Shown one piece after another: positions 1-64,000 of a stretch of 64,000 bases of DNA (positions are counted from its first letter, which is position 1; the number at the start of each line of letters is the position of its first letter). Below the pieces are notes generated by a model. The model was not told the origin of the DNA and made no database searches. It worked only from the letters and a program-made list of their open reading frames with translations. Origin of the DNA: a virus. Position numbers and translations under genes: made by a program. The stretch is from IMG/VR virus record IMGVR_UViG_3300042292_001109, positions 1 to 64,000 of that record; one strand, 5' to 3'.

Positions 1-1
1 T

Positions 2-1510
2 TTAAAGAGCTGTTTGAGTTACTGTTAATAATATTGACGGAGTTGCAGGACAGAACGCAGTATTAGCTGCAGAATCCAACCTTATTGTTAAATCATCAGC
101 AGCCCACATTAGTTGAACATATTCATTTGCATTTAACGATATTGTCCAATTACAAGCAAACGTCATACGAGTATTATTACCATTTACAGTTTGAGATCTT
201 GTACTATAATTTACATCAGTATTATTTTTCTTTACCCAGAAATATACATTTTTCGTACTTGAATTAGTAGAAGATAATTGGGCAGATAAAGAAAAATTAT
301 ATAATCCAGATTGAGATACAACAACACGAGAATTTGCAGATAAAGAAAACCCACTTGCGATATTTGTCACATCTAAGTCAATTGGATAAGCAGTATTAAT
401 AGCATCTATTATATGGTCAACCGTATTAGAGAATACACCATAACGCAGTCTTGGCCATATAGTAGGGCGAACTAATAGAGTTCCATCGGTTAACCCAGAA
501 CTAACAATAGCTGCAACTGATAATGCAACATTAGGTAGAGTTGGTTTAACTTTTGTCATTTTACCTGGAAGAGTAGGGTGTACCCATAGAATATCACCAA
601 CATTCCATGTTTCATTTACATCCGAACCAGTAGTATTAACATCATGTACTCTACCAAGAATTGTAGCTCTGCCACTTTGTCCAATAGGGATATCATTAGT
701 CAACACTCCAATAATATATAACGGTTCCGCATCTAAATCAGAAACCATTAATTCACATAGCGGTAAATCTGCAATAGAAGAATCGACTCCACTAAATTTT
801 ACAACATCTCCATTATGAAGAGTTGCTCCTGTATCATTATGAACTTGTATATAATTTTCCAGACCAACTTGAAGAGTTGATCCATCATTTTGGGTAACAT
901 TCAAACAGTCTTCAGTTGGGTTCCAAGATAAGGTTCCCGGAAACGGAACTACTCCCGGACCATCAGTATTTAATTGCAAATAATCTAAAACCCCAACTTC
1001 ATTTGCATTTGGATTATCAAAAACAAATTTATTAGATAATTGATTATATTTTAAATATCTACCATTAGCAATACTAGATCTATCAATATCATCTAACCAA
1101 CGAAGATTAACTTCACCGCCACCTGGACCAGCCATGGAGATTTTACTTAACCAATTTTCCATGTACTGAATTTTATCAGTCAAAGCCTTCATTTCTGGAG
1201 CAACTGCAGGAAGTTTGGGTTGATTAAACAAATCTACATTAGTTTTAAATAATCGATCATAATGCGAAGCATCAGTTAAATCATTCTTAGCAACTTTTTC
1301 TTCTATAAATTCTTCTTGGATTATTTCAGGAGGAGTTGGTTCTACAATTGGTTGTAATTCCGGATACAGTTCCGGAGTTGTATTTTCCAACAAGTTAAAA
1401 AAAGAATTATGTTTTATTTTTTCAGATAAACCTAAGATTTCTTTTTTGGGCGTGATAGATTCTCGTTTTGCTTCAGAAATCAGGTTTAAAAAATCGTTTA
1501 GTTCGTTCAT
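2..1510 (-). CDS. Virion structural protein with C-terminal jelly-roll-like domain
   Basis: The gene encodes 502 aa and is complete; its stop lies at the window edge. The N-terminus (MNELNDFLNLISEAK) has an amphipathic start followed by I-S-E, like the T4 capsid-targeting peptides cut by the prohead protease. Residues 50-130 are charged and proline-rich. A beta-rich body follows with a Gly-rich hinge near residue 128. The last 140 residues (GLYNFSLSAQL, then VYFWVKKN, then EYVQLMWAAD) resemble the C1q/TNF-like jelly-roll found at the ends of phage surface proteins. I infer a head decoration or fibre-like virion protein. The gene sits after a terminator at 1548-1573 and probably has its own late promoter (a TCTAAATA-like box lies upstream). 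Confidence 0.65.
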   Translation of the reverse strand: MNELNDFLNLISEAKRESITPKKEILGLSEKIKHNSFFNLLENTTPELYPELQPIVEPTPPEIIQEEFIEEKVAKNDLTDASHYDRLFKTNVDLFNQPKLPAVAPEMKALTDKIQYMENWLSKISMAGPGGGEVNLRWLDDIDRSSIANGRYLKYNQLSNKFVFDNPNANEVGVLDYLQLNTDGPGVVPFPGTLSWNPTEDCLNVTQNDGSTLQVGLENYIQVHNDTGATLHNGDVVKFSGVDSSIADLPLCELMVSDLDAEPLYIIGVLTNDIPIGQSGRATILGRVHDVNTTGSDVNETWNVGDILWVHPTLPGKMTKVKPTLPNVALSVAAIVSSGLTDGTLLVRPTIWPRLRYGVFSNTVDHIIDAINTAYPIDLDVTNIASGFSLSANSRVVVSQSGLYNFSLSAQLSSTNSSTKNVYFWVKKNNTDVNYSTRSQTVNGNNTRMTFACNWTISLNANEYVQLMWAADDLTIRLDSAANTAFCPATPSILLTVTQTAL

Positions 1511-1547
1511 CTATAGTACCTAAATGTATATTTAGAATATTTAGGTA

Positions 1548-1573
1548 ATAAAAAAGGGGAGCTTTGGCTCCCC
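1548..1573 (-). terminator. Rho-independent terminator (minus strand)
   Basis: A 7-bp GC-rich stem GGGGAGC/GCTCCCC with a 4-nt loop is followed on the minus strand by a T-rich run. It lies just after the stop of the 1581-1790 gene and separates that operon from the virion protein gene at 2-1510. Confidence 0.85.
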
Positions 1574-1580
1574 AAGTTAT

Positions 1581-1790
1581 TTACCAATGATCAACGCCAG
1601 TAATTGAAATCTTTAGATCACCTGTAGCTCCATTAATTTCTACATTAGGAATAACAATATCAGTTATTTTACCAATCCCGCTGCTGTTATCAACGGTAAT
1701 GTCAAGGCTTTCAGCTTCTGGAAATTTTTTTAACACTTTAGCGATATCTTCTAATTCGCTGCGATATAAAGATACTGTACTTTCACTCAT
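1581..1790 (-). CDS. Small hypothetical protein, 69 aa
   Basis: This is an acidic 69-aa protein with no recognised domain. The first 25 residues look helical (SLYRSELEDIAKVLKKFPEA) and the rest is predicted beta-rich. Its ATG overlaps the stop of the upstream gene by 4 nt (ATGA), so it is translationally coupled to it. It is the last gene of the minus-strand operon that starts with the HNH gene at 3984, and a strong terminator follows at once. Confidence 0.6.
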   Translation of the reverse strand: MSESTVSLYRSELEDIAKVLKKFPEAESLDITVDNSSGIGKITDIVIPNVEINGATGDLKISITGVDHW

Positions 1791-2629
1791 TTGAATAACG
1801 CCTTTCTTAAAATGTTAGTAGAATATTGTGCAACTAAAAATAACACATATACTCTATATTGACTAGACAAATATGCATCATGGTACAATAAATCAGCAAG
1901 AATTTTTAATATAATCTCATTACGATTAAATCCTTTACTTAATATTAATTCTTTTGTTTCTTTAGTTAACACAGCCTGACGAGCCAATTCTTTGTTAAAC
2001 TTATCTTTTGGATGCTTAAATGCAACCGACCAGTCGACCTTAGCAGTCCCGTCAGGGTATTTAGTTATAGTTGTAAGGATAGTTAAACATAAATCGCTTA
2101 AAGGACCACCTGAACCTAATTTAGCACCATTTAAATACTGAAAGTTTGTACTTGTTGCAATTTTTGATTCAACAGTTTCAACTAATTCTAACGAACTTGG
2201 CGGATATCCTAATTTATATCCACGAATTTCAATATTATCGCTCCAATTTTGTTTAAAATAAATGCCTTCTTTAGAAATGTCGGCAATAGTAAAAACATAA
2301 CTAGTATTAATTGCCATATTCATCTCAGGCAACCAGCCATTTTCCCAGCCATTTTCTCGTTCAACTTTCCGAACAACCCGAACTCGATCACCAACTTTAA
2401 ATTCACGCATATTTTCTTCCTCAACTAAGTTTAAATATTTCTCACGAAACCACTGATTAACTTTTAATCTATTATCATAAACAGCGTATAAAAATTCATT
2501 AAACACTGCATCCCAACACATACCAACAACATTAACTTGTTTACCTGCTAATGATAATTTTTCAAAAGAAAAATCAATTGAATTTTTCGGTACTTGTAAA
2601 ACTTTAACATTATCTTTTAATTTAAGCAT
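1787..2629 (-). CDS. Hypothetical protein with a KOW/SH3-like segment
   Basis: The protein has 280 aa from the ATG at 2629. A TTG 15 nt upstream would add five residues, but the ATG is preferred because it overlaps the stop of the phosphoesterase gene by 8 nt. The middle of the protein (FKVGDRVRVVRKV, about residue 75) looks like a small SH3/KOW barrel. The C-terminal half (KVDWSVAFKHPKDKFN onward) is helical. I do not recognise a family. It belongs to the operon of the HNH nuclease, the phosphoesterase and the 69-aa gene. Confidence 0.55.
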   Translation of the reverse strand: MLKLKDNVKVLQVPKNSIDFSFEKLSLAGKQVNVVGMCWDAVFNEFLYAVYDNRLKVNQWFREKYLNLVEEENMREFKVGDRVRVVRKVERENGWENGWLPEMNMAINTSYVFTIADISKEGIYFKQNWSDNIEIRGYKLGYPPSSLELVETVESKIATSTNFQYLNGAKLGSGGPLSDLCLTILTTITKYPDGTAKVDWSVAFKHPKDKFNKELARQAVLTKETKELILSKGFNRNEIILKILADLLYHDAYLSSQYRVYVLFLVAQYSTNILRKALFK

Positions 2630-3152
2630 CTCTAGTCTCAACAAATTGTTTAATTATATCTAAATTTACAGGAGTAAAATTAATTGCCTCCATAGAAACA
2701 TTATAATATCTGGTATCAGGGACTCCATCTAACATAATCATATCAGCATGTAAGTGTCCATGAATATTTAATTTCCATCTGTCTAATTGCGATGGATGAA
2801 CAGGAACATGTGTTAATACAAAATCGTGTTTCTTAATTACACCATATAAATCTTTAAAGTATTTTAGATATACTGATGGATAGCAAGAATCGTGATTACC
2901 TTTTACAAGATATTTCTCACCATTCATTTCATCTAATAATTCAAGATATTTTTTGTTAAATGTAACATCTCCTAAGAAGTAAACGATATCATTTTTACCA
3001 ACAACTGAGTTATGTTTATAAATGATAGTTTCATACATTTCTTCTAGTGTATCGAATGGACGATATCTATTGCCATTTTCATCCGTAAATTTAATAATAT
3101 TTTTGTGACCAAAATGTTGTCACTGATCTGACGCGAAAAAAATTTCAGCCAT
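2622..3152 (-). CDS. Calcineurin-like metallophosphoesterase interrupted by one in-frame TGA
   Basis: From the ATG at 3152, which has a strong Shine-Dalgarno (GGAGGT) formed by the last codons of the HNH gene, the frame reads MAEIFFASDQ, then TGA (3120-3122), then QHFGHKNIIKF and on without a break to 2622. Motifs of the phosphoesterase family follow in order: YFLGDV, GNHD, and GHLHAD near the end. The first metal motif (SDxHFGH) is where the TGA falls. Removing 6 nt (TGA plus a neighbouring Gln codon) would restore SDQHFGH. If the stop is obeyed, only a 138-aa fragment from the internal ATG at 3038 could be made, without the first metal ligands. The reading could reflect a pseudogene, a sequence error, or a short translational hop (see findings). 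Confidence 0.75.
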
Positions 3153-3156
3153 CAGA

Positions 3157-3984
3157 TTAACCTCCTTCATTTATAAAATGTAAACAAAATTTGTGTTCTA
3201 CCCAAGTTTTATCAAAAGATAGTATTTTTTTATACAATACATCTATTAAATCTATTTTATCTTCAAATAATAATTTCCTGTCAGAAAAACCTTTAGATAT
3301 ATTCATATTATGCGGAATAAATTGTAAATTAGCGGGATGCCGTAATAACTGATATGGTATTTTAAATTCATACCCAATATTTCTAGGTAAAATATGATCC
3401 CTAACCCAACCATTTGTATTATTTCTATTAAATATACCAAATAAAGTTAATTGTTCTTGTTCATATTCAGAAAAATATTCTATCATTGAACAAATCCAAT
3501 TTGCATCTTCGTAATATATTTTATATGGATCTTTGTCGATTAATGGAATCCAATAACCAAGTTTTTCCATTGTTTGTCTATGATTTTGTTTATATTCTTC
3601 GGTAAACTTTTCTTTAGATCTTATTCCTATTATAATTTTACTGTCGGAAGTATGTTTTCTAGAATAACTTTCTGAAGTTCTATGATCGTGCATCTTAGAT
3701 ACTTTTTCTTTAGAAAATTTTTTGCCTCTATTCGCTGAGCCAGCTTTATACCTCATTTCTTCAGATTCAAATCTTTTCTTAGATATTTCTGACCCAATTC
3801 TTCGCTGTTCTTCGTTCCATTTATTATTAAAATTTGGATTATTTTCTCCAGAAAATAATACTTTTTGATGTAAATCTTTACATCGCCTACAACAATAATT
3901 ATTAGGTTTAATTTGTTTTTTATATTTTAAATATTCTATATTACAATAAGAACAATTTATAATAATTTTTGAATTCCCTCTCAT
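3157..3984 (-). CDS. HNH homing-type endonuclease with zinc ribbon and NUMOD-like repeats
   Basis: The protein has 275 aa. The N-terminus has a CxxC...CxxC zinc-ribbon-like unit (CSYC near residue 11, CRRC near residue 32). It is followed by NUMOD3-like DNA-binding segments (GENNPNFNNKWNEEQ, then ANRGKKFSKE). The C-terminal part holds an HNH-type core (VRDHILPRN, then HPANLQFIPHNMNISKG). This is the usual build of free-standing phage homing endonucleases. It is the first gene after the early promoter at 4018-4046, and its final Glu-Gly-Gly codons form the ribosome-binding site of the interrupted phosphoesterase. I infer an inserted mobile gene. Confidence 0.8.
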   Translation of the reverse strand: MRGNSKIIINCSYCNIEYLKYKKQIKPNNYCCRRCKDLHQKVLFSGENNPNFNNKWNEEQRRIGSEISKKRFESEEMRYKAGSANRGKKFSKEKVSKMHDHRTSESYSRKHTSDSKIIIGIRSKEKFTEEYKQNHRQTMEKLGYWIPLIDKDPYKIYYEDANWICSMIEYFSEYEQEQLTLFGIFNRNNTNGWVRDHILPRNIGYEFKIPYQLLRHPANLQFIPHNMNISKGFSDRKLLFEDKIDLIDVLYKKILSFDKTWVEHKFCLHFINEGG

Positions 3985-4017
3985 TATTTTTCCTTTTTTA
4001 ATCGTTTATACATTATA

Positions 4018-4046
4018 ATTATAACGTATAAGGATTAATAAGTCAA
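4018..4046 (-). promoter_or_regulatory. Early sigma70-type promoter (minus)
   Basis: On the minus strand GCTTGACT, a 17-nt spacer and TATAAT are present. It reads toward the HNH gene starting at 3984 and is one of ten near-identical promoters in the window. Confidence 0.85.
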
Positions 4047-4097
4047 GCATTTGTTTAAATAAATATATAGATATAACATTCAACAAAGGAAATCAAT

Positions 4098-5798
4098 ATG
4101 TTAAGATTTAAATCTTTCCTAACTGAAGCAAAAGAAAACAGTAAAGCTGGCGCAGCCGCAAATACTAATGGAGTCAGACATGAATTGCTGACTGCAGGCG
4201 TTTTAAATCATATGTCTAAACATCATAACAGTTCAAATAATCCATATCATGGAGGAAATCATCCAAATTTATTTGAAATGGATGATAAAGAGTTAAAAGA
4301 GCATTTTGATAATCATGTTAAAAATGGACATTTTTCAGAACATTATATGCCAGAACATTATCGCGATCAAGATAATCAAATTCCAAAATCAGTTCACGAT
4401 AGATATACTCATGATTCGTTAGAACCAGAAGAACATTATAGTCATTATAGAAATGCAGTACACCACGCAAAAGAATTACATAATCATTTAGAAGAAAGAG
4501 GATACGACCCTAAATCGTTAAGTAATGTTGCATGGACTTCTGTTGATGGAAATGTTAACAGTTATATGAAAAAACATGGCAGTAATCCTGATAGAAAGAT
4601 GAATAAGGGAACTGATGATGCCGATGTTATGGCTACTATTAAAGATAAAAAAGGAAATCAAAAACCAATTGGATTAAGTTTAAAATGGGGCAGCCAAAAA
4701 AATCAAACTCCAACTGCTAAGAATAATACGCATAATACAATATTAGACGCTAAAGATTTTGGAAATGATCACGAAGATACCGTTAATGAGTTTAAAGCTA
4801 AAGCTAAAATAGAAGTAGATAATCATAAAAAACTTACACAAGGAATCTATTCCGGCGGACAAAGCGTTAGAAAACATAAATATGACCACGATGTAGATTC
4901 TCTTCGCGGAAGCCCAGATGACGAAAGATTAAAAAATAATATAAAAGCAGTAAATGATTCTTATGAAAATAAGAATCATAATGTTACAAGTCATTTAGAA
5001 AATACTTTAAATAAAATAAAAGATGGACCGAATGGACACGAACATATTAAAAATTTTGTAAGAAATAAATTACAAATTCCTAATCCAGATTTTGTTGCTG
5101 CTAGGGCGCATATGACTGTTGATAAGAATAATAATCATAATGGCCATCATTTTGAAGACCATTCAACATCATTGAATGACCATTTAAATAATGCTAATCA
5201 TTTTAAAGTAGAAAGAAGTGGCGCAACATTAAGAATCCATGCCATGGATAAAAGCGGAAATCCATTATTTTCGCATAAAATGTGGACAAAAGGTAACAGC
5301 AGAAAAAGCGATGATGTAACTAAAATTTTACATGCAACAGAAAAACCTTCACCTAAAAAAGGCAAAACCGTGAATAAAAAACAAAATACAACAGAATCTG
5401 TAATACAAATGTTAGATAAAGTCATAGATAATAATTTAGTCGAATCAACTGATTCATTTAAAGCTGTTTTATCAAGTAAAATCGCATCTAGATTACTTGA
5501 AGCTAAAAAAGCAGTTTATTCTGAAAGATATGACAAAGATTTAGATAAAAACAAAAATGGTAAATTAGACTCAGATGATTTCAAAAAACTAAGAGCTAAA
5601 AAATATACCAATAAATGCGATACTACATGTAACGAAGAAGCGATTGAAGATGCATTAAATGAAGTTTTAAATCCTTCTATGGGCGTCAAAGCATATATAG
5701 ATGATTTCATAAAATCAGATGACTCTAGATTCGAAGGCGACTCTAAAGAAAAACGCCGTCAAAGAGCTATTGCAGCATTTTATAACGACAAAAACTAA
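4098..5798 (+). CDS. Capsid-internal virion protein with nuclease-like core and EF-hand-like loop
   Basis: The protein has 566 aa and is very rich in His, Asn and Lys. The N-terminus MLRFKSFLTEAK fits the T4 capsid-targeting peptide, with L-T-E as the likely prohead-protease site. Around residues 170-200, DDADVMA followed by IGLSLKWGS resembles the D...(S)xK layout of PD-(D/E)XK nucleases and is seen in other T4-like virion proteins; this is a weak structural guess. Residues 435-470 carry a module (NLVESTDSF, SSKIASRL) shared with the next gene. Near residue 485 DKNKNGKLDSDDF reads as an EF-hand/dockerin-type calcium loop. Start: AAGGAAATCAAT before the ATG. Probably packaged with DNA. Confidence 0.65.
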   Translation: MLRFKSFLTEAKENSKAGAAANTNGVRHELLTAGVLNHMSKHHNSSNNPYHGGNHPNLFEMDDKELKEHFDNHVKNGHFSEHYMPEHYRDQDNQIPKSVHDRYTHDSLEPEEHYSHYRNAVHHAKELHNHLEERGYDPKSLSNVAWTSVDGNVNSYMKKHGSNPDRKMNKGTDDADVMATIKDKKGNQKPIGLSLKWGSQKNQTPTAKNNTHNTILDAKDFGNDHEDTVNEFKAKAKIEVDNHKKLTQGIYSGGQSVRKHKYDHDVDSLRGSPDDERLKNNIKAVNDSYENKNHNVTSHLENTLNKIKDGPNGHEHIKNFVRNKLQIPNPDFVAARAHMTVDKNNNHNGHHFEDHSTSLNDHLNNANHFKVERSGATLRIHAMDKSGNPLFSHKMWTKGNSRKSDDVTKILHATEKPSPKKGKTVNKKQNTTESVIQMLDKVIDNNLVESTDSFKAVLSSKIASRLLEAKKAVYSERYDKDLDKNKNGKLDSDDFKKLRAKKYTNKCDTTCNEEAIEDALNEVLNPSMGVKAYIDDFIKSDDSRFEGDSKEKRRQRAIAAFYNDKN

Positions 5799-5805
5799 AT
5801 AAATA

Positions 5806-5813
5806 TATAAATA
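5806..5813 (+). promoter_or_regulatory. T4-type late promoter box
   Basis: An exact TATAAATA lies 33 nt before the ATG at 5846. Confidence 0.7.
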
Positions 5814-5845
5814 ATAATTAATTAACCGTACAAGGAAATACAAAA

Positions 5846-6901
5846 ATGAGTAATTTATACAACGACCCAGATGATTTTGACCTAGATGAAGATGATTTCG
5901 AGGAAGAATTAGAAGAAGGTTCTGGTCCATACGAACTACATAATCCAAAACACCCTAAATTCAAAGCAAACTATGATAAGTTTATGAAAAAGAATCCTGA
6001 TTCTTCATTAAAAGACTTCATTAATGCACAAAAAGCTAAAGAATATAAAGGTGGAGTCGAAGAAGCATATACAGGTAGCTATGGTCGCCCTAAAAAACAG
6101 AAAAAAGATGAATTAGGTGATTTATTGCGTTTAAGAGCGCAGGAACGCAAAGATGCCGGCGAACCACCAGAAAAACATGATGCTCGTTATCTTGCCAGAA
6201 ACAAACCTGCAACTCGTCGTTCTGGTCAAGAACATGATGATATGCAAGTAACAAGAGAATCTATTCAAGGTATGATTGAAACTATATTATCAGGTAATTT
6301 AGTTGAATCTACACAATCATTTACTGATATTATCTCGTCTAAAATTGCAGCTAGATTAGAAGAATCTAAAATTGGTGTTGCTCAACGAGTATTTGGTATT
6401 CAAGAATCGCACGACGATGATGATGACAATGATCATGATGATTACAGCAAAACAATTAGTAAAATGAAAAAACCAAAAGAAGATGATGATTATAAAGATG
6501 AAAAACATGCTGAAGTAGATGATGATTCATTTAGTAAATCTCTTCATGGAAAATTAAAAACAGCTGAAGATATTGATGATAATCCATTATCTGATGATGA
6601 AAAAGAAAATCCTGATGACAAAAGAGTTCAAGCTGGATTAGCAGCTCGTGCAGCTAAAGGTGAAATGTCAAAACCAAATGCTCATAGAGATATTGATTTA
6701 AGACAAGGATCTGTTACTTTACAACATGGCGATGCAAAAAGAATTAATAGCTTTATGGCTGGATTAAAACCACAAAAAAGACAAGAAGTTATGGCTCACA
6801 TGCAAAAATCACCTAAACATTTTGACGCGGTTCATGATGTAGTTAAAAAGTTCCCCGCACCAAAACAAAATACATCAATCTATAAAGATCCAAGATCTTA
6901 A
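5846..6901 (+). CDS. Acidic virion or scaffold-associated protein
   Basis: The protein has 351 aa. The N-terminus is almost entirely Asp/Glu (DPDDFDLDEDDFEEELEE), and a second Asp-rich stretch lies near residues 190-215. Between them residues 138-178 carry a module (SGNLVESTQSF, SSKIAARLEESK) shared with the 566-aa protein; similar segments occur in several T4-like head and core proteins. Repeated acidic and basic tracts suggest a disordered DNA-mimic or scaffold role, which is inference. It has a good ribosome-binding site (AAGGAAAT), a late box 33 nt upstream and a strong terminator just after. Confidence 0.6.
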   Translation: MSNLYNDPDDFDLDEDDFEEELEEGSGPYELHNPKHPKFKANYDKFMKKNPDSSLKDFINAQKAKEYKGGVEEAYTGSYGRPKKQKKDELGDLLRLRAQERKDAGEPPEKHDARYLARNKPATRRSGQEHDDMQVTRESIQGMIETILSGNLVESTQSFTDIISSKIAARLEESKIGVAQRVFGIQESHDDDDDNDHDDYSKTISKMKKPKEDDDYKDEKHAEVDDDSFSKSLHGKLKTAEDIDDNPLSDDEKENPDDKRVQAGLAARAAKGEMSKPNAHRDIDLRQGSVTLQHGDAKRINSFMAGLKPQKRQEVMAHMQKSPKHFDAVHDVVKKFPAPKQNTSIYKDPRS

Positions 6902-6908
6902 TTGATAT

Positions 6909-6929
6909 GGGGGAGAAATCCCCCTTTTT
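6909..6929 (+). terminator. Rho-independent terminator
   Basis: A GGGGG/CCCCC stem with a 6-nt loop is followed by TTTTT, eight nt after the stop of the 351-aa gene. Confidence 0.85.
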
Positions 6930-6940
6930 AGGAAAAATAA

Positions 6941-7180
6941 ATGAAAAGTTTTAGAGAATTTCGACAATTATATGAAGGTTCAGTAAAAGACGTTCAGCAA
7001 ACAATTAAATACCATATTGGTCCAATTTTTGCTTCTGGTGCTGCGCCTGTCGAACAAAAACATATTAAAAAAGCAGTTGATGCTGTAGTAAAAGATCATA
7101 AAATGACACCAGATGCAGCTAGAAAAATGGTTGATTCTTATTGTAAGACGCCTACTATACCAAAAGCAAAAGGAGCGTAA
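6941..7180 (+). CDS. Small capsid-targeted internal protein
   Basis: The protein has 79 aa and starts MKSFREFRQLYEGS, a close match to the T4 internal-protein targeting peptide (MKTYQEFIAE type) with L-Y-E as the predicted cleavage site. The remaining 65 residues are helical and basic (KKAVDAVVKDHKMTPDAARKMVD), as expected for a DNA-associated injected protein. The function of the mature part is unknown. AGGAAAAATAA precedes the ATG, and a terminator overlaps the stop. Confidence 0.6.
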   Translation: MKSFREFRQLYEGSVKDVQQTIKYHIGPIFASGAAPVEQKHIKKAVDAVVKDHKMTPDAARKMVDSYCKTPTIPKAKGA

Positions 7181-7193
7181 AGCTCCTTTTTTT
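7171..7193 (+). terminator. Rho-independent terminator overlapping the gene end
   Basis: The stem AGGAGC/GCTCCT, a short loop and a run of seven T lie across the stop codon of the 79-aa gene. Confidence 0.8.
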
Positions 7194-7272
7194 ATTCATT
7201 ATCTTTATACAAAGTTTCAATTAAAAAATATGTGAGTATAACAGAAAACGCAGCAATCCAAAGCGAAATCAT
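7192..7272 (-). CDS. 26-aa single-pass membrane peptide
   Basis: The frame reads MISLWIAAFSVILTYFLIET and then a short charged tail (LYKDNE). A good ribosome-binding site (AAGGAGAT) precedes the ATG. The sequence is one membrane helix with an acidic end. It follows the 71-aa membrane protein gene by 9 nt, so the two are probably co-transcribed. No family is recognised; a role at the host envelope is inference. Confidence 0.5.
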   Translation of the reverse strand: MISLWIAAFSVILTYFLIETLYKDNE

Positions 7273-7281
7273 AATATCTCC

Positions 7282-7497
7282 TTATGTAAACCAATTGTAG
7301 ATCCCATAAGAATCTATTACACAGAAAAAAGAATATCGCAATTTTAATGATGCAATATTTTTACAATATGCATTTATTAAACATAATCCATGCCCTATCA
7401 AAAAGAAAATAAATGCATATTTTGTATACGGTTCAATATTTGTTGCAATTAAAGATCCAGCGATAAGAAAGTTTACAGTACCAAGCCAATTTAACAT
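7282..7497 (-). CDS. Small membrane protein, 71 aa
   Basis: The protein has two or three hydrophobic segments (LGTVNFLIAGSLIA; YAFIFFLIGHGLCLINAY; YSFFCVIDSYGIY). No family is recognised. AGGATTTT precedes the ATG. The next small membrane peptide gene begins 9 nt after its stop. Confidence 0.5.
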   Translation of the reverse strand: MLNWLGTVNFLIAGSLIATNIEPYTKYAFIFFLIGHGLCLINAYCKNIASLKLRYSFFCVIDSYGIYNWFT

Positions 7498-7538
7498 AAA
7501 ATCCTATTTTAATAATTAATCCCAATTTATTTAGTTTA

Positions 7539-7546
7539 TATAAATA
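7539..7546 (+). promoter_or_regulatory. T4-type late promoter box
   Basis: An exact TATAAATA lies about 24 nt before the ATG at 7570. Confidence 0.65.
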
Positions 7547-7569
7547 GAAGTAAAAAACTGGAGAAAGTG

Positions 7570-7806
7570 ATGAATAAAATACTAGCATATATAAAAGAAC
7601 CAAGAACTCTACAAGGCGAATATAATAAACTATTTTATGTTTATAGTCGACTAAGAGAACCAAGTAGTCATGCCGCATTAGCTGCAATATTTGCAGTATT
7701 TGGAACTAATATTTCGGATCAAATGTGGAATAATGTAATGAATGGGTTATCTGCAGTATTTGCTATAGCAGGGATATTCCTAAAAGAAGATACAAAGGAG
7801 AAATAA
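7570..7806 (+). CDS. Small holin-like membrane protein
   Basis: The protein has 78 aa from the ATG at 7570 (GGAGAAAG upstream; a GTG one codon earlier is less likely). A soluble N-terminus of about 30 residues is followed by hydrophobic stretches (AALAAIFAVFGTNI; VMNGLSAVFAIAGIFL) and a charged tail (KEDTKEK). This layout, together with the late box, is like small phage holins or virion membrane proteins. The family match is by general similarity only. The next gene starts 1 nt after its stop. Confidence 0.5.
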   Translation: MNKILAYIKEPRTLQGEYNKLFYVYSRLREPSSHAALAAIFAVFGTNISDQMWNNVMNGLSAVFAIAGIFLKEDTKEK

Positions 7807-7807
7807 C

Positions 7808-8110
7808 ATGAGTTTTTTTAGTAAAATAAAAGAGGCATTTGTTGGATTAGGTAAAGCAGCTCCAACATTAACAGCAATAGCAACAACAGTGGAAGTAGCA
7901 ACTGGTCATGCAGATTTAGTGGCTTTAACTCAAAAAGCAGGCGATGCAGCTGCAAAAGTTGGCGAGGAAGTAAATACTTCAGGAGATTTAGTTGGCGCAG
8001 TATCAGAACAAATATCTACTGTGGCGGCATCTGAAGGTGAAGCTAAAATTGCAGATGTAGCAGGTAAAGTTTCAACAGTAGCAAAAGCAGCCAAAAAAAG
8101 TAAAAAGTAA
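7808..8110 (+). CDS. Ala-rich helical protein, 100 aa
   Basis: The protein is rich in Ala, Val and Thr, with long predicted amphipathic helices and a Lys-rich C-terminus (AKAAKKSKK). It has a strong ribosome-binding site (AAGGAGAAATAAC) and sits directly after the holin-like gene, so the two form a unit under the late box at 7539. No family is recognised. A DNA- or membrane-associated virion role is possible but unproven. Confidence 0.5.
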   Translation: MSFFSKIKEAFVGLGKAAPTLTAIATTVEVATGHADLVALTQKAGDAAAKVGEEVNTSGDLVGAVSEQISTVAASEGEAKIADVAGKVSTVAKAAKKSKK

Positions 8111-8116
8111 TAATAT

Positions 8117-8148
8117 AAAAAAAGCCAGAAGTATTGCGCTTCTGGCTT
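8117..8148. terminator. Bidirectional terminator between convergent genes
   Basis: An 8-bp stem GCCAGAAG/CTTCTGGC with a 7-nt loop lies here. On the minus strand it is followed by seven T, on the plus strand by TTATAT. It separates the 100-aa gene (plus) from the zinc-ribbon gene (minus). Confidence 0.8.
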
Positions 8149-8181
8149 ATATATATAACTTATATTATTATTGTAGAATGA

Positions 8182-8334
8182 TTACTTATGTTTCGCGCCG
8201 CAGACAGTACAAGTATATCCTTTCTTTTGGTCTTCGTTCATAACTCGCATATTTTTACCATAAGTTGCATCTTGATATTCAGCAGCTTTTCCGCCAGTAC
8301 AGTTACAACGTTTAATTTCAACAGTTGACGCCAT
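8182..8334 (-). CDS. 50-aa zinc-ribbon-like protein
   Basis: The frame opens MASTVEIKRCNCTGGKAA and closes YTCTVCGAKHK. CxC and CxxC pairs about 33 residues apart could bind one zinc ion. Upstream lie GAGGT and, at 8368-8396, a near-perfect early promoter; downstream lies a strong terminator, so it looks like a stand-alone early transcription unit. A small regulator of host transcription or translation is possible but is inference. Confidence 0.65.
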   Translation of the reverse strand: MASTVEIKRCNCTGGKAAEYQDATYGKNMRVMNEDQKKGYTCTVCGAKHK

Positions 8335-8367
8335 TTTAATACCTCACTTTAGTTAAACAACAAATTA

Positions 8368-8396
8368 ATTATACTATAAAACTATCTATTCGTCAA
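8368..8396 (-). promoter_or_regulatory. Early sigma70-type promoter (minus)
   Basis: GCTTGACG, 17 nt and TATAAT on the minus strand, reading into the 50-aa zinc-ribbon gene. The -35 element lies inside the end of the 8386-8628 gene. Confidence 0.85.
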
Positions 8397-8628
8397 GCAT
8401 ATCTTGTATTAATCCAATACAAATATCAGCTCCATCGCTAACTCCTAATACATATGAACTTCCTTTAATCTCATTATTTGTACTAGATGTAAATTTTTTA
8501 TATTCTTCAGTTGAAAATTTTTGTATCTCAGAAGTAATTCCATGAGAAATAGCTCGAACAAATGCCTCAGCTTTTTCTTTGTCATTAGGAAAATATTCCT
8601 CAATTAATTTATGCACTTGCGTATTCAT
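8386..8628 (-). CDS. Hypothetical protein, 80 aa
   Basis: The protein is acidic and mostly helical (VHKLIEEYFPNDKEKAEAFV...). No family is recognised. Its start overlaps the end of the upstream 123-aa gene by 20 nt, so they are probably translated together. Its own end overlaps the -35 region of the promoter at 8368-8396. Confidence 0.5.
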   Translation of the reverse strand: MNTQVHKLIEEYFPNDKEKAEAFVRAISHGITSEIQKFSTEEYKKFTSSTNNEIKGSSYVLGVSDGADICIGLIQDMLDE

Positions 8629-8980
8629 CGTCTTCTGTTACCATGTTTATTAAATCTTCATACATTGTATTGGCAAGTTCACTTGATGTTTTTGTTTTCT
8701 TACAAATCGTTCCAAAGAATCCGCTTTTAAGTAAATTTGCAATATAATGATGCGGATTACCTAAAATTGCTTCAAACATATCAGGTTCTACTACATCCCC
8801 GTCAATTGTTTCTTTATATGTTATAATATGATACTTAAATCCTAATTCATGTTTTTCAATTGGTTGAGCATTATCTTTATATGTAAATGCTGAAATATCT
8901 AATTGTTCATTCTCATCTAAGATAAACATAAAACCATCATGTATTTCTTCATCATAAATTTCTTTTAAGTAGTGTTTCAT
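8609..8980 (-). CDS. Hypothetical protein, 123 aa
   Basis: The protein is acidic with alternating beta and helix segments (FMFILDENEQLDISAF; YHIITYKETIDGDVV; then a helical C-terminus). No family is recognised. It leads the pair 8609-8980 / 8386-8628. AGGATTCTT lies upstream of the ATG. Confidence 0.5.
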   Translation of the reverse strand: MKHYLKEIYDEEIHDGFMFILDENEQLDISAFTYKDNAQPIEKHELGFKYHIITYKETIDGDVVEPDMFEAILGNPHHYIANLLKSGFFGTICKKTKTSSELANTMYEDLINMVTEDDEYASA

Positions 8981-9031
8981 AAGAATCCTATTTTATGTTG
9001 TTATAGATATATTTATTTTAAATGCAAAACT

Positions 9032-9355
9032 ATGGAATATAAAATAAAACCACCGGAAATTAAACAGATCTATAATAACTTAAAATCATCAGCTAAAAAA
9101 AGAAATATAAATTTTACATTAACTTTATCTGAGTTAAATAATATAAGTTTTCCAATTTCTTGCCCTGTGTTGAATATACCGTTAAAATGGCACAGAAACA
9201 AACCTCAAGATGATAGTTATAGTTTCGATAGAATTGATAGTTCGAAAGGATACGAAATAGATAATCTACTAATTATATCAGTAAAAGCTAATCGAGCTAA
9301 AAATAATTTATCCGAAGAAGAAATAACTAAATTTTGTAACTATTATAAAAATTAA
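9032..9355 (+). CDS. Small HNH / endonuclease VII-like nuclease
   Basis: The protein has 107 aa from the ATG at 9032 (a start at 8972 would add 20 atypical residues inside the opposite gene's leader). The key block is SCPVLNIPL, then SFDRIDSSKGYEIDN, then IISVKANRAKNNLSEEE. This is the layout of phage endonuclease VII / HNH-like proteins in which SxDRID...GY..DN....N..K forms the beta-beta-alpha metal site. No good ribosome-binding site is visible and it runs against its neighbours, so it may be a mobile insertion. Confidence 0.6.
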   Translation: MEYKIKPPEIKQIYNNLKSSAKKRNINFTLTLSELNNISFPISCPVLNIPLKWHRNKPQDDSYSFDRIDSSKGYEIDNLLIISVKANRAKNNLSEEEITKFCNYYKN

Positions 9356-9459
9356 CAGTCATCGCAATCGCAATCTAAGACATACATTAATATAGCAATT
9401 GTCGATATAATTGCTATCATTACTACACCGAATTCGTCTGCTACAGTTACATTTTCCAT
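9352..9459 (-). CDS. 35-aa membrane peptide with Cys/Asp tail
   Basis: The frame reads MENVTVADEFG, then one hydrophobic helix (VVMIAIISTIAILMYVL), then the tail DCDCDDC. A strong ribosome-binding site (GGAGGTATT) precedes the ATG. The C-terminal Cys/Asp cluster after a membrane helix is unusual and could bind a metal; this is inference. It shares its last 4 nt with the end of the nuclease gene on the other strand. Confidence 0.5.
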   Translation of the reverse strand: MENVTVADEFGVVMIAIISTIAILMYVLDCDCDDC

Positions 9460-9473
9460 AATACCTCCAGAAT

Positions 9474-9498
9474 AAAAAAGGAGCAAAAAGCTCCTTTT
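9474..9498. terminator. Bidirectional terminator
   Basis: AGGAGC/GCTCCT with a 5-nt A loop, flanked by an A-run and a T-run, just after the stop of the minus-strand 169-aa gene. Confidence 0.8.
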
Positions 9499-9501
9499 AG
9501 T

Positions 9502-10011
9502 TTAACAATTCCATTTTCTTAAAGCTAATGCTTTTCGAGTAGGCTTTCCATTGTCATCTTTCATTGCTCCAGGCATACCACCCATCCTAGCACAAAAACT
9601 TTTACGTCTTTTTGCAGCTTTGCTATCTGGATTTAATTTACTTGGTGGAGTAGTTACAGCAGTTTTAAGTTTACTTCCTGGATTTTCTCTTCTATACGCA
9701 TCAACACCTTTTTGAGTTAACCCACCAGCAGAACTTTTGTGACCTTTTGCATCAATTGCATATTCCAATAACTCATTATCGCTAATAACATCATATAACT
9801 CCCAAAGGTATTCGCTAGCAAACCCATTGTCAGTTGCATATTCTTCAACGGTACTTTCAATCATATCAAACATTTCTTCAGGCGTTAATTCAACGCTTTC
9901 ATTGGGAACGCAATTATTAACTCGCTTGCCGCCTTTCATCTTAGTGCCTTGTTTGTGGTAATTTTTCCAGCATTTAAGAGTAAGCGGACTTTTTCTTTCG
10001 TCTAATTCCAT
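9502..10011 (-). CDS. DUF6321-like protein, 169 aa
   Basis: Two conserved blocks frame the protein: CWKNYHKQGTKMKGGKRVNN near residue 14 and KRRKSFCARMGGMPGAMK...LRKWNC at the end. Both are hallmarks of the phage family I know as DUF6321, whose function is unknown. The middle is an acidic helical insert (MFDMIESTVEEYATDN). The C-terminal basic, Cys-containing block suggests nucleic-acid binding, which is inference. GAGGAAATATTT precedes the ATG and a late box lies 28 nt further upstream. Its neighbour on the same strand is pmoC. Confidence 0.65.
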   Translation of the reverse strand: MELDERKSPLTLKCWKNYHKQGTKMKGGKRVNNCVPNESVELTPEEMFDMIESTVEEYATDNGFASEYLWELYDVISDNELLEYAIDAKGHKSSAGGLTQKGVDAYRRENPGSKLKTAVTTPPSKLNPDSKAAKRRKSFCARMGGMPGAMKDDNGKPTRKALALRKWNC

Positions 10012-10038
10012 AAATATTTCCTCGTGGTTACTTAATAA

Positions 10039-10046
10039 TATTTATA
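10039..10046 (-). promoter_or_regulatory. T4-type late promoter box (minus)
   Basis: TATAAATA on the minus strand (TATTTATA on plus), about 28 nt before the ATG of the DUF6321-like gene. Confidence 0.65.
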
Positions 10047-10075
10047 GAATTAGTTTTCTAAGAACTAAATGACGA

Positions 10076-10096
10076 ATAGGGGTATTAAACCCCTAT
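10076..10096 (-). terminator. Hairpin after pmoC
   Basis: A perfect 7-bp stem ATAGGGG/CCCCTAT with a 7-nt loop lies 24 nt after the pmoC stop. The T-run that follows is weak, so it may be a terminator or an mRNA-stabilising 3' hairpin. Confidence 0.55.
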
Positions 10097-10119
10097 CCAT
10101 CAATCACATAACAATAAAC

Positions 10120-10878
10120 TTATACTGCAGCTAAATCTTTTTTCAATAATTTAGAAATAGCTTGAACTTCAATATTTACAACACCTAATACACCTAAAGC
10201 TGCCCATCCAAAGAATACGAAACCGTAATGTAAAGGAGCAACAAACAATTCTTCCATAAACCAGAAGGTATGACCCCATTCATTCAAACCTACGTTTGGA
10301 AGAATCATAAAAGGACCAATTACAGATACCAAATATTGTAATGGTAATCCTTTTTGATAGGTTGGTAAACGAGTTTTAGCGTATAAGAATGAAGCTACAC
10401 CAGTAATAATATAAATTGGATAACTTAGATAAAACTCAATAACGTGACTTGGAGTAAAATCAGTGTCACGAACGATTGTTTGATGCCATGTACCATCTTG
10501 TTCAGTAAAATATGAAGCACCATAATAAATTGCAATACCATACATTACTAACCATACCCAATGAGTAAAATGACGTCTCAATTCTTCTCTAGGGGTAATT
10601 GACATTACTTTACGATCGCGAGTCTTCCAGATATAACCCCACAACACTGATGCAGTTAATACCTCAAGTACCATCTCAATATAAAGGAAATTCATCCAAT
10701 ATGTTTCAAACTCTGGAGCAAATGAATCTAAACCAGCTGACCATCCATATACACCCTCATACCAACGAACCCAACCATAAAATACAATATACAAAGCTGC
10801 GCCTAACAACATATTTCTTTTGTTTAAAAGCGGTGCTTCTGCAACTTCTGCTTTTACTGTTTCAACTGTAGCTGACAT
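10120..10878 (-). CDS. pmoC: Particulate methane monooxygenase subunit C
   Basis: The protein has 252 aa, close to the usual PmoC length, and six or so membrane helices. PmoC is the membrane subunit of the copper enzyme that oxidises methane to methanol. Both ligand sets known from bacterial PmoC are present with exact spacing: Asp128, His132, His145 (DGTWH ... SH) and Asn199, His203, His217 (NEWGH ... LH). The conserved stretches (YEGVYGWSAGLDSF, FTPSHVIEFYLSYP, FWFMEELFVAPLHYGF) look like gammaproteobacterial methanotrophs. No pmoA or pmoB lies in the window, so the product would have to join host subunits. Upstream are AGGAGA and a T4-type late box. Phage pmoC is a known auxiliary gene of methanotroph phages. 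Confidence 0.97.
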   Translation of the reverse strand: MSATVETVKAEVAEAPLLNKRNMLLGAALYIVFYGWVRWYEGVYGWSAGLDSFAPEFETYWMNFLYIEMVLEVLTASVLWGYIWKTRDRKVMSITPREELRRHFTHWVWLVMYGIAIYYGASYFTEQDGTWHQTIVRDTDFTPSHVIEFYLSYPIYIITGVASFLYAKTRLPTYQKGLPLQYLVSVIGPFMILPNVGLNEWGHTFWFMEELFVAPLHYGFVFFGWAALGVLGVVNIEVQAISKLLKKDLAAV

Positions 10879-10947
10879 ATTATTCTCCTAACCAAGGGAA
10901 AATTAAAAAAAGTTTAGCTTGAATTAAACATCAATCCAAGTTAAGTT

Positions 10948-10955
10948 TATTTATA
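10948..10955 (-). promoter_or_regulatory. T4-type late promoter box for pmoC
   Basis: An exact TATAAATA on the minus strand lies about 70 nt before the pmoC ATG and directly after the rnh terminator. A weaker host-type pair (TTGGAT, 17 nt, TAAACT) also lies in this leader, so mixed control cannot be excluded. Confidence 0.65.
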
Positions 10956-10978
10956 AAAACCAACCTTTATAGTTGGTT
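10955..10978 (-). terminator. Rho-independent terminator after rnh
   Basis: On the minus strand AACCAAC, a 7-nt loop, GTTGGTT and a short T-run lie just after the rnh stop. It isolates pmoC from rnh transcription. Confidence 0.8.
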
Positions 10979-10989
10979 TCTATGGTACA

Positions 10990-11838
10990 TCAAAATTCAT
11001 CAATACATTCTAATAACTTGACGAGCTTTTTTTCGATAAAATACTTCATCAACATCTGTTTTGAACCTATTTTTGGAGCTTCATACTGTTCAACGATGGC
11101 ATCTTTGATATCCTGGGGAGTCATAGTCAAATCAATTAATAATTTATTTCTCTGAATATTACGATAATTTTCAATATCTGGGTTATTAAAATCTTCAGTT
11201 AACATAACAGCTTTTTTCTTAGCTGTTAAAGGTTTCTGACGAATACCCGCAACAAATACATCATCATTAGATAATACCGATGGAATACCATCTCCAGCAT
11301 CACCAGTTAATATCTTTTCTTTTAACTCAAGTTGAGGGTTTTCTGATTTAACATAAATCCCTAACATTGGATTATACTGTTTAACATTAGAATATTGATG
11401 TAATTGTTTAAAATCGCCATCAGAACTAATTATAATTACAGTTTCATGAGCACTAATTCTAGGAACTAATGTACCAATTACATCATCAGCTTCAGCTCGC
11501 TCAACATGCACCACTTTATACGGAAAAATAATTTTTAAATCTTCGCGAACTTCATCAAGCACTTCAAAAATAACAGTCCAGTCTAATTTAGATGCTTCTC
11601 GTGCTTTTTTTCTTCCTGCTTTATAGAATGGAAATACTTCTTTTCTCCAGTATTTTCTAGAGTCGCAGCAGATAATTACTTCACCATATTCTTTTTTAAA
11701 TTTATGTATATGCGATCTAATCGAGTTTAAAACTAGGTGCCGACATAAATCTTTACTTAAAACATTAATTCTATTTGATGCAACTTGAGATTGCAATCCA
11801 CTAATCACTACTTGGTGGAAATCAATAAGTATAGCCAT
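10990..11838 (-). CDS. rnh: T4-like RNase H (5'-3' exonuclease, FEN-1 family)
   Basis: The protein has 282 aa (T4: 305). It removes RNA primers from lagging-strand fragments. The acidic metal-binding residues of the family appear in order: LIDFHQ at the start, VIICCDSRKYWR, RAEADDVIGTL, IISSDGDFKQL and LTGDAGDGIPS. I chose ATG 11838 (MAILIDFHQ) because it follows AGGATTTTTT and matches the family start; a longer frame runs to 11910 but overlaps the promoter at 11882-11910. Early expression is expected from that promoter. Confidence 0.9.
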   Translation of the reverse strand: MAILIDFHQVVISGLQSQVASNRINVLSKDLCRHLVLNSIRSHIHKFKKEYGEVIICCDSRKYWRKEVFPFYKAGRKKAREASKLDWTVIFEVLDEVREDLKIIFPYKVVHVERAEADDVIGTLVPRISAHETVIIISSDGDFKQLHQYSNVKQYNPMLGIYVKSENPQLELKEKILTGDAGDGIPSVLSNDDVFVAGIRQKPLTAKKKAVMLTEDFNNPDIENYRNIQRNKLLIDLTMTPQDIKDAIVEQYEAPKIGSKQMLMKYFIEKKLVKLLECIDEF

Positions 11839-11871
11839 GACAAAAAATCCTATATTAAAAATATTAATTAC

Positions 11872-11879
11872 TATAAATA
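11872..11879 (+). promoter_or_regulatory. T4-type late promoter box (plus)
   Basis: An exact TATAAATA reads toward the GIY-YIG gene and lies two nt from the -10 box of the opposing early promoter. Confidence 0.5.
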
Positions 11880-11881
11880 AA

Positions 11882-11910
11882 ATTATACTATAAAAGTAGT
11901 ATAAAGTCAA
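11882..11910 (-). promoter_or_regulatory. Early sigma70-type promoter of rnh (minus)
   Basis: CCTTGACT, 17 nt and TATAAT on the minus strand, 44 nt before the rnh ATG. Confidence 0.85.
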
Positions 11911-11982
11911 GGAAAAAATGCTTATCGCGGTGTCTCACCACCCATAAGCTCTAAACATTTCTACAACAATCAGGAGACTGTA

Positions 11983-12726
11983 ATGCCCAGCACAAATACT
12001 TATACAAAACAAAAATCTTTTTACGTTTACGCCTATCTCAGATCAAAAGATTCAATAACTGCAAAAGCAGGAACTCCATATTATATTGGAAAAGGTCAAG
12101 GAAAACGGGCATATGCAAAACATGGAAGAATAAAATTACCAAAAGATAAATCGTTAATTATTGTTATAGAATCAAATCTCACCGAAACTGGCGCTTTTGC
12201 TATTGAACGAAGATTAATTCGTTGGCATGGCAGAAAAGATCTAGGAACTGGAATTCTTTTAAATCTAACTGACGGCGGCGAAGGAGGTTCAGGTAAAGTA
12301 TTTACTGATGAATATAAATTACAAAATTGTATTGGAGAAAATAATCCTAATTGGAATAATAGGTGGTCAGATAAAAGAAAATTAGAATTCTCATTAAAAA
12401 TATCTGGAGATAAAAGTCATAATAAAAATAAAGTCTGGATAAATAACGGAATAATTAATAATAAAATACACAAAAATGAACAAATACCTACTGGATGGAT
12501 TTATGGTAAATTAAATTTAAAAAATTATCAATATACTTGGATCACAAATAATATAATTAATATTCAAATAGGCAAAGATGATCAAATACCAGATGGGTTT
12601 AACCTTGGAACAACAAATAAAAAACATAAAAAGAAAGATTTATTTTTGTGCAATATTAAAAATAAAAAAGAATATGATATATGTGTAGCAAGTAGAGTTT
12701 TCCCAGACTTAAAGCATTTATTCTAA
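11983..12726 (+). CDS. GIY-YIG homing endonuclease
   Basis: The protein has 247 aa. The GIY-YIG core is at the N-terminus: FYVYAYLRS, then [18 protein letters not shown], then the catalytic Glu region ([14 protein letters not shown]) and [10 protein letters not shown]. The C-terminal half has NUMOD-like DNA-binding repeats: [12 protein letters not shown], and two copies of a WI(T/N)N..I...I segment followed by IPxG. It is a free-standing homing endonuclease like the T4 seg genes. CAGGAGACTGTA precedes the ATG. The gene runs against its neighbour rnh and lies between two minus-strand early promoters. Confidence 0.85.
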
Positions 12727-12729
12727 ATT

Positions 12730-12737
12730 TATAAATA
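12730..12737 (+). promoter_or_regulatory. T4-type late promoter box (plus)
   Basis: An exact TATAAATA lies 53 nt before the ATG at 12790 and one nt from the -10 of the minus-strand promoter at 12739-12767. Confidence 0.6.
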
Positions 12738-12738
12738 T

Positions 12739-12767
12739 ATTATACCATACATATATTAAAAAGTCAA
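12739..12767 (-). promoter_or_regulatory. Early sigma70-type promoter facing the GIY-YIG gene in antisense
   Basis: GCTTGACT, 17 nt and TATAAT on the minus strand. The first minus-strand gene downstream is rnh, about 900 nt away; the transcript would run antisense through the GIY-YIG gene. Confidence 0.75.
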
Positions 12768-12789
12768 GCATTATTTCTAGGATCTCCAT

Positions 12790-13977
12790 ATGATAAGATT
12801 TAAACATTTCATTTCTTTACTTGAAGCTAAGATAGACGACTATAAAGCTCAAGAAAAAGATATTTCTACTCAACATGATTTAGAAGGAAAACATAAATCT
12901 GCTGCGGATATTATCGATCACTTCCATAAACATACTCCTAATGGCAATGTCCAACATACTCGTTGGATGATTGATCGATATAAAAAAGGCGAAATGAAAC
13001 AAGAAGATGCTCCTGATATGAAAGATACGTTGACTAATTTTGAAAAATACAAACATAATCTTCCGAAGAAAAAAGTTGAACAATATAAATCTGTTTCGGA
13101 ATTAAAAACAGCTATTCATCCGCATAAAGAACAAGATGAACAAGTAAAAGCTGTAAATCAAGATAAAATTAATAAAGGTTCAACTGTTATTCATAATAGT
13201 CCAAATGCTACGGCTTATCACGTGCATAAAACAGAAGCAGCTCAGGAATTAGGTAAATCACCAAAAGGCGAGAAATTGGGTTGGTGTACTTCTCATCCAG
13301 ATGCAAATCAAAATATGTTTAATCATTATAATGACGAGTCTGAAGGTAATTTCCATATCCTACATATGCATAAAGAACAATTTCCATATAGAAGAATTGG
13401 TGGCGTTGGAGTAGAAGGACAATTTCAAGATGAAAATAATAAAACAATTGAAGGCGATAGATTAGAAGACTTTGTTCATAGAAATCCAGACGTAAAGAAA
13501 ATTGCCCCAGTTAAAAGAGCATACGATGATCATATCTCAAATAAAAAATTAGACTCACCAACAGCATCTAAAAAAGATATTCATGATGGATTACATTCCG
13601 AAAATTGGGAAGTAAGAAATAAAGCAATAAAACATCCTAATGTTGATGAAGACCATTTACATACAGCATTAGATGATAAAATAGGGAATATAAAAAATAA
13701 TGCAATAACGCATCCAAAAATAAATTCTGATCATATTGATAAAGTATTAAATAATACTGACAATAGAAGCGTAACTACACGGGAACTTGCATTAACTCGA
13801 CCTAAAACTGTAACCACAAAACATCTAGATAAAGCTATAAAAGACCCGCACTCATTAGTAAGAAAAGTTGTTGCTGCTCACCCTTTAGCTACCAAACAAC
13901 ATTTACAACATTTAGCAAATGATGACGCGCAAACTGTAAGTTCGATTGCCAAAGAAAGATTAGCCAAAATGCAATAA
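12790..13977 (+). CDS. Capsid-targeted protein: GWCTS domain plus short LRV/HEAT-like repeat region
   Basis: The protein has 395 aa. The N-terminus MIRFKHFISLLEAK matches the capsid-targeting pattern with L-L-E as cleavage site. Residues 20-245 form a domain shared with the protein at 17451, centred on KLGWCTSHPD, then FHILHMHKEQF and VEGQFQDENN. The invariant Cys, His and Asp/Asn look enzyme-like, but I do not recognise the family. Residues 250-395 carry about five helical repeats (for example WEVRNKAIKHPNVDEDHL) of the leucine-rich-variant type. The leader and first codons closely resemble those of 17451, so the two genes are duplicates. AGGATCTCCAT precedes the ATG. Confidence 0.65.
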   Translation: MIRFKHFISLLEAKIDDYKAQEKDISTQHDLEGKHKSAADIIDHFHKHTPNGNVQHTRWMIDRYKKGEMKQEDAPDMKDTLTNFEKYKHNLPKKKVEQYKSVSELKTAIHPHKEQDEQVKAVNQDKINKGSTVIHNSPNATAYHVHKTEAAQELGKSPKGEKLGWCTSHPDANQNMFNHYNDESEGNFHILHMHKEQFPYRRIGGVGVEGQFQDENNKTIEGDRLEDFVHRNPDVKKIAPVKRAYDDHISNKKLDSPTASKKDIHDGLHSENWEVRNKAIKHPNVDEDHLHTALDDKIGNIKNNAITHPKINSDHIDKVLNNTDNRSVTTRELALTRPKTVTTKHLDKAIKDPHSLVRKVVAAHPLATKQHLQHLANDDAQTVSSIAKERLAKMQ

Positions 13978-13981
13978 AGGA

Positions 13982-14008
13982 AATGGGAGCGAAAGCTCCC
14001 ATTTTTTA
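13982..14008. terminator. Bidirectional terminator
   Basis: AATGGGAGC, GAAA loop, GCTCCCATT and a T-run. It ends the 395-aa gene and lies next to the end of the minus-strand 61-aa gene. Confidence 0.85.
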
Positions 14009-14009
14009 T

Positions 14010-14195
14010 TTACCCGAATAATAATTCAGAAACAGATTTAATTTGAACTCCGTTCTCAGTAACTACTCCGTTTACCACCTTACCCGTAGATAAAGTACAA
14101 ACAATAGTATCATTACTAATAGTTTCATTAATCATCACGGTAGAAAATCTACCCTGTAATTCTGACATCTCTTTTGGCGTTAAATTTACACTCAT
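14010..14195 (-). CDS. Small hypothetical protein, 61 aa
   Basis: The protein is short and beta-rich (TIVCTLSTGKVVNGVVTENGVQ), which could form a small barrel. It is unrecognised. Its ATG overlaps the stop of the topoisomerase medium-subunit gene by 4 nt (ATGA), so it is the last gene of the topoisomerase operon. A terminator follows. Confidence 0.55.
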   Translation of the reverse strand: MSVNLTPKEMSELQGRFSTVMINETISNDTIVCTLSTGKVVNGVVTENGVQIKSVSELLFG

Positions 14196-15496
14196 ATTTG
14201 CTCCAATTCTTTTGCGTATAATACAATATTTGTTGTTTCTTGCAACTCAACCTTTTGCTCAACCAAAGATTTAACCTTTTGCTCTAACTCGATAATTCTA
14301 TCGCCAGTTAAATTCCAAATTTTCATATCTAATAATTTACTGTCAAAATTGTTTTCTTCTAAAATACTAAATAATTCAATCTTAGAAGCATTTTTAAATT
14401 TATTAACATTACCTAGATAAAAATAGATAAATCTTACTCGTTCATTTAAATCAATAATATCATTATCAAGGATTTCAATTAATTTATTGATTCTATCTGT
14501 ATATTTACCTAAACGCCAATCGATAAAATAATCAATAATTTCATTAACCGATCCAAACTTTCTTAATTTACCAGTAGGCAACCAACAGGTTAAATTCTCT
14601 GTTACTGTTGTAACTAATTTTAATTTCTCAAGAATAGTATCATCCTCCATTGAATTAAGAATTCCGCGTTGATAAAATATATCAATATCAAACCCTTCTT
14701 CCGTTGAATTATCTTCATAATCTTTAATAGAATTATTCTCTACTAATTTATTAAGCTGTTTCTTAATATCATCAAGATACATTCCTACTGGTAATTCAGT
14801 AATCTTTACCTGTGTAGCATTAATTCTAGAGATAGAACCCTTGATTTGATACTTATTATCAAGTCGAGTTACGCTACCTTTAAATCCGCGAAAATGTGGT
14901 AATAATTGAAATTTCTTTGAACTTCCAGAGAGTTTAGCTTTAATATACTTTGCAAGTTCCTTTGGATCTCTTGAGAGGATCGTAGAAGCAAAACCCGTAC
15001 CTATTCCTAGCGAGTTGTTTAAAAGCACTCCAGGGAGGATTGGAACGAAAAAATTAGGCTCTATTTTAAAGTCATCCTCGAATAAATGTTCTAAGATAAT
15101 ATCATCTTCTTTACGAAAATATAATCTAAAATTTTTCGATAATTTAGTAAAAATATATCGAGCAGCTGCAGGAACAGGTGATAATCTTGAACCAAACTGA
15201 CCAATGGGATCTAACCAGTTTAAGTTATTGGATCCAGTAAAGTCTTGAGCTAGATTACAAATAACCCCAGCTATTCCTTGTTCTCCATGATGATATTGTG
15301 TTTCATAAGCAACAGAAGATGCTAATTGCGCAACTTTCATTTCAGAATTAACATTCTTTAATAAACATGTATAAAGAACTTTTCTTTGAGTAATCTTTAA
15401 TCCATCAATTAAATTAACGATTGACCGTTCGTTATCATAATTGGCATATGGTTTGTATTGTTCCTGAAATAATCTTTCAATTGTAATTTCTTTCAT
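14192..15496 (-). CDS. 52: DNA topoisomerase II medium subunit (gp52-like)
   Basis: The protein has 434 aa (T4 gp52: 442). It is the GyrA-like DNA breakage-rejoining subunit. The N-terminal region has RSIVNLIDGLKITQRKVLY (winged-helix entry), HHGEQGIAGVICNLAQDF and AAARYIFTKLSKNF, where the Arg-Tyr pair is the catalytic tyrosine. Later parts match the tower and C-gate (LPVGMYLDDIKKQL). It ends in a coiled coil (IIELEQKVKSLVEQKVELQ). It follows the large-subunit gene by 2 nt. GGATAATT precedes the ATG. Confidence 0.92.
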   Translation of the reverse strand: MKEITIERLFQEQYKPYANYDNERSIVNLIDGLKITQRKVLYTCLLKNVNSEMKVAQLASSVAYETQYHHGEQGIAGVICNLAQDFTGSNNLNWLDPIGQFGSRLSPVPAAARYIFTKLSKNFRLYFRKEDDIILEHLFEDDFKIEPNFFVPILPGVLLNNSLGIGTGFASTILSRDPKELAKYIKAKLSGSSKKFQLLPHFRGFKGSVTRLDNKYQIKGSISRINATQVKITELPVGMYLDDIKKQLNKLVENNSIKDYEDNSTEEGFDIDIFYQRGILNSMEDDTILEKLKLVTTVTENLTCWLPTGKLRKFGSVNEIIDYFIDWRLGKYTDRINKLIEILDNDIIDLNERVRFIYFYLGNVNKFKNASKIELFSILEENNFDSKLLDMKIWNLTGDRIIELEQKVKSLVEQKVELQETTNIVLYAKELEQI

Positions 15497-15498
15497 AA

Positions 15499-17367
15499 TT
15501 ATCCTTCAATATTCAACCATTGTTTTCTTTTATCAGCGCTACCAGTATCTTTAGAAAATTGTAATGTAAAAATATCTACATCACCAATTTCACTAACAAC
15601 TTTTTCCAAATTACCAGATAAATCCGTTAGATACTCTTTCCACTCTTTACTAGAACTAGTTCCTAATCCTTTGTAATATTTTGACTCATATTTTTCGTTA
15701 ACATGTTTTTCTTTCCATTTCTCAAATAATGTCAAATCATGAAAAGATAATGTATCTTTTTTATACTTAACCTTGACAATTGGTGTATTTAAAATATGGA
15801 TAATACCCAAGGAAAATAATTCTGGCCAAAATTTATAAAAAGCATTTAACAATAGTCCACGAATACCAAATCCATCTAAATCTTGGTCTGTTGATAATAC
15901 AATTTTACCAAATCGAATATCTTCAATAGAATTTACCTTAACCCCAAACTGAAGCCCAGTAATTGTCATAATATTTTTAAACTCTCTATTTTCAAGAATA
16001 TCTTTTAATTCCATTGGCATTACATTTATGGGTTTGCCACGTAGCGGAAATGCAGCCATTGTCTTTGGATCTCTACCTGATAATAAACCAGATAAAGCTG
16101 AATCTCCTTCTGCTAAGAATAACATAGCATCACTACGTTGTTTAGTAGAAGCATCATGGAATTTATCAACTCTTCTTGGATCGGCTTTATCTAAGTTCTT
16201 ATTAGCTTTACGCAATTCAGCTAATTCAGATGCTTTTTCTTTAGCTTGAACCCAGTCTAAAATAGACTGAATAATATCAGATTTTAATAAACCTTTAATA
16301 AATTTATCGCTAACAGTCCATGAAGTTTTCCATTCAGATGCAGGACTAATCATATTTTCTTTAGTTTGACTGGAAAATCTAGGGCGGTTAACAGTTCCTG
16401 CAATAAAAATTCTAAAATGATTTTTAATATCAGATGGTTTTACATCAACTTTATGTTTCTTTTTAAAATGTTCGCGTAACTTATTTGTTACTTGATCAAC
16501 AACATAATTAACATGAGTTCCACCCTGATAGGTTTCTACTGAGTTAATAAAAGAAATTTGCTCAAATCCATCAGAATCGGTAATGCCAACATTCCAATCT
16601 TTACTATTATCGGTAAAGTAATTATCTGAATATAATGCAACATAATCGTCAAAAGATCTAAATCTAATTAATTCCCCATTAAAATAAAATTTAATGTTTA
16701 AGTTATTCGCAGCTGCATCTATTACTTTTTTCTGAATTCGTAGAATATGGTCTGCATCTAACCCACTTAGTTTAAAAAATTCATAATCTGGAGTAAACGT
16801 AATTTTAGTTCCATTTTTAGTAAAATCTTTAATTATAGGCTCGGAACGCTCGCGCATACCATTCCAGAAATCTTGCGTTAGTTTTTTCTTACCATCACAA
16901 GATTCAATCTTAAAATTTGTTGATAAAACATTTGTCAACGTCGAACCAACACCATTAGTTCCAATTAGCGATTGGTCTTCATTATCGTTAAAATTAGAAC
17001 CAGCTCGTAGGTTAGAAAATACAGTTTCAGCGATATAAGTTCCTGTTTGTTCATGAAGAACTACTGGGATACCTCTACCATCATCTTGAACGGAAATTTC
17101 ATCAAAAGTTATATCGACTTTAATTTGAGTTAATGTATCCGGTGCTCTTTTTCCTTCATCAATTGAATTATCGAGAATTTCAGAAAAGATTTTAATAAAA
17201 GCTGGGATATAAGAAATATCTCGCTTTTCCATTTTCTTTGTGGTGTTGTTTAGCACCCATTCTTGACTTGTTTGAACAGAAGTAGAACCGCAATACATGC
17301 CAGTTCGTTTTCTAATGTGTTCAATCTCGTCAAGAACTTGATAAGTTTGTTGAATGTGTTTTGTCAT
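15499..17367 (-). CDS. 39: DNA topoisomerase II large subunit (gp39-gp60 fused form)
   Basis: The protein has 622 aa, about the sum of T4 gp39 (516) and most of gp60, so ATPase and Toprim parts lie in one chain. GHKL ATPase motifs are seen: ILDNSIDEGKRA, QDDGRGIPV and GTNGVGSTLTN. The Toprim part has FLAEGDSALSGLLSGRD (catalytic Glu) and STDQDLDGFGIRG (Asp pair). There is no T4-type split or 50-nt bypass. The gene lies under the early promoter at 17398-17426 and is followed by gp52 after 2 nt. Confidence 0.95.
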   Translation of the reverse strand: MTKHIQQTYQVLDEIEHIRKRTGMYCGSTSVQTSQEWVLNNTTKKMEKRDISYIPAFIKIFSEILDNSIDEGKRAPDTLTQIKVDITFDEISVQDDGRGIPVVLHEQTGTYIAETVFSNLRAGSNFNDNEDQSLIGTNGVGSTLTNVLSTNFKIESCDGKKKLTQDFWNGMRERSEPIIKDFTKNGTKITFTPDYEFFKLSGLDADHILRIQKKVIDAAANNLNIKFYFNGELIRFRSFDDYVALYSDNYFTDNSKDWNVGITDSDGFEQISFINSVETYQGGTHVNYVVDQVTNKLREHFKKKHKVDVKPSDIKNHFRIFIAGTVNRPRFSSQTKENMISPASEWKTSWTVSDKFIKGLLKSDIIQSILDWVQAKEKASELAELRKANKNLDKADPRRVDKFHDASTKQRSDAMLFLAEGDSALSGLLSGRDPKTMAAFPLRGKPINVMPMELKDILENREFKNIMTITGLQFGVKVNSIEDIRFGKIVLSTDQDLDGFGIRGLLLNAFYKFWPELFSLGIIHILNTPIVKVKYKKDTLSFHDLTLFEKWKEKHVNEKYESKYYKGLGTSSSKEWKEYLTDLSGNLEKVVSEIGDVDIFTLQFSKDTGSADKRKQWLNIEG

Positions 17368-17390
17368 AAAATACTGTTAAAAGTTTATGG

Positions 17391-17398
17391 TATAAATA
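17391..17398 (+). promoter_or_regulatory. T4-type late promoter box (plus)
   Basis: An exact TATAAATA lies 53 nt before the ATG at 17451. Its last base is the first base of the opposing -10 box. Confidence 0.65.
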
Positions 17399-17426
17399 TT
17401 ATATAATATTTTTTTAAATTAGTCAA
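17398..17426 (-). promoter_or_regulatory. Early sigma70-type promoter of the topoisomerase operon
   Basis: GCTTGACT, 17 nt and TATAAT on the minus strand, reading toward the ATG at 17367. Confidence 0.85.
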
Positions 17427-17450
17427 GCATTATTTATAGGATTCCCTTAT

Positions 17451-19169
17451 ATGTTAAGATTTAAACATTTTTTAATGATCGAACGTTTTTTAATGAACGA
17501 ATCTAAAATCGATGATTATAAAGCACAAGAAACAAATATCTCAACTAAACACGATCCAGATGCACAACATAAATCTGCAGCTGATATTATTGACCATTTT
17601 CATAAACATACTCCAGGCGGTAATGTCCAACATACTCGTTGGATGATGGACCAATATAAAAAAGGCGAGATAAAGCAAGAAGATGCTCATGATATGCACG
17701 ATACAGTAAAGAATTTTGAGAAATACAAATCAAAATTACCTAAGAAAAGAATAGAACAATATAAATCAGTTTCAGAATTAAAAACGGCTATGCATCCACA
17801 TAAAGAAAAAGATGAGGAAGTAAAAGCTATTAATAATTCTAAAGTTGTAAATGGTTCTACTGTTGTGCACAATAGCCCTAATCTTACTGCATATCACGTT
17901 CATACAACAGAAGCAGCTCAGGAATTAGGCAAAAAAGATAATGGAGAAAAATTAGGCTGGTGTACTTCCATCACAGATCGAAGTAAAAATATGTTTCAAC
18001 ATTATAACGAAAAATCTAGAGGTAATTTTCATATTTTACATATGCATAAAGAACAATTTCCCCATAGAAGAATTGGTGGCGTTGGAGTAGAAGGACAATT
18101 TCAAGATGAAAATAATAAAACAATTAAAGGCGAAGATTTCCATAATTTAATACACAGAAACCCTGAATTAGAAAAAATTCCTGCTATCAAAAATTCTAGA
18201 CACTATAAAGTACAAAAAGCTTCAGACCCTACAAATAGTAAAGAACATTTAGATAAATTAATTAATGATAAAGATGAAGATATTAGAGCAGGTGTTGCAG
18301 CCAATAAATCTGCAACTAAAGAGCATCTTGATAAACTTATCGAAGACGAAAGCGAGCATGTTAGAAACACAGTTTTTAAAAATTCCCCACATAAAGAACA
18401 TATAGATAAATATGCAATTACGCATAAAGATCCAAAAATTAGAGCAAGCGTTGCAACTAATCCAAATGCAACTAAAGAGCATCTTGATAAACTTAGTAAT
18501 GACGAAAATGAAGACGTTAGAACAGCTGTAGCAGAAAATACATCGCATAAAAAATATCTAGATAAACTTGTTAACGATAAAGACCACAAAGTTAGAGCAG
18601 CTGTAGCAAATAATCCGAATACAACTAAAGAACATTTTGATAAACTTGTTAACGATAAATCTGAACACGTTAGAAAAGCAGTTTTAGTAAATTCGCCGCA
18701 TAAAGAACATATAGATAAATTAAATTCTGATGAAAGCCCTAATATTAGAGCCAATATAGTTCATACCAATAAAAACCATAACGAAAAATTAGGTAAATTT
18801 ATTAATGATCCAGATGATTTTGTAAGATTAAATGTTGCAAGAAATACTACACAGAAAGATCATTTAGACCATTTAGCTGGAGACAAAAGTAGTAATGTTA
18901 GGCTAGCTGTTGCAAAAAATAAAGCTACAGATAAAGATCATTTTGATAAATTAATTAACGATAAAGAGGCAATGGTTAAAATTGCTGCAGCAGATAACAC
19001 TCCACACAAAGAACATTTAGATAAATTAATTAAAGACAAGTCTCCATATGTTAGACAAGCTGCCGCAAACAATCCAAATGCAACCAAAGAACATCTTAAT
19101 ATATTAGCAAACGATAAACATAAAGATGTTAGCATGGCTGCTAAACGAGAGCTTACTAGAAGACCTTAA
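17451..19169 (+). CDS. Capsid-targeted protein: GWCTS domain plus long leucine-rich-variant repeats
   Basis: The protein has 572 aa. MLRFKHFLMIERFLMNESK resembles the capsid-targeting peptides but has M-I-E or M-N-E in place of a clean L/I-x-E. Residues 20-255 are a close copy of the domain in the 395-aa protein (KLGWCTS, ILHMHKEQF, VEGQFQDENN). From about residue 260 to the end run about twelve 24-26-residue repeats of the type ATKEHLDKL.NDK.EDVR.AVA.N, which matches the leucine-rich-variant (LRV) solenoid. Such solenoids bind proteins or nucleic acid. I infer an injected or virion-bound protein with a variable binding arm. AGGATTCCCTTAT precedes the ATG. Confidence 0.65.
   Translation: MLRFKHFLMIERFLMNESKIDDYKAQETNISTKHDPDAQHKSAADIIDHFHKHTPGGNVQHTRWMMDQYKKGEIKQEDAHDMHDTVKNFEKYKSKLPKKRIEQYKSVSELKTAMHPHKEKDEEVKAINNSKVVNGSTVVHNSPNLTAYHVHTTEAAQELGKKDNGEKLGWCTSITDRSKNMFQHYNEKSRGNFHILHMHKEQFPHRRIGGVGVEGQFQDENNKTIKGEDFHNLIHRNPELEKIPAIKNSRHYKVQKASDPTNSKEHLDKLINDKDEDIRAGVAANKSATKEHLDKLIEDESEHVRNTVFKNSPHKEHIDKYAITHKDPKIRASVATNPNATKEHLDKLSNDENEDVRTAVAENTSHKKYLDKLVNDKDHKVRAAVANNPNTTKEHFDKLVNDKSEHVRKAVLVNSPHKEHIDKLNSDESPNIRANIVHTNKNHNEKLGKFINDPDDFVRLNVARNTTQKDHLDHLAGDKSSNVRLAVAKNKATDKDHFDKLINDKEAMVKIAAADNTPHKEHLDKLIKDKSPYVRQAAANNPNATKEHLNILANDKHKDVSMAAKRELTRRP
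18230..19165 (+). repeat. LRV-type coding repeats, 24-26 codons each
   Basis: About twelve imperfect repeats with conserved AAAGAACAT..GATAAA and GTTAGA..GCAGTTGCA cores encode the solenoid of the 572-aa protein. Copies differ at many synonymous sites, so they are older than the gene duplication. Confidence 0.8.
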
Positions 19170-19175
19170 AAATTT

Positions 19176-19194
19176 GGGGGAGCAAAACTCCCCC
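19176..19194. terminator. Hairpin between convergent genes
   Basis: A 7-bp stem GGGGGAG/CTCCCCC with a 5-nt loop lies 6 nt after the stop of the 572-aa gene. The T-runs on both sides are weak. Confidence 0.6.
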
Positions 19195-19203
19195 ATCAAT
19201 TCT

Positions 19204-19461
19204 TTATAAAGTTACATTAGCAGAAATAATTGAATCAAGTCTAAATGAACGCCATCCTAAATTTTCTAAGTCCCACACGGATAATACTTCGGGATTTTCT
19301 ACTTTAACTTTCGCCCCTTCTTTAATCTCTACAACAGGCAATAAATCTGATTTTAAAGTGCATTTCATTGTTCTTTCTGAACCATCAGCTTTTGTAAAGA
19401 CAATAGTTCCAGTTCCATTTTGTAAGTTAGCTTTTAATGTATCTTTATCGATTTGTGTCAT
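19204..19461 (-). CDS. SH3-fold / DUF2693-like protein, 85 aa
   Basis: The protein shows the pattern GTIVFTKADGSERTMKCTL, later VLSVWDLENLGWRSFRLDSI. This F(T/N)K.DG..R.M.CTL...VWD....WRSF signature is typical of a small SH3-like family widespread in T4-like phages (DUF2693). The function is unknown. It lies at the end of the minus-strand cluster of small genes starting near 20413. Confidence 0.7.
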   Translation of the reverse strand: MTQIDKDTLKANLQNGTGTIVFTKADGSERTMKCTLKSDLLPVVEIKEGAKVKVENPEVLSVWDLENLGWRSFRLDSIISANVTL

Positions 19462-19477
19462 GATATAAATTCCTAGA

Positions 19478-19654
19478 TTAAATTTTGAGATCTTTTTCAG
19501 TGAAAATACCGAACATCGCTTCAGCGAAATCTTCGGGGTATAAAGTTTTAGAAGTTACTACTTGCTCTTTTGAAGCTTGTTTAGCTTTGTTACTTGATGA
19601 GTAACTCAATTCCATCAGATAGTGTTGACGGAATATCAGATTTTTTAAGTTCAT
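19478..19654 (-). CDS. 58-aa hypothetical protein
   Basis: The frame begins MNLKNLIFRQHYLMELSYSS and ends EDFAEAMFGIFTEKDLKI. Its ATG overlaps the stop of the preceding gene by 4 nt (ATGA). The composition is normal for this phage and translational coupling supports it. No family is recognised. Confidence 0.6.
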   Translation of the reverse strand: MNLKNLIFRQHYLMELSYSSSNKAKQASKEQVVTSKTLYPEDFAEAMFGIFTEKDLKI

Positions 19655-19818
19655 TTTTCTGGTTTCCTAGTAATATTTGGGGCAATTTGAGGCTGTTGGT
19701 TAAGATGGTCCAAAGTTTTGCCCAATAATTCTGGATCCATCGGGGTTACAATTTGTTTAACAGGTTCTTGTTTAGGGATACTGTTATATACGTCTTTAAT
19801 ACTGTTTAAAATTGACAT
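19651..19818 (-). CDS. 55-aa hypothetical protein
   Basis: The frame reads from MSILNSIKDVYNSIPKQEP to NITRKPEK. I prefer ATG 19818 over 19851 because the purine-rich AAGAAGAAAAAG lies just before it. The N-terminus looks like an amphipathic helix, the rest is proline-rich and probably unfolded. It overlaps the upstream 55-aa gene by 23 nt in another frame. Confidence 0.55.
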   Translation of the reverse strand: MSILNSIKDVYNSIPKQEPVKQIVTPMDPELLGKTLDHLNQQPQIAPNITRKPEK

Positions 19819-19963
19819 TCTTTTTCTTCTTTGTTGGTTGAAAATCGTCATACTCTAACTCAGAAAACGAAACTTGATTCGTTTTGAATTTCTTAATCTG
19901 TTTGGTTTTTCTAGGCTGGAAATCGGTATAATCTTCCATAAGAATATTGCTGTGCTTTTTCAT
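19796..19963 (-). CDS. 55-aa basic protein with repeated D(Y/D)xDFQPxK motif
   Basis: The frame holds two copies of a short motif, EDYTDFQPRKTKQ and EYDDFQPTKKKK, separated by about 20 residues, in a Lys-rich chain. The repeated acidic-aromatic-then-basic motif looks like a short linear binding motif. No ribosome-binding site is obvious. Its 3' end overlaps the next gene by 23 nt. Confidence 0.5.
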   Translation of the reverse strand: MKKHSNILMEDYTDFQPRKTKQIKKFKTNQVSFSELEYDDFQPTKKKKNVNFKQY

Positions 19964-19984
19964 CTGTTGTACTATTTACTAAGT

Positions 19985-20413
19985 TTAATTTAAAAGTTCT
20001 GGATATACTTCACGAACTAAATCTGTTGTTAAGCCTTTAACCTTCAAGTCTTTGTGTAACATGTTAAAGAAAATCTTAGCCTCTTTAGGCTCAAAAGATT
20101 CTAGTAATTGTAACAAAAGAAGATTACGTTTATCATCTGTTAATGAATCAGCAGTTGGATCTCCTTTGACGAACAAATAGGCTCGACGGATTTCTGATTC
20201 AATTCCAGCATATCTAATTCCTAATAGAGTATCTGGTTCGATATAATCTGTTGGAAAATTATCTTCAACATAGAATTGATAGTTTGGATTAAATGTATAT
20301 TTTAATACTTCTTTAAAATGATAAAGATTATTCTGTTGAAGAATTTCTACTCTTTGTTGTTTGTTTACTGCTAGATTAAATTCATCTAGAATTTCATGTA
20401 CGTTCTTAATCAT
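19985..20413 (-). CDS. DUF6433-like T4-family protein, 142 aa
   Basis: The protein begins MIKNVHEILDEFNLAVNKQQR and contains LKYTFNPNYQFYVEDNFP and YIEPDTLLGIRYAGIE, the layout of a family conserved in T4-like phages (DUF6433), usually near replication genes. The C-terminal half is helical (LLLQLLESFEPKEAKIFFNML). Function unknown. It is the first gene after the early promoter at 20509-20537. Confidence 0.65.
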   Translation of the reverse strand: MIKNVHEILDEFNLAVNKQQRVEILQQNNLYHFKEVLKYTFNPNYQFYVEDNFPTDYIEPDTLLGIRYAGIESEIRRAYLFVKGDPTADSLTDDKRNLLLLQLLESFEPKEAKIFFNMLHKDLKVKGLTTDLVREVYPELLN

Positions 20414-20508
20414 AAATTAATTTTCATTTAAAGTTACTGTTAGAATCAATTACTGATTCCATATGGTTAATTTCCCGAAGGGGGAGATTTGTTTCTACAT
20501 TTTTATTT

Positions 20509-20537
20509 ATTGTAACTTGAATTTTTGTTTTCGTCAA
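20509..20537 (-). promoter_or_regulatory. Early sigma70-type promoter (minus)
   Basis: GCTTGACG, 17 nt and TACAAT on the minus strand, about 95 nt before the ATG of the 142-aa gene. Confidence 0.75.
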
Positions 20538-20560
20538 GCATTTATTTAACAACATTAATA

Positions 20561-21118
20561 AAGCGAAGCAATGTGAGCGAAGCGAACATTTAATTTGATA
20601 CTAATATAATCTTCGCTTCGCTCGATCGATTCCTTCGGAATCAAGATCCAGTTTTTCTTAGATTGAATTTTCTTTGACCCCCCCGTTCATGTATATGAAT
20701 ATATACACTTAGGTTTTAAAGAAAAACTGCAACTGGTGCGGGTGTCAGCTACAAAAACTATTACAACTAGAAACTATCCTGTTAAAGATAGTCCGCCGAT
20801 TATTTATGCTCTGATTGGCTGAAGAAGTGTTGTGGCTAAAATCAACATAGGACGCATAAACAACAGACAAAGGGACCAACCCTAGACTAATGATAACGAC
20901 ACCGATTATCCAGTTGCCGAAAAGTATTCGAATATATACTTTTAACCTTATTAGGGTTTGTCTGCCTCATCTCAGGAACGATAATAATCTAGTCACATAT
21001 AGATTTTATCTTTTCAGACCTACTGGAGATAAGGGTTTCTCCGGTAAGGTGAGTTGCTATCTCACTTTTTGCTAATAAATTGTAGGGTATAACTGTGACG
21101 TTGGGTTCGGAGCCAACT
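20561..21118 (-). ncRNA. Large structured non-coding region, candidate RNA
   Basis: No credible gene lies in the 0.8 kb between the divergent genes at 20413 and 21223. Instead there are many inverted repeats: a perfect 12-bp pair (20575-20586 with 20612-20623); GATTCC/GGAATC (20628-20642); a perfect 11-bp pair (20649-20659 with 20719-20729) enclosing a perfect 7-bp hairpin (20690-20707); ACTATC/GATAGT near 20775-20793; a 10-position pair 20800-20809 with 20854-20863 (one G.U on the minus strand); an 8-position hairpin near 21023-21045; GTGAG/CTCAC near 21048-21064; and GTTGG/CCAAC near 21100-21117. An early promoter at 21125-21153 would start a minus-strand transcript right before the last hairpin. 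Strand is uncertain: one wobble pair favours minus, another plus. I cannot assign a known class. Confidence 0.45.
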
Positions 21119-21124
21119 TTACAT

Positions 21125-21153
21125 AGTGTATTCTATAAAGTTTATTTAGTCAA
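21125..21153 (-). promoter_or_regulatory. Early sigma70-type promoter into the structured region
   Basis: GCTTGACT, 17 nt and TACACT on the minus strand. It reads into the structured non-coding stretch and is divergent to the promoter at 21170-21198. Confidence 0.7.
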
Positions 21154-21169
21154 GCATTTTTTCTTTTGC

Positions 21170-21198
21170 TTGACTTATTTGTTAGTATATAGTATAAT
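21170..21198 (+). promoter_or_regulatory. Early sigma70-type promoter (plus)
   Basis: GCTTGACT, 17 nt and TATAAT, 25 nt before the ATG at 21223. Confidence 0.9.
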
Positions 21199-21222
21199 AT
21201 TATTTTTTAATGGAGTTTGTTT

Positions 21223-21558
21223 ATGTTTATAGTTAAATCGAAAAATCAGTTTGGTGAGGAAATCTTAGTAAATCCAGAGAAAATTGCTTATGCAGTTCCT
21301 TCTTCTGGAGGTAAAGAAACAGTTATCTTTTTTGATAATGATACTCATATCAGTGTATTAGAGTCATTTGTTGATTTTAAAAAAAGGTATGCTAAACCTA
21401 CAGTTAAACTTTCTGTTGAGAAGGATGTCGTTTTTACTGAAGAATTGGTTAATGCTGCTAATGCATATCCAGAACACTTACCTCGTCTACCAACAGGAAA
21501 TGTCGATAAACGTACTAATCAATATAAAGAATGGATTGCATCGAAAGAAGCTGCATAA
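21223..21558 (+). CDS. Hypothetical protein, 111 aa
   Basis: The protein starts MFIVKSKNQFGEEILVNPEK at the ATG after GGAGTTTGTTT; a TTG two codons earlier is less likely. The N-terminal half is beta-rich (ETVIFFDNDTHISVLES), the C-terminal half helical and basic. I do not recognise the family. It lies alone under a strong early promoter. Confidence 0.6.
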   Translation: MFIVKSKNQFGEEILVNPEKIAYAVPSSGGKETVIFFDNDTHISVLESFVDFKKRYAKPTVKLSVEKDVVFTEELVNAANAYPEHLPRLPTGNVDKRTNQYKEWIASKEAA

Positions 21559-21561
21559 ATA
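21554..21561 (+). promoter_or_regulatory. Late-box-like CATAAATA
   Basis: CATAAATA, a one-base variant of the T4 late box, lies 32 nt before the GTG start at 21594. Confidence 0.4.
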
Positions 21562-21593
21562 AATAATCATATTATCCCTATTGGAATTAAATT

Positions 21594-21866
21594 GTGCCAA
21601 TCTATCCATTAAAAAATACTGAAACTGGCGAAATCTTTGAGAAAATTATGAAGATTGCCGAATATGAAGAATATGTTAAAGATAATCCTCATATTCAAAG
21701 ATATTATGATTCTGAATGTTCAAAAACTAGTTTCGGCGACCCAGTTAGACTAGGAATTAAAAAACCGCCTGCTGATTTTATGAAAGGTGTAATCGGAAGA
21801 ATGAAAGAATCAATTCCGCAAAATACATTACACGATCGAAAATTTCAAATCCCCCGAGAATTTTAA
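21594..21866 (+). CDS. Conserved T4-family small protein, 90 aa (FmdB-ribbon-like start)
   Basis: The protein starts with GTG and reads MPIYPLKNTETGEIFEKIMK, then EYVKDNPHIQRYYDSE. The opening (MPxYxxxxxxTGE.FE...) resembles phage proteins annotated as FmdB-type zinc ribbons, but the paired cysteines are absent here (only one Cys). The C-terminus (PADFMKGVIGRMKESIPQNTL) is conserved-looking and basic. Function unknown. The ribosome-binding site is weak (GGAATTAAATT). Confidence 0.55.
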   Translation: MPIYPLKNTETGEIFEKIMKIAEYEEYVKDNPHIQRYYDSECSKTSFGDPVRLGIKKPPADFMKGVIGRMKESIPQNTLHDRKFQIPREF

Positions 21867-21869
21867 ATA

Positions 21870-22775
21870 TTAATAATATTTTTTAAATTCAGGAAACCAT
21901 GTAGAAAGATGCCCTTTAGAGTATGTTTTTCTAGAAGATATAATAGAAAGAAACATTTTATGCGATGGATTATCGTTTTTGTTTCTTTCTAATCTTAATC
22001 TTTTGCTTTCTTCTGATTGGAAATAATGTAATCCATTTTCGACTAATTTTTTATTAGTTTTTAGTGTATTAGTTAATGCTTTTTTCTTTATTTCTTTATT
22101 TTGAAAAATGTGGTTATTGTCTTCAACTAATTTTTTATTTCTTTTTGAAGTTCTTTCTGCGTTACATTTTATAAAAGAATCATCTTGAAAAGGGTGTAAC
22201 CCTTGTTCAGATAATTTTAAATTTCTATCTCTATGCAAATCTTTATATTCCTGTTGCTGCATATGGTGTTCTTTAGCTTCAAGTTTTTCTTTTATCCAAA
22301 CTTTAGTTGCGGTTTTAGATTCTTCTGATTGAAAATAATGTAAACCTTGTTCTACTTTATTTTTAACTATTAACGCGTTTTCGCGCCTTACTCGATTATA
22401 TTGAGCAGAAGTTAAAATTCTATTTCCTTTTGAATTTAATTGAAACGCGGCAAATGCGTATTTCATTTTATTGCATTGTTTTTGATTTATTAACATTTTA
22501 GTTAATAGCCAATGACAAAGAAAATGTTCTTTTGTCGATAAAAATGTTTTATTTTCTTTTATATTTGGGTTTGTATTGAATAATGCATCTTGTTTAGAGA
22601 AAAAACATTTAGGTATTATATGGTGTTCTTCAGAATAACCCAATATTATATTTGCAGTTTTTCTTGATGTTGCTCGTAGTAACGAATTTTCTATTATTGA
22701 ACAATACCATTTTGTATATTTGTTATTATACGATAATTGTTTAATTAGATTAATATAAGTATTTGTGCTGGACAT
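21870..22775 (-). CDS. HNH homing-type endonuclease with repeated NUMOD-like motifs
   Basis: The protein has 301 aa. The HNH core is in the N-terminal half: YSEEHHIIPKCFF, then FLSTKEHFLCHWLLTKM. The rest contains at least four copies of a motif VE(Q/N)GLHYFQSEESK...R, each about 25-35 residues apart, typical of modular DNA-binding repeats in phage homing endonucleases. Its start (MSSTNTY) resembles that of the GIY-YIG protein (MPSTNTY). It lies convergent to the 90-aa gene, 3 nt from its stop, which suggests insertion between that gene and the terminator at 22934-22976. Confidence 0.8.
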   Translation of the reverse strand: MSSTNTYINLIKQLSYNNKYTKWYCSIIENSLLRATSRKTANIILGYSEEHHIIPKCFFSKQDALFNTNPNIKENKTFLSTKEHFLCHWLLTKMLINQKQCNKMKYAFAAFQLNSKGNRILTSAQYNRVRRENALIVKNKVEQGLHYFQSEESKTATKVWIKEKLEAKEHHMQQQEYKDLHRDRNLKLSEQGLHPFQDDSFIKCNAERTSKRNKKLVEDNNHIFQNKEIKKKALTNTLKTNKKLVENGLHYFQSEESKRLRLERNKNDNPSHKMFLSIISSRKTYSKGHLSTWFPEFKKYY

Positions 22776-22844
22776 TAATGTTCTCCATGAATATTGTAAG
22801 GAATGTTTAGGGTAGATGGGAATGAGGGTTCCGCGATCTACACT

Positions 22845-22852
22845 TATTTATA
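22845..22852 (-). promoter_or_regulatory. T4-type late promoter box (both strands)
   Basis: TATTTATAAATA contains an exact late box on each strand (minus 22845-22852; plus 22849-22856). The minus copy lies 70 nt before the HNH gene. Confidence 0.55.
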
Positions 22853-22933
22853 AATAGATTTAATTAATAAATTTAATATTAAAAATATGATAATTATATT
22901 ACACCAGAATATTGAGATGTTCTTATAGTAGTA

Positions 22934-22976
22934 AAAAAGACCCGCGAATCGACTAATAATCGGTAAGCGGGTTTTT
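22934..22976. terminator. Bidirectional terminator
   Basis: ACCCGC and GCGGGT enclose a 21-nt loop with a small inner stem; an A-run precedes and a T-run follows. It lies between the HNH gene leader and phoH. Confidence 0.8.
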
Positions 22977-23004
22977 CACTTTAAATCAACCATAAAAGGA
23001 ATTT

Positions 23005-23709
23005 ATGTTAAAACCTAAAAACAGATCTAAAAAATCAGCAAATAGAGTTTCTGCATTGCATTTTGAATTAAAAAAAATCTATCCAATGACAGAAAACCAA
23101 AAGAAAGTGTTTGATTTGTATGATGAAGGAAAGAACCTAGTCGTGTATGGTAGTGCTGGTTCTGGAAAAAGTTTTTTAAGTTTATATCTAGGTCTAAAAG
23201 AAATGCTTGATGAAGCGGCATTTAGTAAAATCGTAATCCTGCGATCTGCTGTTGCAACTAGGGATTTAGGATTTCTTCCTGGAACTGAACGAGAAAAAAT
23301 ATCTGTTTATGAAGCTCCATATCGGTCAATAATTAACGAATTATTTGGTCGAGCTGATGCTTATGATATTATGAAACAAAAAGATATTATCGAATTTGAA
23401 TCAACATCTTTTTTGAGAGGTTTAACATATGCTAATTGTTTAATTTTCGTAGATGAAATGGAGAATATGACTTTCTCTGAACTTAACACTATCTTTACTC
23501 GTATAGGTGAGGGTACGAAAATTATCTTCGCGGGTGACATTAGACAATGTGACCTAAATGAAAGAAAAGAATCTAGCGGTATGAAAGACTTTTTACGAAT
23601 CATGGAGGAATTAGAAGAGTTTGGTTTAGTTGAATTCACGATGGATGATTGTGTGAGATCCGGTCTGGTTAAGCATTACTTAATGGTTAAAGAACGATTA
23701 AAATTATAG
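23005..23709 (+). CDS. phoH: PhoH-like P-loop ATPase
   Basis: The protein has 234 aa. Walker A is VVYGSAGSGKSF near residue 48 and Walker B is CLIFVDEMENM near residue 146; ILRSAVATRDLGFLPGT and IIFAGDIRQCD complete the PhoH/superfamily-1-like core. PhoH-like proteins are common in T4-like phages; a role in RNA or nucleotide metabolism is suspected but not settled. AAAAGGAATTT precedes the ATG. The exonuclease gene follows after 7 nt. Confidence 0.9.
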   Translation: MLKPKNRSKKSANRVSALHFELKKIYPMTENQKKVFDLYDEGKNLVVYGSAGSGKSFLSLYLGLKEMLDEAAFSKIVILRSAVATRDLGFLPGTEREKISVYEAPYRSIINELFGRADAYDIMKQKDIIEFESTSFLRGLTYANCLIFVDEMENMTFSELNTIFTRIGEGTKIIFAGDIRQCDLNERKESSGMKDFLRIMEELEEFGLVEFTMDDCVRSGLVKHYLMVKERLKL

Positions 23710-23716
23710 GAATAAA

Positions 23717-24367
23717 ATGAATTTTTGTCATGTTAATATTGAATTAACGGAATACCCAAGAGTTGATATAAATGGTAGTCGACACTATCAAATAGGTCAT
23801 AAATGTTATCCATCTATTACCAATGTCTTAGGTTCCACTGCTGATAAAACTCATCTTAATGAATGGCGGAAACGCGTTGGAGATAACGAAGCTGATCGTA
23901 TTTCCGCCAATTCATCCAAAAGAGGTACTAATCTTCACCTAATGTGCGAAGATTATCTTAACAATAGACCTCTTTCTTGTAAAATGCCTGATGCATTGGA
24001 AATGTTTTATTCGCTTAAACCAGTTCTACATAGAATTAATAACATTCATTGCCAAGAAGCAACTCTGTACAGCGATAAATTAAAAATTGCTGGAACTGTT
24101 GATTGTATTGCTGAGTTTGATGGATTATTATCTGTAATTGATTTTAAGAATTCCCGTAGGGAGAAAAAAGAAGAGTGGATTTTTGACTACTTTTTACAGG
24201 AGTGTTTTTACGCTTTAGCTTATCAGGAAATGACTGGCAATAAAATTAAACAGATCGTAACAATAATTGCGGTTGAAGATCGAAAACCCCAAGTTTTTGT
24301 CAAGGAAATTAGACCTTATATTAAGCCATTAGTTGAGCGAAAAAAGTTATATTTAAATAAATATTAG
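23717..24367 (+). CDS. PD-(D/E)XK exonuclease (RecB/MGME1-like)
   Basis: The protein has 216 aa. Core motifs: KRGTNLHLMCEDYL (motif with His), IAGTVDCIAEFDG (first acidic residue) and LLSVIDFKNSRREK (D-x-K), then a helix with the conserved Gln/Tyr (FLQECFYALAYQEMTG). This is the RecB-family layout seen in phage single-strand exonucleases and in MGME1. It is probably used in recombination or host DNA breakdown. It is co-directional with PhoH, which often precedes it in T4-like phages. Confidence 0.8.
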   Translation: MNFCHVNIELTEYPRVDINGSRHYQIGHKCYPSITNVLGSTADKTHLNEWRKRVGDNEADRISANSSKRGTNLHLMCEDYLNNRPLSCKMPDALEMFYSLKPVLHRINNIHCQEATLYSDKLKIAGTVDCIAEFDGLLSVIDFKNSRREKKEEWIFDYFLQECFYALAYQEMTGNKIKQIVTIIAVEDRKPQVFVKEIRPYIKPLVERKKLYLNKY

Positions 24368-24390
24368 ATACACATTTATTAAGGATTAAT

Positions 24391-25260
24391 ATGAAAACTT
24401 TTAAACAATTTATTTTTGAATCAGAAAAACCAAAAGAATACGAAATAATTTCCAATAGTCATGGAACTCATGCTTCTATAGATAAACATACTAAAACGCC
24501 ATATCATGACAAACCAAAAGAATATGAAATAATTTCTAATAGTCATGGATCTCATGCAAGTAAACCAACAAAACTAAAAGAAAATACTGAGCATCCTAGT
24601 TTTGAAGAGCATTTTTTACCTAAAATTAAATCTGCTGATGATCGCATCAAATTTAATAAAGGTATGGATGATCATATGGATAATTTACACGAAACTCATC
24701 CGCACTCAACCGAAGGTAAAACACAGTTAAAAAGGTTTACCGAAGGTTCTAGCGGAATAACTAGCGATTTGATTCGACATCATACAGAAGGCGTTCCATT
24801 AGAACACGAACATTTTGTTCATAATTTAGATAGACATGGGTTCGTACCAGCTAAACATAAATTCGATACCTATTCTGGTGTTGGTTTTAATATTAAAAAC
24901 GCAGAGCCAGCTGGAAAAAGTAAACAAGGTAATTCAGTTTATCATCAACCGACTTATCTATCTTCTTCTATCGATAAAAATGTCGCTGTTTCTTTTTCTC
25001 AAACTGCTGCTAATCGAAATAGATCCAAAGATGTTCATATATTGCATTGGCATCACAATGAACACGATCCAGTTGGCGTTGTTGGTAAGCATAGCGAATA
25101 TTCTCATGAACACGAAGTATTAATTCCCAGAACAGAAACTACTGCTTCAAGACATCATATTGAACATATGGGAACTGACAAATATAGCGATAATTATGAT
25201 AACATAATTCATGTTCATCACGTTAAAAGAGTTCCTGAATCGGAAATAGTAAAAGGCTAA
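24391..25260 (+). CDS. Capsid-targeted ADP-ribosyltransferase-like protein
   Basis: The protein has 289 aa. The N-terminus MKTFKQFIFESEK is almost the T4 internal-protein peptide (MKTYQEFIAE) with I-F-E as cleavage site. Residues 11-62 contain a tandem duplication (KPKEYEIISNSHG.HAS twice). The core matches phage ADP-ribosyltransferase-like domains: TYSGVGFN near residue 160, YLSSSIDKNVAVSF near 188 (the STS motif), VHILHWH, and EHEVLIPR near 238 (the ExE motif that holds NAD and the substrate). The usual first Arg is not obvious. T4 injects Alt, an ADP-ribosyltransferase that modifies host RNA polymerase; I infer an analogous injected effector. It overlaps no gene and is followed by the kinase-like gene. 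Confidence 0.7.
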   Translation: MKTFKQFIFESEKPKEYEIISNSHGTHASIDKHTKTPYHDKPKEYEIISNSHGSHASKPTKLKENTEHPSFEEHFLPKIKSADDRIKFNKGMDDHMDNLHETHPHSTEGKTQLKRFTEGSSGITSDLIRHHTEGVPLEHEHFVHNLDRHGFVPAKHKFDTYSGVGFNIKNAEPAGKSKQGNSVYHQPTYLSSSIDKNVAVSFSQTAANRNRSKDVHILHWHHNEHDPVGVVGKHSEYSHEHEVLIPRTETTASRHHIEHMGTDKYSDNYDNIIHVHHVKRVPESEIVKG

Positions 25261-25261
25261 T

Positions 25262-25987
25262 ATGAAAACGTTTAAACAATTAAAAGAAGAGTTGATTAAA
25301 GTATCTGGACAAAAAGGGTCAAATCCAGGTGGCACCTATAAAGATACCGAAAAAAATACTGAACATTATATTAAACATCCAGATAATCCAGATCAAGCAA
25401 AAACAGAAGTTCTATCTTCTAAACTTCATGAATTAATGGGAATTCACACACTTAAACCTAAATTAGTTAGTGTTGAACGTAATAAAACTTCAGTATCAAC
25501 AGAATTTAATCATAATCTTGAACCAGTTACTTCTAAACATATTCCGCATTTAACTGATGAACATCATAAACAATTAGGTAAAATCTATGCTGCTGGTGTT
25601 CTTACTAAAAATTGGGATGCGATGGGAACTGGTATAGAACACGGGCAAGGAAACGTTTCCTTAGATAAAAACAAAGGTCATCTTGTTTCAACAGACCAAG
25701 GCGGATCTTTTAATTTTAGAGCACAGGGCGGACATAAAGATTATGGACATGATATAGCAGAAAAAGATTCTTTGAAAAACCCTAGTATGTCAGAGGGAGC
25801 TAAGTTCTTTAATAAAGCAATGGAACATCCTGGAGTTCGAGAACATGTTGTTAACTCATTAAAAAGTATGCACCCAGATAAAGTTCATAAGGCGTTTAAA
25901 TCCTCTGGATTAAGTAACTGGGAAGAATTACATAATAATTTTAAACGTAGACATAAAAAACTGCTTGACAATCTAGAATCTTCGTAG
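25262..25987 (+). CDS. Capsid-targeted kinase-like protein
   Basis: The protein has 241 aa. MKTFKQLKEELIK repeats the first residues of the upstream ART-like protein and offers L-K-E as cleavage site. A kinase-like core follows: GSNPGGTYKDTE (phosphate loop, about residue 20), HYIKHP (candidate Lys), AKTEVLSSKLHELMG (helix with Glu), NWDAMGTG near residue 117, GQGNVSLD (Asn) and LVSTDQGGSF near 142 (metal-binding Asp, DFG-like). This D...N...D pattern is found in the HipA/PI-kinase-like families present in many phages. The substrate is unknown. It starts 1 nt after the previous stop, so both are co-translated. Confidence 0.7.
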   Translation: MKTFKQLKEELIKVSGQKGSNPGGTYKDTEKNTEHYIKHPDNPDQAKTEVLSSKLHELMGIHTLKPKLVSVERNKTSVSTEFNHNLEPVTSKHIPHLTDEHHKQLGKIYAAGVLTKNWDAMGTGIEHGQGNVSLDKNKGHLVSTDQGGSFNFRAQGGHKDYGHDIAEKDSLKNPSMSEGAKFFNKAMEHPGVREHVVNSLKSMHPDKVHKAFKSSGLSNWEELHNNFKRRHKKLLDNLESS

Positions 25988-25993
25988 TATAAT
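25965..25993 (+). promoter_or_regulatory. Early sigma70-type promoter
   Basis: GCTTGACA, 17 nt and TATAAT. The -35 lies inside the end of the kinase-like gene; it reads to the ATG at 26027. Confidence 0.9.
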
Positions 25994-26026
25994 AAATTTA
26001 TGTTAACTTTGAGTGGGAATTAAATT

Positions 26027-26383
26027 ATGTGGATATGTACAAATTATGGGTTTTTTAGTGTTGTTAAAGTAAATCCATTATATATAAATGATGGTGATAA
26101 TGCTGTAAATGAAGTTTTTGCTATTAGAGCTAGAGATATAAAACATTTACAGCACGGGTTTCCAAATAAAAAAGTTTTTCAATACCCTAACTCAGATTAT
26201 GGATACAGGGTATATTTGACTGTAGAAGAATTAAATGAATTTTTGTTAAATGAAGTTCAACAAATAAATTATGCTAACTTTAAAAATTCAGTTAAAGATT
26301 CCAAATTACATAAATTCTTTAGTGAGATTTGGTATTTGGGAGTTTCTATTTTATGCGATAAACCTAATAATCGGAGGGTATAA
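26027..26383 (+). CDS. Conserved hypothetical protein, 118 aa
   Basis: The protein opens MWICTNYGFFSVVKVNP and has AIRARDIKHLQHGFP, NSDYGYRVYLT and INYANFKNSV. This pattern (MWI.T.YGFFS, (R)AR...HL, DY.YR, Y.NFK) is that of a small family common in bacteria and phages, of unknown function. It has its own strong early promoter and GTGGGAATT before the ATG. Confidence 0.65.
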   Translation: MWICTNYGFFSVVKVNPLYINDGDNAVNEVFAIRARDIKHLQHGFPNKKVFQYPNSDYGYRVYLTVEELNEFLLNEVQQINYANFKNSVKDSKLHKFFSEIWYLGVSILCDKPNNRRV

Positions 26384-26386
26384 ATA
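26379..26386 (+). promoter_or_regulatory. T4-type late promoter box
   Basis: An exact TATAAATA, inside a small GGAG/CTCC hairpin, lies about 130 nt before the endolysin ATG. Late control of lysis would be expected. Confidence 0.5.
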
Positions 26387-26516
26387 CTCCTATATCATTA
26401 AGTTTTGAAATTTTTTAACAAAATTAGTAGCTTTTCAGGAAAAGATAAGTCCTAATTTCATAATTAAAAGTATTTGCTGGGATTGTATTGGATGCTTTTT
26501 AAGGAGAAAAACAAAG

Positions 26517-27011
26517 ATGTATTCAATTGCGAAAAAGGCGATAATTCTTGCTATTACTCTAATAATAATATCAAAAGCGAGTTTCGCAGAATCGTTATAT
26601 GACGAATCAGAAAAAACGTGCTTGGCTAAAGTAATTTATCATGAAACCAGAGGAGAACCGCTATCTGGTAAAAAAGGTGTAGCTAAAGTTGTCTTAAATC
26701 GAAAATCCGATAAACATTTTCCCAAAACAATATGTTCAGTAGTTAATGAAATTACTACTCGTAAAGGGAGAAAAGTCTGTCAATTTTCATGGGTATGTAC
26801 CCGACCCAAAATTAAATGGGGTAGTGCTGAGTGGAAAAATAGTTTAGAATTATCTAATGATATTCTAAGCAACAAGGTTTCTCTTCCAGACTTTGGTTTA
26901 AATGTATTGTTCTTCAGAAGTATTAACTGCAGACGAGGGTTTGGAAAGGGTAATTACAAGCTAGTGTCAAAACTAGGTAAAACTAACTTTTATACAAAGA
27001 AGATTGCTTAA
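26517..27011 (+). CDS. SleB-like cell wall hydrolase (endolysin) with signal peptide
   Basis: The protein has 164 aa. Residues 1-24 form a signal peptide (basic start, IILAITLIIIS, then SFAES with an A-x-A-like cut). The mature part matches the Hydrolase_2/SleB family: CLAKVIYHETRGEPLSGKKGVAKVVLNR (HET with the catalytic Glu, near residue 44), FPKTICSVV, CQFSWVC and VLFFRS. It would be exported by Sec and cleave peptidoglycan in the periplasm, acting as the lysis enzyme. A strong ribosome-binding site (AAGGAGAAAA) precedes the ATG. Confidence 0.85.
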   Translation: MYSIAKKAIILAITLIIISKASFAESLYDESEKTCLAKVIYHETRGEPLSGKKGVAKVVLNRKSDKHFPKTICSVVNEITTRKGRKVCQFSWVCTRPKIKWGSAEWKNSLELSNDILSNKVSLPDFGLNVLFFRSINCRRGFGKGNYKLVSKLGKTNFYTKKIA

Positions 27012-27235
27012 TGGAAAACTTTGAAGAAATGCATAAATTCTCGAATATTATTTTTGATAAAGTAAAATCGAGTAAACTAGAGTATCTGGATGCAATTGTA
27101 TCGTACTGCTCAGAAAAAGAATTGGAAGTTGATTCGATTATATCGCTGATATCTCCAGCTCTTAAATCTAAAATGGAAGAAGAAGCTATTGGGCTGAGGT
27201 TGATAAAAAATTCATCTCCGCGCTTGACTTTTTAA
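27011..27235 (+). CDS. 33: gp33-like late transcription co-activator
   Basis: The protein has 74 aa (T4 gp33: 112). LEYLDAIVSYCSEKELEVDSI and LISPALKSKMEEEA match the compact gp33 of T4-like cyanophages. gp33 bridges RNA polymerase and the sliding clamp gp45 to activate late promoters. The last residues (PRLTF) resemble the hydrophobic clamp-binding tail. Its ATG overlaps the endolysin stop (TAATG). Its presence supports reading TATAAATA boxes as late promoters. Confidence 0.75.
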   Translation: MENFEEMHKFSNIIFDKVKSSKLEYLDAIVSYCSEKELEVDSIISLISPALKSKMEEEAIGLRLIKNSSPRLTF

Positions 27236-27252
27236 AAGTAGTATAGTATAAT
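27224..27252 (+). promoter_or_regulatory. Early sigma70-type promoter
   Basis: GCTTGACT, 17 nt and TATAAT. The -35 overlaps the last codons of gp33; it reads into the gp59 gene. Confidence 0.9.
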
Positions 27253-27272
27253 TATTGAGTAGGTGAAACAAA

Positions 27273-27869
27273 ATGTCAGGATATACAGCTTGTTGCTTAT
27301 ATCGAGCCTTAAAACTACATTTTACAACAGATTATGATTTCAATAAGTATAAAGGAAAAGTAAAATATACTCCTGCGCAGTTTGATAAAAATTCACATAA
27401 ATATGTGTATGAAAAACTTGCAAAGAAATTTAGCGATGAGGATCTTAAAAAATTCTTTATCGCTAATTTTTTGCAAAACGAAAACGTATGGGTTCAAGAC
27501 TTGTTATCGCAGGAAGCATATGAAAATTTCGTAAAGTTTAATACGAAATGTCAATCATTATCTTATGTATTTGAAGGCGAGTTAATATCAATTTTTGGTG
27601 AAGAAAATCATAAATTGTTATTCAAATCAAATAGTGATGACCTTCCGTTATTGTTAACGAAGTTATTACGAAATGAAGTTTCTCCGGAAACTATATTAAT
27701 TATGAATGAGTTTTTACATTTTCTACCTAAATGGGAAGTAAATATTAAAGATGAATTCGTTTGGCCAAAAGTTAAACTTAAATTGTTTAAATATAGGTCG
27801 TTTTTAGAGTATGATAAAAGTAAATTCAAAAAGACGTTTATTAATACAGTTAAAGAATTTACCGAGTGA
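27273..27869 (+). CDS. 59: gp59-like DNA helicase loader
   Basis: The protein has 198 aa (T4 gp59: 217) and is all-helical. It shares with T4 gp59 the spacing of the aromatic and basic blocks: YRALKLHFTTDYDFNKYKGK, KNSHKYVYEKLAKKF, FFIANFLQNENVWVQDL, LLRNEVSPETILIMNEFL and WPKVKLKLFKYRSFLEYD. gp59 loads helicase gp41 on gp32-coated forks. The order gp33-gp59-gp32 is that of T4. Confidence 0.85.
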   Translation: MSGYTACCLYRALKLHFTTDYDFNKYKGKVKYTPAQFDKNSHKYVYEKLAKKFSDEDLKKFFIANFLQNENVWVQDLLSQEAYENFVKFNTKCQSLSYVFEGELISIFGEENHKLLFKSNSDDLPLLLTKLLRNEVSPETILIMNEFLHFLPKWEVNIKDEFVWPKVKLKLFKYRSFLEYDKSKFKKTFINTVKEFTE

Positions 27870-27930
27870 AATAAGTTGTGTTAAGTTGTTAATACATTGT
27901 TTAAATTAATTGTTAATAAGGTGTTTATAT

Positions 27931-28860
27931 ATGGACTTTTCTAAATTAAAAAAATCATCAGGCTCAAACTTAGAAAAAATGGCTAAAGCTGTTGAGCAAA
28001 TGGCTGGCGGAAATCAAAATAGCGATGCAGATGAATACTGGAAATGTGAGTTAGACAAATCTGGTAATGGTTATGCAGTTATTCGCTTTCTTCCAACATC
28101 TCCAAAAGATGCGGAATCAGATGGTCTTCCATGGGCAAAATATTATGATCATGGCTTTCAAGGTCCAGGTGGTTGGTATATCGAGAAATCTTTAACGTCA
28201 ATCGGTCTTGACGATCCGTTAGGAAAATATAATAGCGAACTATGGGAATCAGGAATTGAGGCTAACAAGGAGCAAGCACGTAAGCAAAAACGTCGATTGC
28301 ATTATGTCTCTAACATTTATATTGTTAAAGATACAAAACATCCTGAACATGAAGGAAAAGTATTTAAATATGTTTATGGTAAGAAAATTTTTGAAAAAAT
28401 TACTCAAGCTATGAATCCTCAGTTTGAAGATGATAAACCAATCGATCCATTTGATTTCTGGGCTGGCGCAAACTTTAAATTAAAAATTCGTAAAGTTGAC
28501 GGTTATCAAAATTACGATTTAGCTGAATTTGATAGCGCAGGTCCGTTGTTTGAAGATGATGATAAATTAGAAAAACTTTGGAAATCACAATATTCTTTAC
28601 AAGAATTATTGGAACCTAAAAACTTTAAATCTTATGCGGATTTAGATGCTAGGTTAAAAAGAGTTTTAGGTCAAACTAATCAATCAAAATACAAAACTGC
28701 TGAAGATTATACAGCAAAATCTCTTGATGAGGTTGAAGATGAAGTATTTGTACAAAATGTAGTTGAAAAGAAAACTACTGCTTCATTTGCTGCAGCCGTA
28801 ATTGATGACGAGGAAGATGACGATATGTCATATTTCTCTAAACTTGTAGGTGATGATTAA
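27931..28860 (+). CDS. 32: gp32-like single-stranded DNA-binding protein
   Basis: The protein has 309 aa (T4: 301) from ATG 27931; a longer frame from a TTG at 27910 lacks a ribosome-binding site. MDFSKLKKSSGSNLEKM is the N-terminal self-interaction (LAST) region. The OB-fold core follows (GYAVIRFLPTSP, WAKYYDHGFQG, WYIEKSLTSIG, IYIVKDTKHPEHEGKVFKY). The C-terminus is acidic (DDEEDDDMSYFSKLVGDD), as needed for binding partners. The zinc ligands of T4 gp32 are missing: only one Cys is present. A terminator follows. Confidence 0.95.
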   Translation: MDFSKLKKSSGSNLEKMAKAVEQMAGGNQNSDADEYWKCELDKSGNGYAVIRFLPTSPKDAESDGLPWAKYYDHGFQGPGGWYIEKSLTSIGLDDPLGKYNSELWESGIEANKEQARKQKRRLHYVSNIYIVKDTKHPEHEGKVFKYVYGKKIFEKITQAMNPQFEDDKPIDPFDFWAGANFKLKIRKVDGYQNYDLAEFDSAGPLFEDDDKLEKLWKSQYSLQELLEPKNFKSYADLDARLKRVLGQTNQSKYKTAEDYTAKSLDEVEDEVFVQNVVEKKTTASFAAAVIDDEEDDDMSYFSKLVGDD

Positions 28861-28868
28861 ATAAGAAA

Positions 28869-28891
28869 GGGAGCTTCGGCTCCCTTTTTTT
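28869..28891. terminator. Strong terminator after gp32
   Basis: GGGAGC, TTCG loop, GCTCCC and seven T; it also overlaps the end of the minus-strand tail gene. Confidence 0.9.
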
Positions 28892-31800
28892 ATGCCATTA
28901 ATCCACCTTGCGTACTCCACATACTTCCTTCTTCCATCATTTTTATAGTTGGATCATCGTTTCTTACCCCAGGAACAGATTTTCCTGTTCCTGCTGGAGC
29001 AGGTGGAGGAGGAGTTTGTTGAGCTTGCTGTTGTGGAGGTGCTGCAGGTTTAGGTGAAGTTTGTCCATTTTGATTTCCTGTTAAATTATTACGTTGTTCG
29101 TTTAATGAACTCATTTCTGTGTGAATATCAGATAAACGATCTAGTTGTTTATCCATTGTTTCTTTATCAACATTAACTCCAGATTGACCAATTTCATTTC
29201 TTTCGTTTTCTAGAGTAGCTTTTTGTCTGTCAATTTCCGCAACCTGTTCTTCTGTGTCAGTATTTTTTACAGGAGATGCAGTATCTTTTCGACCTTCTAA
29301 TATGTCACCTGGACCTACTTCTTTGCCATGCCTCATATAATATCCAGGTTTTCCTGGAATTGGAGTTGTATGATATTTAGCCAAAGGATCTGGGTTGTTT
29401 ACTGGATCTTTTTCGTGTGCTTCTGCTGCTTTATCTAACTCAGTTGGTTGATATTCTTCCGCAGTTCTTGTTGTAACTCCTCCTCCAGTTGTTACTTCTC
29501 TATGTTTATTAGTCGTAGTAGTATATTGCGACGTTTCTATTGTTTCTTTTGGAGAAACATGGTGTTCGTTTGCTGTAGTAACATTTTCCACAGTTTCAAC
29601 GTATGGGGAAGGGTTTTCTTTGTTTATTCTATTAAATTCAATATTATTTCGTTCTCTACTTATTTCACTATTTTTCGCATTTATTTCGTCAACTGTTAGG
29701 TTTCCTGGATTTTTAGCAAGTTCTTCTGCTTGTTGTGCAAGTTCCTCTTCTCTAATTTCATCTGGAGAAGCATTTGACATATCTTTTTTTGGCGCATATC
29801 TTGTTGCATGTTCTGTAACAGTTGATGAAGAAGCAGTTTTTGTCGTTACTTCGTCTTCTGCAGGAACATCATACGGGCTAGATTTTTCCTCTTCTCCTGG
29901 AGCTATAAAATATGGATTTCTTGTTCTATCTCCAGTAAGTTCTACTCCTTTTATTACAGGTTTTGCTGAAGAAGTTTCTTTTTTATCAGGTAAACTTTTA
30001 CCCATAAGTTTTTCGGCATTTCTTACTCTTTCTGAAGAATGCCCTCCATGCATACTTGCTGCAGTTATTTCGTATTTTCTTTCAACAGATTTAGCAGCTC
30101 CTTCAGCAGTAGTTTGTTTTCGAAGGTCGTTTCCTGCGCTTTTATGTGAATTATTTAATTCCCAATCTACAAATTCCAACTGATCTTCAAGAGAAGCTCC
30201 AACTAAATCTTTATGCATTATTTCTTTAAATTTAGCTTGGCGATCTGGGTGCCATTGAGCTATCCCTACTGCTTTGCCTCCATCTCCGCGTCTTTCTCCT
30301 GATATTACATCTTTGTTAAAATTTCCTGATTCTCCTTGTAAGTTTCCAACAATTCCTGCAGCTTGTTCTTCTGTATACCCCTTATTCATAAAGAAGTTTT
30401 TTGCATATGCTGCTTTATCATCTCCTCCATTTAATAACTCAGCTCCAACAACTGCTCCGCCAACTCTTGCTGCTGTTGGAGCAACAGCTTTAGCTGCGCT
30501 GCCCGCAGCTTTAGCGCCACCTAAAATTCCTCTTCCTATTTTTGAGAGTAAGCCAACTTTTTTTGCTGGATTTAGCGCAGAAACAGCAGCTGCGCCTGCA
30601 GCTTTAGGGTTAATTTTACCCAATAGTTTTGACCAGAAACCTTTATCTGCTTCACCCATTCCTCCTTCTTCTCCGCCTAAACCTCCCCCGCCTCCGCCAT
30701 AAATGGGGGTTGCAGATCCCATTTCATTCTGACGAGCTTGCATATTTGCAGAATTTAAATCATTTGTAGCATTTTGTTGTGATTGTGATCGCGTTAACGA
30801 AGAAACATCTCTAGATATTGAATTAATAGTATCATTTGTTTTTGCTAATACATTATAAATTTTATTTAATACTTCAATTGCAGATTTTCCTTGAACGTCT
30901 CCGCCACCGAAATGACTTTCACCGATTCTACCAGAATCCCCGCCAGAGGGCATTGAATTAAATGTTGACCCAACTGAACCTCCGCCAGTAAATAATGATC
31001 CCATCCCTGCACTAATCCCCCTGAATGGATTTGACCCCTTTCCAACAGCTGCTCCTAATGCTCCACCTGCTACATCTCCTAATAAATTACCTGCTCCTTT
31101 TTTTATATCTTCCCATGCTTCTCCTGGATGATCAATTGCATTATCAACCCAATCTACTCCCTTTTGAGCTTTTTCTTGCCATTTGGTTTTTTCTTCGTCA
31201 GATAAATTTTCATAATATTCGCCTGCTGGTATTCCAATAGCAGCACCTAATCCTGCTCCTTTTAATGTAGTTTTACCTAAACTTGCAATTCCACTACCAA
31301 CAGATTTTGCTCCCTCGACAACCTTTCCGCCAGCCCAATCTGCGCCCTGAACAATTTTATTTTTAGTCCAATCTGCAACTTTACCAAAAATACTTTGTTC
31401 TGGCGGCGGAGTTATTGTTTCTTGAACAGTTTCCGTCGCTCTTGTTGTGTTACTTCTAAATGGAGTTTCTGTAGCAGTGGAATTTGTTGCAGTTCTTGCT
31501 TGCTGCTGTTCTGCTTGCGCTCTTTGAATAGATTCCTGTGCGCGTTGTTCTCGGGCAGCTGCTCTTGCTGCCCGCTCTGTAGATAATGCTTCGTCTGCTT
31601 TATCTGCAGCACTTTTAAATACATTACTTACTTTTTTTAATGAAGGAATATTTTCGCCAATTACTTCAGCAGCACCCTTAAACAATTTTGGAGCAGCTTT
31701 AAATGCAGCTTTACCTGCTGCTCCTCCAAGTGCAGTAGTAGCAACATCTCCTGCAAAAGATGCTATTGCTCCTCCTTGACCTTTTAATGCTTGGCTATAT

Positions 31801-32060
31801 AATTTTTCTGCACCTTGTCTATCACCAGCAGTTGCTGCTTCAACAAATTTCATTGCATCATCAGCGCTGGATATGTATTTTAATTGTTCTTTTTGACTTA
31901 AAGTTAAATTATTTAATTTACTTTCTCTTTCAACAATCCAATTTCTATCTTTGCTATTTTGACTTACGCGAGAAAATTCATCTTTTGTTTGATTATATGC
32001 ATTACTTGCATATTCTTTTGCATTATCTAAAAATGATGTATCTGAATTATTAGTTGCCAT
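28890..32060 (-). CDS. Large tail protein with phage tail-lysozyme domain (tape-measure/hub candidate)
   Basis: The protein has 1056 aa. Residues 1-200 are helical with an Ala/Glu/Arg coiled stretch; 220-540 alternate glycine-rich and hydrophobic helices (GLGAAIGIPAGEYY, ARVGGAVVGAELL), as in tape-measure proteins. Around residues 555-670 lies a tail-lysozyme domain: GYTEEQAAGIVGNLQGESG (catalytic Glu), AVGIAQWHPDR, LEDQLEFVDWEL. The remainder is low-complexity, Thr/Glu/Pro-rich. It directly follows the gp51-like frame, the place of the long tail protein in many phages. I infer a cell-wall-cutting tail tube/hub protein. AAAAGGAATATG precedes the start. Confidence 0.7.
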   Translation of the reverse strand: MATNNSDTSFLDNAKEYASNAYNQTKDEFSRVSQNSKDRNWIVERESKLNNLTLSQKEQLKYISSADDAMKFVEAATAGDRQGAEKLYSQALKGQGGAIASFAGDVATTALGGAAGKAAFKAAPKLFKGAAEVIGENIPSLKKVSNVFKSAADKADEALSTERAARAAAREQRAQESIQRAQAEQQQARTATNSTATETPFRSNTTRATETVQETITPPPEQSIFGKVADWTKNKIVQGADWAGGKVVEGAKSVGSGIASLGKTTLKGAGLGAAIGIPAGEYYENLSDEEKTKWQEKAQKGVDWVDNAIDHPGEAWEDIKKGAGNLLGDVAGGALGAAVGKGSNPFRGISAGMGSLFTGGGSVGSTFNSMPSGGDSGRIGESHFGGGDVQGKSAIEVLNKIYNVLAKTNDTINSISRDVSSLTRSQSQQNATNDLNSANMQARQNEMGSATPIYGGGGGGLGGEEGGMGEADKGFWSKLLGKINPKAAGAAAVSALNPAKKVGLLSKIGRGILGGAKAAGSAAKAVAPTAARVGGAVVGAELLNGGDDKAAYAKNFFMNKGYTEEQAAGIVGNLQGESGNFNKDVISGERRGDGGKAVGIAQWHPDRQAKFKEIMHKDLVGASLEDQLEFVDWELNNSHKSAGNDLRKQTTAEGAAKSVERKYEITAASMHGGHSSERVRNAEKLMGKSLPDKKETSSAKPVIKGVELTGDRTRNPYFIAPGEEEKSSPYDVPAEDEVTTKTASSSTVTEHATRYAPKKDMSNASPDEIREEELAQQAEELAKNPGNLTVDEINAKNSEISRERNNIEFNRINKENPSPYVETVENVTTANEHHVSPKETIETSQYTTTTNKHREVTTGGGVTTRTAEEYQPTELDKAAEAHEKDPVNNPDPLAKYHTTPIPGKPGYYMRHGKEVGPGDILEGRKDTASPVKNTDTEEQVAEIDRQKATLENERNEIGQSGVNVDKETMDKQLDRLSDIHTEMSSLNEQRNNLTGNQNGQTSPKPAAPPQQQAQQTPPPPAPAGTGKSVPGVRNDDPTIKMMEEGSMWSTQGGLMA

Positions 32061-32261
32061 CTATTGCATATTCCTTTTAGCTTCTTGTTGTTTTCGTCTT
32101 TCTTCTTTGTCTTTTAGATACTGCACCAATAAACCAACATAAACTTCCCTTTCCCAAGGGATCATCTCTTCCAACTCATGTAATCTGTATCCATGATGCT
32201 GCATCATGTTAAAATTTGTTTTATAAAAAGTTGTAAGATCAACATTACCAAGAATTAAATA
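32061..32261 (-). CDS. 51: gp51-like frame, probably reached by -1 frameshift from gp26
   Basis: The frame encodes 66 residues from the slip site: YLILGNVDLTTFYKTNFNMM, then QHHGYRLHELEEMIPWERE and a Lys/Glu-rich helix. The sequence looks coding from the very start (regular spacing, no stop), but the first start codons are the two ATGs at 32202-32207, which would give only 47-48 residues. No ribosome-binding site precedes them. It ends directly before the ATG of the 1056-aa gene. I infer a gp26-gp51 fusion of 306 aa made by slippage at 32261-32267, with possible internal initiation as an alternative. Confidence 0.6.
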   Translation of the reverse strand, partial: YLILGNVDLTTFYKTNFNMMQHHGYRLHELEEMIPWEREVYVGLLVQYLKDKEERRKQQEAKRNMQ

Positions 32262-32980
32262 AAAAAATCAAAAATATCTCGTACTTCTATAGAATGATCA
32301 AATCCGCATTTATTACATTTAATACCTAATTTTTTAACGATTTTTGGTTCATTTGCAAAAAATTCTTCTATTTTTACATATTTTTCTGGAGGTAATTCTC
32401 CAATCCAATCAACAATATTTTGTAATGGAACATCTTTTGCGCTATAAGCTGAATTATCGTCATAAATAAATTCAACGTTTTTAGCAATTATTTCAAGAAT
32501 TTGCTGCGGAGTAGGTAATGCATCACCAATAGCATCTTTTTCAAATCTTTGATAACGTAATTTTAATCCAACTTTATCTGTTACTTCAATAATAGGAGAA
32601 ATATCTGGTTTAATTATTTCCAATTCAGTCAAAAGATTTAATTCGTGTTCCATAATATTATTACATTTTTTATCTTCTTCTGTTATATTTTCGCATCTAT
32701 ATTTTAATTCAAGGATTTCAGATTCAGATCTTGCTCGTAATTGATAAAATAAAAATTCAACATCATTTAATGGTAAATCAGCAACTTCTGTTGAATCAAC
32801 ACAACAATTTTGTGCTATTTGAATTATCGCATCAACTAATGAATTATTATCTCCTGATTCTTTAGCCATGGCTAGAATCTTTTGTTCTTTTACGTTGTAA
32901 GGTCTATATTTTACAGTTAATTCTGATATTGGTAATTTAACTGTATATGTTGGCATATCAATTTTTGGTAACAAACTCAT
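32255..32980 (-). CDS. 26: gp26-like baseplate hub / tail assembly protein
   Basis: The protein has 241 aa (T4: 208). MSLLPKIDMPTYTVKLPISE, then VKYRPYNVKEQKILAMAKES and LPLNDVEFLFYQLRARSESE match the T4 baseplate protein family (PF12322 as I recall). Two Cys pairs (YRCENITEEDKKCNN and KCNKCGFDH) may bind zinc. Its last codons are GAT TTT TTT ATT TAA, a perfect slippery heptamer before the stop. AGGATTAATAAAAT precedes the ATG. The gene follows the tube-like protein. Confidence 0.8.
   Translation of the reverse strand: MSLLPKIDMPTYTVKLPISELTVKYRPYNVKEQKILAMAKESGDNNSLVDAIIQIAQNCCVDSTEVADLPLNDVEFLFYQLRARSESEILELKYRCENITEEDKKCNNIMEHELNLLTELEIIKPDISPIIEVTDKVGLKLRYQRFEKDAIGDALPTPQQILEIIAKNVEFIYDDNSAYSAKDVPLQNIVDWIGELPPEKYVKIEEFFANEPKIVKKLGIKCNKCGFDHSIEVRDIFDFFI
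32261..32267 (-). promoter_or_regulatory. Slippery heptamer T TTT TTT (-1 frameshift site)
   Basis: Seven T on the minus strand, in phase as X XXY YYZ with gp26 codons, two codons before the gp26 stop. A -1 slip leads into the gp51-like frame. Confidence 0.55.
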
Positions 32981-32997
32981 ATTTTATTAATCCTATT

Positions 32998-33867
32998 TTA
33001 TCTTAATCCAGATGATATTGTAAAGTTCGACAACCCAAGATTAGGCAATGTCGATGTCGCAGCTACAGGATTTCCGCTTTTGAAAGCTCCTTTTATGCTA
33101 TTTATTGTTGCAGCAGTTTGAATTGCTGTTCCTAATAATTCTCCTAATGGACCTCGTGAATAGTTCCCAGTTCCTTCTACTGATAAGAAATTGTATGAAT
33201 ATTCTGTGTATGCAAATGTAACATTTAATGATTGGGCTTCATTTTGAGCTGACCAAGATAATGGTACTTGATTTATTGATACGGGAAATGCATCATATAA
33301 TGTTACTTCTACCAATGGATCTCCAGTAATAGCAAAATGTGTAATTTTTACTGTCCCAACATAATCTGCTTTGTATTGTACATTATATGTTGTTTCTTGT
33401 ACTTTTTTACCTCTATAATTTATAGTTTCTGCTCTTCCTGTTATAAAAGAAATCCATTTTTGAAAAAATTTTCTAGTAATTTCTACTCCAGATCCTCTTG
33501 TATAGAATGCTAATGTAATATCGTTATATCCAGTCATAACTGAAAATTTTTCAGTAACTCCATATATTTTCTGTGTTACTGTTGCAGTAGATTCTCCAGG
33601 TAATTCTGCAGAATGACATAAAAATGATAAACTTTTTTCTGATGAACTGCCTCCCGATATAGTAAAATTTCCAGAAGATTGATCGGGGGGTATTTGTGAA
33701 AATATTTCAACTTTAAAATATGCAGTTCTACCAACATCATATTTTCTTAATTCAGCTATTCCTTCTGCCATATTATTTTTTGTTGCTGGACCCGACCCAT
33801 TCATTAAAGTATTAAAACCGCTTTTAATACTTCCGGCTGTATCTGATAGTGTATCGAAAAATGACAT
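32998..33867 (-). CDS. Tail tube-like baseplate protein (gp54/gp19 family)
   Basis: The protein has 289 aa. After a 40-residue leader come beta-strands of the tail-tube fold: YFKVEIFSQIPP, LSFLCHSAELPGES, DITLAFYTRG, KITHFAITGDPLVEVTLYDAFP and VTFAYTEYSYNF, the last being the usual tube-family ending. T4 has two such proteins, gp19 (tube) and gp54 (tube initiator, 320 aa). Length and location beside gp26 favour gp54 or a hub-proximal tube protein. GAGGAAAACAATA precedes the ATG. Confidence 0.7.
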   Translation of the reverse strand: MSFFDTLSDTAGSIKSGFNTLMNGSGPATKNNMAEGIAELRKYDVGRTAYFKVEIFSQIPPDQSSGNFTISGGSSSEKSLSFLCHSAELPGESTATVTQKIYGVTEKFSVMTGYNDITLAFYTRGSGVEITRKFFQKWISFITGRAETINYRGKKVQETTYNVQYKADYVGTVKITHFAITGDPLVEVTLYDAFPVSINQVPLSWSAQNEAQSLNVTFAYTEYSYNFLSVEGTGNYSRGPLGELLGTAIQTAATINSIKGAFKSGNPVAATSTLPNLGLSNFTISSGLR

Positions 33868-33879
33868 TATTGTTTTCCT

Positions 33880-34512
33880 CTAAAGTGTCATATCTTGTGT
33901 AGCCATAGATTCTTTCCATACATATTGTTTTGATTTTTTCATAAATGATTCAATTGGAAGAGAAGCTGCGAACCCCCAATCTTCAGGGGGAATTAATTTT
34001 ATTTCTGATCTAATATTAGATTTTAAATATTGTTTAAAGCAAGGTTCAAAAAATGCAAATTCTTGAACTCCTTTTAGATTTTCGTATTTAATGTTTAATC
34101 TATCTAATTGTCCATCTTTAGTAACTGATTTTTGCATTAAATTGCTCAACAAAATTAATCTTGGTTCTGGTGGTAAATAATGTAAATTTAATCCAGTAAA
34201 TCCGCCTTGATGTATTCCTGTTAAAAAAATTAATGGAAATGTATCGTAATATGGTAAACTTTTTCTTCCTTTTGGATCATAATGAAACAAATACATTTTA
34301 CCAACTTCGAACATATTAGTTTTATTAGCGCCAGGAGCCAATAAATCTTTTTGTTTTGGAATATGTTCTGATTTTTCTTTTGATCCTATACTTTGTAAAG
34401 ATTTTATTTCATTTTTAAACCACGTTATTGCTTCAGTAACATTTCTTAACGTAAATTTAAAATGAAATTTTGAATCTAAAGGTTCAGCTGGTCCAGGTTG
34501 CATATTATTCAT
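33880..34512 (-). CDS. 2: gp2-like DNA end protector
   Basis: The protein has 210 aa. The diagnostic stretch is MYLFHYDPKGRKSLPYYDTF, followed by GGFTGLNLHYLPPEPR, as in gp2 of T4-like cyanophages (T4 gp2: 274 aa). gp2 caps the ends of packaged DNA and protects them from host RecBCD. It starts directly after the stop of gp4 (TAAATG), and gp2/gp4 neighbourhood is the T4 arrangement. The assignment rests on the motif and neighbour. Confidence 0.65.
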   Translation of the reverse strand: MNNMQPGPAEPLDSKFHFKFTLRNVTEAITWFKNEIKSLQSIGSKEKSEHIPKQKDLLAPGANKTNMFEVGKMYLFHYDPKGRKSLPYYDTFPLIFLTGIHQGGFTGLNLHYLPPEPRLILLSNLMQKSVTKDGQLDRLNIKYENLKGVQEFAFFEPCFKQYLKSNIRSEIKLIPPEDWGFAASLPIESFMKKSKQYVWKESMATQDMTL

Positions 34513-34956
34513 TTATAACCCTAAATCCTTTTCTGTTAATACTTTGAATTCCCATTTTCTATCCATACAATATTCTCTTGCTGCTTTCCATTTAGCTTGA
34601 TTTATTGCATAGGTGCAAACTTCTGTTATATACTGTTTAGTTATTCGTTTTTTAACTTCTGGAGCATTTGCTTGATATTCCGGTTTAATCTCTAATAAAT
34701 ATGTTTTAATTCTACCATCAGCTCCTTTTACTTTTGCCCAAACATCTGGAAAATATCTATGTAGCTTATTATCTACTGGAGATTTATATGGAATAACGCA
34801 TTCTTCTGATGCCCATTCCAACACTGATGGGTTATCGTCCATCCATTTAAATACTCGCAATTCCCATGAAGATCTAGATATTATATTATCCCAATCCCCT
34901 TTATATTTTGCTTTGTTCTTTGGAACCCATTTCCTTGGTTTAGGATATCTACTCAT
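34513..34956 (-). CDS. 4: gp4-like head completion nuclease (TnsA-like)
   Basis: The protein has 147 aa (T4 gp4: 150). IISRSSWELRVFKWMDDNPSVLEWASEE, then HRYFPDVWAKV and TYLLEIKPEYQ form a TnsA-like PD-(D/E)XK site (Glu, Asp, E-x-K). gp4 trims or seals packaged DNA before the tail joins. It is the first gene of the minus-strand block gp4-gp2-tube-gp26-gp51-lysozyme protein. Confidence 0.9.
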   Translation of the reverse strand: MSRYPKPRKWVPKNKAKYKGDWDNIISRSSWELRVFKWMDDNPSVLEWASEECVIPYKSPVDNKLHRYFPDVWAKVKGADGRIKTYLLEIKPEYQANAPEVKKRITKQYITEVCTYAINQAKWKAAREYCMDRKWEFKVLTEKDLGL

Positions 34957-34986
34957 AAAATAATCAAAAAAGTTTATAAAATAACA

Positions 34987-34994
34987 TATAAATA
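34987..34994 (+). promoter_or_regulatory. T4-type late promoter box
   Basis: An exact TATAAATA lies 36 nt before the gp48 ATG at 35030 and probably drives the baseplate operon. Confidence 0.7.
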
Positions 34995-35029
34995 GTATTT
35001 AGTTAATCCAACAAAAAAGAAATAAAAAT

Positions 35030-36412
35030 ATGTCAGCAGATCCTAATTCGCCGTTAAAAGCTCTATATGCTAGTAAAAATGATATGCCTGTATTATCATA
35101 TCCAAATTCATTGGGTAGTTCAAGGCAAGGGCATTTCATTACATTTTCTGTGTTGATACCAACAAAATCAACATACCAAGAAACTGGGATTGTTTCTTCT
35201 AAAGGAGCAGATTATATATCTTCTGGGCATTTTGATGCTCTAGCTAATATACAAAAAGTCGCAAATCAAGCATCTTCAGCCGTATCATCTGTTACTGATA
35301 CAATAGGAGCAGTTGCTAGCGTTGCTAATAAAGCTCTTAGTACAGCAAATCAACTTGCAGGAACAGCTGCTTCTGTAGTTGGCGTTGTATCTGGAGCAAA
35401 AAGTATTATTACTGGAGGTTTTTCTGCTGGTTCCCCATTAACCGCGTTATCTGGAGTTGTTGGTGGGATAAATGGATTATCTTCAATTGCATCAACAGCA
35501 AGTTCAATTCCTGGAGTTTCTAGTTTCTTAAAAGATCCAATGGGGTCTGCAACTTCTGCTTTTAATTCTATAAAAGATTTTTTAAATGACCCTGCAAAAG
35601 CATTTAGTTCAGCAAGTTCAACCCAACAAGGAAAAGATCAAACTAATGGTCCAGTTTTTAAACCATCATCTGTTAAACCTAGTGGGTATATAAATTTATA
35701 CATGCCGGATACCGTTTCTATGAGTCAGCATGCCGCATATAATGATTTAAAAATGACTGATGCATTAGGTATGACTGGAGGGGTTGCAGAAGGAATGAAG
35801 GAAGCCGAAGGAATAAAGAATAGTGCTGCTTCATTATATGATTCATTTAAAAACCAAAAAAACGGTTTAATGTCATCAGATACAATAAAAACAATAAAAG
35901 AAAATGATTATAAGCCTCTTATGTTAGAAGGAGCTGGGCAAGCAGCAGGTGCGCTTGGTATTGTAAACGACGGAGCTGCTGTTGGAAAATATCTTTTAAG
36001 TAAAGCTGGATATGCAATCAACCCTCAATTTGAAGTTGTTTTTTCGGCAATGGATATGAGAACATTTCAATTTGACTTTACGTTTACACCAAAAAGCCCA
36101 AATGAAGCTGAAACAGTTAGAGAAATCATAAAATTGTTTAGAAAACACGCTGCTCCTAATTTGTATGGTGGATATGAAGGTAGATATTTTGACGTTCCTT
36201 CAGTATTTCAAATTGAATATATGCACCTAGAAAAAAGAAATGAAAATTTACATAAATTTGCTCCTTGTGTATTAACAAGTATTGTTGTTGATTATGCACC
36301 AGAAGTTGGTTGGGTTACATATAATGATGGTATGCCAGTTAAAACTCGATTGACGTTGATGTTTAAAGAAACTGAAATTTTAACAAGAGATAAAATAGAT
36401 CAAGGATATTGA
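35030..36412 (+). CDS. 48: gp48-like baseplate tail-tube cap
   Basis: The protein has 460 aa (T4: 364). The conserved C-terminal part (NPQFEVVFSAMDMRTFQFDF, then TVREIIKLFRKHAAP, FDVPSVFQIEYMH) is the gp48 signature; the tube-like N-terminal strands are RQGHFITFSVLIP and GYINLYMPDTVSMS. A long Ala/Ser/Gly-rich helical insert (residues 80-215) is absent from T4 gp48. It caps the baseplate hub and starts the tube. gp53 begins 3 nt after its stop. Confidence 0.85.
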   Translation: MSADPNSPLKALYASKNDMPVLSYPNSLGSSRQGHFITFSVLIPTKSTYQETGIVSSKGADYISSGHFDALANIQKVANQASSAVSSVTDTIGAVASVANKALSTANQLAGTAASVVGVVSGAKSIITGGFSAGSPLTALSGVVGGINGLSSIASTASSIPGVSSFLKDPMGSATSAFNSIKDFLNDPAKAFSSASSTQQGKDQTNGPVFKPSSVKPSGYINLYMPDTVSMSQHAAYNDLKMTDALGMTGGVAEGMKEAEGIKNSAASLYDSFKNQKNGLMSSDTIKTIKENDYKPLMLEGAGQAAGALGIVNDGAAVGKYLLSKAGYAINPQFEVVFSAMDMRTFQFDFTFTPKSPNEAETVREIIKLFRKHAAPNLYGGYEGRYFDVPSVFQIEYMHLEKRNENLHKFAPCVLTSIVVDYAPEVGWVTYNDGMPVKTRLTLMFKETEILTRDKIDQGY

Positions 36413-36415
36413 TAT

Positions 36416-37555
36416 ATGTCTTCATTTTTTTCAAAATATCCATTACTTAATATTAATAGTAAAATTGTAACTGATATTGTTACAAGAATAGCAATTAGAC
36501 AAAAATATTCAAATAAATTGTCGATGTATTATCCATATGATATGCAAGAAGGGGATACTCCAGAAATTATTGCAGCAAAATATTATGGAGATCCTGAGCG
36601 TCATTGGATTGTAATGTTAGCCAATGATACAATTAATCCGTTTTTTGATTATTCTTTAGATTATCCGGTATTTTCAAAATATCTTATGGATAAGTATAAA
36701 AATGAAGGAAATAGTACGAAACAATGGAAAGAAGGTAATTGGAGAGGTGAATGGGATGCAACTGAATATTATACGATTGATGGCGTTTTATATCCTGCAG
36801 GATCAATTACATACAATGAAGGCGGAACATACGAATACATATATAATCCCAATACTGGAATTACAATTACAAGCGTAGTCCTTGAAGATGGGCCAAATGA
36901 TATAGATATTGTTGCTGAATACAATGTAAATGATATTATCGTTACAAGTAATACAGCATTTATTTGCACAAATACACACAAACCTGCGCGAATTGGAACG
37001 TTTAAAGATGCGTTAGCTAAAAAATATTGGAATAGAATTTATGATGGGGCTTATTGGAAAGGGGATTGGCAAAATAATATACAATACAATACAGATGATG
37101 TTACAACGTATAATGGGATAATTTATATTTGTAAACAAAATAATACATCAAATTCTGTTAATGGAATAACTATTTCTAATGCAGATTATTGGAAAACTTA
37201 CACTAATGGCTTGGAATATACGTTAGTTACAAGAAATAAAGATCCATTTGGATATAGAGCAACTATTACTACAACTGATAATATTACAGGAAAAGAAACA
37301 TCAGAAACTATTTACATTGACGAAAAAGCATATAATGGAGGAGGAAATGGATACGATTTCCCCATATTAAATTATGCAACACAAACAAAAGAATCTGAGA
37401 ATATTGTAATTTCTACTGAAAAACAAAGATTATCTATTTATGAATACGAATTAGAACAAAATGAAAATAAACGTACAATTAATTTAATTAGAAAAGAGTA
37501 TGTTCCACAAATTGAACAAGAATTAAAAGTTTTAATGAGAACATATTATGGCTGA
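36416..37555 (+). CDS. 53: gp53-like baseplate wedge with inserted carbohydrate-binding-like modules
   Basis: The protein has 379 aa, almost twice T4 gp53 (196). Residues 1-95 are typical (LNINSKIVTDIVTRIAIRQK, then YGDPERHWIVMLANDTINP), with the LysM-like PEIIAAKYYGDPERHW segment; the C-terminus is typical again. Between them residues 103-262 hold two W....Y...D.V.Y.G..Y.C modules (WRGEWDATEYY; WKGDWQNNIQYNTDDVTTYN, then YWKTY), which look like CBM5/12-type chitin-binding folds. They could give surface binding at the wedge. gp53's end overlaps the next gene by 8 nt. Confidence 0.85.
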   Translation: MSSFFSKYPLLNINSKIVTDIVTRIAIRQKYSNKLSMYYPYDMQEGDTPEIIAAKYYGDPERHWIVMLANDTINPFFDYSLDYPVFSKYLMDKYKNEGNSTKQWKEGNWRGEWDATEYYTIDGVLYPAGSITYNEGGTYEYIYNPNTGITITSVVLEDGPNDIDIVAEYNVNDIIVTSNTAFICTNTHKPARIGTFKDALAKKYWNRIYDGAYWKGDWQNNIQYNTDDVTTYNGIIYICKQNNTSNSVNGITISNADYWKTYTNGLEYTLVTRNKDPFGYRATITTTDNITGKETSETIYIDEKAYNGGGNGYDFPILNYATQTKESENIVISTEKQRLSIYEYELEQNENKRTINLIRKEYVPQIEQELKVLMRTYYG

Positions 37556-38903
37556 TGGATTATTACATATACAAGATGTATCAATTGTATCTTGCAAAAT
37601 TGTTGGCGTTTCTGGACACCCAACTGATGTTTCAGCTATGGTTGTTGAGATAAATTATTTTGAGGATATTTTTTCTAATTTTGTTAGTGGAGCATTGGTT
37701 ATAAATGATTCTGTTGGCCTTATTCAAATGTTTCAATTTCAAGGACAAGAAGTATTAATTCTTGAAATAGATAAACCTGGACTAGATGATCCATTAAAAA
37801 AGACACTTAGGATTTACAAACATAGCGGAAGATCTCAAACAAAAACTTCAAATGAAAATTATATCATACATTTTTGTTCAGAGGAAGCGTATTTAAATGA
37901 ACAATACAAAATATCTAAGTCATATAAAAATATGATAATTGCGGATATTGTTCATGGTATTTTAGAAAATGATTTAAAAATTAATCCGGACCTTTTAATA
38001 AATTTTGATAAAACTTCTGGAGTTCATGATATTTTAGTTCCAAATTTAAAACCATTTCAAGCAATAAACTGGTTAACAACATTTGCACAAGCTGATCAAG
38101 ATAAAAATGCAGGAGCATTTTTTCTATTCTACGAAGATAAATATGGATTTTCTTTTAGATCAGTTTTAAATTTGTATAAACAAAAAACTGCAAGAAAATA
38201 CAAATACGAAGAAAAGAATTTGAAATCAACACAAAATGATTTAATTTCTGACGTCAATAAAGAATTCGTAAATGTTATTGCGTTTGAACATATAAGCGCA
38301 TTTGATTCTATTTCTGCAGTTAAACAAGGAACGATGGCAAGTAAGACAATAACAATCGATCCATTAAGGTTGAAATTTGGAGAAAATGCTCATGATTATA
38401 ATGAATATACAAAAAACGTCCAATCATTAGACTATGCTTCTCTTCCTAATTCAGCAGAAAATAGAATGGGAGATACAATGAATAAAACTGTAGGAGCTGT
38501 TAAATTTGTAATATCAACTTCCGGTCAAAGCGAAAATAAATATATTAAAGATAAAGAAGTTCCAGTTAATGAGTTTTCTCCAGAAAAAACTACTTCAGTT
38601 AGATCTTCGCAGTTATCTCTTATGTGGTCTAATAGAATAAAAATTATTATTCCTGGAGATATTGGTTTAACTGTTGGTATGATTGTTGATTTTGATAAAC
38701 CAGAAATAAGCTATAATAATCCACAAAGCAAAGAAAAAACTTCTGATCCAATTTATTCAGGAAAATATCTTATTACTGCATTAAGACATATAATAACACA
38801 AGAAAATAGGTTTACTACGATACTAGAACTATGTAAAGATTCTTATCCTAATAAAACATTTAAATATGATAATACTAATCCAGGTTGGAAAGAAGTAAGA
38901 TAA
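37548..38903 (+). CDS. 27: gp27-like baseplate hub protein
   Basis: The protein has 451 aa (T4: 391). It begins IQDVSIVSCKIVGVSGHPTD and has a gpD/gp27-type two-domain hub pattern: EINYFEDIFSNFVSGALVIND (first tube-like domain), SKSYKNMIIADIVHGILEND, PFQAINWLTTFAQADQD and FFLFYEDKYGFSFRSV. gp27 trimers form the ring that holds the gp5 spike. The gp5-like gene follows after 1 nt. Confidence 0.8.
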   Translation: MADGLLHIQDVSIVSCKIVGVSGHPTDVSAMVVEINYFEDIFSNFVSGALVINDSVGLIQMFQFQGQEVLILEIDKPGLDDPLKKTLRIYKHSGRSQTKTSNENYIIHFCSEEAYLNEQYKISKSYKNMIIADIVHGILENDLKINPDLLINFDKTSGVHDILVPNLKPFQAINWLTTFAQADQDKNAGAFFLFYEDKYGFSFRSVLNLYKQKTARKYKYEEKNLKSTQNDLISDVNKEFVNVIAFEHISAFDSISAVKQGTMASKTITIDPLRLKFGENAHDYNEYTKNVQSLDYASLPNSAENRMGDTMNKTVGAVKFVISTSGQSENKYIKDKEVPVNEFSPEKTTSVRSSQLSLMWSNRIKIIIPGDIGLTVGMIVDFDKPEISYNNPQSKEKTSDPIYSGKYLITALRHIITQENRFTTILELCKDSYPNKTFKYDNTNPGWKEVR

Positions 38904-38904
38904 T

Positions 38905-39891
38905 ATGAGTAATAATAGAAGAGGAAATTTCATAGGCCATAATGGATTCGTTTGGTGGATCGGCGTTATCGAAGATAGAATGGATCCATTAAATCTTGGT
39001 CGGTGTAGAGTAAGAATACAAGGATTACACGAAGGAACAAAAGCGCAAGTTCCAACAAATACATTACCTTGGGCGCAACCATTATTTTCTATTAATGGGT
39101 CAACGTCTACTCCTTCTACGCTACAAGAAGGGGATTTTGTAATGGGTTTTTTTATGGATGGCGCATCAAGCCAATATCCAATAATTATGGGTATGTTTCA
39201 TGGAATACCAGAAGATAGCCCTGACAGAGAAAAAGGTTTTAATGACCCAAGAACTGACGAACAATTAAAAGCTGCTCCGAGAAAACCGCAGACAATTGAT
39301 TATTCAACTAAAGGTGGCGCAAAAATTACTGAGTACCCAGCAGCAAATACTTATCCAAATAGACTTGACCAACCTACTACAAGTAGACTATCAAGGAATG
39401 AAAGTATAGATACAACTATTGTTAAAGCAAAAAATGATTCTGTTAAAAAAGCTAAAGGACCAAAAGGTGCAACTGCTTGGACTGAACCTAATTCTCCTTA
39501 TAATACAAAGTATCCATACAATCAAGTTGTAAGCACTGAATCAGGACATTATTTCGAGCTTGACGACTCTCCTGGGCATGAACGGATACATTTGTATCAT
39601 AGAAGCGGAACGTTCTCTGAGACGCATCCAGATGGTTCACAGGTCGAGAAAATTGTTAAAGATAGATATACTGTTGTATTAAATAATGATAAAGTATCTA
39701 TTTCTGGAGATTGCTCAGTTACAATTGAAGGAAGTAATAAAGTTTATATTATTGGTAATTGTGATACAACTATTGATGGGAATTATACTATGACGATTAA
39801 TGGAAATATGACAACAACTGTTGCTGGAACTATAAACCAAACAAGTAGTGGAGCAACTAATATTAAAGGTTCACCAATAAACTTAAACTAA
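38905..39891 (+). CDS. 5: gp5-like spike protein without lysozyme domain
   Basis: The protein has 328 aa (T4 gp5: 575). The N-terminal OB-fold is clear: FVWWIGVIEDRMDPLNLGRCRVRIQG.. and GDFVMGFFMDGASSQYPIIMG. The C-terminus has the repeats that form a triple-stranded beta-helix needle (VSISGDCSVTIEGSNKVYII, then NCDTTIDGNYTMTINGN). No lysozyme domain lies between them. In T4 the lysozyme is inside gp5; here a lysozyme domain is in the 1056-aa tail protein. Confidence 0.88.
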   Translation: MSNNRRGNFIGHNGFVWWIGVIEDRMDPLNLGRCRVRIQGLHEGTKAQVPTNTLPWAQPLFSINGSTSTPSTLQEGDFVMGFFMDGASSQYPIIMGMFHGIPEDSPDREKGFNDPRTDEQLKAAPRKPQTIDYSTKGGAKITEYPAANTYPNRLDQPTTSRLSRNESIDTTIVKAKNDSVKKAKGPKGATAWTEPNSPYNTKYPYNQVVSTESGHYFELDDSPGHERIHLYHRSGTFSETHPDGSQVEKIVKDRYTVVLNNDKVSISGDCSVTIEGSNKVYIIGNCDTTIDGNYTMTINGNMTTTVAGTINQTSSGATNIKGSPINLN

Positions 39892-39892
39892 T

Positions 39893-40297
39893 ATGAAATC
39901 TACAGAAATAAAAAATTTTAGCGGATATTCTGATTTGGATATGACATTTCAACCACATCCAGCTAAAAAAGATTTAATGCTTTCCACTGGGGAATTAGCT
40001 GTTACTAGGGCGTTGAAAAATTTATTATTGACAAATTATTACGAAAAGCCATTTCAGCCAAATTATGGGTCAAATCTTCGTAAATTGTTATTTGAACCAA
40101 TGAGCCCAATTACATCTTCTGCATTAACAAAAGAAATAACTTATGTAATAAAGAATTTTGATTACAGAGTTACATTAACTTCTGTTAACGTTGAAGCGTT
40201 ATATGATTATAACTCATACCAAGTAACTATATCATTTTATATTAATAACTTGGTTCAACCATTTACAGCAGATTTTATTTTATCAAGACTTAGATAA
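39893..40297 (+). CDS. 25: gp25-like baseplate wedge
   Basis: The protein has 134 aa (T4: 132). LMLSTGELAVTRALKNLLLTN, then PFQPNYGSNLRKLLFEP and VNVEALYDYNSYQVTISFYI match gp25, the sheath-initiating wedge protein conserved in contractile systems. It starts directly after the spike gene. Confidence 0.93.
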   Translation: MKSTEIKNFSGYSDLDMTFQPHPAKKDLMLSTGELAVTRALKNLLLTNYYEKPFQPNYGSNLRKLLFEPMSPITSSALTKEITYVIKNFDYRVTLTSVNVEALYDYNSYQVTISFYINNLVQPFTADFILSRLR

Positions 40298-40326
40298 ATA
40301 CTAATAAAAGGATTTAGGGGAAAATA

Positions 40327-42369
40327 ATGGCCAGTGCCAATTCATCAGTTAATATTGCAGAATTAGATTTTGACGCAATTAAAAATAATTTTAAAAACTA
40401 TTTGCGCGGTCAAGATAAATTTAATGATTATGATTTTGAAAGTTCAGTTATTTCTACTGTATTAGATTTACTAGCATATAATACTCATTATAATGCATAT
40501 TATCTTAATATGGTCGCTAATGAAGCATTTTTAGATACTGCAGTAAAACGTGGATCAGTTGTATCTCATGCTAAATTACTTAATTACGTTCCATCTTCAG
40601 CAAAAGCATCAATCGCGCATATTGATTTAAAATTTAATGGAACTACATCGGCTAATTTTACTATTCCAAAATATACTAAATTTTCTTCGCAAGCAATTGA
40701 TGGCGTGAATTATCCATTTGTTACATTGGAATCGGTTACAGTAACTGCAAATAATAATACTGCGCAATTTTATTATGTTCCAATATATCAAGGGAACCCA
40801 GTAAGATACACATATTCGGTTAATAATTTCCAGAATGAATCATCAACCTTTACTATTCCAGATAGCGAAGTTGATACGACATCTCTACAAGTTTTGGTTT
40901 ATGAATCATCACAGTCGACAGTTTTTACTAAATTTGAGTTGGCTTCTAACCATTTAACTTTAGATGATACTTCTAAAGTATATTTCCTTCAAGAAGGGTT
41001 ATCTGGTTTATTTGAAATATATTTTGGTGATGGTATTTTAGGTTCTTCATTAAAAACTGGTAATGTTATTGTTATAGAATATTTAACAACTAAAGGTGAA
41101 GCTCCAAATGGCGCATATAAATTTACGTTAATGGATAAAATCGGTAATTATTCTGGAGTTATTATTACTAGTAGCGGGGATACAGCAACTGGCGGTAGCG
41201 CAAAAGAATCGATTGAATCAATTAAATATTCTGCACCAAAAGCATATTCTTCTCAAAATAGAGCTGTAAGTAAATCTGATTACCTTGAATTATTAAAAAG
41301 AGATAATCCGATAATTCCAATTCAAGCTGTTAATGTTTGGGGAGGAGAAGATATAGATCCACCTGAATATGGTAAAATTTTTATATGCATTAAACCAACG
41401 GGTGGATATAATTTATCTGAATTGCAAAAATATAGATTGATTAATGAATACATAAAACCGTTCAGCATAATCACAGCTATACCTGAAATTGTTGATGTAG
41501 ATTACACATTTATAAGAATAAACACTAATGTATTTTTTGATAAACAAAAATCTATTTATGATCCTTACCAAATATTAAGTTTAATAAAATTATCTATAAT
41601 GGATTTTTGTAATACTTCTCTTAATACATTTGATTCTGTATTCATATTAGCAGATTTGATAACAAAAATTAAAAATACCGATGCAGCAATTATTACATCA
41701 GAATCAACTATTTCTTTAGAAAAAAGATTTATTCCTATATTTGGAACAGACAATTCACATACATTTAATTTTGAAGTCCCGTTGAAAAAAGGAACTTTAG
41801 ATAGTGGATATTTTGATTGTATTGCATCAAATGGTTCTTTATACCAAAATGCTAAAATTGAAGAATCTCCATCTGTATTTAACACATTAGAATCAATACA
41901 GATAATAAATGGAGGTAGCGGATTTTCTTCTATTCCAACTATTACAATTTATGGAGATGGAACTGGCGCTACAGCTACAGCGGACGTTACTAACAGTACA
42001 ATAACTTCGGTTAATATTACATCAGCAGGATTAAACTATACCCAAGCTGTTGCAGTTGTTTCTGGAGGCGGAGGAACTGGAGCAGTAATAGTTCCAAATT
42101 TAACTGGAAATACAGTTAAATTAAGAAGTTACTATTATGTTAATAATATAAAAACAGTTATTCAGGATAATATTGGCCAAATAAACTATTCTAAAGGAAC
42201 AGTTACATTAAATAATTTTAATGCATATAATATAAATAATCTATTAGGATATTTCCCTATTATGGTAACACCGGAATCTACGATATTTTCGTCTACAAAA
42301 GATAAAATAATAACTCTAGATATTATGGATGATACGTCAATAATTACTAATATACAATCAAAAATTTAA
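40327..42369 (+). CDS. 6: gp6-like baseplate wedge
   Basis: The protein has 680 aa (T4: 660). INIAELDFD-like start (SVNIAELDFDAIKNNFKNYL), DLLAYNTHYNAYYLNMVANEAFLDTA split over residues 47-72, and the baseplate J-like core (PKAYSSQNRAVSKSDYLELL) identify it. Residues 523-595 hold an inserted GxG(Y/F) beta module (IINGGSGFSSIPTITIYGDG) that also occurs in the gp7-, gp8- and DUF4815-type proteins. gp6 forms the wedge core ring. Its stop overlaps the next ATG (TAATG). Confidence 0.9.
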   Translation: MASANSSVNIAELDFDAIKNNFKNYLRGQDKFNDYDFESSVISTVLDLLAYNTHYNAYYLNMVANEAFLDTAVKRGSVVSHAKLLNYVPSSAKASIAHIDLKFNGTTSANFTIPKYTKFSSQAIDGVNYPFVTLESVTVTANNNTAQFYYVPIYQGNPVRYTYSVNNFQNESSTFTIPDSEVDTTSLQVLVYESSQSTVFTKFELASNHLTLDDTSKVYFLQEGLSGLFEIYFGDGILGSSLKTGNVIVIEYLTTKGEAPNGAYKFTLMDKIGNYSGVIITSSGDTATGGSAKESIESIKYSAPKAYSSQNRAVSKSDYLELLKRDNPIIPIQAVNVWGGEDIDPPEYGKIFICIKPTGGYNLSELQKYRLINEYIKPFSIITAIPEIVDVDYTFIRINTNVFFDKQKSIYDPYQILSLIKLSIMDFCNTSLNTFDSVFILADLITKIKNTDAAIITSESTISLEKRFIPIFGTDNSHTFNFEVPLKKGTLDSGYFDCIASNGSLYQNAKIEESPSVFNTLESIQIINGGSGFSSIPTITIYGDGTGATATADVTNSTITSVNITSAGLNYTQAVAVVSGGGGTGAVIVPNLTGNTVKLRSYYYVNNIKTVIQDNIGQINYSKGTVTLNNFNAYNINNLLGYFPIMVTPESTIFSSTKDKIITLDIMDDTSIITNIQSKI

Positions 42370-45068
42370 TGTCAACTAAATATTCTACAATTTTTGCTTC
42401 TAAACTGCCTGCATTTATTGCAGATGACCCAGCATATTCAAGATTTATCCAATTTTTTGAAGCATATTATAATTGGTTTGATGATACATACGATATTTAT
42501 GGTCTTGGCGAAAAATTAGATATTGATTCGGGGTTTGAACAATTTTACCCTTATTTTGCTCAGGATTTTTTGCCGTATTTTCCTGATATCGATACGATAG
42601 CAACAGATAAAGTAAAATTAATAAAAATAGCTAAAGAATTATATAAAGCAAAAGGTATTCCTGATTCGTTTAAATTTTTATTTAGAGCATTATTTAACGT
42701 TCACGCGGAAGTATATCCTACAAGTCAATTTATATTAAGACCGAGTTATGGAAGATGGTTAGTTCCAAAATCAATAAAAATTAAATCGACGGATTCAAAT
42801 TTTTTACATATTAATAACTTTAAAATCTTTGGAGAAACTTCAAAATCTATAGCAACTATAGAACAAAGTAAAGTTAATGGAAAATTTATACAAATTTATA
42901 TATCAAATATTCAAAGATTGTTTATGTCTGGAGAGACTATTACAATATTAGATTATGATAATAACCCTGTGTATTTTTTTAATGGAGAGTATTTCCCTTA
43001 CACAGATAAGTATCCTGTAGGGTCAGTAAAATTAACATCAAAAATTATCGGATCTCTTTCTAATATTGATATCGTTCCGGCTAGAAGAGGTAAATATTAT
43101 ACAGTTGGAGATCCAGTTGTAATTACTGGAGGGCTTAATACGCAAATAGCCAATCCAATTGGAGCTAAAGCAATAATCTCTGAGATTACAACGGGACAAA
43201 TTCAAAATATTGTAGTTACAAAAGGGGGATATGGTTATAGAGTTGCGCCAAATTCATCCGTAATTGTTACTAATGATGTATCAGGAACAGCTGATTGTCA
43301 AGTTTCTATTGTTGATGGGTCGTTAGGTTCTAATGTTGCATATATTTCTAATGATTGTATTGAAAATCAATTATTTGTTAATATTGGTGCTGCTAATTAT
43401 AATTTTTCCTCTACCGCAAATGCAAACACGCAATTAAGTAATTTCTTTAATTTAATCGGATATCCAGTATATCCGATAATAGCAATAACCGTGTTAAATG
43501 GTGGCGGCGGGTTTACTTCAGAGCCAATTTTAAATGTTCAATCAACGTTTACAGCAAATACAAATATTCAAACATATAATCAAAATTTAAAAGATTTAGG
43601 AATTTTAGCTAAAATTAAAATTGTTAATCCAGGAACTGGATATACCATAAATGATACCATAACAATTTCTGGAGGAGATGGTAATTTTGCGTTTGCAAAA
43701 ATTAATTCTGTTAATGTATCTTCAGGATCGATAACTAGTGTTGGATATTATTATAACGCAAATACTCCTTATGGGTTAGGAGGCATGGGTTATACGAATG
43801 ATAATTTGCCTATTGTGACCGTTAATTCGCCAACAGGAGCTAATGCTGTGTTAACTATACCAGCAATATTAGGAACTGGAGTTGAATATACTGTAGAAAC
43901 TGATAAAATTGGAGCTATCACTAAAATAACTTTAACAGAAAACGGAGAAGATTATATAAATGCTCCAAATGTATCTTTGCGTATACAAGATATAGTTGTT
44001 TCTGGTTTAGAGTTCGCTTCTGATGTAAATTTAACTACATCAATAGTATATCAGGGTAATTATGAGCTACCTACATTTACTGGAAATATAAATTCTATTA
44101 ATTCAATATATTATAATCCATTAACTTCCGAAAAATTATTTTCTATTCAAGTTTACGATTATATTGGAACTATATCTGCGAATAATTCTGCATTATTCGT
44201 GCGTAATACAGAAACAAACGAATTTATTGAGTTGATAATACAACAAAATTATTCTGATACCAAATTTACTAATGGGATAAAAATATATGGTGATGGTTCT
44301 GCTAAAGCTTCAGCTAAATTTTTAAATGGATTAATAGAAGATTCTGGAAGATATTTAAATAATGATGGCCAACTTTCTTCATATTCTATAGTTCAAAGCG
44401 ATATATACAATTTATCTACGTATGTAATTGCAACCGAAAAAAGTTACGATTCATACAAAACTGTGTTAGAAAATTTAATACATCCAATAGGTAGTAGATT
44501 AGTTACTAAGAATTTACTAAAATCAAATACATCATATAGATTAGCGCAAAATTCTGCAGCCCAAATGGGATATTTATTAGCTAATGTAAACTCACTATTA
44601 ATACAAAACGTAGATTCGTATTATACCAATACAGTACAAATTATTACCGATTTAGATATCGATACAATTTTTACAGTTAATACACATATTTATATTTCTG
44701 GTCCTACTAACCTTAATGTTTATTCAACAATTGCCAATATTAATATTGATAGCAATTTATTAACTCTTACTGATTTCGTTCAATATAAATTTCCTAATGT
44801 TTATAGCGGTTTTACTCAAGGAAATACTATAATACTAACAAATGGTAATAATTATAACATTGATAAATATTCTGTAAATACATTTATTCGCGTAGGAGAC
44901 GCAATTTCTACTCCAAATAATAGTCCGCAAGAAATTATTAATATTTCAAATAATATAATCTATTTTACGAATCAATTAAATTTAAATGGTAATACTTTAA
45001 ATCCAACAAATATTACAGTAATTAAAGAATTGTTATCAAATACTATTACAACTTATACAACGGTGTAA
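42369..45068 (+). CDS. 7: gp7-like baseplate wedge protein
   Basis: The protein has 899 aa (T4 gp7: 1032). The N-terminal 130 residues are conserved in T4-like cyanophages (FASKLPAFIADDPAYSRFIQ, FFEAYYNWFDDTYDI, AKELYKAKGIPDSFKFLFRALF). The body has four or more GxGY beta modules (VTKGGYGYR, VLNGGGGFTS, VNPGTGYTIND, LTENGEDYINAP). The C-terminal third (SYDSYKTVLENLIHPIGSRL) is again typical. gp7 links wedges to the outer baseplate. The assignment rests on order (gp6-gp7-gp8) and the N-terminus. Confidence 0.75.
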   Translation: MSTKYSTIFASKLPAFIADDPAYSRFIQFFEAYYNWFDDTYDIYGLGEKLDIDSGFEQFYPYFAQDFLPYFPDIDTIATDKVKLIKIAKELYKAKGIPDSFKFLFRALFNVHAEVYPTSQFILRPSYGRWLVPKSIKIKSTDSNFLHINNFKIFGETSKSIATIEQSKVNGKFIQIYISNIQRLFMSGETITILDYDNNPVYFFNGEYFPYTDKYPVGSVKLTSKIIGSLSNIDIVPARRGKYYTVGDPVVITGGLNTQIANPIGAKAIISEITTGQIQNIVVTKGGYGYRVAPNSSVIVTNDVSGTADCQVSIVDGSLGSNVAYISNDCIENQLFVNIGAANYNFSSTANANTQLSNFFNLIGYPVYPIIAITVLNGGGGFTSEPILNVQSTFTANTNIQTYNQNLKDLGILAKIKIVNPGTGYTINDTITISGGDGNFAFAKINSVNVSSGSITSVGYYYNANTPYGLGGMGYTNDNLPIVTVNSPTGANAVLTIPAILGTGVEYTVETDKIGAITKITLTENGEDYINAPNVSLRIQDIVVSGLEFASDVNLTTSIVYQGNYELPTFTGNINSINSIYYNPLTSEKLFSIQVYDYIGTISANNSALFVRNTETNEFIELIIQQNYSDTKFTNGIKIYGDGSAKASAKFLNGLIEDSGRYLNNDGQLSSYSIVQSDIYNLSTYVIATEKSYDSYKTVLENLIHPIGSRLVTKNLLKSNTSYRLAQNSAAQMGYLLANVNSLLIQNVDSYYTNTVQIITDLDIDTIFTVNTHIYISGPTNLNVYSTIANINIDSNLLTLTDFVQYKFPNVYSGFTQGNTIILTNGNNYNIDKYSVNTFIRVGDAISTPNNSPQEIINISNNIIYFTNQLNLNGNTLNPTNITVIKELLSNTITTYTTV

Positions 45069-45070
45069 AT

Positions 45071-46441
45071 ATGAGTCAAGGTTTAATCCCTTATTCCGCA
45101 TTTTCTAAAGAAATTTTAAAATATTATTATTCTCCTGAGTTAATATTAAAAAATACAGGTAATGAATTTTTAAATTTATATTGTTTTATCGCAAAAGTTG
45201 ATCCCTGGGTTAATGAAGAAAGTCCGCCATTACCAGAAAATTCAGATTTTTATATAAAAAATATACATAAAAATTTAGTAGCAGTTAAAAAGATAAACTC
45301 TAACGATATTTGTCCAGTAATAAAAAGAATTGATTGGAAATCCGGGACAACTTATGGGCAGTATTCTTCTAATAGAATAGGCGAAATTAATTATTATGTT
45401 AGAAATTCATATGATCAAGTATTTAAATGTTTATATAATGGCGAATCCATAATTCATGTAAATGGAATTGCTTCCACTATTGAACCAATAATAGATTATA
45501 CTGTCAATTTTACAAGTAATATTATTTTTACTGGAGATGGATATAAATGGAAATATCTGTATACAATAGATCCAGGAGCAAAATTAAAATTTTTTGATCA
45601 AGATTGGATACCATTACCTGTTGCTGAACATAGAAAATCCTTATCAACAAGCATACTAGGTTCCGGAGATATATCGGTTATCAATATCTATAATAGCGGA
45701 AATAATTATATTGATGATTCTGGAAATGGAACTACAACAACTATACGCATAGATGGAGATGGAACAGGCGCAACAGCTGCGGCAGTTATATCTGGTAATG
45801 TATTATCCCAGATATTAGTAACCAATTCTGGTAAAAATTACACATATGCTACTGCCAATATAACTGCAAATTTTGGATATAGTGGTAATGGAGCGCAATT
45901 GATTGCCGAAGTTTCTCCTATTGGAGGGCATGGTTACGATTTAATCTCTGAATTGGGTTGTAAAACAATAATTATCACAACAGAATTTAACCAAACCGAA
46001 GGTTCCACTTTACCAACTGATATAGATTATAGACAGATTGGATTAATTTCTAATCCGGAAATAACTGTTGGCGTAACAGCTCAATTTGCAAATTCTAGCA
46101 TATATCGTGCAACGCACGATGTTTTATTGGCACAAGGTTCTGGGGCGTATATCCAAGACGAAATTGTATATCAAGGGCAACTTTTAAATCCAACATACTC
46201 AGGAAGAGTTTTAAATTTTGACTCGATAAATAATTTATTATACCTTATAAATACTCATGGAACGATATCTATAAATCAACCGTTAAATGGTACTACGTCA
46301 AAACTTATTCGTTTAGTTTTACAAGAAACAATTGAACAATTAATACCATATTCCGGAAATATTTTATACATTGAAAATAGAAAAAAAATACAAAGAACTT
46401 CTTCTGGATTAGAACAATTTAGATTAACGCTTAATTATTAA
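45071..46441 (+). CDS. 8: gp8-like baseplate wedge protein
   Basis: The protein has 456 aa (T4: 334). LYCFIAKVDPWVNEESPPLP, then CPVIKRIDWKSGTTYGQYSS, NSYDQVFKCLYNG and WKYLYTIDPGAKLKFFDQDW are gp8 hallmarks. The extra length comes from a GxGY-type beta insert at residues 200-290 (GNGTTTTIRIDGDGTGATAA). gp8 dimers tie wedges in the baseplate. Confidence 0.88.
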   Translation: MSQGLIPYSAFSKEILKYYYSPELILKNTGNEFLNLYCFIAKVDPWVNEESPPLPENSDFYIKNIHKNLVAVKKINSNDICPVIKRIDWKSGTTYGQYSSNRIGEINYYVRNSYDQVFKCLYNGESIIHVNGIASTIEPIIDYTVNFTSNIIFTGDGYKWKYLYTIDPGAKLKFFDQDWIPLPVAEHRKSLSTSILGSGDISVINIYNSGNNYIDDSGNGTTTTIRIDGDGTGATAAAVISGNVLSQILVTNSGKNYTYATANITANFGYSGNGAQLIAEVSPIGGHGYDLISELGCKTIIITTEFNQTEGSTLPTDIDYRQIGLISNPEITVGVTAQFANSSIYRATHDVLLAQGSGAYIQDEIVYQGQLLNPTYSGRVLNFDSINNLLYLINTHGTISINQPLNGTTSKLIRLVLQETIEQLIPYSGNILYIENRKKIQRTSSGLEQFRLTLNY

Positions 46442-46453
46442 GGTTTAAACGGC

Positions 46454-49400
46454 ATGTTAAATTTCAATACAAAACCATATTATGATGATTTCAATGAAGA
46501 TAAAAATTTTCATAAAATTTTATTTAAACCTGGAGTTGCAGTTCAAGCAAGAGAATTGACGCAAGTTCAATCAATATTACAGGATCAAATTGGCAAATTT
46601 GGCAAATTTGTGTTGTCAGATGGTTCTATTGTTAGCGGTGGAAATTATTCTATAGATACAAATGTCAAATCTCTAAATTTAGCAAACATAGGAAATATTG
46701 CTACTGATATTCAATATTTTTCTGGAATGTATGTTATTGGCGAAACTTCTAAATGTATTAGTTTAATTACTTCTATTGACGTATTAAACTATTATATTAC
46801 TGTAAAATCTGTCCAAAGTGGACAAAGTAATTATGCTTCTGGCGAAATATTAAAAATATTTTCTAGAAAAGATGTTGCGTATCAATATATGCAAGATAAT
46901 TCAATATTATCAGATTATACAGCTACATTAACATCAGATGCATCTACAACAATTAATAATTGCTTTGGTTCTATAAATTCTACACAATTTACGATTAATT
47001 CGTCGATCGTCGATGTTGGAGATGTAATTACTGCAGAAGTAGATAATTATTCCGTTAATTATATTGTAACCAATGTTAATACAAATTCAATAATTTCCGT
47101 TAACAAACAATTAACCAGAGATTATACTAACGTTCCATTAAAAATAACTAAATTTGCATCAAGAGTTGTATTAGAAGTAAATGTTGATACTGGAGTATAT
47201 TTTACAAATAATACGTTTGTGAAATCTTTGCCGCAATCTATTGTTCCGAATAATAAGACGCAATTTCCATCATGCGTTATTGGATTTGAAATTCTAGAAT
47301 CCATGGTAGATTTTATAGATGATACGTCATTACTTGATCCAGCACAAGGTTCATATAACTATACAGCTCCAGGAGCCGATAGATATAAAATTTATTTAAA
47401 TTTAGTGTCAAAACCATTACTCGGCGGCACAATTGATGTGACATATTTAACAACAACCAAATTTATTGAATTGTTAAGAATAAAAGATGGTATTGTTATT
47501 TCAGATAATACGGATCCAACTTTAGGAGACCTTGAACACGTTTTAGCAAAACAATTATATGATCATGCGGGAAATTTTATTGTTTCTCCTTTTACATTAT
47601 CATTTAATAATTCTAATTTTGCAAACGAAGAACAAAAATTAAATTGTAGTATTTCTTCAGGAAAAGCTTATGTATATGGATATCCAATTGATGCCAAATT
47701 TCCAACAAATATTCAAGTAGATAAAGCTAGAGAAACCGCAAATTCAGGAACGAAAATATCAAATTCTTATTATGGAAATAGTATAAGAATTAAAGATTTA
47801 AGCGGATTAATGCCTGCGCCAACTCTTGGCGCAAAAGTAGCTTTATATTCTACAGCAAAAGGCATAACAACTGCAGATTCTCTATTAGGGTACGCATATA
47901 TTAGAAATATTGATTATACAACCACAAACGAATATGGATTGTATTTGTATAATATGACAGTTCCTAAACAAAATGTAGCAAATATAAAATCAGTATTAGC
48001 AATGGGTTCTACAGGATTTTCTGCTAATACAATATTAAATACTTCTTCACAAACAGTAATAAAAGACCCATCATTCGATAAATTATTGTTTAAATTAGAA
48101 TATACTAACCCTGCTTCTGTAAACGTTGCCGACATAACTTTAGATTTATTTACAACATTATCAGTTACGTCAAATGTTGCAACGATTTCAACTAATTCTG
48201 TATACAAACAATTTCCAGTAGGGGTTTCGCCATCACTATCAACTGAAGATAAAAATCAAAATTTCATTGTTGTAACTAAATCTACTAATGGATCATATAC
48301 AGCAGGCGAATTTGTAGATTTATCTGAAGTTAATATTGAAGTTAAATCCGTTGGTGGTGGATATCAAGCTATATTAACATTTAACTCTGGATATTCAGGG
48401 CAAATTGACGTAAAATATCCATTAAATTATCTTTCTACACAAAAGAAAACTAAAACTTTAAATCAAAACCAAGTAGTTAAAGTAAGCGCATCAGTATATC
48501 CAACAAGTATTGGGTATTCTGATATTGCTAGATTTAAAGGAGTTTTTAAAACTAATAATCTTAATGAAACTACATATGCGGGTAATTGGACTAGTGGAGT
48601 CATTTATGGAATAAATGACGTTGTTAGACAAGGACAAAATTTATTTATTTCCGCGAAAAATTCAAACGTTTCAAACTCTCCTTCCATTAACTCAGAATAT
48701 TGGAACGTTTTACAAAAAGTTTCTTCTAAATTTAAAGTTAACAACGGACAAACAGAATATTTGTACGACTTTGGTTCGATTACAGCGAAATCTAGTGCAG
48801 ATGCTGGAACTGTTTTTGTGTTATTTGATTACTATACACATTCAACAGATGGAGAATTTATTGCCTTTGATTCTTACCCAGTTACATACAATCAAATCCC
48901 AACAGTGAATATTAATAATACACAATATTCTCTAAAAGATTATATTGATTTTAGACCTCGTAGAAAAAATTCAACTAATTTCGATAATATTGAATTCGAT
49001 GATTATAGGATTCCATCATCAGTTACTGATTCTAATTTAACATATAATATGTCTTATTATCTTGGTAGAACTGATAAAATAGTATTAACTAAAGAAGGAG
49101 AATTATCTTGGTTAAAAGGCGCTTCTTCATATAAAAATTGGATTCCGCCAAAAGACTTATCTAATGCAATGACTATTGCAACAATAGAATTTGATCCATA
49201 TTCCCCAGATATGACTTCTATAAAAATTAAATATGCAAAACATCGTAGATATACGATGGACGATATTGGTAATTTGGAAACCAGAATACAAAATGTTGAA
49301 TATTATACTGCATTAAATATTGCAGAAAAAGCTACATTGGCAACAAATATTAACGATCAATATGGGACGAGATTAAAAAATGGATTTATAGTTGATTCAT

Positions 49401-52400
49401 TTACCAATTTTAATATTGTTGATTTAACATATGGCAGAAGAAACATTTCTATAGATTTGGAAAATAATTTAGCTCGTCCATCTTTTGGTAGAGGCGAATT
49501 TAATTTATATCCATTTTTTGGTACAGGAGAAACCAAATTAATTAAAAAATCCAATTTAATTGGTTTTAATTATACGGAATCAGAGATTGTTGTTCAAAAT
49601 CAAGCAACTTCATGGACAAGAGTTAATCAATTTGATGTTGTTGCATATAATGGCGATTTATTTTTAGATCCACAAAGAAATATATTTGTTGAAGAAGCTG
49701 GAGTGACATATAACATCACTAATGATACAGCTGATCTTATGAATGCTTCTGGAATTCCTGGATTAATGTATAATGATTGGAATACATATTTTTCAGCTCA
49801 CCCATATATTGCGGATCCTACGGCATCAAGCGTTGCTGTAAATTACAATAATGTAAATTATGATATTAAAACTGTTCTTGATGTAACAAAAACAACAAAA
49901 ATAGATCTATTATCGCAGAATATAATTCCAAAAACTAAATCTATTAATATTAAATTTAATGCAACTGGTTTAGCTCCATATTCGCGTATGTTCTTGTATA
50001 TTAATGGACATCTAATGAATTCTTCTGTTATTCCGGATGAAAATCCATTAGGAGTAATAAGTTCAATAAATGTTATTAATCCTGGAAGCGGATATAGTAA
50101 TTCCGGAGTAACGGCAACTATTTCGGCAACAGCAAATACTACAGCGCAATTTAACGTTTTAGTTGTCGGTGGAGCTATCGAATCTGTTACTACAAGTAAC
50201 CCAGGGAAAGGATATCCACGAAGCGCAAATAATCTGCTTACAATTACTGGAGCAAATACTAATACTGCAATTGTTCAGGTGTCGACAGCCCCAGTTAAAG
50301 GGATGACGTTGTATTCAAATAGATTTGGAACATGTTCTGGGTTAATACAATTAACTAATGATATAATAAGTTTTGATGCAGGAGAATTATTAATTTCGAT
50401 TGTAGATACGCCGCATTACAATTTATCAAAAGCCATGTCTGTATCAAATGGAACTTTCTATGCAAAAACAAATTATTATCAAACTGTTATAGATTCAATT
50501 AGAAAACCATATATTTCTAAAATTGGAAATGTAACCCCAAGTCTTCCTAATCAAACTGCAGGAATAATTGCACCTTTAAGCGCCGATTATAAGGTATTTG
50601 ATTATAGCGTAGATTATGATTCAATAAAATCTGGCAACATTACAGTTCCTGTATTTTTAAACAAACAACCAAATACAACTGTTACCGTTGCTGTTCTTGT
50701 AAACGCGTCAGAAGACATGTCGTCAAATTGTTCAATTACTACAAATCATTCTACATTAACATTTACAGAAAATACTTGGTCCACTCCTCAAAATGTAATA
50801 TTAACATATAATTTAGGAAATAGACGTCAAGTTGGCGGAGATGAAATCGATACATTTATCGATAATAATTTACCATCTTATATTGAATTTTATTCTACAT
50901 CTGCTGATCCGCAATACGATTATGGTGGATCAGCAGTTCCATTAAGATCTTGGTTAAGACCGTTTCCTATAAAAGGAGTTACATCAACCCATTTAGTTCC
51001 ATACAAAAAATTTGATCCAAATGTAGGTCCTGCCGCTGAAAAATCATCATATATATCAGTCTCGCCTGTATCAGTATCAAATGTTGCTGGACAATCATTT
51101 TTTACAGTAACATATGGAGGAGGAAATGATATTGGATGGTGGACTGATTCAATAACTACATATCCATTAAAATTTACTGCAACTGTTGCAAATACTTCAG
51201 TTGCGCAAATAACAAATTCAGAATATACCGATTATGAATTTTCTAATGTAGTTTCTGGTAACGTGTTAACTGTGTTAAAACCAGATCATCAAATATTGAA
51301 ATTTACATATTGGCTTGTTGGTTTAAATGTAGGAAGCACTACTGTTACGGTTACAACCCAATCTCCTAATTCAAATTGGGATGCAATTACAGAAACAGTG
51401 CCTATTACTGTTGGCGCAGAATTATTAGCTCCTGATCCAGAAATTCGTGTTCATCAAAATGCGCAATTATCATCAACGGATGGGCTTATTTTAAATGCTC
51501 CAAGAATTACAACTTCTCTTGGAACTACACAAGTTATTGATGTATCAATAAGTAAACGACCAGAATCTAATGTTATTATAACTGCAGCTTCAAATGATAT
51601 AGTTGGTGGAGGAATAATTTACCAAGTTTCCGAAGATGGGTTAACGGCAGTTTCATCAAACACAATTACATTTACCAAAGATACTTGGAATGTAATGAAA
51701 ACTGTTATTGTAAAAGGTGTAACTAATGCAAATTTACATCACGAAACTATAGTAGATTATAATGTTACATTAACTTCATCTAGCGCGAATACTGATTGGA
51801 ATAATTTGACAACTGTAGTTCCAATGAAAAATAAAGATTCAGGAAATACTATAAACGTAATTTGGCCAGCTGTTGCTATTACTTGTTATGGGGATAGAAC
51901 TCAATATAACGATCATAGAGCTGATGTTCCGTTTTTAATTCAATTAAAAACTCCCCCAGTTGATGGAAACGTCACGGTTACGATGTCTTCATCAGATACA
52001 ACAAAAGGTGGAACGATATATCCTACCGATCACACTAGCATAACTTTAACAGATCAAAATTGGAATTGGGGTAACAATATTCTTAAAATGACAGGAGCAA
52101 GTCTTCCTGGATATACTACATCTAAATATTATGCAATTTTTGATTATACTGGAGGTATTGGACCAAGAAGTGCTAATTCGTGTTCGTTTGAATTAACAAA
52201 TGGGTTAATTTATTATCCACCAGAACCGGTACCATATTATCCTCCAGCAACACCATGGCCAACACCAACACCATGGCCAACACCAACACCATGGCCAACA
52301 CCAACACCAACGCCATCTTTGCCACCTGCAGCTACGCCATGGCCAACGCCTACTCCTACGCCTACGCCGACGCCAACGCCTACTCCTACGCCTACGCCGA

Positions 52401-53485
52401 CGCCGACGCCGCTTTTTGCAAAAGAACCAGTTACTACTAGAACCAATACAGTAACTACTGTTGAATATGTTGCGGATAGAACAATTCCAAAAGTTGGGTT
52501 AGACCTTGAAATAGGAAGTACGAATATTAATAATATTACGTATCTTGATAACGGTGATATCTTAGTAACAATGGCTTCAAGCAATGCGGGTAAATGGAAG
52601 GGCGGCGAATATCAGGATGGAGGAAAATGGAGGGATGCTACAGGCACTGCGAAATTAGCTTTAACTCCAGACGTATATACAGATATTTCTGATGTTTCCG
52701 TAAGCGTTGTTTCTACAGCTTTATTACCAAAAGATAGTCCTATGTATGTTGCTCCAAGACCCGCCGCATCGGTAAAAGGAGACATTACTGCTTCGGTTTC
52801 TAATGCACAGAAATACGTTGATACTGAGGATTACGACGGAATGGAGACAATTCCTGGAGTATTCAACATTAATACGACCGCAGCAATAAAAACTAAAACT
52901 AATGACGAGGATCTTGAACTTCCAGGCGTTTCTAATTATGTTAATGGGGAAGTAACGTTATTAATATCCGGAGTTAAATTAAAAGCTGATGCGATTAATG
53001 TAACTCAAGTTACTACTACATCGACAATTACAGAAACTGTTGAAAACGGGAAAGTTATTGCTTCAGAAGAAAAATATGTCGATACAAAATATGACATAGT
53101 TCCTGCAAATGCAAACGGTGAAGCTGCCAAAGTAGCTGCTGCATTAGTAGAGAAACAAGCAGCAGATGCGGCAGCTCTTTTAGCTGTAGAAAATGCTAAT
53201 AAAGAAGCAGCTGCTGCAAAAGCAGCAATGAACACTGTATATGCAGCGACTACTGTTTCTCCCGTAACAATTGTAGAAAGAACCACAACTCTTACAGCGG
53301 TAGGGCAATTATCCGCTGATCAAAGCCCAGGATGGGGAGTTATATCTCCAGATTTTAAAGAAATAGGTCCAGTTATAAATACAGTATCACCACCAGCGCC
53401 TGCTGCTGCAGTTGGTTGGTTTACTACTTTTGGTTATGCCAGCGAAGAAGAAGCGTACGAAAACTGGTCAAACTGGTCAAATTGA
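46454..53485 (+). CDS. Giant DUF4815-type baseplate/tail-pin protein
   Basis: The protein has 2343 aa. The N-terminus (FNTKPYYDDFNEDKNFHKIL, FKPGVAVQARELTQVQSILQ, DQIGKFGKFVLSDGS) is the DUF4815 structural domain, in T4-like cyanophages found at the gp9/gp10 place. Further modules: a CBM-like piece (YAGNWTSGVIYGINDVVRQG, residues 709-755), a GxGY beta piece (1199-1280), cadherin-like or Ig-like strands (VPVFLNKQPNTTVTVAVLV; ISKRPESNVIITAASND), a Pro-Thr-rich linker at 1930-1990, and a C-terminal coiled coil with Ala repeats. I infer a long pin or fibre anchor for host contact. Confidence 0.75.
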   Translation: MLNFNTKPYYDDFNEDKNFHKILFKPGVAVQARELTQVQSILQDQIGKFGKFVLSDGSIVSGGNYSIDTNVKSLNLANIGNIATDIQYFSGMYVIGETSKCISLITSIDVLNYYITVKSVQSGQSNYASGEILKIFSRKDVAYQYMQDNSILSDYTATLTSDASTTINNCFGSINSTQFTINSSIVDVGDVITAEVDNYSVNYIVTNVNTNSIISVNKQLTRDYTNVPLKITKFASRVVLEVNVDTGVYFTNNTFVKSLPQSIVPNNKTQFPSCVIGFEILESMVDFIDDTSLLDPAQGSYNYTAPGADRYKIYLNLVSKPLLGGTIDVTYLTTTKFIELLRIKDGIVISDNTDPTLGDLEHVLAKQLYDHAGNFIVSPFTLSFNNSNFANEEQKLNCSISSGKAYVYGYPIDAKFPTNIQVDKARETANSGTKISNSYYGNSIRIKDLSGLMPAPTLGAKVALYSTAKGITTADSLLGYAYIRNIDYTTTNEYGLYLYNMTVPKQNVANIKSVLAMGSTGFSANTILNTSSQTVIKDPSFDKLLFKLEYTNPASVNVADITLDLFTTLSVTSNVATISTNSVYKQFPVGVSPSLSTEDKNQNFIVVTKSTNGSYTAGEFVDLSEVNIEVKSVGGGYQAILTFNSGYSGQIDVKYPLNYLSTQKKTKTLNQNQVVKVSASVYPTSIGYSDIARFKGVFKTNNLNETTYAGNWTSGVIYGINDVVRQGQNLFISAKNSNVSNSPSINSEYWNVLQKVSSKFKVNNGQTEYLYDFGSITAKSSADAGTVFVLFDYYTHSTDGEFIAFDSYPVTYNQIPTVNINNTQYSLKDYIDFRPRRKNSTNFDNIEFDDYRIPSSVTDSNLTYNMSYYLGRTDKIVLTKEGELSWLKGASSYKNWIPPKDLSNAMTIATIEFDPYSPDMTSIKIKYAKHRRYTMDDIGNLETRIQNVEYYTALNIAEKATLATNINDQYGTRLKNGFIVDSFTNFNIVDLTYGRRNISIDLENNLARPSFGRGEFNLYPFFGTGETKLIKKSNLIGFNYTESEIVVQNQATSWTRVNQFDVVAYNGDLFLDPQRNIFVEEAGVTYNITNDTADLMNASGIPGLMYNDWNTYFSAHPYIADPTASSVAVNYNNVNYDIKTVLDVTKTTKIDLLSQNIIPKTKSINIKFNATGLAPYSRMFLYINGHLMNSSVIPDENPLGVISSINVINPGSGYSNSGVTATISATANTTAQFNVLVVGGAIESVTTSNPGKGYPRSANNLLTITGANTNTAIVQVSTAPVKGMTLYSNRFGTCSGLIQLTNDIISFDAGELLISIVDTPHYNLSKAMSVSNGTFYAKTNYYQTVIDSIRKPYISKIGNVTPSLPNQTAGIIAPLSADYKVFDYSVDYDSIKSGNITVPVFLNKQPNTTVTVAVLVNASEDMSSNCSITTNHSTLTFTENTWSTPQNVILTYNLGNRRQVGGDEIDTFIDNNLPSYIEFYSTSADPQYDYGGSAVPLRSWLRPFPIKGVTSTHLVPYKKFDPNVGPAAEKSSYISVSPVSVSNVAGQSFFTVTYGGGNDIGWWTDSITTYPLKFTATVANTSVAQITNSEYTDYEFSNVVSGNVLTVLKPDHQILKFTYWLVGLNVGSTTVTVTTQSPNSNWDAITETVPITVGAELLAPDPEIRVHQNAQLSSTDGLILNAPRITTSLGTTQVIDVSISKRPESNVIITAASNDIVGGGIIYQVSEDGLTAVSSNTITFTKDTWNVMKTVIVKGVTNANLHHETIVDYNVTLTSSSANTDWNNLTTVVPMKNKDSGNTINVIWPAVAITCYGDRTQYNDHRADVPFLIQLKTPPVDGNVTVTMSSSDTTKGGTIYPTDHTSITLTDQNWNWGNNILKMTGASLPGYTTSKYYAIFDYTGGIGPRSANSCSFELTNGLIYYPPEPVPYYPPATPWPTPTPWPTPTPWPTPTPTPSLPPAATPWPTPTPTPTPTPTPTPTPTPTPTPLFAKEPVTTRTNTVTTVEYVADRTIPKVGLDLEIGSTNINNITYLDNGDILVTMASSNAGKWKGGEYQDGGKWRDATGTAKLALTPDVYTDISDVSVSVVSTALLPKDSPMYVAPRPAASVKGDITASVSNAQKYVDTEDYDGMETIPGVFNINTTAAIKTKTNDEDLELPGVSNYVNGEVTLLISGVKLKADAINVTQVTTTSTITETVENGKVIASEEKYVDTKYDIVPANANGEAAKVAAALVEKQAADAAALLAVENANKEAAAAKAAMNTVYAATTVSPVTIVERTTTLTAVGQLSADQSPGWGVISPDFKEIGPVINTVSPPAPAAAVGWFTTFGYASEEEAYENWSNWSN
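52248..52412 (+). repeat. Pro-Thr-Trp coding microsatellite
   Basis: Tandem CCAACACCATGGCCAACA and CCTACTCCTACGCCGACG units encode PTPTPWPTP and (PT)n. It forms a stiff linker in the 2343-aa protein and is prone to length change. Confidence 0.85.
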
Positions 53486-53489
53486 TTTA

Positions 53490-53497
53490 CATAAATA
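53490..53497 (+). promoter_or_regulatory. Late-box-like CATAAATA
   Basis: One-base variant of the late box, 10 nt before the ATG at 53507; this is too close for its own leader and may be chance. Confidence 0.25.
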
Positions 53498-53506
53498 GAA
53501 GGTTTT

Positions 53507-54994
53507 ATGGCAACATTAGATAAAGGTTTAATACACGCGTATGTTACGAATAAATTCGTAACATCGCCTTACATAAAAGAAAGAAAATACCCTGATAAAA
53601 ATGCAGATATAAAATATTTTCCAGAGGAAATTAGTTATTGGGTTAATCAAATAGTAAATTCTAAATGGGAATTAAGCGTATTCGATTCTGAATTTGAAGC
53701 GACGTATTCAATTGATCACGATCGTTCGTTAACTTATGCACCGACTTATAATGATTATATTGGACAAACATTTTTAATTGATGCAAAAACATATCCAAAA
53801 GGGATGTTTTTATCTAAAATTACAATATTTGTTCGACAAGATTCTACAGACGAATCAATAACTCTTGATGTTAGACCATTAGTAAATGGGGTTCCTGGAG
53901 ATGTAATTCCATTGTCAAAAGTAGTAGTTACGCAATCAGGGGATCCACAAACATATGAGTGGGATCCAGCAGTTGATGCAAACGTTCAGTATTCTACAAT
54001 GGATTTTGAATTTGAATTTCCGCTATATCTTTCTGCCGGATATTACTGCTTTACATTAAAAACTAATTCGTTTAATTTTTCAGTTTTTATTTCTGAAAAT
54101 GGTAAAGCAGGTTTAAATTCAGGTAAAATTGTAGTTAATCCATATTTAGGAGATTTTATTTATTCCAATCAAGGGGTATCATGGGTTATTGATCCAACTA
54201 AAGATTTATGTTTTATGTTACATCAAGCTGTTTTTGACGTTGGCGAGGCAGTTGTATATTTAAACCTCGGCGATCGACCAACATATGATTTTGATACTGT
54301 AACATTAGCAACATCAATAAAAGAATTTAGTGAAATATCATATATAAGCAAATGCGAAGTCGGTTCTTTTGATTATTATACTGACATTTTAACGCAAATT
54401 CCTATGTTATTAAATAGTAATATAAATATGCCATCGCATTCTAAGTTACACGAAACCAAAGGTTTGCCATTTACATTAACGTTAACAAACACAGATAAAA
54501 ATTTAACTCCTATTATAGATATAAATGGAACTGGCGTTAAATTAATTAAAAATTTTATTAACGCATATAGCACAGAAGTATCTGATTCAGAATTGGCTGC
54601 ATTAACTGGGGCTGCTTATGCTAAATATGTATCAAAATCCGTAACATTAAATGAAGATTTTGATGCTGATGGTATAACTTTATACGTCGACGTTAACAAA
54701 CCGGTTGGAACAGATATTGAAGTATTTTGTAGAGTATTAAATAGATATGATACTGATTTAGAAATAAACGAAACAATATGGTATAGATTACCCAAAAAAT
54801 CAAGCGCAACCCCAACATTATTAGCATCAGATTATATTGAAGAACTTTATGAAAATTTAAATATATCTTATGCGGGAATAAATGGAGTTCAATATACATC
54901 ATTTAATAGATTGCAAGTTAAAATTGTAATGTATTCAGAGGATTCAGCAAAAGTTCCATCTATTAAAAATTTAAGAGTTATTGCTACTGTATAA
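53507..54994 (+). CDS. Baseplate/tail fibre attachment protein, 495 aa
   Basis: The protein is beta-rich (SDRSLTY-like strands; MFLSKITIFVRQDSTDESIT, then SAGYYCFTLKTNSFNFSVFI), resembling domain patterns of structural proteins downstream of gp8 in T4-like cyanophages. A short helix-rich segment lies at LNEDFDADG. It probably fills a gp9/gp10-type place between wedge and fibre. I cannot assign a T4 gene. GAAGGTTTT precedes the ATG. Confidence 0.6.
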   Translation: MATLDKGLIHAYVTNKFVTSPYIKERKYPDKNADIKYFPEEISYWVNQIVNSKWELSVFDSEFEATYSIDHDRSLTYAPTYNDYIGQTFLIDAKTYPKGMFLSKITIFVRQDSTDESITLDVRPLVNGVPGDVIPLSKVVVTQSGDPQTYEWDPAVDANVQYSTMDFEFEFPLYLSAGYYCFTLKTNSFNFSVFISENGKAGLNSGKIVVNPYLGDFIYSNQGVSWVIDPTKDLCFMLHQAVFDVGEAVVYLNLGDRPTYDFDTVTLATSIKEFSEISYISKCEVGSFDYYTDILTQIPMLLNSNINMPSHSKLHETKGLPFTLTLTNTDKNLTPIIDINGTGVKLIKNFINAYSTEVSDSELAALTGAAYAKYVSKSVTLNEDFDADGITLYVDVNKPVGTDIEVFCRVLNRYDTDLEINETIWYRLPKKSSATPTLLASDYIEELYENLNISYAGINGVQYTSFNRLQVKIVMYSEDSAKVPSIKNLRVIATV

Positions 54995-54995
54995 T

Positions 54996-55238
54996 ATGGA
55001 AAAACTAAAAGTTAAAGATGTTCCAGGTTGGGTCAAAGATCCAACCTCAAAGGCTGTGTTAAATAGCGATATATCTGCCTTAGAAGCGCATAAAGCAAAT
55101 AGAAAAAAAAATATATTGATAAATAGTATGGAAAACGATCTTAATGGCGTAAAAACTGAAATTGAAGAATTAAAATCAGACATTAAAGATATTAAAGATA
55201 TTTTACTACAGTTTATAAATTCTAAAACTGGATTATAA
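54996..55238 (+). CDS. Small coiled-coil protein, 80 aa
   Basis: The protein starts MEKLKVKDVPGWVKDPTSKA at ATG 54996; an upstream TTG lies inside the previous gene. Residues 30-75 are a coiled coil (SMENDLNGVKTEIEELKSDI, KDIKDILLQF). Comparable small proteins occur before tail fibre genes in T4-like cyanophages. Its role, perhaps assembly, is unknown. A late box overlaps its stop. Confidence 0.6.
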   Translation: MEKLKVKDVPGWVKDPTSKAVLNSDISALEAHKANRKKNILINSMENDLNGVKTEIEELKSDIKDIKDILLQFINSKTGL

Positions 55239-55241
55239 ATA
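55234..55241 (+). promoter_or_regulatory. T4-type late promoter box
   Basis: An exact TATAAATA lies 34 nt before the GTG start of the tail fibre gene. Confidence 0.65.
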
Positions 55242-55274
55242 TTGTTGTAAAAATTTATTTTAAGGGAATAACAA

Positions 55275-58200
55275 GTGGCTATATCACCGATTACATATTC
55301 TAATACATTTTCTCACTGGATGATAACAACAAATCAACTAGTGACAAATATGAACAACCTTCTTACCGGAGATTTCTTTAAAAATCTCGGAACATTATAT
55401 TTAAATTCTCCTAATACTGGTTTATATGTAGCCAATTCTTCTATTTTCGGAGGTAATGTTTCAATCTCAGGAACTTCAGGAAACCTTGTCGATATACAAA
55501 GCCCAACAATAATGTATGATACGCTTAGTATTTTTAAAAATATAAGTATATCCGCGTCAGGAAGTATTACTAGTAATACAGTTATTTCTTCTAATAATCT
55601 AATTTCGCGAACAGCCACAGTAAATACTTCTTTTGTTGCTGCTAATTCTATTAATTTATCCGGATTAATTTTAATTTCTGGTAATACAAACTTGTATGGA
55701 AATACCTATTCTTCTGGTAACACATATTTAACTGGATTAATCTCTGCGTCTGGTAACACAAGTTTAGCTGGAAATACCTATGTATCCGGTAACGCATATT
55801 TAACTGGATTAATCTCTGTATCCGGTAATACTGCTCTATCTGGTAACACATATTTAACTGGATTAATCTCTGCGTCTGGTAACACAAGTTTAGCTGGAAA
55901 TACCTATGTATCTGGTAACACATATTTAACTGGATTAATCTCTGCGTCTGGTAACACAAGTTTAGCTGGAAATACCTATGTATCTGGACTAGTTTCCATT
56001 TCAGGTAATACTGCTCTATCAGGAAATACCTATGTATCTGGTAACACATATTTAACTGGATTAATCTCTGCGTCTGGTAACACAAGTTTAGCTGGAAATA
56101 CCTATGTATCTGGACTAGTTTCCATTTCAGGTAATACAAATTTATCCGGTAATACAAATTTATTAGGAAAAATAAATTTATCTGGAAATACAACTTTATC
56201 TGATAATACAACTTTATTTGGCAATACAAGCCTAACTGGAACTATTTCTGCCGTTTTAACGGGCAATACTAGTTTAACTGGAAATACAGCGTTATCTGGA
56301 AATACAAGTTTAACTGGAAATACAAGTTTAACTGGAAATACAAGTTTAACTGGAAATACTTATGTAACTGGCAATACTAGTTTAACCGGAAATACAACTT
56401 TATCTGGAAATACAAGTTTAACTGGAAATACTTATGTAACTGGCAATACTAGTTTAACCGGAAATACAACTTTATCTGGAAATACAACTTTATCGGGAAA
56501 TATATTATTTTATGATACAATAAAATCGGCCAATGCAAATTCAATTTTTACAAATGGTTCAATTATTTCAAATACAATTATTGCAAGTAAAAACGTATTT
56601 GCCGATATATTAAAAGTAAATAGTACAATTTTAGCCACAAATGCTTCTATAGATTCACTATTAACTTCAAATTTATATGTTACTGGAACATTTGTAAATT
56701 TTGGATCATCAGTAACAGATTCAAGCCAATATTTATTTCAAGCTAATACTGGATCAACAACTAGTGGTAATACTGAAATTATAGTTAATAGATCTACATT
56801 ACCAAGCGGTGCTAATGCAATACTTAGATGGTATAATGCAGGAAAAGAATGGCAATTAAGAGATGTTGATAATCCAAATATATTCAATAAAATAACAACT
56901 AAAAATGAATTAGATAATGCAAATACATTCTTGTATAATTATATCAATAATAAAATTGCAGGAAATAATGTTACATTCAGTAGCGATGTTATTATTTCCG
57001 GAAGTTTAACTGTAAATGGACCAACGACAACTTTAAATACAAATACATTATCAATTGACGATAAAAATATAACATTGGGTGATGTAGTAGCTGTTGCTAA
57101 TATACAATTATATGCTACTTCTACATCAAATGCAACAGTATTAGTATCTGGGTCAAACAATACTATTGGATTAATTCCAGGTATGATTATTGCGAAAATT
57201 AATTCTGGCATTGGTTCTCCAGGAGGAATTGTAACAATTCAAGCTATTGATGCAGCTAATAACCAATTGACATTAAGCGCAAATAATGGAAATATTGGAG
57301 CGTTTGACGCAAGCATTAATGCAGCCTCAGATAATACTGCCAATGGTGGTGGTATTACTATCAAAGGATCTACCGATAAAACTTTTAATTGGATAAATGG
57401 AGCTAATGCTTGGACGAGTTCAGAAAATTTAGCATTAATCAGCGGTAAAATTATAACATTAAATGGTTCATCTAGTGGATTTGTTAATATACAAACAAAT
57501 TTAAATGCAAACAATGCAACGCTAACTTTGTCCGGGAATACAGGAACGCTAATTTCTACTGGAGATAGTAATACAGTTACTTCTTCAATGATTTCGGGAA
57601 GAACTGGAACCGGAAACACTCTAGTTTTGTCTACTAATGCAATATTAACCACTCCTAGTTTTTCTTCTGCAAATGGGGTTGCACCATTCTCTGTTGGTTC
57701 TAATACTAATATATCAAATCTTAATGCAGATTTGCTTGACGGACAACAGGGAACGTATTATACCGATTTAAGTAGTTTTGCCTTTACTCAGGCGAATACT
57801 GGCGTAACAGTTGCTCAATCTGCCTTTGGTCAAGCTAATGCAGCTTTTGGTCAAGCTAATACTGGCGTAACAGTTGCTCAAGCAGCTTTTGGTCAAGCCA
57901 ATGCAGCTTTTGCTGCTGCTAATACTGGGATAGTTGCTCAATCTGCCTTTGGTCAAGCCAATGCAGCTTTTGGTCAAGCTAATACTGGCGTAACAGTTGC
58001 TCAGGCAGCTTTTAGTAAAGCTAATACTGGCGTAACAGTTGCTCAAGCAGCTTTTGCTGCTGCTAATACTGGGATAGTTGCTCAATCTGCCTTTGGTCAA
58101 GCCAATGCAGCTTTTGGTCAAGCTAATACTGGCGTAACAGTTGCTCAATCTGCCTTTGGTCAAGCTAATACTGGCGTAACAGTTGCTCAATCTGCCTTTG

Positions 58201-58673
58201 GTCAAGCTAATACTGGCGTAACAGTTGCTCAAGCAGCTTTTACTAAAGCAAATACAGGTGGAGTGGCGCTTTCAGATGACTCTTCTAGTAATATAAATCT
58301 CAATATATTATCAGCAACCACTTCTTCTGGAACGATAACAACTGCAACTACTTCTAGCGCCAAATTATATTTTAATCCTTCTACTGGTACATTAAACTCG
58401 ACAAATTTTAATTCATTATCAGATAGCACAAAGAAAAATAATATTAACAAAATTGAAAATGCTCTAGATATTATTAGTAAAATTGATGGAGTTGAATTTG
58501 ACTTTATAGACTCCAATCAACACTCTTCTGGCGTTATAGCTCAACAATTAGAAACAGTATTACCTTTCTTAGTAACTACAGATGAATCCGGCATTAAATC
58601 CGTAAACTATTCAGGCCTATTTGGTTATCTAATTGAAGCCATTAAAGAACTAAAATATACTGTAGGTAAATAA
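55275..58673 (+). CDS. Long tail fibre with repetitive shaft and C-terminal S74 chaperone domain
   Basis: The protein has 1132 aa with a GTG start after AAGGGAATAACAA. Residues 1-140 form the base. Residues 140-420 are a run of SGNTxLxGNTYxxGNT repeats that should fold as a stacked beta shaft. Residues 840-995 repeat AFGQANTGVTVAQ, alpha-helical or collagen-like in phage fibres. The C-terminal 80 residues (STKKNNINKIENALDIISKI, DGVEFDFIDSNQHSSGVIAQ) are the intramolecular chaperone of the peptidase S74 family, which trimerises the fibre and then cuts itself off. The Ser of NQHSSGVIAQQ is the likely catalytic residue. This is the host receptor fibre or its shaft. Confidence 0.85.
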   Translation: MAISPITYSNTFSHWMITTNQLVTNMNNLLTGDFFKNLGTLYLNSPNTGLYVANSSIFGGNVSISGTSGNLVDIQSPTIMYDTLSIFKNISISASGSITSNTVISSNNLISRTATVNTSFVAANSINLSGLILISGNTNLYGNTYSSGNTYLTGLISASGNTSLAGNTYVSGNAYLTGLISVSGNTALSGNTYLTGLISASGNTSLAGNTYVSGNTYLTGLISASGNTSLAGNTYVSGLVSISGNTALSGNTYVSGNTYLTGLISASGNTSLAGNTYVSGLVSISGNTNLSGNTNLLGKINLSGNTTLSDNTTLFGNTSLTGTISAVLTGNTSLTGNTALSGNTSLTGNTSLTGNTSLTGNTYVTGNTSLTGNTTLSGNTSLTGNTYVTGNTSLTGNTTLSGNTTLSGNILFYDTIKSANANSIFTNGSIISNTIIASKNVFADILKVNSTILATNASIDSLLTSNLYVTGTFVNFGSSVTDSSQYLFQANTGSTTSGNTEIIVNRSTLPSGANAILRWYNAGKEWQLRDVDNPNIFNKITTKNELDNANTFLYNYINNKIAGNNVTFSSDVIISGSLTVNGPTTTLNTNTLSIDDKNITLGDVVAVANIQLYATSTSNATVLVSGSNNTIGLIPGMIIAKINSGIGSPGGIVTIQAIDAANNQLTLSANNGNIGAFDASINAASDNTANGGGITIKGSTDKTFNWINGANAWTSSENLALISGKIITLNGSSSGFVNIQTNLNANNATLTLSGNTGTLISTGDSNTVTSSMISGRTGTGNTLVLSTNAILTTPSFSSANGVAPFSVGSNTNISNLNADLLDGQQGTYYTDLSSFAFTQANTGVTVAQSAFGQANAAFGQANTGVTVAQAAFGQANAAFAAANTGIVAQSAFGQANAAFGQANTGVTVAQAAFSKANTGVTVAQAAFAAANTGIVAQSAFGQANAAFGQANTGVTVAQSAFGQANTGVTVAQSAFGQANTGVTVAQAAFTKANTGGVALSDDSSSNINLNILSATTSSGTITTATTSSAKLYFNPSTGTLNSTNFNSLSDSTKKNNINKIENALDIISKIDGVEFDFIDSNQHSSGVIAQQLETVLPFLVTTDESGIKSVNYSGLFGYLIEAIKELKYTVGK
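55690..56505 (+). repeat. GNT-type shaft repeats
   Basis: DNA-level repeats of CTGGAAATACAAGTTTAACT and longer 72-bp units (starting ATTAATCTCTGCGTCTGGT) encode the beta shaft. Several units are identical, so recent expansion by recombination is likely. Confidence 0.9.
57776..58255 (+). repeat. Ala-Gln-Ala shaft repeats
   Basis: Units of 39-42 bp (ACTGGCGTAACAGTTGCTCA, then CTTTTGGTCAAGC) are repeated about a dozen times, many identical, encoding (A/S)AFGQANTGVTVAQ. Confidence 0.9.
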
Positions 58674-58675
58674 TT

Positions 58676-59833
58676 ATGGCATTTTATTATAGCGAAGGCG
58701 ATTTACGCGATTCTTATATTACACAAACCGATATAGATAATTTACTTAGCGATTTAGGATCTTCTTTGTGGGCATGGGGAGGTAACAGCGGATTTACTTA
58801 TGGAGAGCCGGCAAGTCAGTTCAGTACTACTCCTACATCGAGTCCAATACAAGTTGGGAGTTTACTGACATGGAAAAATATTGCTTGCGGAAGTTATCAT
58901 ACTGTAGCAACAAAAACTGATGGATCTTTATGGGCTTGGAGGTCAAACAATTATGGAACATTAGGATTAGGCGATATCAATTATAGATCAAGTCCAGTAC
59001 AAGTTGGATCGTTATTGACATGGAAGAATGTGTCTTGTGGAAGGTTCCACACTATGGCTACAAAAACAGACGGATCTTTATGGGCTTGGGGAAGTAACCC
59101 GAATGGCCAGTTAGGATTAGGCGATCGTACTCATAGATCAAGTCCAGTACAAGTTGGTAGTTTATTGACCTGGAAGAATGTGTCATGCGGGAGTCAACAC
59201 ACTATGGCCACAAAAACCGATGGATCTTTATGGGCTTGTGGGTATAATGAAAACGGTCAGTTAGGATTAGGCGATATCAATTATAGATCAAGTCCAGTAC
59301 AAGTTGGATCTTTATTGGACTGGAAGAATGTGACATGTGGAGCAAGGTACACGATAGCTACAAAAATAGATGGGTCTTTGTGGTCTTGGGGGTATAATGG
59401 CTACGGTGAGTTAGGAATTAATATTCTTGCCTCTAGATCTAGTCCAGTACAAGTTGGATCTTTATTAACATGGAATAAAGTGGCATGTGGAGAAAATCAC
59501 TTTATGGCTATAAAAACAGATGGGTCTTTATGGGCTTGCGGAAATAATTTTAAAGGTCAGTTAGGTGATTCTTCTTTTCTTCTTACATCAAGTCCAATAC
59601 AAATTGGAAGTTTATTAACTTGGAAAAATATTGCATGCGGCGAGTTGTACACGATAGCTACAAAAACCGATGGATCTTTATGGGCTTGTGGGTATAATGA
59701 AAAAGGTCGGTTAGGATTAGGCGATACTACCAATAGATCAAGTCCAGTACAAGTTGGATCTTTATTGACATGGAATACAGCAGCGTGCGGTTATAATCAC
59801 ACTGAAGTTACGCAAATATCAAAAAATTATTAG
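58676..59833 (+). CDS. RCC1-type seven-bladed propeller protein, copy 1
   Basis: The protein has 385 aa with seven copies of SSPVQVGSLLTWKNVSCG...HT.ATKTDGSLWAWG.N..GQLGLGD (about 50 residues each), matching the RCC1/BLIP-II propeller. A short unique N-terminus (MAFYYSEGDLRDSYITQTDI) may attach it to the fibre. It begins 2 nt after the fibre stop. Since the repeats are near-identical on the inside and variable at the loop residues (SNNYG, SNPNG, YNENG), I infer a receptor-binding adhesin at the fibre tip. Confidence 0.8.
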   Translation: MAFYYSEGDLRDSYITQTDIDNLLSDLGSSLWAWGGNSGFTYGEPASQFSTTPTSSPIQVGSLLTWKNIACGSYHTVATKTDGSLWAWRSNNYGTLGLGDINYRSSPVQVGSLLTWKNVSCGRFHTMATKTDGSLWAWGSNPNGQLGLGDRTHRSSPVQVGSLLTWKNVSCGSQHTMATKTDGSLWACGYNENGQLGLGDINYRSSPVQVGSLLDWKNVTCGARYTIATKIDGSLWSWGYNGYGELGINILASRSSPVQVGSLLTWNKVACGENHFMAIKTDGSLWACGNNFKGQLGDSSFLLTSSPIQIGSLLTWKNIACGELYTIATKTDGSLWACGYNEKGRLGLGDTTNRSSPVQVGSLLTWNTAACGYNHTEVTQISKNY

Positions 59834-59842
59834 GATATAAAC

Positions 59843-60502
59843 ATGTATAATTTAATTAGCAATAACACAATTATTTGGGGACCAATTGCATATTCAAAAA
59901 CTAGATTTGAAGATGCTTTAGAAGAGTTAGGAATCACATATACATTGCCATATTCAATAGATGACTATATCGTTATTGACGAAACTACAGGTATTTATCC
60001 AACTTTACCGATTATCGCGCCACAGCATGATGCATTTTTTGAAGAATTAGCTGGTCCCACCTTTATTATAGTAGACAATAAAGTTCAATACACTTACACT
60101 AAACAAGATCGCAACCTGGATCATATTAAATCGGATATGCAATCTATAATTGCAGGAAATCGCTGGAGATATGAAACTGCTGGTATTAACATTTTAGTTC
60201 AAGGTAATTTAGTTTGGGTTCCAACTGCTAAAGGAGATAGAGACGTTTTCTTACAATCAATGCAATTAGGAATTGATAATGTAAATTGGAAATTTGACAA
60301 AATCTGGCTTACAATAACCAATACAGATTTAGCGGAAATCGTTGCAGCTATATTAGCTAAAGTTCAATCGTGTTTTGATTGGGAATCTGCGAAAAATTTA
60401 GAGATTAATGCTTGCGATACTATAATTAAATTGAAACAATTAGAATTAATTAACCCTGAATGGGAACCAACTAAAATTGGCAATTTAGGTTTACATGAAT
60501 AG
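59843..60502 (+). CDS. DUF4376-like tail fibre accessory protein
   Basis: The protein has 219 aa. The C-terminal half (NRWRYETAGINILVQGNLVW, then TAKGDRDVF and a helix ending CFDWESAKNLEINA) has the pattern of DUF4376, a domain found in phage tail fibre proteins and their assembly helpers. The N-terminal half is beta-rich. It sits between two propeller genes, which fits an attachment or chaperone role. AGGATATAAAC precedes the ATG. Confidence 0.6.
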   Translation: MYNLISNNTIIWGPIAYSKTRFEDALEELGITYTLPYSIDDYIVIDETTGIYPTLPIIAPQHDAFFEELAGPTFIIVDNKVQYTYTKQDRNLDHIKSDMQSIIAGNRWRYETAGINILVQGNLVWVPTAKGDRDVFLQSMQLGIDNVNWKFDKIWLTITNTDLAEIVAAILAKVQSCFDWESAKNLEINACDTIIKLKQLELINPEWEPTKIGNLGLHE

Positions 60503-60517
60503 GTATAGGAGAGAAAC

Positions 60518-61729
60518 GTGGCAATAAATTCTGGTTTTAGAGATGGTGGGTATGGTGAATTAATTACTAAAGACAAAATGCTTGCAAATTATTCATTTTT
60601 GATTCCATCTAATCTTTTAGGCGTCCAGTTAATGTCTTGGGGGTATAATGGTTATGGGCAATTAGGATTAGGTGACCGTACCGATAGATTAAGCCCAGTA
60701 CAAGTTGGATCTTTATTGGACTGGAAGAATGTGTCATGTGGATATCAGTACACTGTAGCTACAAAAACCGACGGGTCTTTATGGGCTTGGGGAGGTAACT
60801 TTTCTGGATCGTTAGGATTAGGCGATACTACCAATAGATCAAGTCCAGTACAAGTTGGATCGTTATTGACATGGAAGAATGTGGCAGGAGGAGGTTTTCA
60901 CACTATGGCCACAAAAACCGACGGGTCTTTATGGGCTTGGGGAAGTAACAATACAGGGAATTTAGATTCAGGGCAATTAGGATTAGGAGATAGAATCGAT
61001 AGATCAAGCCCAGTTCAAGTTGGAAGTTTATACACATGGAATAAGGTAGCGTGCGGCGGATCAAATTACACTATGGCCATAAAAACAGACGGATCTTTAT
61101 GGGCTTGGGGGAGTAATGACAGAGGGCAATTAGGATTAGGTAATGTATCTGGTACATTGAGCCCAGTACAAGTTGGCAGTTTACTAACTTGGAAGGACGT
61201 GTCGTGCGGAGAAAGACACACTATGGCCATAAAAACAGACGGATCTTTATGGGCTTGGGGAAATAATCAAGGTTATGCCCCTAATTTTTATGGCCAGTTA
61301 GGATTAGGTGATACTACTCATAGATCAAGCCCAGTACAAGTTGGATCTTTATTGGACTGGAAAAACGTGTCATGTGGTGCTTACCATACTATAGCTACAA
61401 AAACAGACGGATCTTTATGGGCTTGGGGAGGTAACGACTTCGGGCAGTTAGGTTTAGGCGACATCAACGTGTCTAGATCAAGCCCAGTACAAGTTGGGAG
61501 TTTACTGACATGGAAAGATGCTAGATGTTCAAGTTTTAATAATATAGCTATAAAAACAGATGGGTCTTTATGGGGTTGGGGAAATAATGGTAGCTCCGGA
61601 GAATTAGGATTAGGTATTACTGATTACGCTAAATATAGCCCAGTTCAAGTTGGATCTTTAAAAAACTGGAATAGTTTAGGAACTGGTCTAGGTAGAATTT
61701 CAGCGACTATGACTGCTGCAACTTGGTAA
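60518..61729 (+). CDS. RCC1-type seven-bladed propeller protein, copy 2
   Basis: The protein has 403 aa with a GTG start after AGGAGAGAAAC. It has seven blades with the same consensus as the other two copies and longer loops in two blades (SNNTGNLDSG; NNQGYAPNFYG). The unique N-terminus reads MAINSGFRDGGYGELITKDK. Many 30-60 bp stretches are nearly identical to the copies at 58676 and 62120, so recombination among the copies is likely. Confidence 0.8.
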   Translation: MAINSGFRDGGYGELITKDKMLANYSFLIPSNLLGVQLMSWGYNGYGQLGLGDRTDRLSPVQVGSLLDWKNVSCGYQYTVATKTDGSLWAWGGNFSGSLGLGDTTNRSSPVQVGSLLTWKNVAGGGFHTMATKTDGSLWAWGSNNTGNLDSGQLGLGDRIDRSSPVQVGSLYTWNKVACGGSNYTMAIKTDGSLWAWGSNDRGQLGLGNVSGTLSPVQVGSLLTWKDVSCGERHTMAIKTDGSLWAWGNNQGYAPNFYGQLGLGDTTHRSSPVQVGSLLDWKNVSCGAYHTIATKTDGSLWAWGGNDFGQLGLGDINVSRSSPVQVGSLLTWKDARCSSFNNIAIKTDGSLWGWGNNGSSGELGLGITDYAKYSPVQVGSLKNWNSLGTGLGRISATMTAATW

Positions 61730-61734
61730 CTCAT

Positions 61735-62130
61735 ATGATATTATTAAACAAAATTTACCAAGACGATTCGTTAGCGGATTTAATCAAAGACTTAGAATTT
61801 GAAGATTTCCCTCATGGAAACATTATTCCTGAGTTCGAATATAATCCACCTGGAATTGAAGACTTTTTAGAATCTATTTTACAATTTAAACCTGTGATTA
61901 GTAATTCTATATTCTTTAAACCTAATACTGGAATGATTATAAATCAACATTTTTCTTTGTACATATGTTTGTCTGATGTTATTATGACAACTTATCGTGG
62001 TGATGAACAATACAATAAAATAGAAATTAAAAATGGACAAGCAATAATTTTGGAGCCAATGATTTATCACAGTTTTGAATCAGAATTATTACAATATATA
62101 GAGTTTACAGGAGCAAACAATGCCAAGTAA
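61735..62130 (+). CDS. Cupin-like hypothetical protein, 131 aa
   Basis: The protein starts MILLNKIYQDDSLADLIKDL at the ATG after the previous stop; a TTG 12 nt upstream is less likely. The C-terminal half has strands and turns suggestive of a double-stranded beta-helix (GMIINQHFSLYICLSDVIMT, then GQAIILEPMIYHSFESE), as in 2-oxoglutarate-oxygenase or cupin-like phage proteins. Possible metal residues are the two His. The next propeller gene starts inside its 3' end. Confidence 0.5.
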   Translation: MILLNKIYQDDSLADLIKDLEFEDFPHGNIIPEFEYNPPGIEDFLESILQFKPVISNSIFFKPNTGMIINQHFSLYICLSDVIMTTYRGDEQYNKIEIKNGQAIILEPMIYHSFESELLQYIEFTGANNAK

Positions 62131-63271
62131 TTATTTTGCAGAAGGAGTGGATTTAGTCCCTCAATTAGTAAGTCGAGAATATTATCCTTCTACAATATTA
62201 CCAAATGGGTTATTCTCTTGTGGAGCTAACGGCTTAGGCCAATTAGGATTAGGCGATAATGCTATTTCTAGATCTAGCCCCGTACAAATTGGAAGTTTAA
62301 CAACTTGGAATAAATTAGCATGCGGGAGTCAACACACTTTAGCTACAAAAACCGATGGATCTTTATGGGCTTGGGGATATAATGAATTTGGTCAGTTAGG
62401 ATTAGGCGATCGTACTCATAGATCAAGTCCAGTACAAGTTGGATCATTATTGACATGGAAGAACGTATCATGTGGAGGAAAATATACTTTAGCTACAAAA
62501 ACCGATGGATCTTTATGGGCTTGCGGATATAACTCTTCTGGAGAGTTAGGATTAGGCGATACTACTTCAAGATCAAGTCCAGTACAAGTTGGTAGTTTAT
62601 TGACCTGGAAGAATGTGGCATGCGGATACTTTCATACAGTAGCTACAAAAACCGATGGGTCTTTATGGGCTTGGGGATATAACTGGCAAGGGCAATTAGG
62701 ATTAGGCGATAATATTGCTAGATCAAGTCCAGTTCAAGTTGGATCTTTATTAACTTGGGATAAGGTAGCAGGCGGTGGCTACTACGTGTTAGCTACAAAA
62801 ACCGATGGGTCTTTGTGGGCTTGGGGAGGTAATGAATATGGGCAATTAGGATTAGGCGATACTACCTTTAGATCAAGCCCAGTTCAAGTTGGAAATTTAT
62901 TGACTTGGAATAATCTATCAGGCGGATACTTTCATACAGTAGCTACAAAAACCGATGGGTCTTTATGGGCTTGGGGAACCAACACCCAAGGTGAGTTAGG
63001 ATTAATCGATAGAATCAATAGATCAAGCCCAGTACAAGTTGGATCGCTATTAAACTGGAATAAAATATCAAACGCGCCTACATCCTTTTCTACTAGAGCT
63101 ATAAAAACCGATGGGTCTTCATGGGCTTGGGGATATAATGGTTATGGACAATTAGGATTAGGCGATACTACTTCAAGATCAAGTCCAGTACAAGTTGGTA
63201 GTTTATTGACCTGGAAGAATGTGGCATACAGTAATAGCTTCAGTGTAGCCGAAATAAAGTCCCAGTTTTAA
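62120..63271 (+). CDS. RCC1-type seven-bladed propeller protein, copy 3
   Basis: The protein has 383 aa with seven blades of the same consensus as copies 1 and 2. The unique N-terminus is MPSNYFAEGVDLVPQLVSRE. It overlaps the cupin-like gene by 11 nt, whose end supplies the ribosome-binding site (CAGGAGCAAAC). The differing N-termini with shared propellers suggest that the three proteins attach at different sites but share a ligand type. Confidence 0.8.
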   Translation: MPSNYFAEGVDLVPQLVSREYYPSTILPNGLFSCGANGLGQLGLGDNAISRSSPVQIGSLTTWNKLACGSQHTLATKTDGSLWAWGYNEFGQLGLGDRTHRSSPVQVGSLLTWKNVSCGGKYTLATKTDGSLWACGYNSSGELGLGDTTSRSSPVQVGSLLTWKNVACGYFHTVATKTDGSLWAWGYNWQGQLGLGDNIARSSPVQVGSLLTWDKVAGGGYYVLATKTDGSLWAWGGNEYGQLGLGDTTFRSSPVQVGNLLTWNNLSGGYFHTVATKTDGSLWAWGTNTQGELGLIDRINRSSPVQVGSLLNWNKISNAPTSFSTRAIKTDGSSWAWGYNGYGQLGLGDTTSRSSPVQVGSLLTWKNVAYSNSFSVAEIKSQF

Positions 63272-63309
63272 TATATATAATTATATTATTAACAACAGAG
63301 AATTATATT

Positions 63310-64000
63310 ATGAAAGAATACAACTTCATTACGGGATTACCTCGTTCAGGAACTACATTATTATCAACAATATTAAATCAAAATCCAGATTTTAATGCAT
63401 CTATCTCAGGTCCAGTTGCTAGATTTACCAGAGCAATTATTGAACAATCATCTGATCAAGGTGGTTATAGATTTCAATGCACAGAATTAAAACGTAAAGC
63501 AATTATTAAATCTATCTTTGATACATATTTTGAAGGCGATAAAGTACATTTTGATACAAATCGTGGATATCCATTAATGTTACCATTATTGAAGGATTTA
63601 TTTCCTCAAGCTAAGGTAATTGTTTGTGTTAGAGAGATTAGATGGATTTTAGATTCATTCGAAACGTTGATTAGAAAAAATCCATATACAGCTTCTAGTA
63701 TGTTTTCCCCTGAAGAAAACGTTAATGTTTATACAAGAACTCAGACATTATTAAGTGATAATAGAACTCTTGGGTTTGCGTATCATGCATTAAAACAAGG
63801 GTATTTTTCAACAGAACGATCAATGATGTTAATAGTAGATTATGAAAATTTAGCTAAAAATCCTAAAGTTGAGATGCAACGAATTTACAAATTTATAGAA
63901 AAACCGTATTTCGAACATAATTTTGATGACGTGGAATTTTCATTTGATGAATTTGATGCCGATGTTAATATGCCTGGATTACATACTACCAGAAAGAAAG
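63310..64000 (+). CDS. Sulfotransferase family protein (cut by the window end)
   Basis: At least 230 aa are present. FITGLPRSGTTLLSTIL near residue 6 is the PAPS 5'-phosphosulfate loop; VIVCVREIRWILDSFETLIR is the 3'-phosphate-binding region with Arg and Ser, and MLIVDYENLAKNPK matches the family. Sulfotransferases occur in fibre regions of T4-like cyanophages, where they may sulfate fibre proteins or host surface glycans; the substrate here is unknown. The end lies outside the window. Confidence 0.85.
   Translation, partial: MKEYNFITGLPRSGTTLLSTILNQNPDFNASISGPVARFTRAIIEQSSDQGGYRFQCTELKRKAIIKSIFDTYFEGDKVHFDTNRGYPLMLPLLKDLFPQAKVIVCVREIRWILDSFETLIRKNPYTASSMFSPEENVNVYTRTQTLLSDNRTLGFAYHALKQGYFSTERSMMLIVDYENLAKNPKVEMQRIYKFIEKPYFEHNFDDVEFSFDEFDADVNMPGLHTTRKK

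Follow-up and report, generated by a model that had tools for sequence, protein, structure and literature searches.

To our knowledge, programmed bypassing in bacteria comprises essentially one well-proven case, gene 60 of phage T4, which is long, out of frame and involves several signals. The 5′ hairpin of this gene is thought to pull the mRNA, and homing endonuclease insertion has been linked to the bypass (PMC5009743, PMC3014915, PMC11194080). Synthetic "stop hop" constructs in E. coli, as cited in a 2016 review (ref 54 in PMC5009743), use nine nucleotides for one amino acid, and the same review states that no example of in-frame stop hopping was known from nature (PMC5009743). The mitochondria of Magnusiomyces capitatus possess 81 bypassed sites, termed byps, in 12 genes, which appear to be context independent (PMC5009743, PMC8211752). 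No later report of a natural in-frame stop hop was found in the literature searched, with subscription journals mostly outside its range.

The locus described here lies in a phosphoesterase gene of the window, the whole 64,000-nt stretch that was analysed (IMG/VR record IMGVR_UViG_3300042292_001109, positions 1 to 64,000). In six further phage lineages the DxH metal motif is interrupted by 6 nt at the same place, which makes seven including the window. On the comparative evidence below, we assign a probability of about 0.8 to the reading that this phage phosphoesterase site is a recurrent programmed in-frame stop hop. As in T4 gene 60, the closest precedent, the sites lie in phage genes and have a stop right after the take-off codon, a matched landing codon and a hairpin 5′ of the take-off codon, which is weakest in the window. 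However, the gap in gene 60 is 50 nt, compared to 6 nt in frame at these sites; its take-off stem-loop contains the stop, whereas the stems found here end before the stop, as the 6-nt gap leaves no room for a take-off stem-loop. In addition, gene 60 has a long KKYK nascent-peptide signal ~30 residues before take-off, compared to a pre-stop peptide of 7-26 residues at the hop sites. Its association with a homing endonuclease has a counterpart in the window (HNH-like) and in lineage L007 (LAGLIDADG), but none was seen in five lineages. The synthetic stop hops share an identical geometry, with matched codons around a stop and a 6-nt in-frame movement; however, they are artificial reporters seen without such a hairpin, whereas the phage sites are natural, recurrent and preceded by one. 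Similar to the byps, the phage inserts would be nucleotide blocks tolerated via ribosomal hopping, but the byps are mitochondrial and distributed over many genes, whereas the phage sites occupy one exact site in one gene family. This family is that of the phrog_547 phosphoesterases, which all seven interrupted genes match; the 25 homologues that were examined are uninterrupted.

The interrupted phosphoesterase gene of the window

The interrupted gene is encoded on the minus strand (2622..3152), as are its hairpin, the upstream ORF and the inserted unit described below, and runs from an ATG at 3152 to a TAA at 2622. A Shine-Dalgarno sequence, GGAGG (3161..3165), is recognizable 8 nt before the ATG. 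From the ATG (3152-3150) the gene reads ATG GCT GAA ATT TTT TTC GCG TCA GAT CAG TGA CAA CAT TTT GGT CAC, which corresponds to the peptide M-A-E-I-F-F-A-S-D-Q, a TGA and then Q-H-F-G-H-K-N-I-I-K-F, with a frame that stays open as far as the TAA at 2622. The in-frame stop TGA (3120..3122), which would be hopped, is flanked by the take-off codon CAG (Gln, 3123..3125) and the synonymous landing codon CAA (Gln, 3117..3119), at which HNH-free relatives have CAC or CAT (His). The remainder of the gene (2622..3119) is intact and keeps the HFGH, GD, GNHD, H and GHxH motifs. It matches the phrog_547 phosphoesterase family with an E-value of 2e-47, in addition to a Pfam Metallophos match slightly under the cut-off. 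The sequence and the phrog_547 match confirmed the initial annotation of a well-started phosphoesterase that reads SDQ-TGA-QHFGH and then continues in an open frame.

A second contig, IMGVR_UViG_3300046006_004907, has an identical interruption in a genome that differs by ~1-2% from that of the window, which makes a read error at the window stop unlikely. Together with the convergent cases in six other lineages, this contig argues against the sequencing error that had initially been named as a main alternative. Recoding of TGA in the window was also rejected, as TGA terminates 18 of the 115 ORFs of at least 100 codons and is a normal stop in this phage. Frameshifting at the T7 run was rejected as well, since the ribosome would have to shift twice, out of the frame and back, and early stops result. 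A group I intron was rejected on the basis of an Rfam search around the insert, which gave no intron match and nothing except a chance snoRNA match (E 0.5).

Recurrence of the interruption in seven phage lineages

A first generic scan of IMG/VR used the pattern GAY-NNN-TRR-NNN-CAY-TTY-GGN-CAY-NNN-AAY-ATH, which imposes no amino acid at the codons around the stop, and retrieved six stretches, all of them phosphoesterases with a stop. L026 came from the second generic scan, along with four chance matches (L025, L027, L028 and L029) that have no phosphoesterase and possess non-synonymous flanks; beyond the window's own case, the generic scans gave five phosphoesterase cases. A viral scan restricted to Leu revealed one more true case, L043, and a last wider viral scan gave chance matches only. 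As the scans demanded HFGH-type motifs and 6-nt inserts, these counts are lower bounds; all inserts scanned for included a stop codon. All carriers of the interruption are metagenomic contigs. In 84,980 bacterial and archaeal genomes, no true case emerged from two scans; among cultured phages, none of the best 60 matches to a short probe, judged by alignment span, had the insert, and neither did any of 22 INPHARED homologues that were read directly. A search of 1.46 Mb of phage sequence, on both strands, for a codon, a stop and a synonymous codon with a strong hairpin, judged by hairpin, frame and translation only, found no recognisable interrupted gene beyond the phosphoesterase sites. The same search gave a few other strong-hairpin matches, such as a terminator-like one at L061:6710.

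Comparison of the sites revealed the codons CAG-TGA-CAA in the window and L002, CTG-TAA-CTG in L007, CTT-TAA-CTC in L008, CTT-TGA-CTT in L009, CTT-TAG-CTA in L010 and L011, CTG-TAG-CTG in L026, and CTT-TAA-CTA in L043. The take-off and landing codons are synonymous in all seven lineages. This recurrence with synonymous flanks exceeds chance, the product of residue frequencies being ~2e-7 for the six sites from the generic scans, all of which are synonymous. From wobble rules, one tRNA is expected to read both the take-off and the landing codon. The A-site codon at take-off is a TAA, TAG or TGA in every case (3, 2 and 2 lineages, respectively). The carrier phages employ all three codons as terminators, with the exception of the L007 phage, in which TAG is a sense codon (ORF coverage increases from 0.47 to 0.82 with TAG open, and a CUA tRNA is present) and the hop site has TAA, a true stop. 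As all three stop types occur, no single suppressor accounts for all sites.

Further analysis suggested that the interrupted genes are maintained as coding sequences. All seven match phrog_547 with an E-value of 8e-41 or better, and the metal and catalytic residues (the H of motif I, GD, GNHD, H and GHxH) are invariant in the alignment of the post-stop parts. L009 and L010, which are both interrupted and differ in the stop (TGA vs TAG) and in the landing codon (CTT vs CTA), share 64.5% identity, with a pS of 0.76 (saturated) and a pN of 0.23, values that show purifying selection despite the stops. Between the window and L002 there are two synonymous and no non-synonymous changes, too few for a selection test. 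On a tree of 32 homologues, the hop label needs six parsimony changes, at least four of which are forced by well-supported branches, and the hop genes are polyphyletic. At the position of the hop codon, the nearest uninterrupted relatives have Thr (for L007) or His (for the window), compared to Leu or Gln in the hop genes; the codon pair therefore probably arrived together with the insert or was altered along with it.

The HNH-like gene and the inserted unit

The upstream ORF of 275 residues (3157..3984) terminates 4 nt ahead of the phosphoesterase ATG, as the initial annotation had it (3157 vs ATG 3152). It has a match to NUMOD3, with an E-value of 0.037 that does not pass the cut-off; no curated family matched above cut-off, and neither NCBIfam nor PDB gave a match. 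An HNH motif (DHILP ... NLQFIPHNMN) could be recognized by eye, on which reading the ORF is a putative HNH-like (NUMOD3-like) homing endonuclease.

Four IMG/VR contigs encode the same phosphoesterase with 89-100% identity. One of the four has the identical insert and the HNH-like gene, whereas L004, L005 and L006 lack both and have MSEVFFCGDHHFGHKN or MAEVFFCGDHHFGHNN at the insert site. A blastn comparison of the window against L005 showed homology that extends as far as the start codon at 3982 (99.3%) and resumes at 3123 (98.2%); against L004 the homology resumes at 3119 (99.3%). These boundaries delimit an inserted unit of ~862 nt (3120..3981), with the HNH start codon at one end and the interrupting stop at the other, in place of ~20-25 nt of the resident gene. 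The unit contains the HNH ORF, a new Shine-Dalgarno sequence, a new N-terminus, the hairpin, the take-off codon and the stop, and its right end is the stop/landing junction. By this comparison, the HNH ORF takes over the upstream region and own ATG of the resident gene, and the unit provides the phosphoesterase with a new ribosome binding site and N-terminus, its last codon being the stop. In other words, the window cassette arrived as the right end of a unit that includes the HNH-like gene. The divergent neighbour gene (window 4098-5798) is 99.3% identical to L005 and ~74% to L004, and the phosphoesterase side of the window is 99.3% identical to L004, a switch in identity that marks the shared upstream region as a boundary of recombination.

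A further probable effect of the insert is a change in the target of the HNH-like nuclease, which may block cleavage and protect the site. The connection between insert and HNH gene that was initially suggested, together with a comparison of relatives with and without this gene, holds in the window, where the HNH-free relatives L004-L006 are also without the insert and the junction is the end of the unit. It does not hold in general: an endonuclease gene, recognised or putative, lies directly upstream in two lineages only, the window (HNH-like) and L007 (LAGLIDADG, above Pfam cut-offs), and since none was recognised there in the other five, the link is partial. The carriers without a recognised endonuclease belong to other phage lineages and have conserved coding. 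In the L007 phage (L072/L030, G002), the LAGLIDADG gene, read with TAG as sense, continues through an HTH-like tail and overlaps a possible start of the phosphoesterase.

The upstream hairpin and the proposed hop

All seven sites possess an inverted repeat, a feature that the initial annotation had not described. Its 3′ arm spans the Ser-Asp codons, leaving 0-3 nt to the stop, and its 5′ arm begins 28-47 nt before the stop. In the window, the 5′ arm ATCTGATG (3150..3157) includes the start codon, and its hexamer ATCTGA pairs at six of six positions with the Ser-Asp codons TCA GAT; the 3′ arm CGTCAGAT (3126..3133) ends directly before the take-off codon. Folding of the 48 nt that end with the take-off codon gave a mean MFE of -18.3 kcal/mol for the seven hop sites, compared to -5.1 in the 25 phage homologues that lack an interruption (p 6e-5), and a mean shuffle z of -4.1 compared to 0.0 (p 1e-6). 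The sliding-window MFE has its minimum at the take-off codon, and the signal is gone 24 nt to either side. The Ser-Asp hexamer is fully paired at every hop site, by Watson-Crick pairs throughout in five and with one G-U pair in two, whereas none of the 25 controls has a full Watson-Crick hexamer. Among the phages, the pair at the Ser wobble position is G-C, C-G or T-A, i.e. of three Watson-Crick types. Such compensatory changes, in which the arms follow the coding wobble bases of separate lineages, suggest that the RNA is under selection. The window hairpin is the weakest of the set (z -1.4, p 0.10) and draws its support mainly from the family pattern. Two uninterrupted genes, from L098 (Vibrio phage Ceto) and L104 (a human faecal phage), also have moderately strong hairpins near the motif (z ~-3.3 and ~-2.9, respectively), which may be chance, relics or precursors. 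At the L007 hop site (L030), an out-of-frame ATG with a well-placed GGAGG sits inside the hairpin, and the predicted 12-residue peptide crosses the site.

We propose that the ribosome would read the first phosphoesterase codons to the take-off codon (CAG in the window, CTN in the other phages), upon which the stop codon enters the A site and some ribosomes release the P-site codon rather than terminate. The ribosome would then slide 6 nt forward, and the same peptidyl-tRNA would re-pair with the synonymous landing codon. A single amino acid would then be encoded by nine nucleotides, and the D-x-H metal motif would come out correctly. Once the ribosome has passed, the hairpin would fold again and exert a pull on the mRNA, a role that has been argued for the 5′ stem-loop in T4 gene 60 (PMC5009743, PMC11194080); it is the likely stimulator of the hop. 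The nearest in-frame starts lie 7-14 codons before the stop, and upstream starts of L007, L009 and L010 at 25-26; with pre-stop peptides of only 7-26 codons, a nascent-peptide signal of the T4 kind is improbable for most of the sites. The efficiency of the hop may be low. A short hop between synonymous codons, as originally put forward for the window, is the reading best supported by the comparison, given the seven lineages, every type of stop, the synonymous flanks, the intact active sites and the shared hairpin.

Alternatively, the 6-nt insert might kill the gene in a phage that lives without it. A stop at codon 11 normally terminates expression, and the event in the window lineage is recent, which leaves that gene too young for a selection test; however, insert position, synonymous flanks, hairpin and intact active sites are shared by seven lineages, and purifying selection is indicated between the diverged carriers L009 and L010. 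This recurrence and selection disfavour a plain pseudogene, initially the other main alternative, and we regard it as very improbable. The least credible reading is that a tRNA reads through the stop, which would place two additional residues between the D and the H of the protein. Several carrier phages are rich in tRNAs, and two have a tRNA with a CUA anticodon, but the sites include every type of stop, with TAA in the phage that recodes TAG, and read-through yields D-x-x-x-H instead of D-x-H and has no need for synonymous flanks.

Instead, the hairpin, which overlaps start codons, could control initiation, with the start codon sequestered, the short ORF serving as a regulatory leader and the downstream frame translated by re-initiation. 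The start codon indeed lies within the 5′ arm or loop in most cases, and phage ribosome binding sites covered by hairpins have been described (PMC3014915). Nevertheless, no ATG, GTG or TTG that would preserve motif I lies close to the landing codon, the products would be without the first metal ligand, and the synonymous flanks would stay unexplained, all of which render this reading highly improbable. It is also conceivable, though unlikely, that the hop is real, with hairpin and insert being side effects of the mobility of endonucleases, i.e. a DNA palindrome or an alteration of the target site, rather than stimulators. The window cassette as the right end of an HNH-containing unit, the position of the L007 site after a LAGLIDADG gene and the similar history of T4 gene 60 (PMC5009743) all fit such an origin, whereas the five lineages without a recognised endonuclease directly upstream and the covariation of the arms, which suggests selection at the RNA level, argue against it.

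Beyond the programmed stop hop itself, we lean slightly towards the view that a natural class of hairpin-driven in-frame stop hops, without a long nascent-peptide signal, arose or spread several times among phage phosphoesterases, in part as the ends of mobile endonuclease units that in doing so rebuild and immunise the interrupted gene. If true, bypassing would have a minimal natural version, a hop of six nucleotides in frame with one hairpin, which is easy to place in reporters and could be used to ask what an upstream hairpin alone does to a ribosome at a stop codon. Some phage "pseudogenes" or "read-through" genes would then be hop genes, and the sites would further support that endonuclease insertion and ribosomal bypassing go together.

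Two minor observations concern the surroundings of the genes. On the minus strand of L063, ~95-140 nt upstream of the L043 hop site, a second, degenerate N-terminus of a phosphoesterase is present, TFFTSDTHLGHLILR, reminiscent of an earlier 5′ end that remained when an insertion occurred. In L033/L034, the phosphoesterase is directly followed on its 3′ side by an ORF of 92 residues, which looks like a fusion of a short unknown N-terminus and an FkbM methyltransferase fragment (Pfam E 2.6e-13).

Follow-up and report, generated by a model that had tools for sequence, protein, structure and literature searches.

A probable programmed -1 frameshift joins the gp26- and gp51-like frames of an uncultured T4-like phage

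Results

An uncultured phage very probably makes two forms of a tail assembly chaperone from a single gene by programmed -1 ribosomal frameshifting, a reading to which we give a probability of about 0.92. The gene is a homologue of T4 gene 26 and is located in the stretch of 64,000 nucleotides that we analysed (the window), which is part of a 126-kb viral record. Most ribosomes would read gp26 through to its TAA stop codon and produce a short form of 241 aa. A minority would slip back one base on the sequence T TTT TTT, where tRNA-Phe would re-pair in both sites. These ribosomes would read 66 further codons to produce a 306-aa gp26-gp51 fusion. Both the slippage in the host and its rate are what we infer here. 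By analogy with gpG/gpGT of phage lambda, many copies of the short form would coat the tape measure protein, and a few copies of the long form would bring tube subunits to it via their extra domain. The features of the region are listed in Table 1.

Table 1. Features of the gp26 region, with positions in the window
Feature	Position	Strand	Support or remark
Long tail protein, 1056 aa, directly downstream of the extension	28890..32060	-	PHROG 9570 (tape measure), E=2e-29; PF18013, E=2.4e-26
gp51-like -1 frame extension (putative TAC-C, lambda T counterpart)	32061..32261	-	66 codons plus TAG; PHROG 634 and PHROG 150 matches; open in 231 relatives
gp26 zero-frame stop codon TAA	32255..32257	-	sequence
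gp26-like ORF, 241 aa (putative short form of the chaperone; TAC-N, counterpart of lambda gpG)	32255..32980	-	PF12322; PHROG 150; AF2 model
Slippery heptamer T TTT TTT	32261..32267	-	in phase; one codon separates it from the gp26 stop
GTACGAGAT, weak SD-like match where many relatives have GGAGGGA	32276..32284	-	pairs at about -3 kcal/mol
Tail tube-like protein, directly upstream of gp26	32998..33867	-	PHROG 45, E=6e-25; Phage_TTP_2

Gene content and the two reading frames

The gp26-like protein matches PF12322 with an E-value of 3.6e-47 and a score of 161 bits, against a curated cutoff of 24.5, and PHROG 150 (baseplate hub) with an E-value of 3.4e-48. It thus scores above the curated cutoff for membership of the T4 gp26 family (PF12322/PHROG 150). 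The extension matches PHROG 634, annotated as "baseplate hub assembly catalyst" (gp51), with an E-value of 1.2e-25, and it also matches the last 42 positions of PHROG 150 (240-281). One gp26-like and one gp51-like stretch are present in the 126-kb record; a second, full-length gp51 was not found in this record, which may be incomplete.

The sequence-only reading of this DNA had proposed the gene order tube-like protein, gp26, extension and long tail protein, and the PHROG and Pfam matches bear this out. The genes on this strand encode, in order, a head closure protein (gp4), a DNA end protector (gp2), the tail tube-like protein, gp26, the extension and the long tail protein, which places gp26 and its extension between the tube and tape measure genes. 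Judging from its matches, the 1056-aa protein is likely to be a tape measure protein with a tail lysozyme domain. The phage tail lysozyme domain PF18013 sits in the middle of this probable tape measure (28890-32060, minus strand).

At the 3' end of gp26, the minus strand (32269..32255) reads GAT TTT TTT ATT TAA. The in-phase T TTT TTT noticed previously is indeed present at 32267-32261, and it is a heptamer of the X XXY YYZ type located within the overlap of the two frames. The codons of the -1 frame (n=66) span 32261..32064 and are followed by a TAG (32063-32061) that directly adjoins the ATG (32060) of the 1056-aa ORF. It had also been claimed that a -1 slip opens 66 residues that lack a start in their first 18 positions and end at the next gene. 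This proved correct, the earliest ATG, GTG or TTG of the extension being at residue 19 and the fusion of gp26 with the extension being 306 aa long.

As a background count, we scanned the 49 ORFs of the window (18,923 codons) for in-phase T TTT TTN sequences and detected 18 sites. The site at the end of gp26 is the only one of these that is located within 5 codons of a stop codon, and the only one at which the -1 frame is open for at least 40 codons. Because none of the other 17 sites is close to a stop or leads into a long open frame, and because the heptamer is kept in relatives (see below), its presence at the end of gp26 is not due to chance.

Conservation of the frame relation and the heptamer

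We then compared 231 gp26 loci from IMG/VR contigs and named phages. The hosts of the named phages include Synechococcus, Caulobacter, Stenotrophomonas, Rhizobium, Sinorhizobium, Ochrobactrum, Vibrio, Aeromonas, Pseudomonas, Cronobacter, Acinetobacter and Dickeya. Clustering at 80% gp26 identity resulted in 126 clusters, window included. An open -1 extension past the gp26 stop codon was found in all 231 loci; these extensions are 49-78 codons long, except for a few that the end of the contig cuts short. Homopolymer runs are prone to sequencing errors and a continuous long protein does exist in the T4 branch, so a sequencing indel or recent mutation might have split a continuous gp26-gp51 gene. 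However, every one of the 231 loci has the same frame relation, among them finished isolate genomes and several independent contigs from the window's own species. This rules out a sequencing indel and makes the split the least credible of the explanations considered.

The sequence-only reading suggested looking in related phages for the same heptamer at the end of gp26. T TTT TTN is located 0-2 codons before the gp26 stop in 121 of the 126 clusters; one further cluster has it at a distance of 3 codons, which brings the total to 122 of 126. The other Phe-Phe pairs within gp26 genes have the T TTT TTN form in only 9 of 144 cases, and the difference (using 121/126) gives a Fisher p of 3e-58. This value assumes independent clusters, an assumption that does not hold, but the difference is very large, and T TTT TTN is conserved beyond what the amino acids need.

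The codons of the extension that precede its first likely start were analysed for the relatives as a set, the window's own close relatives being too few alone. Substitutions numbered 1043 for third positions in the -1 frame, against 331 and 255 for the other two. This third-position bias supports coding constraint in the -1 frame on the part of the extension without a start, which would hence be translated in that frame.

These results bear on the view, assumed by most public annotations, that the gp51-like frame is a gene in its own right, translated from a start of its own, either the ATG at residue 19 of the extension or a start used by termination-reinitiation after the gp26 stop codon. 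A separate "baseplate hub assembly catalyst" is annotated in S-N03, S-PM2, Cr30 and others; an ATG or GTG is present at most 6 codons after the gp26 stop in 45 of the 126 clusters, and some of these starts overlap that stop (TGATG in Cr30). However, 71 of the 126 clusters have no ATG or GTG in the first 13 codons of the extension, and the heptamer is retained with or without a nearby start. The SD-like element found in relatives (see below) is located about 20 nt upstream, too distant for a start near the gp26 stop. As for the ATG at residue 19 in the window, the bases that precede it (ACAAATTTTAAC) contain no SD-like sequence. We rejected a separate gp51 start, given the 18 codons without a start and the preceding stretch that is conserved as protein, and consider this explanation very improbable. 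Most of the free-standing gp51 annotations in public records are probably frameshift extensions. Our results suggest that, in most such phages, it is wrong to annotate gp51 as an independent gene that has a start of its own. Loci at which gp51 is annotated as free-standing with a chosen start include L003 (3708-3896), L033 (3016-3189) and L038 (3043-3186).

Signals flanking the slip site

In the relatives, an SD-like GGAGG is present about 10 nt upstream of the slip site and is favoured beyond what protein sequence and codon usage explain. GAG encodes Glu in 46 of 74 cases at the SD-like site, compared with 703 of 2835 elsewhere, and pairing with the anti-SD sequence at the upstream site is stronger than in synonymous shuffles. 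RNA structure is in excess in folding windows that start 5 nt after the heptamer: the mean z is -1.09 relative to dinucleotide shuffles and z is below -2 in about 29% of the clusters, while the mean z of folding windows elsewhere nearby is close to 0 and goes no further than about -0.4.

A downstream RNA stem had been named as something to look for. Many relatives have one, about 5 nt downstream of the heptamer, but it is absent from the window, where the folding z is about 0, and no consensus stem was found in the window's clade. Likewise, the SD-like element found about 10 nt upstream in many relatives is represented in the window only by a sequence pairing at about -3 kcal/mol. Because the stem is absent in its clade and its SD-like match is weak, the window's slip appears to rely on the heptamer alone.

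In several members of the S-PM2 clade (L150, L130-L152), of which S-PM2 is the best example, a near-perfect hairpin of at least 12 bp is located just after the heptamer. Within this clade, one pair of the stem is exchanged from C-G to U-A. The stems of other cyanophage clades differ from it but are spaced similarly from the slip site.

The signals of the relatives also bear on the possibility that transcriptional slippage on the T7 run, with an extra U in the mRNA, gives access to the -1 frame in place of ribosomal frameshifting. The window does have seven consecutive Ts, and homopolymers are known to cause transcriptional slippage in bacteria (PMC5009743). However, the bacterial cases described there involve A or T runs about 9 long, and most relatives carry just six Ts followed by a C. 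Moreover, the SD-like element and the downstream stem of the relatives act on ribosomes. We therefore regard transcriptional slippage as even less probable than a separate gp51 start. A point that counts against ribosomal slippage is that, in E. coli, ribosomes slip less readily on U UUU UUU than on A AAA AAG (PMC5009743).

Exceptions and the T4 branch

Genes 26 and 51 of T4 are located on opposite strands. Residues 1-201 of T4 gp51 (249 aa) are gp26-like (PF12322, 3.9e-52) and are followed by the same extension as that of the window. By this composition, a gp26-like part plus the extension, the T4 branch is seen to encode the short and long forms by two genes. Relatives with a separate gp51 had been named beforehand as evidence that would speak against frameshifting. 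They were clearly found only in the T4 branch, and there gp51 consists of a full-length gp26-like part plus the extension, which fits the model of a short and a long form. In a tree, the groups of T4-type gp26 and of the gp51 N-terminal part (gp51N) join, with long branches and weak support; a single local duplication giving rise to T4 gp26 and gp51N is not proven by this tree.

In the Ackermannviridae (L041, L212-L229), the gp51-like -1 extension is kept without T TTT TTN. A common sequence at the end of gp26 is GA(A/G) ATT TTC AT(T/C) TAA, and the -1 frame is open just 10-22 nt ahead of the gp26 stop. These sequences would imply a weaker slip on T TTC or some other mechanism. In Vibrio phage SUMAE (L043, 3700-3735), gp26 ends with CAA CTT TTC AGA TAA; an open -1 gp51-like extension is present and a canonical heptamer is not.

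The slip of T4-like gp26/gp51 might be driven by a dnaX-like signal of three parts, namely an internal SD, T TTT TTY and a stem, with the side parts turning over by lineage. Some clades, including that of the window, would have kept the heptamer only, the T4 branch would have swapped the slip for a second gene, and the Ackermannviridae would reach the -1 frame with the non-canonical ATT TTC. We give this general scheme even odds.

Predicted fold of gp26

An AF2 model of gp26, based on an alignment built from the window and IMG/VR loci, has a pLDDT of 93.8. The top Foldseek match of the predicted N-domain is the tail assembly chaperone of HK97 (HK97 gp13), with E-values of 0.64 and 0.85 for the Foldseek matches, which are not significant alone. 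VIA-align placed 3FGX, 2OB9 and 3KLU (3FGX, HK97 gp13 and YqbN, respectively) first with Z scores of 7.9, 7.3 and 6.9, just below the tool's caution line of 8; the fourth match scored 4.9 and the rest below 3. Although these scores are moderate, they support a TAC N-domain fold for the N-domain of the gp26 model, and among solved structures the HK97 tail assembly chaperone and YqbN come nearest to it, so that the suggested comparison of folds came out in favour of the earlier reading. In a search of PDB sequences with the gp26 profile, no phage matches were obtained, only weak ones to Integrator subunits. The sequence searches of libraries and the PDB gave no link from gp26 to the lambda, P2 or HK97 chaperone families.

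The chaperone reading of gp26 is supported by the top structure matches and the gene order. The same two lines of evidence, with HK97 gp13 and YqbN as the matches, support the earlier idea that gp26 and gp51 are a divergent form of the chaperone pair. Short and long forms with a common N-terminal part, gp26 and the 306-aa fusion, are predicted from sequence only. The tape measure and tube proteins are probably the targets of both forms, as they are for lambda gpG/gpGT (PMC5009743), and it is by this analogy that we infer a chaperone role in the window's phage.

Discussion

The tail assembly chaperone genes of T4-like phages were reportedly identified by Vladimirov, Gautam and Davidson (Virology 2022). 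Frameshifting is said in that work to be conserved in several T4-like groups, with T4 using genes 26 and 51. The chaperone reading and frameshifting in T4-like groups were already published in 2022, and the window is a well-supported further example. It shares with those chaperones the protein family, the short and long forms, and the poly-T sites in the short gene. It differs in that it comes from an uncultured 126-kb record, its heptamer is a homopolymeric T7, and it has no strong SD or stem. The window thereby adds an uncultured lineage to those T4-like phages in which tail chaperones appear to be made by recoding. A 2016 review described G-T frameshifting as widespread in tailed phages "except T4" (PMC5009743). 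Poly-T slippery sites in T4-like TAC genes are mentioned in a passage of the Adele paper (PMC12846349), which cites Vladimirov et al., and a passage of PRFect cites the same authors for T4-like phages with a short gene and a fused long gene.

The window and phage T4 have homologous proteins, T4 gp26 being the short form and T4 gp51 a gp26-like part with the extension. However, T4 has two genes on opposite strands and no frameshift, whereas the window has one gene with a probable slip. The window's relatives have the same three-part layout as E. coli dnaX, with an internal SD-like element, a heptamer and a stem. Their slippery codons encode Phe instead of Lys, the window retains the heptamer only, and the slip would lead to the longer product. 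With the comparative set, the parts played by the individual stimulators (SD, heptamer and stem), as well as the switch of T4 to two genes, become directly testable.

The window resembles lambda gpG/gpGT, and their counterparts in P2 and HK97, in the order tube, short form, long form and tape measure, and in a -1 slip, predicted for the window, close to where the short gene ends (PMC5009743). For HK97, the likeness extends to the modelled N-domain of gp26, which resembles HK97 gp13. The heptamer of P2 is likewise of this kind, T TTT TTG. Compared with the lambda, P2 and HK97 proteins, gp26 is longer, and many gp26 members have Cys pairs of the zinc-ribbon type.
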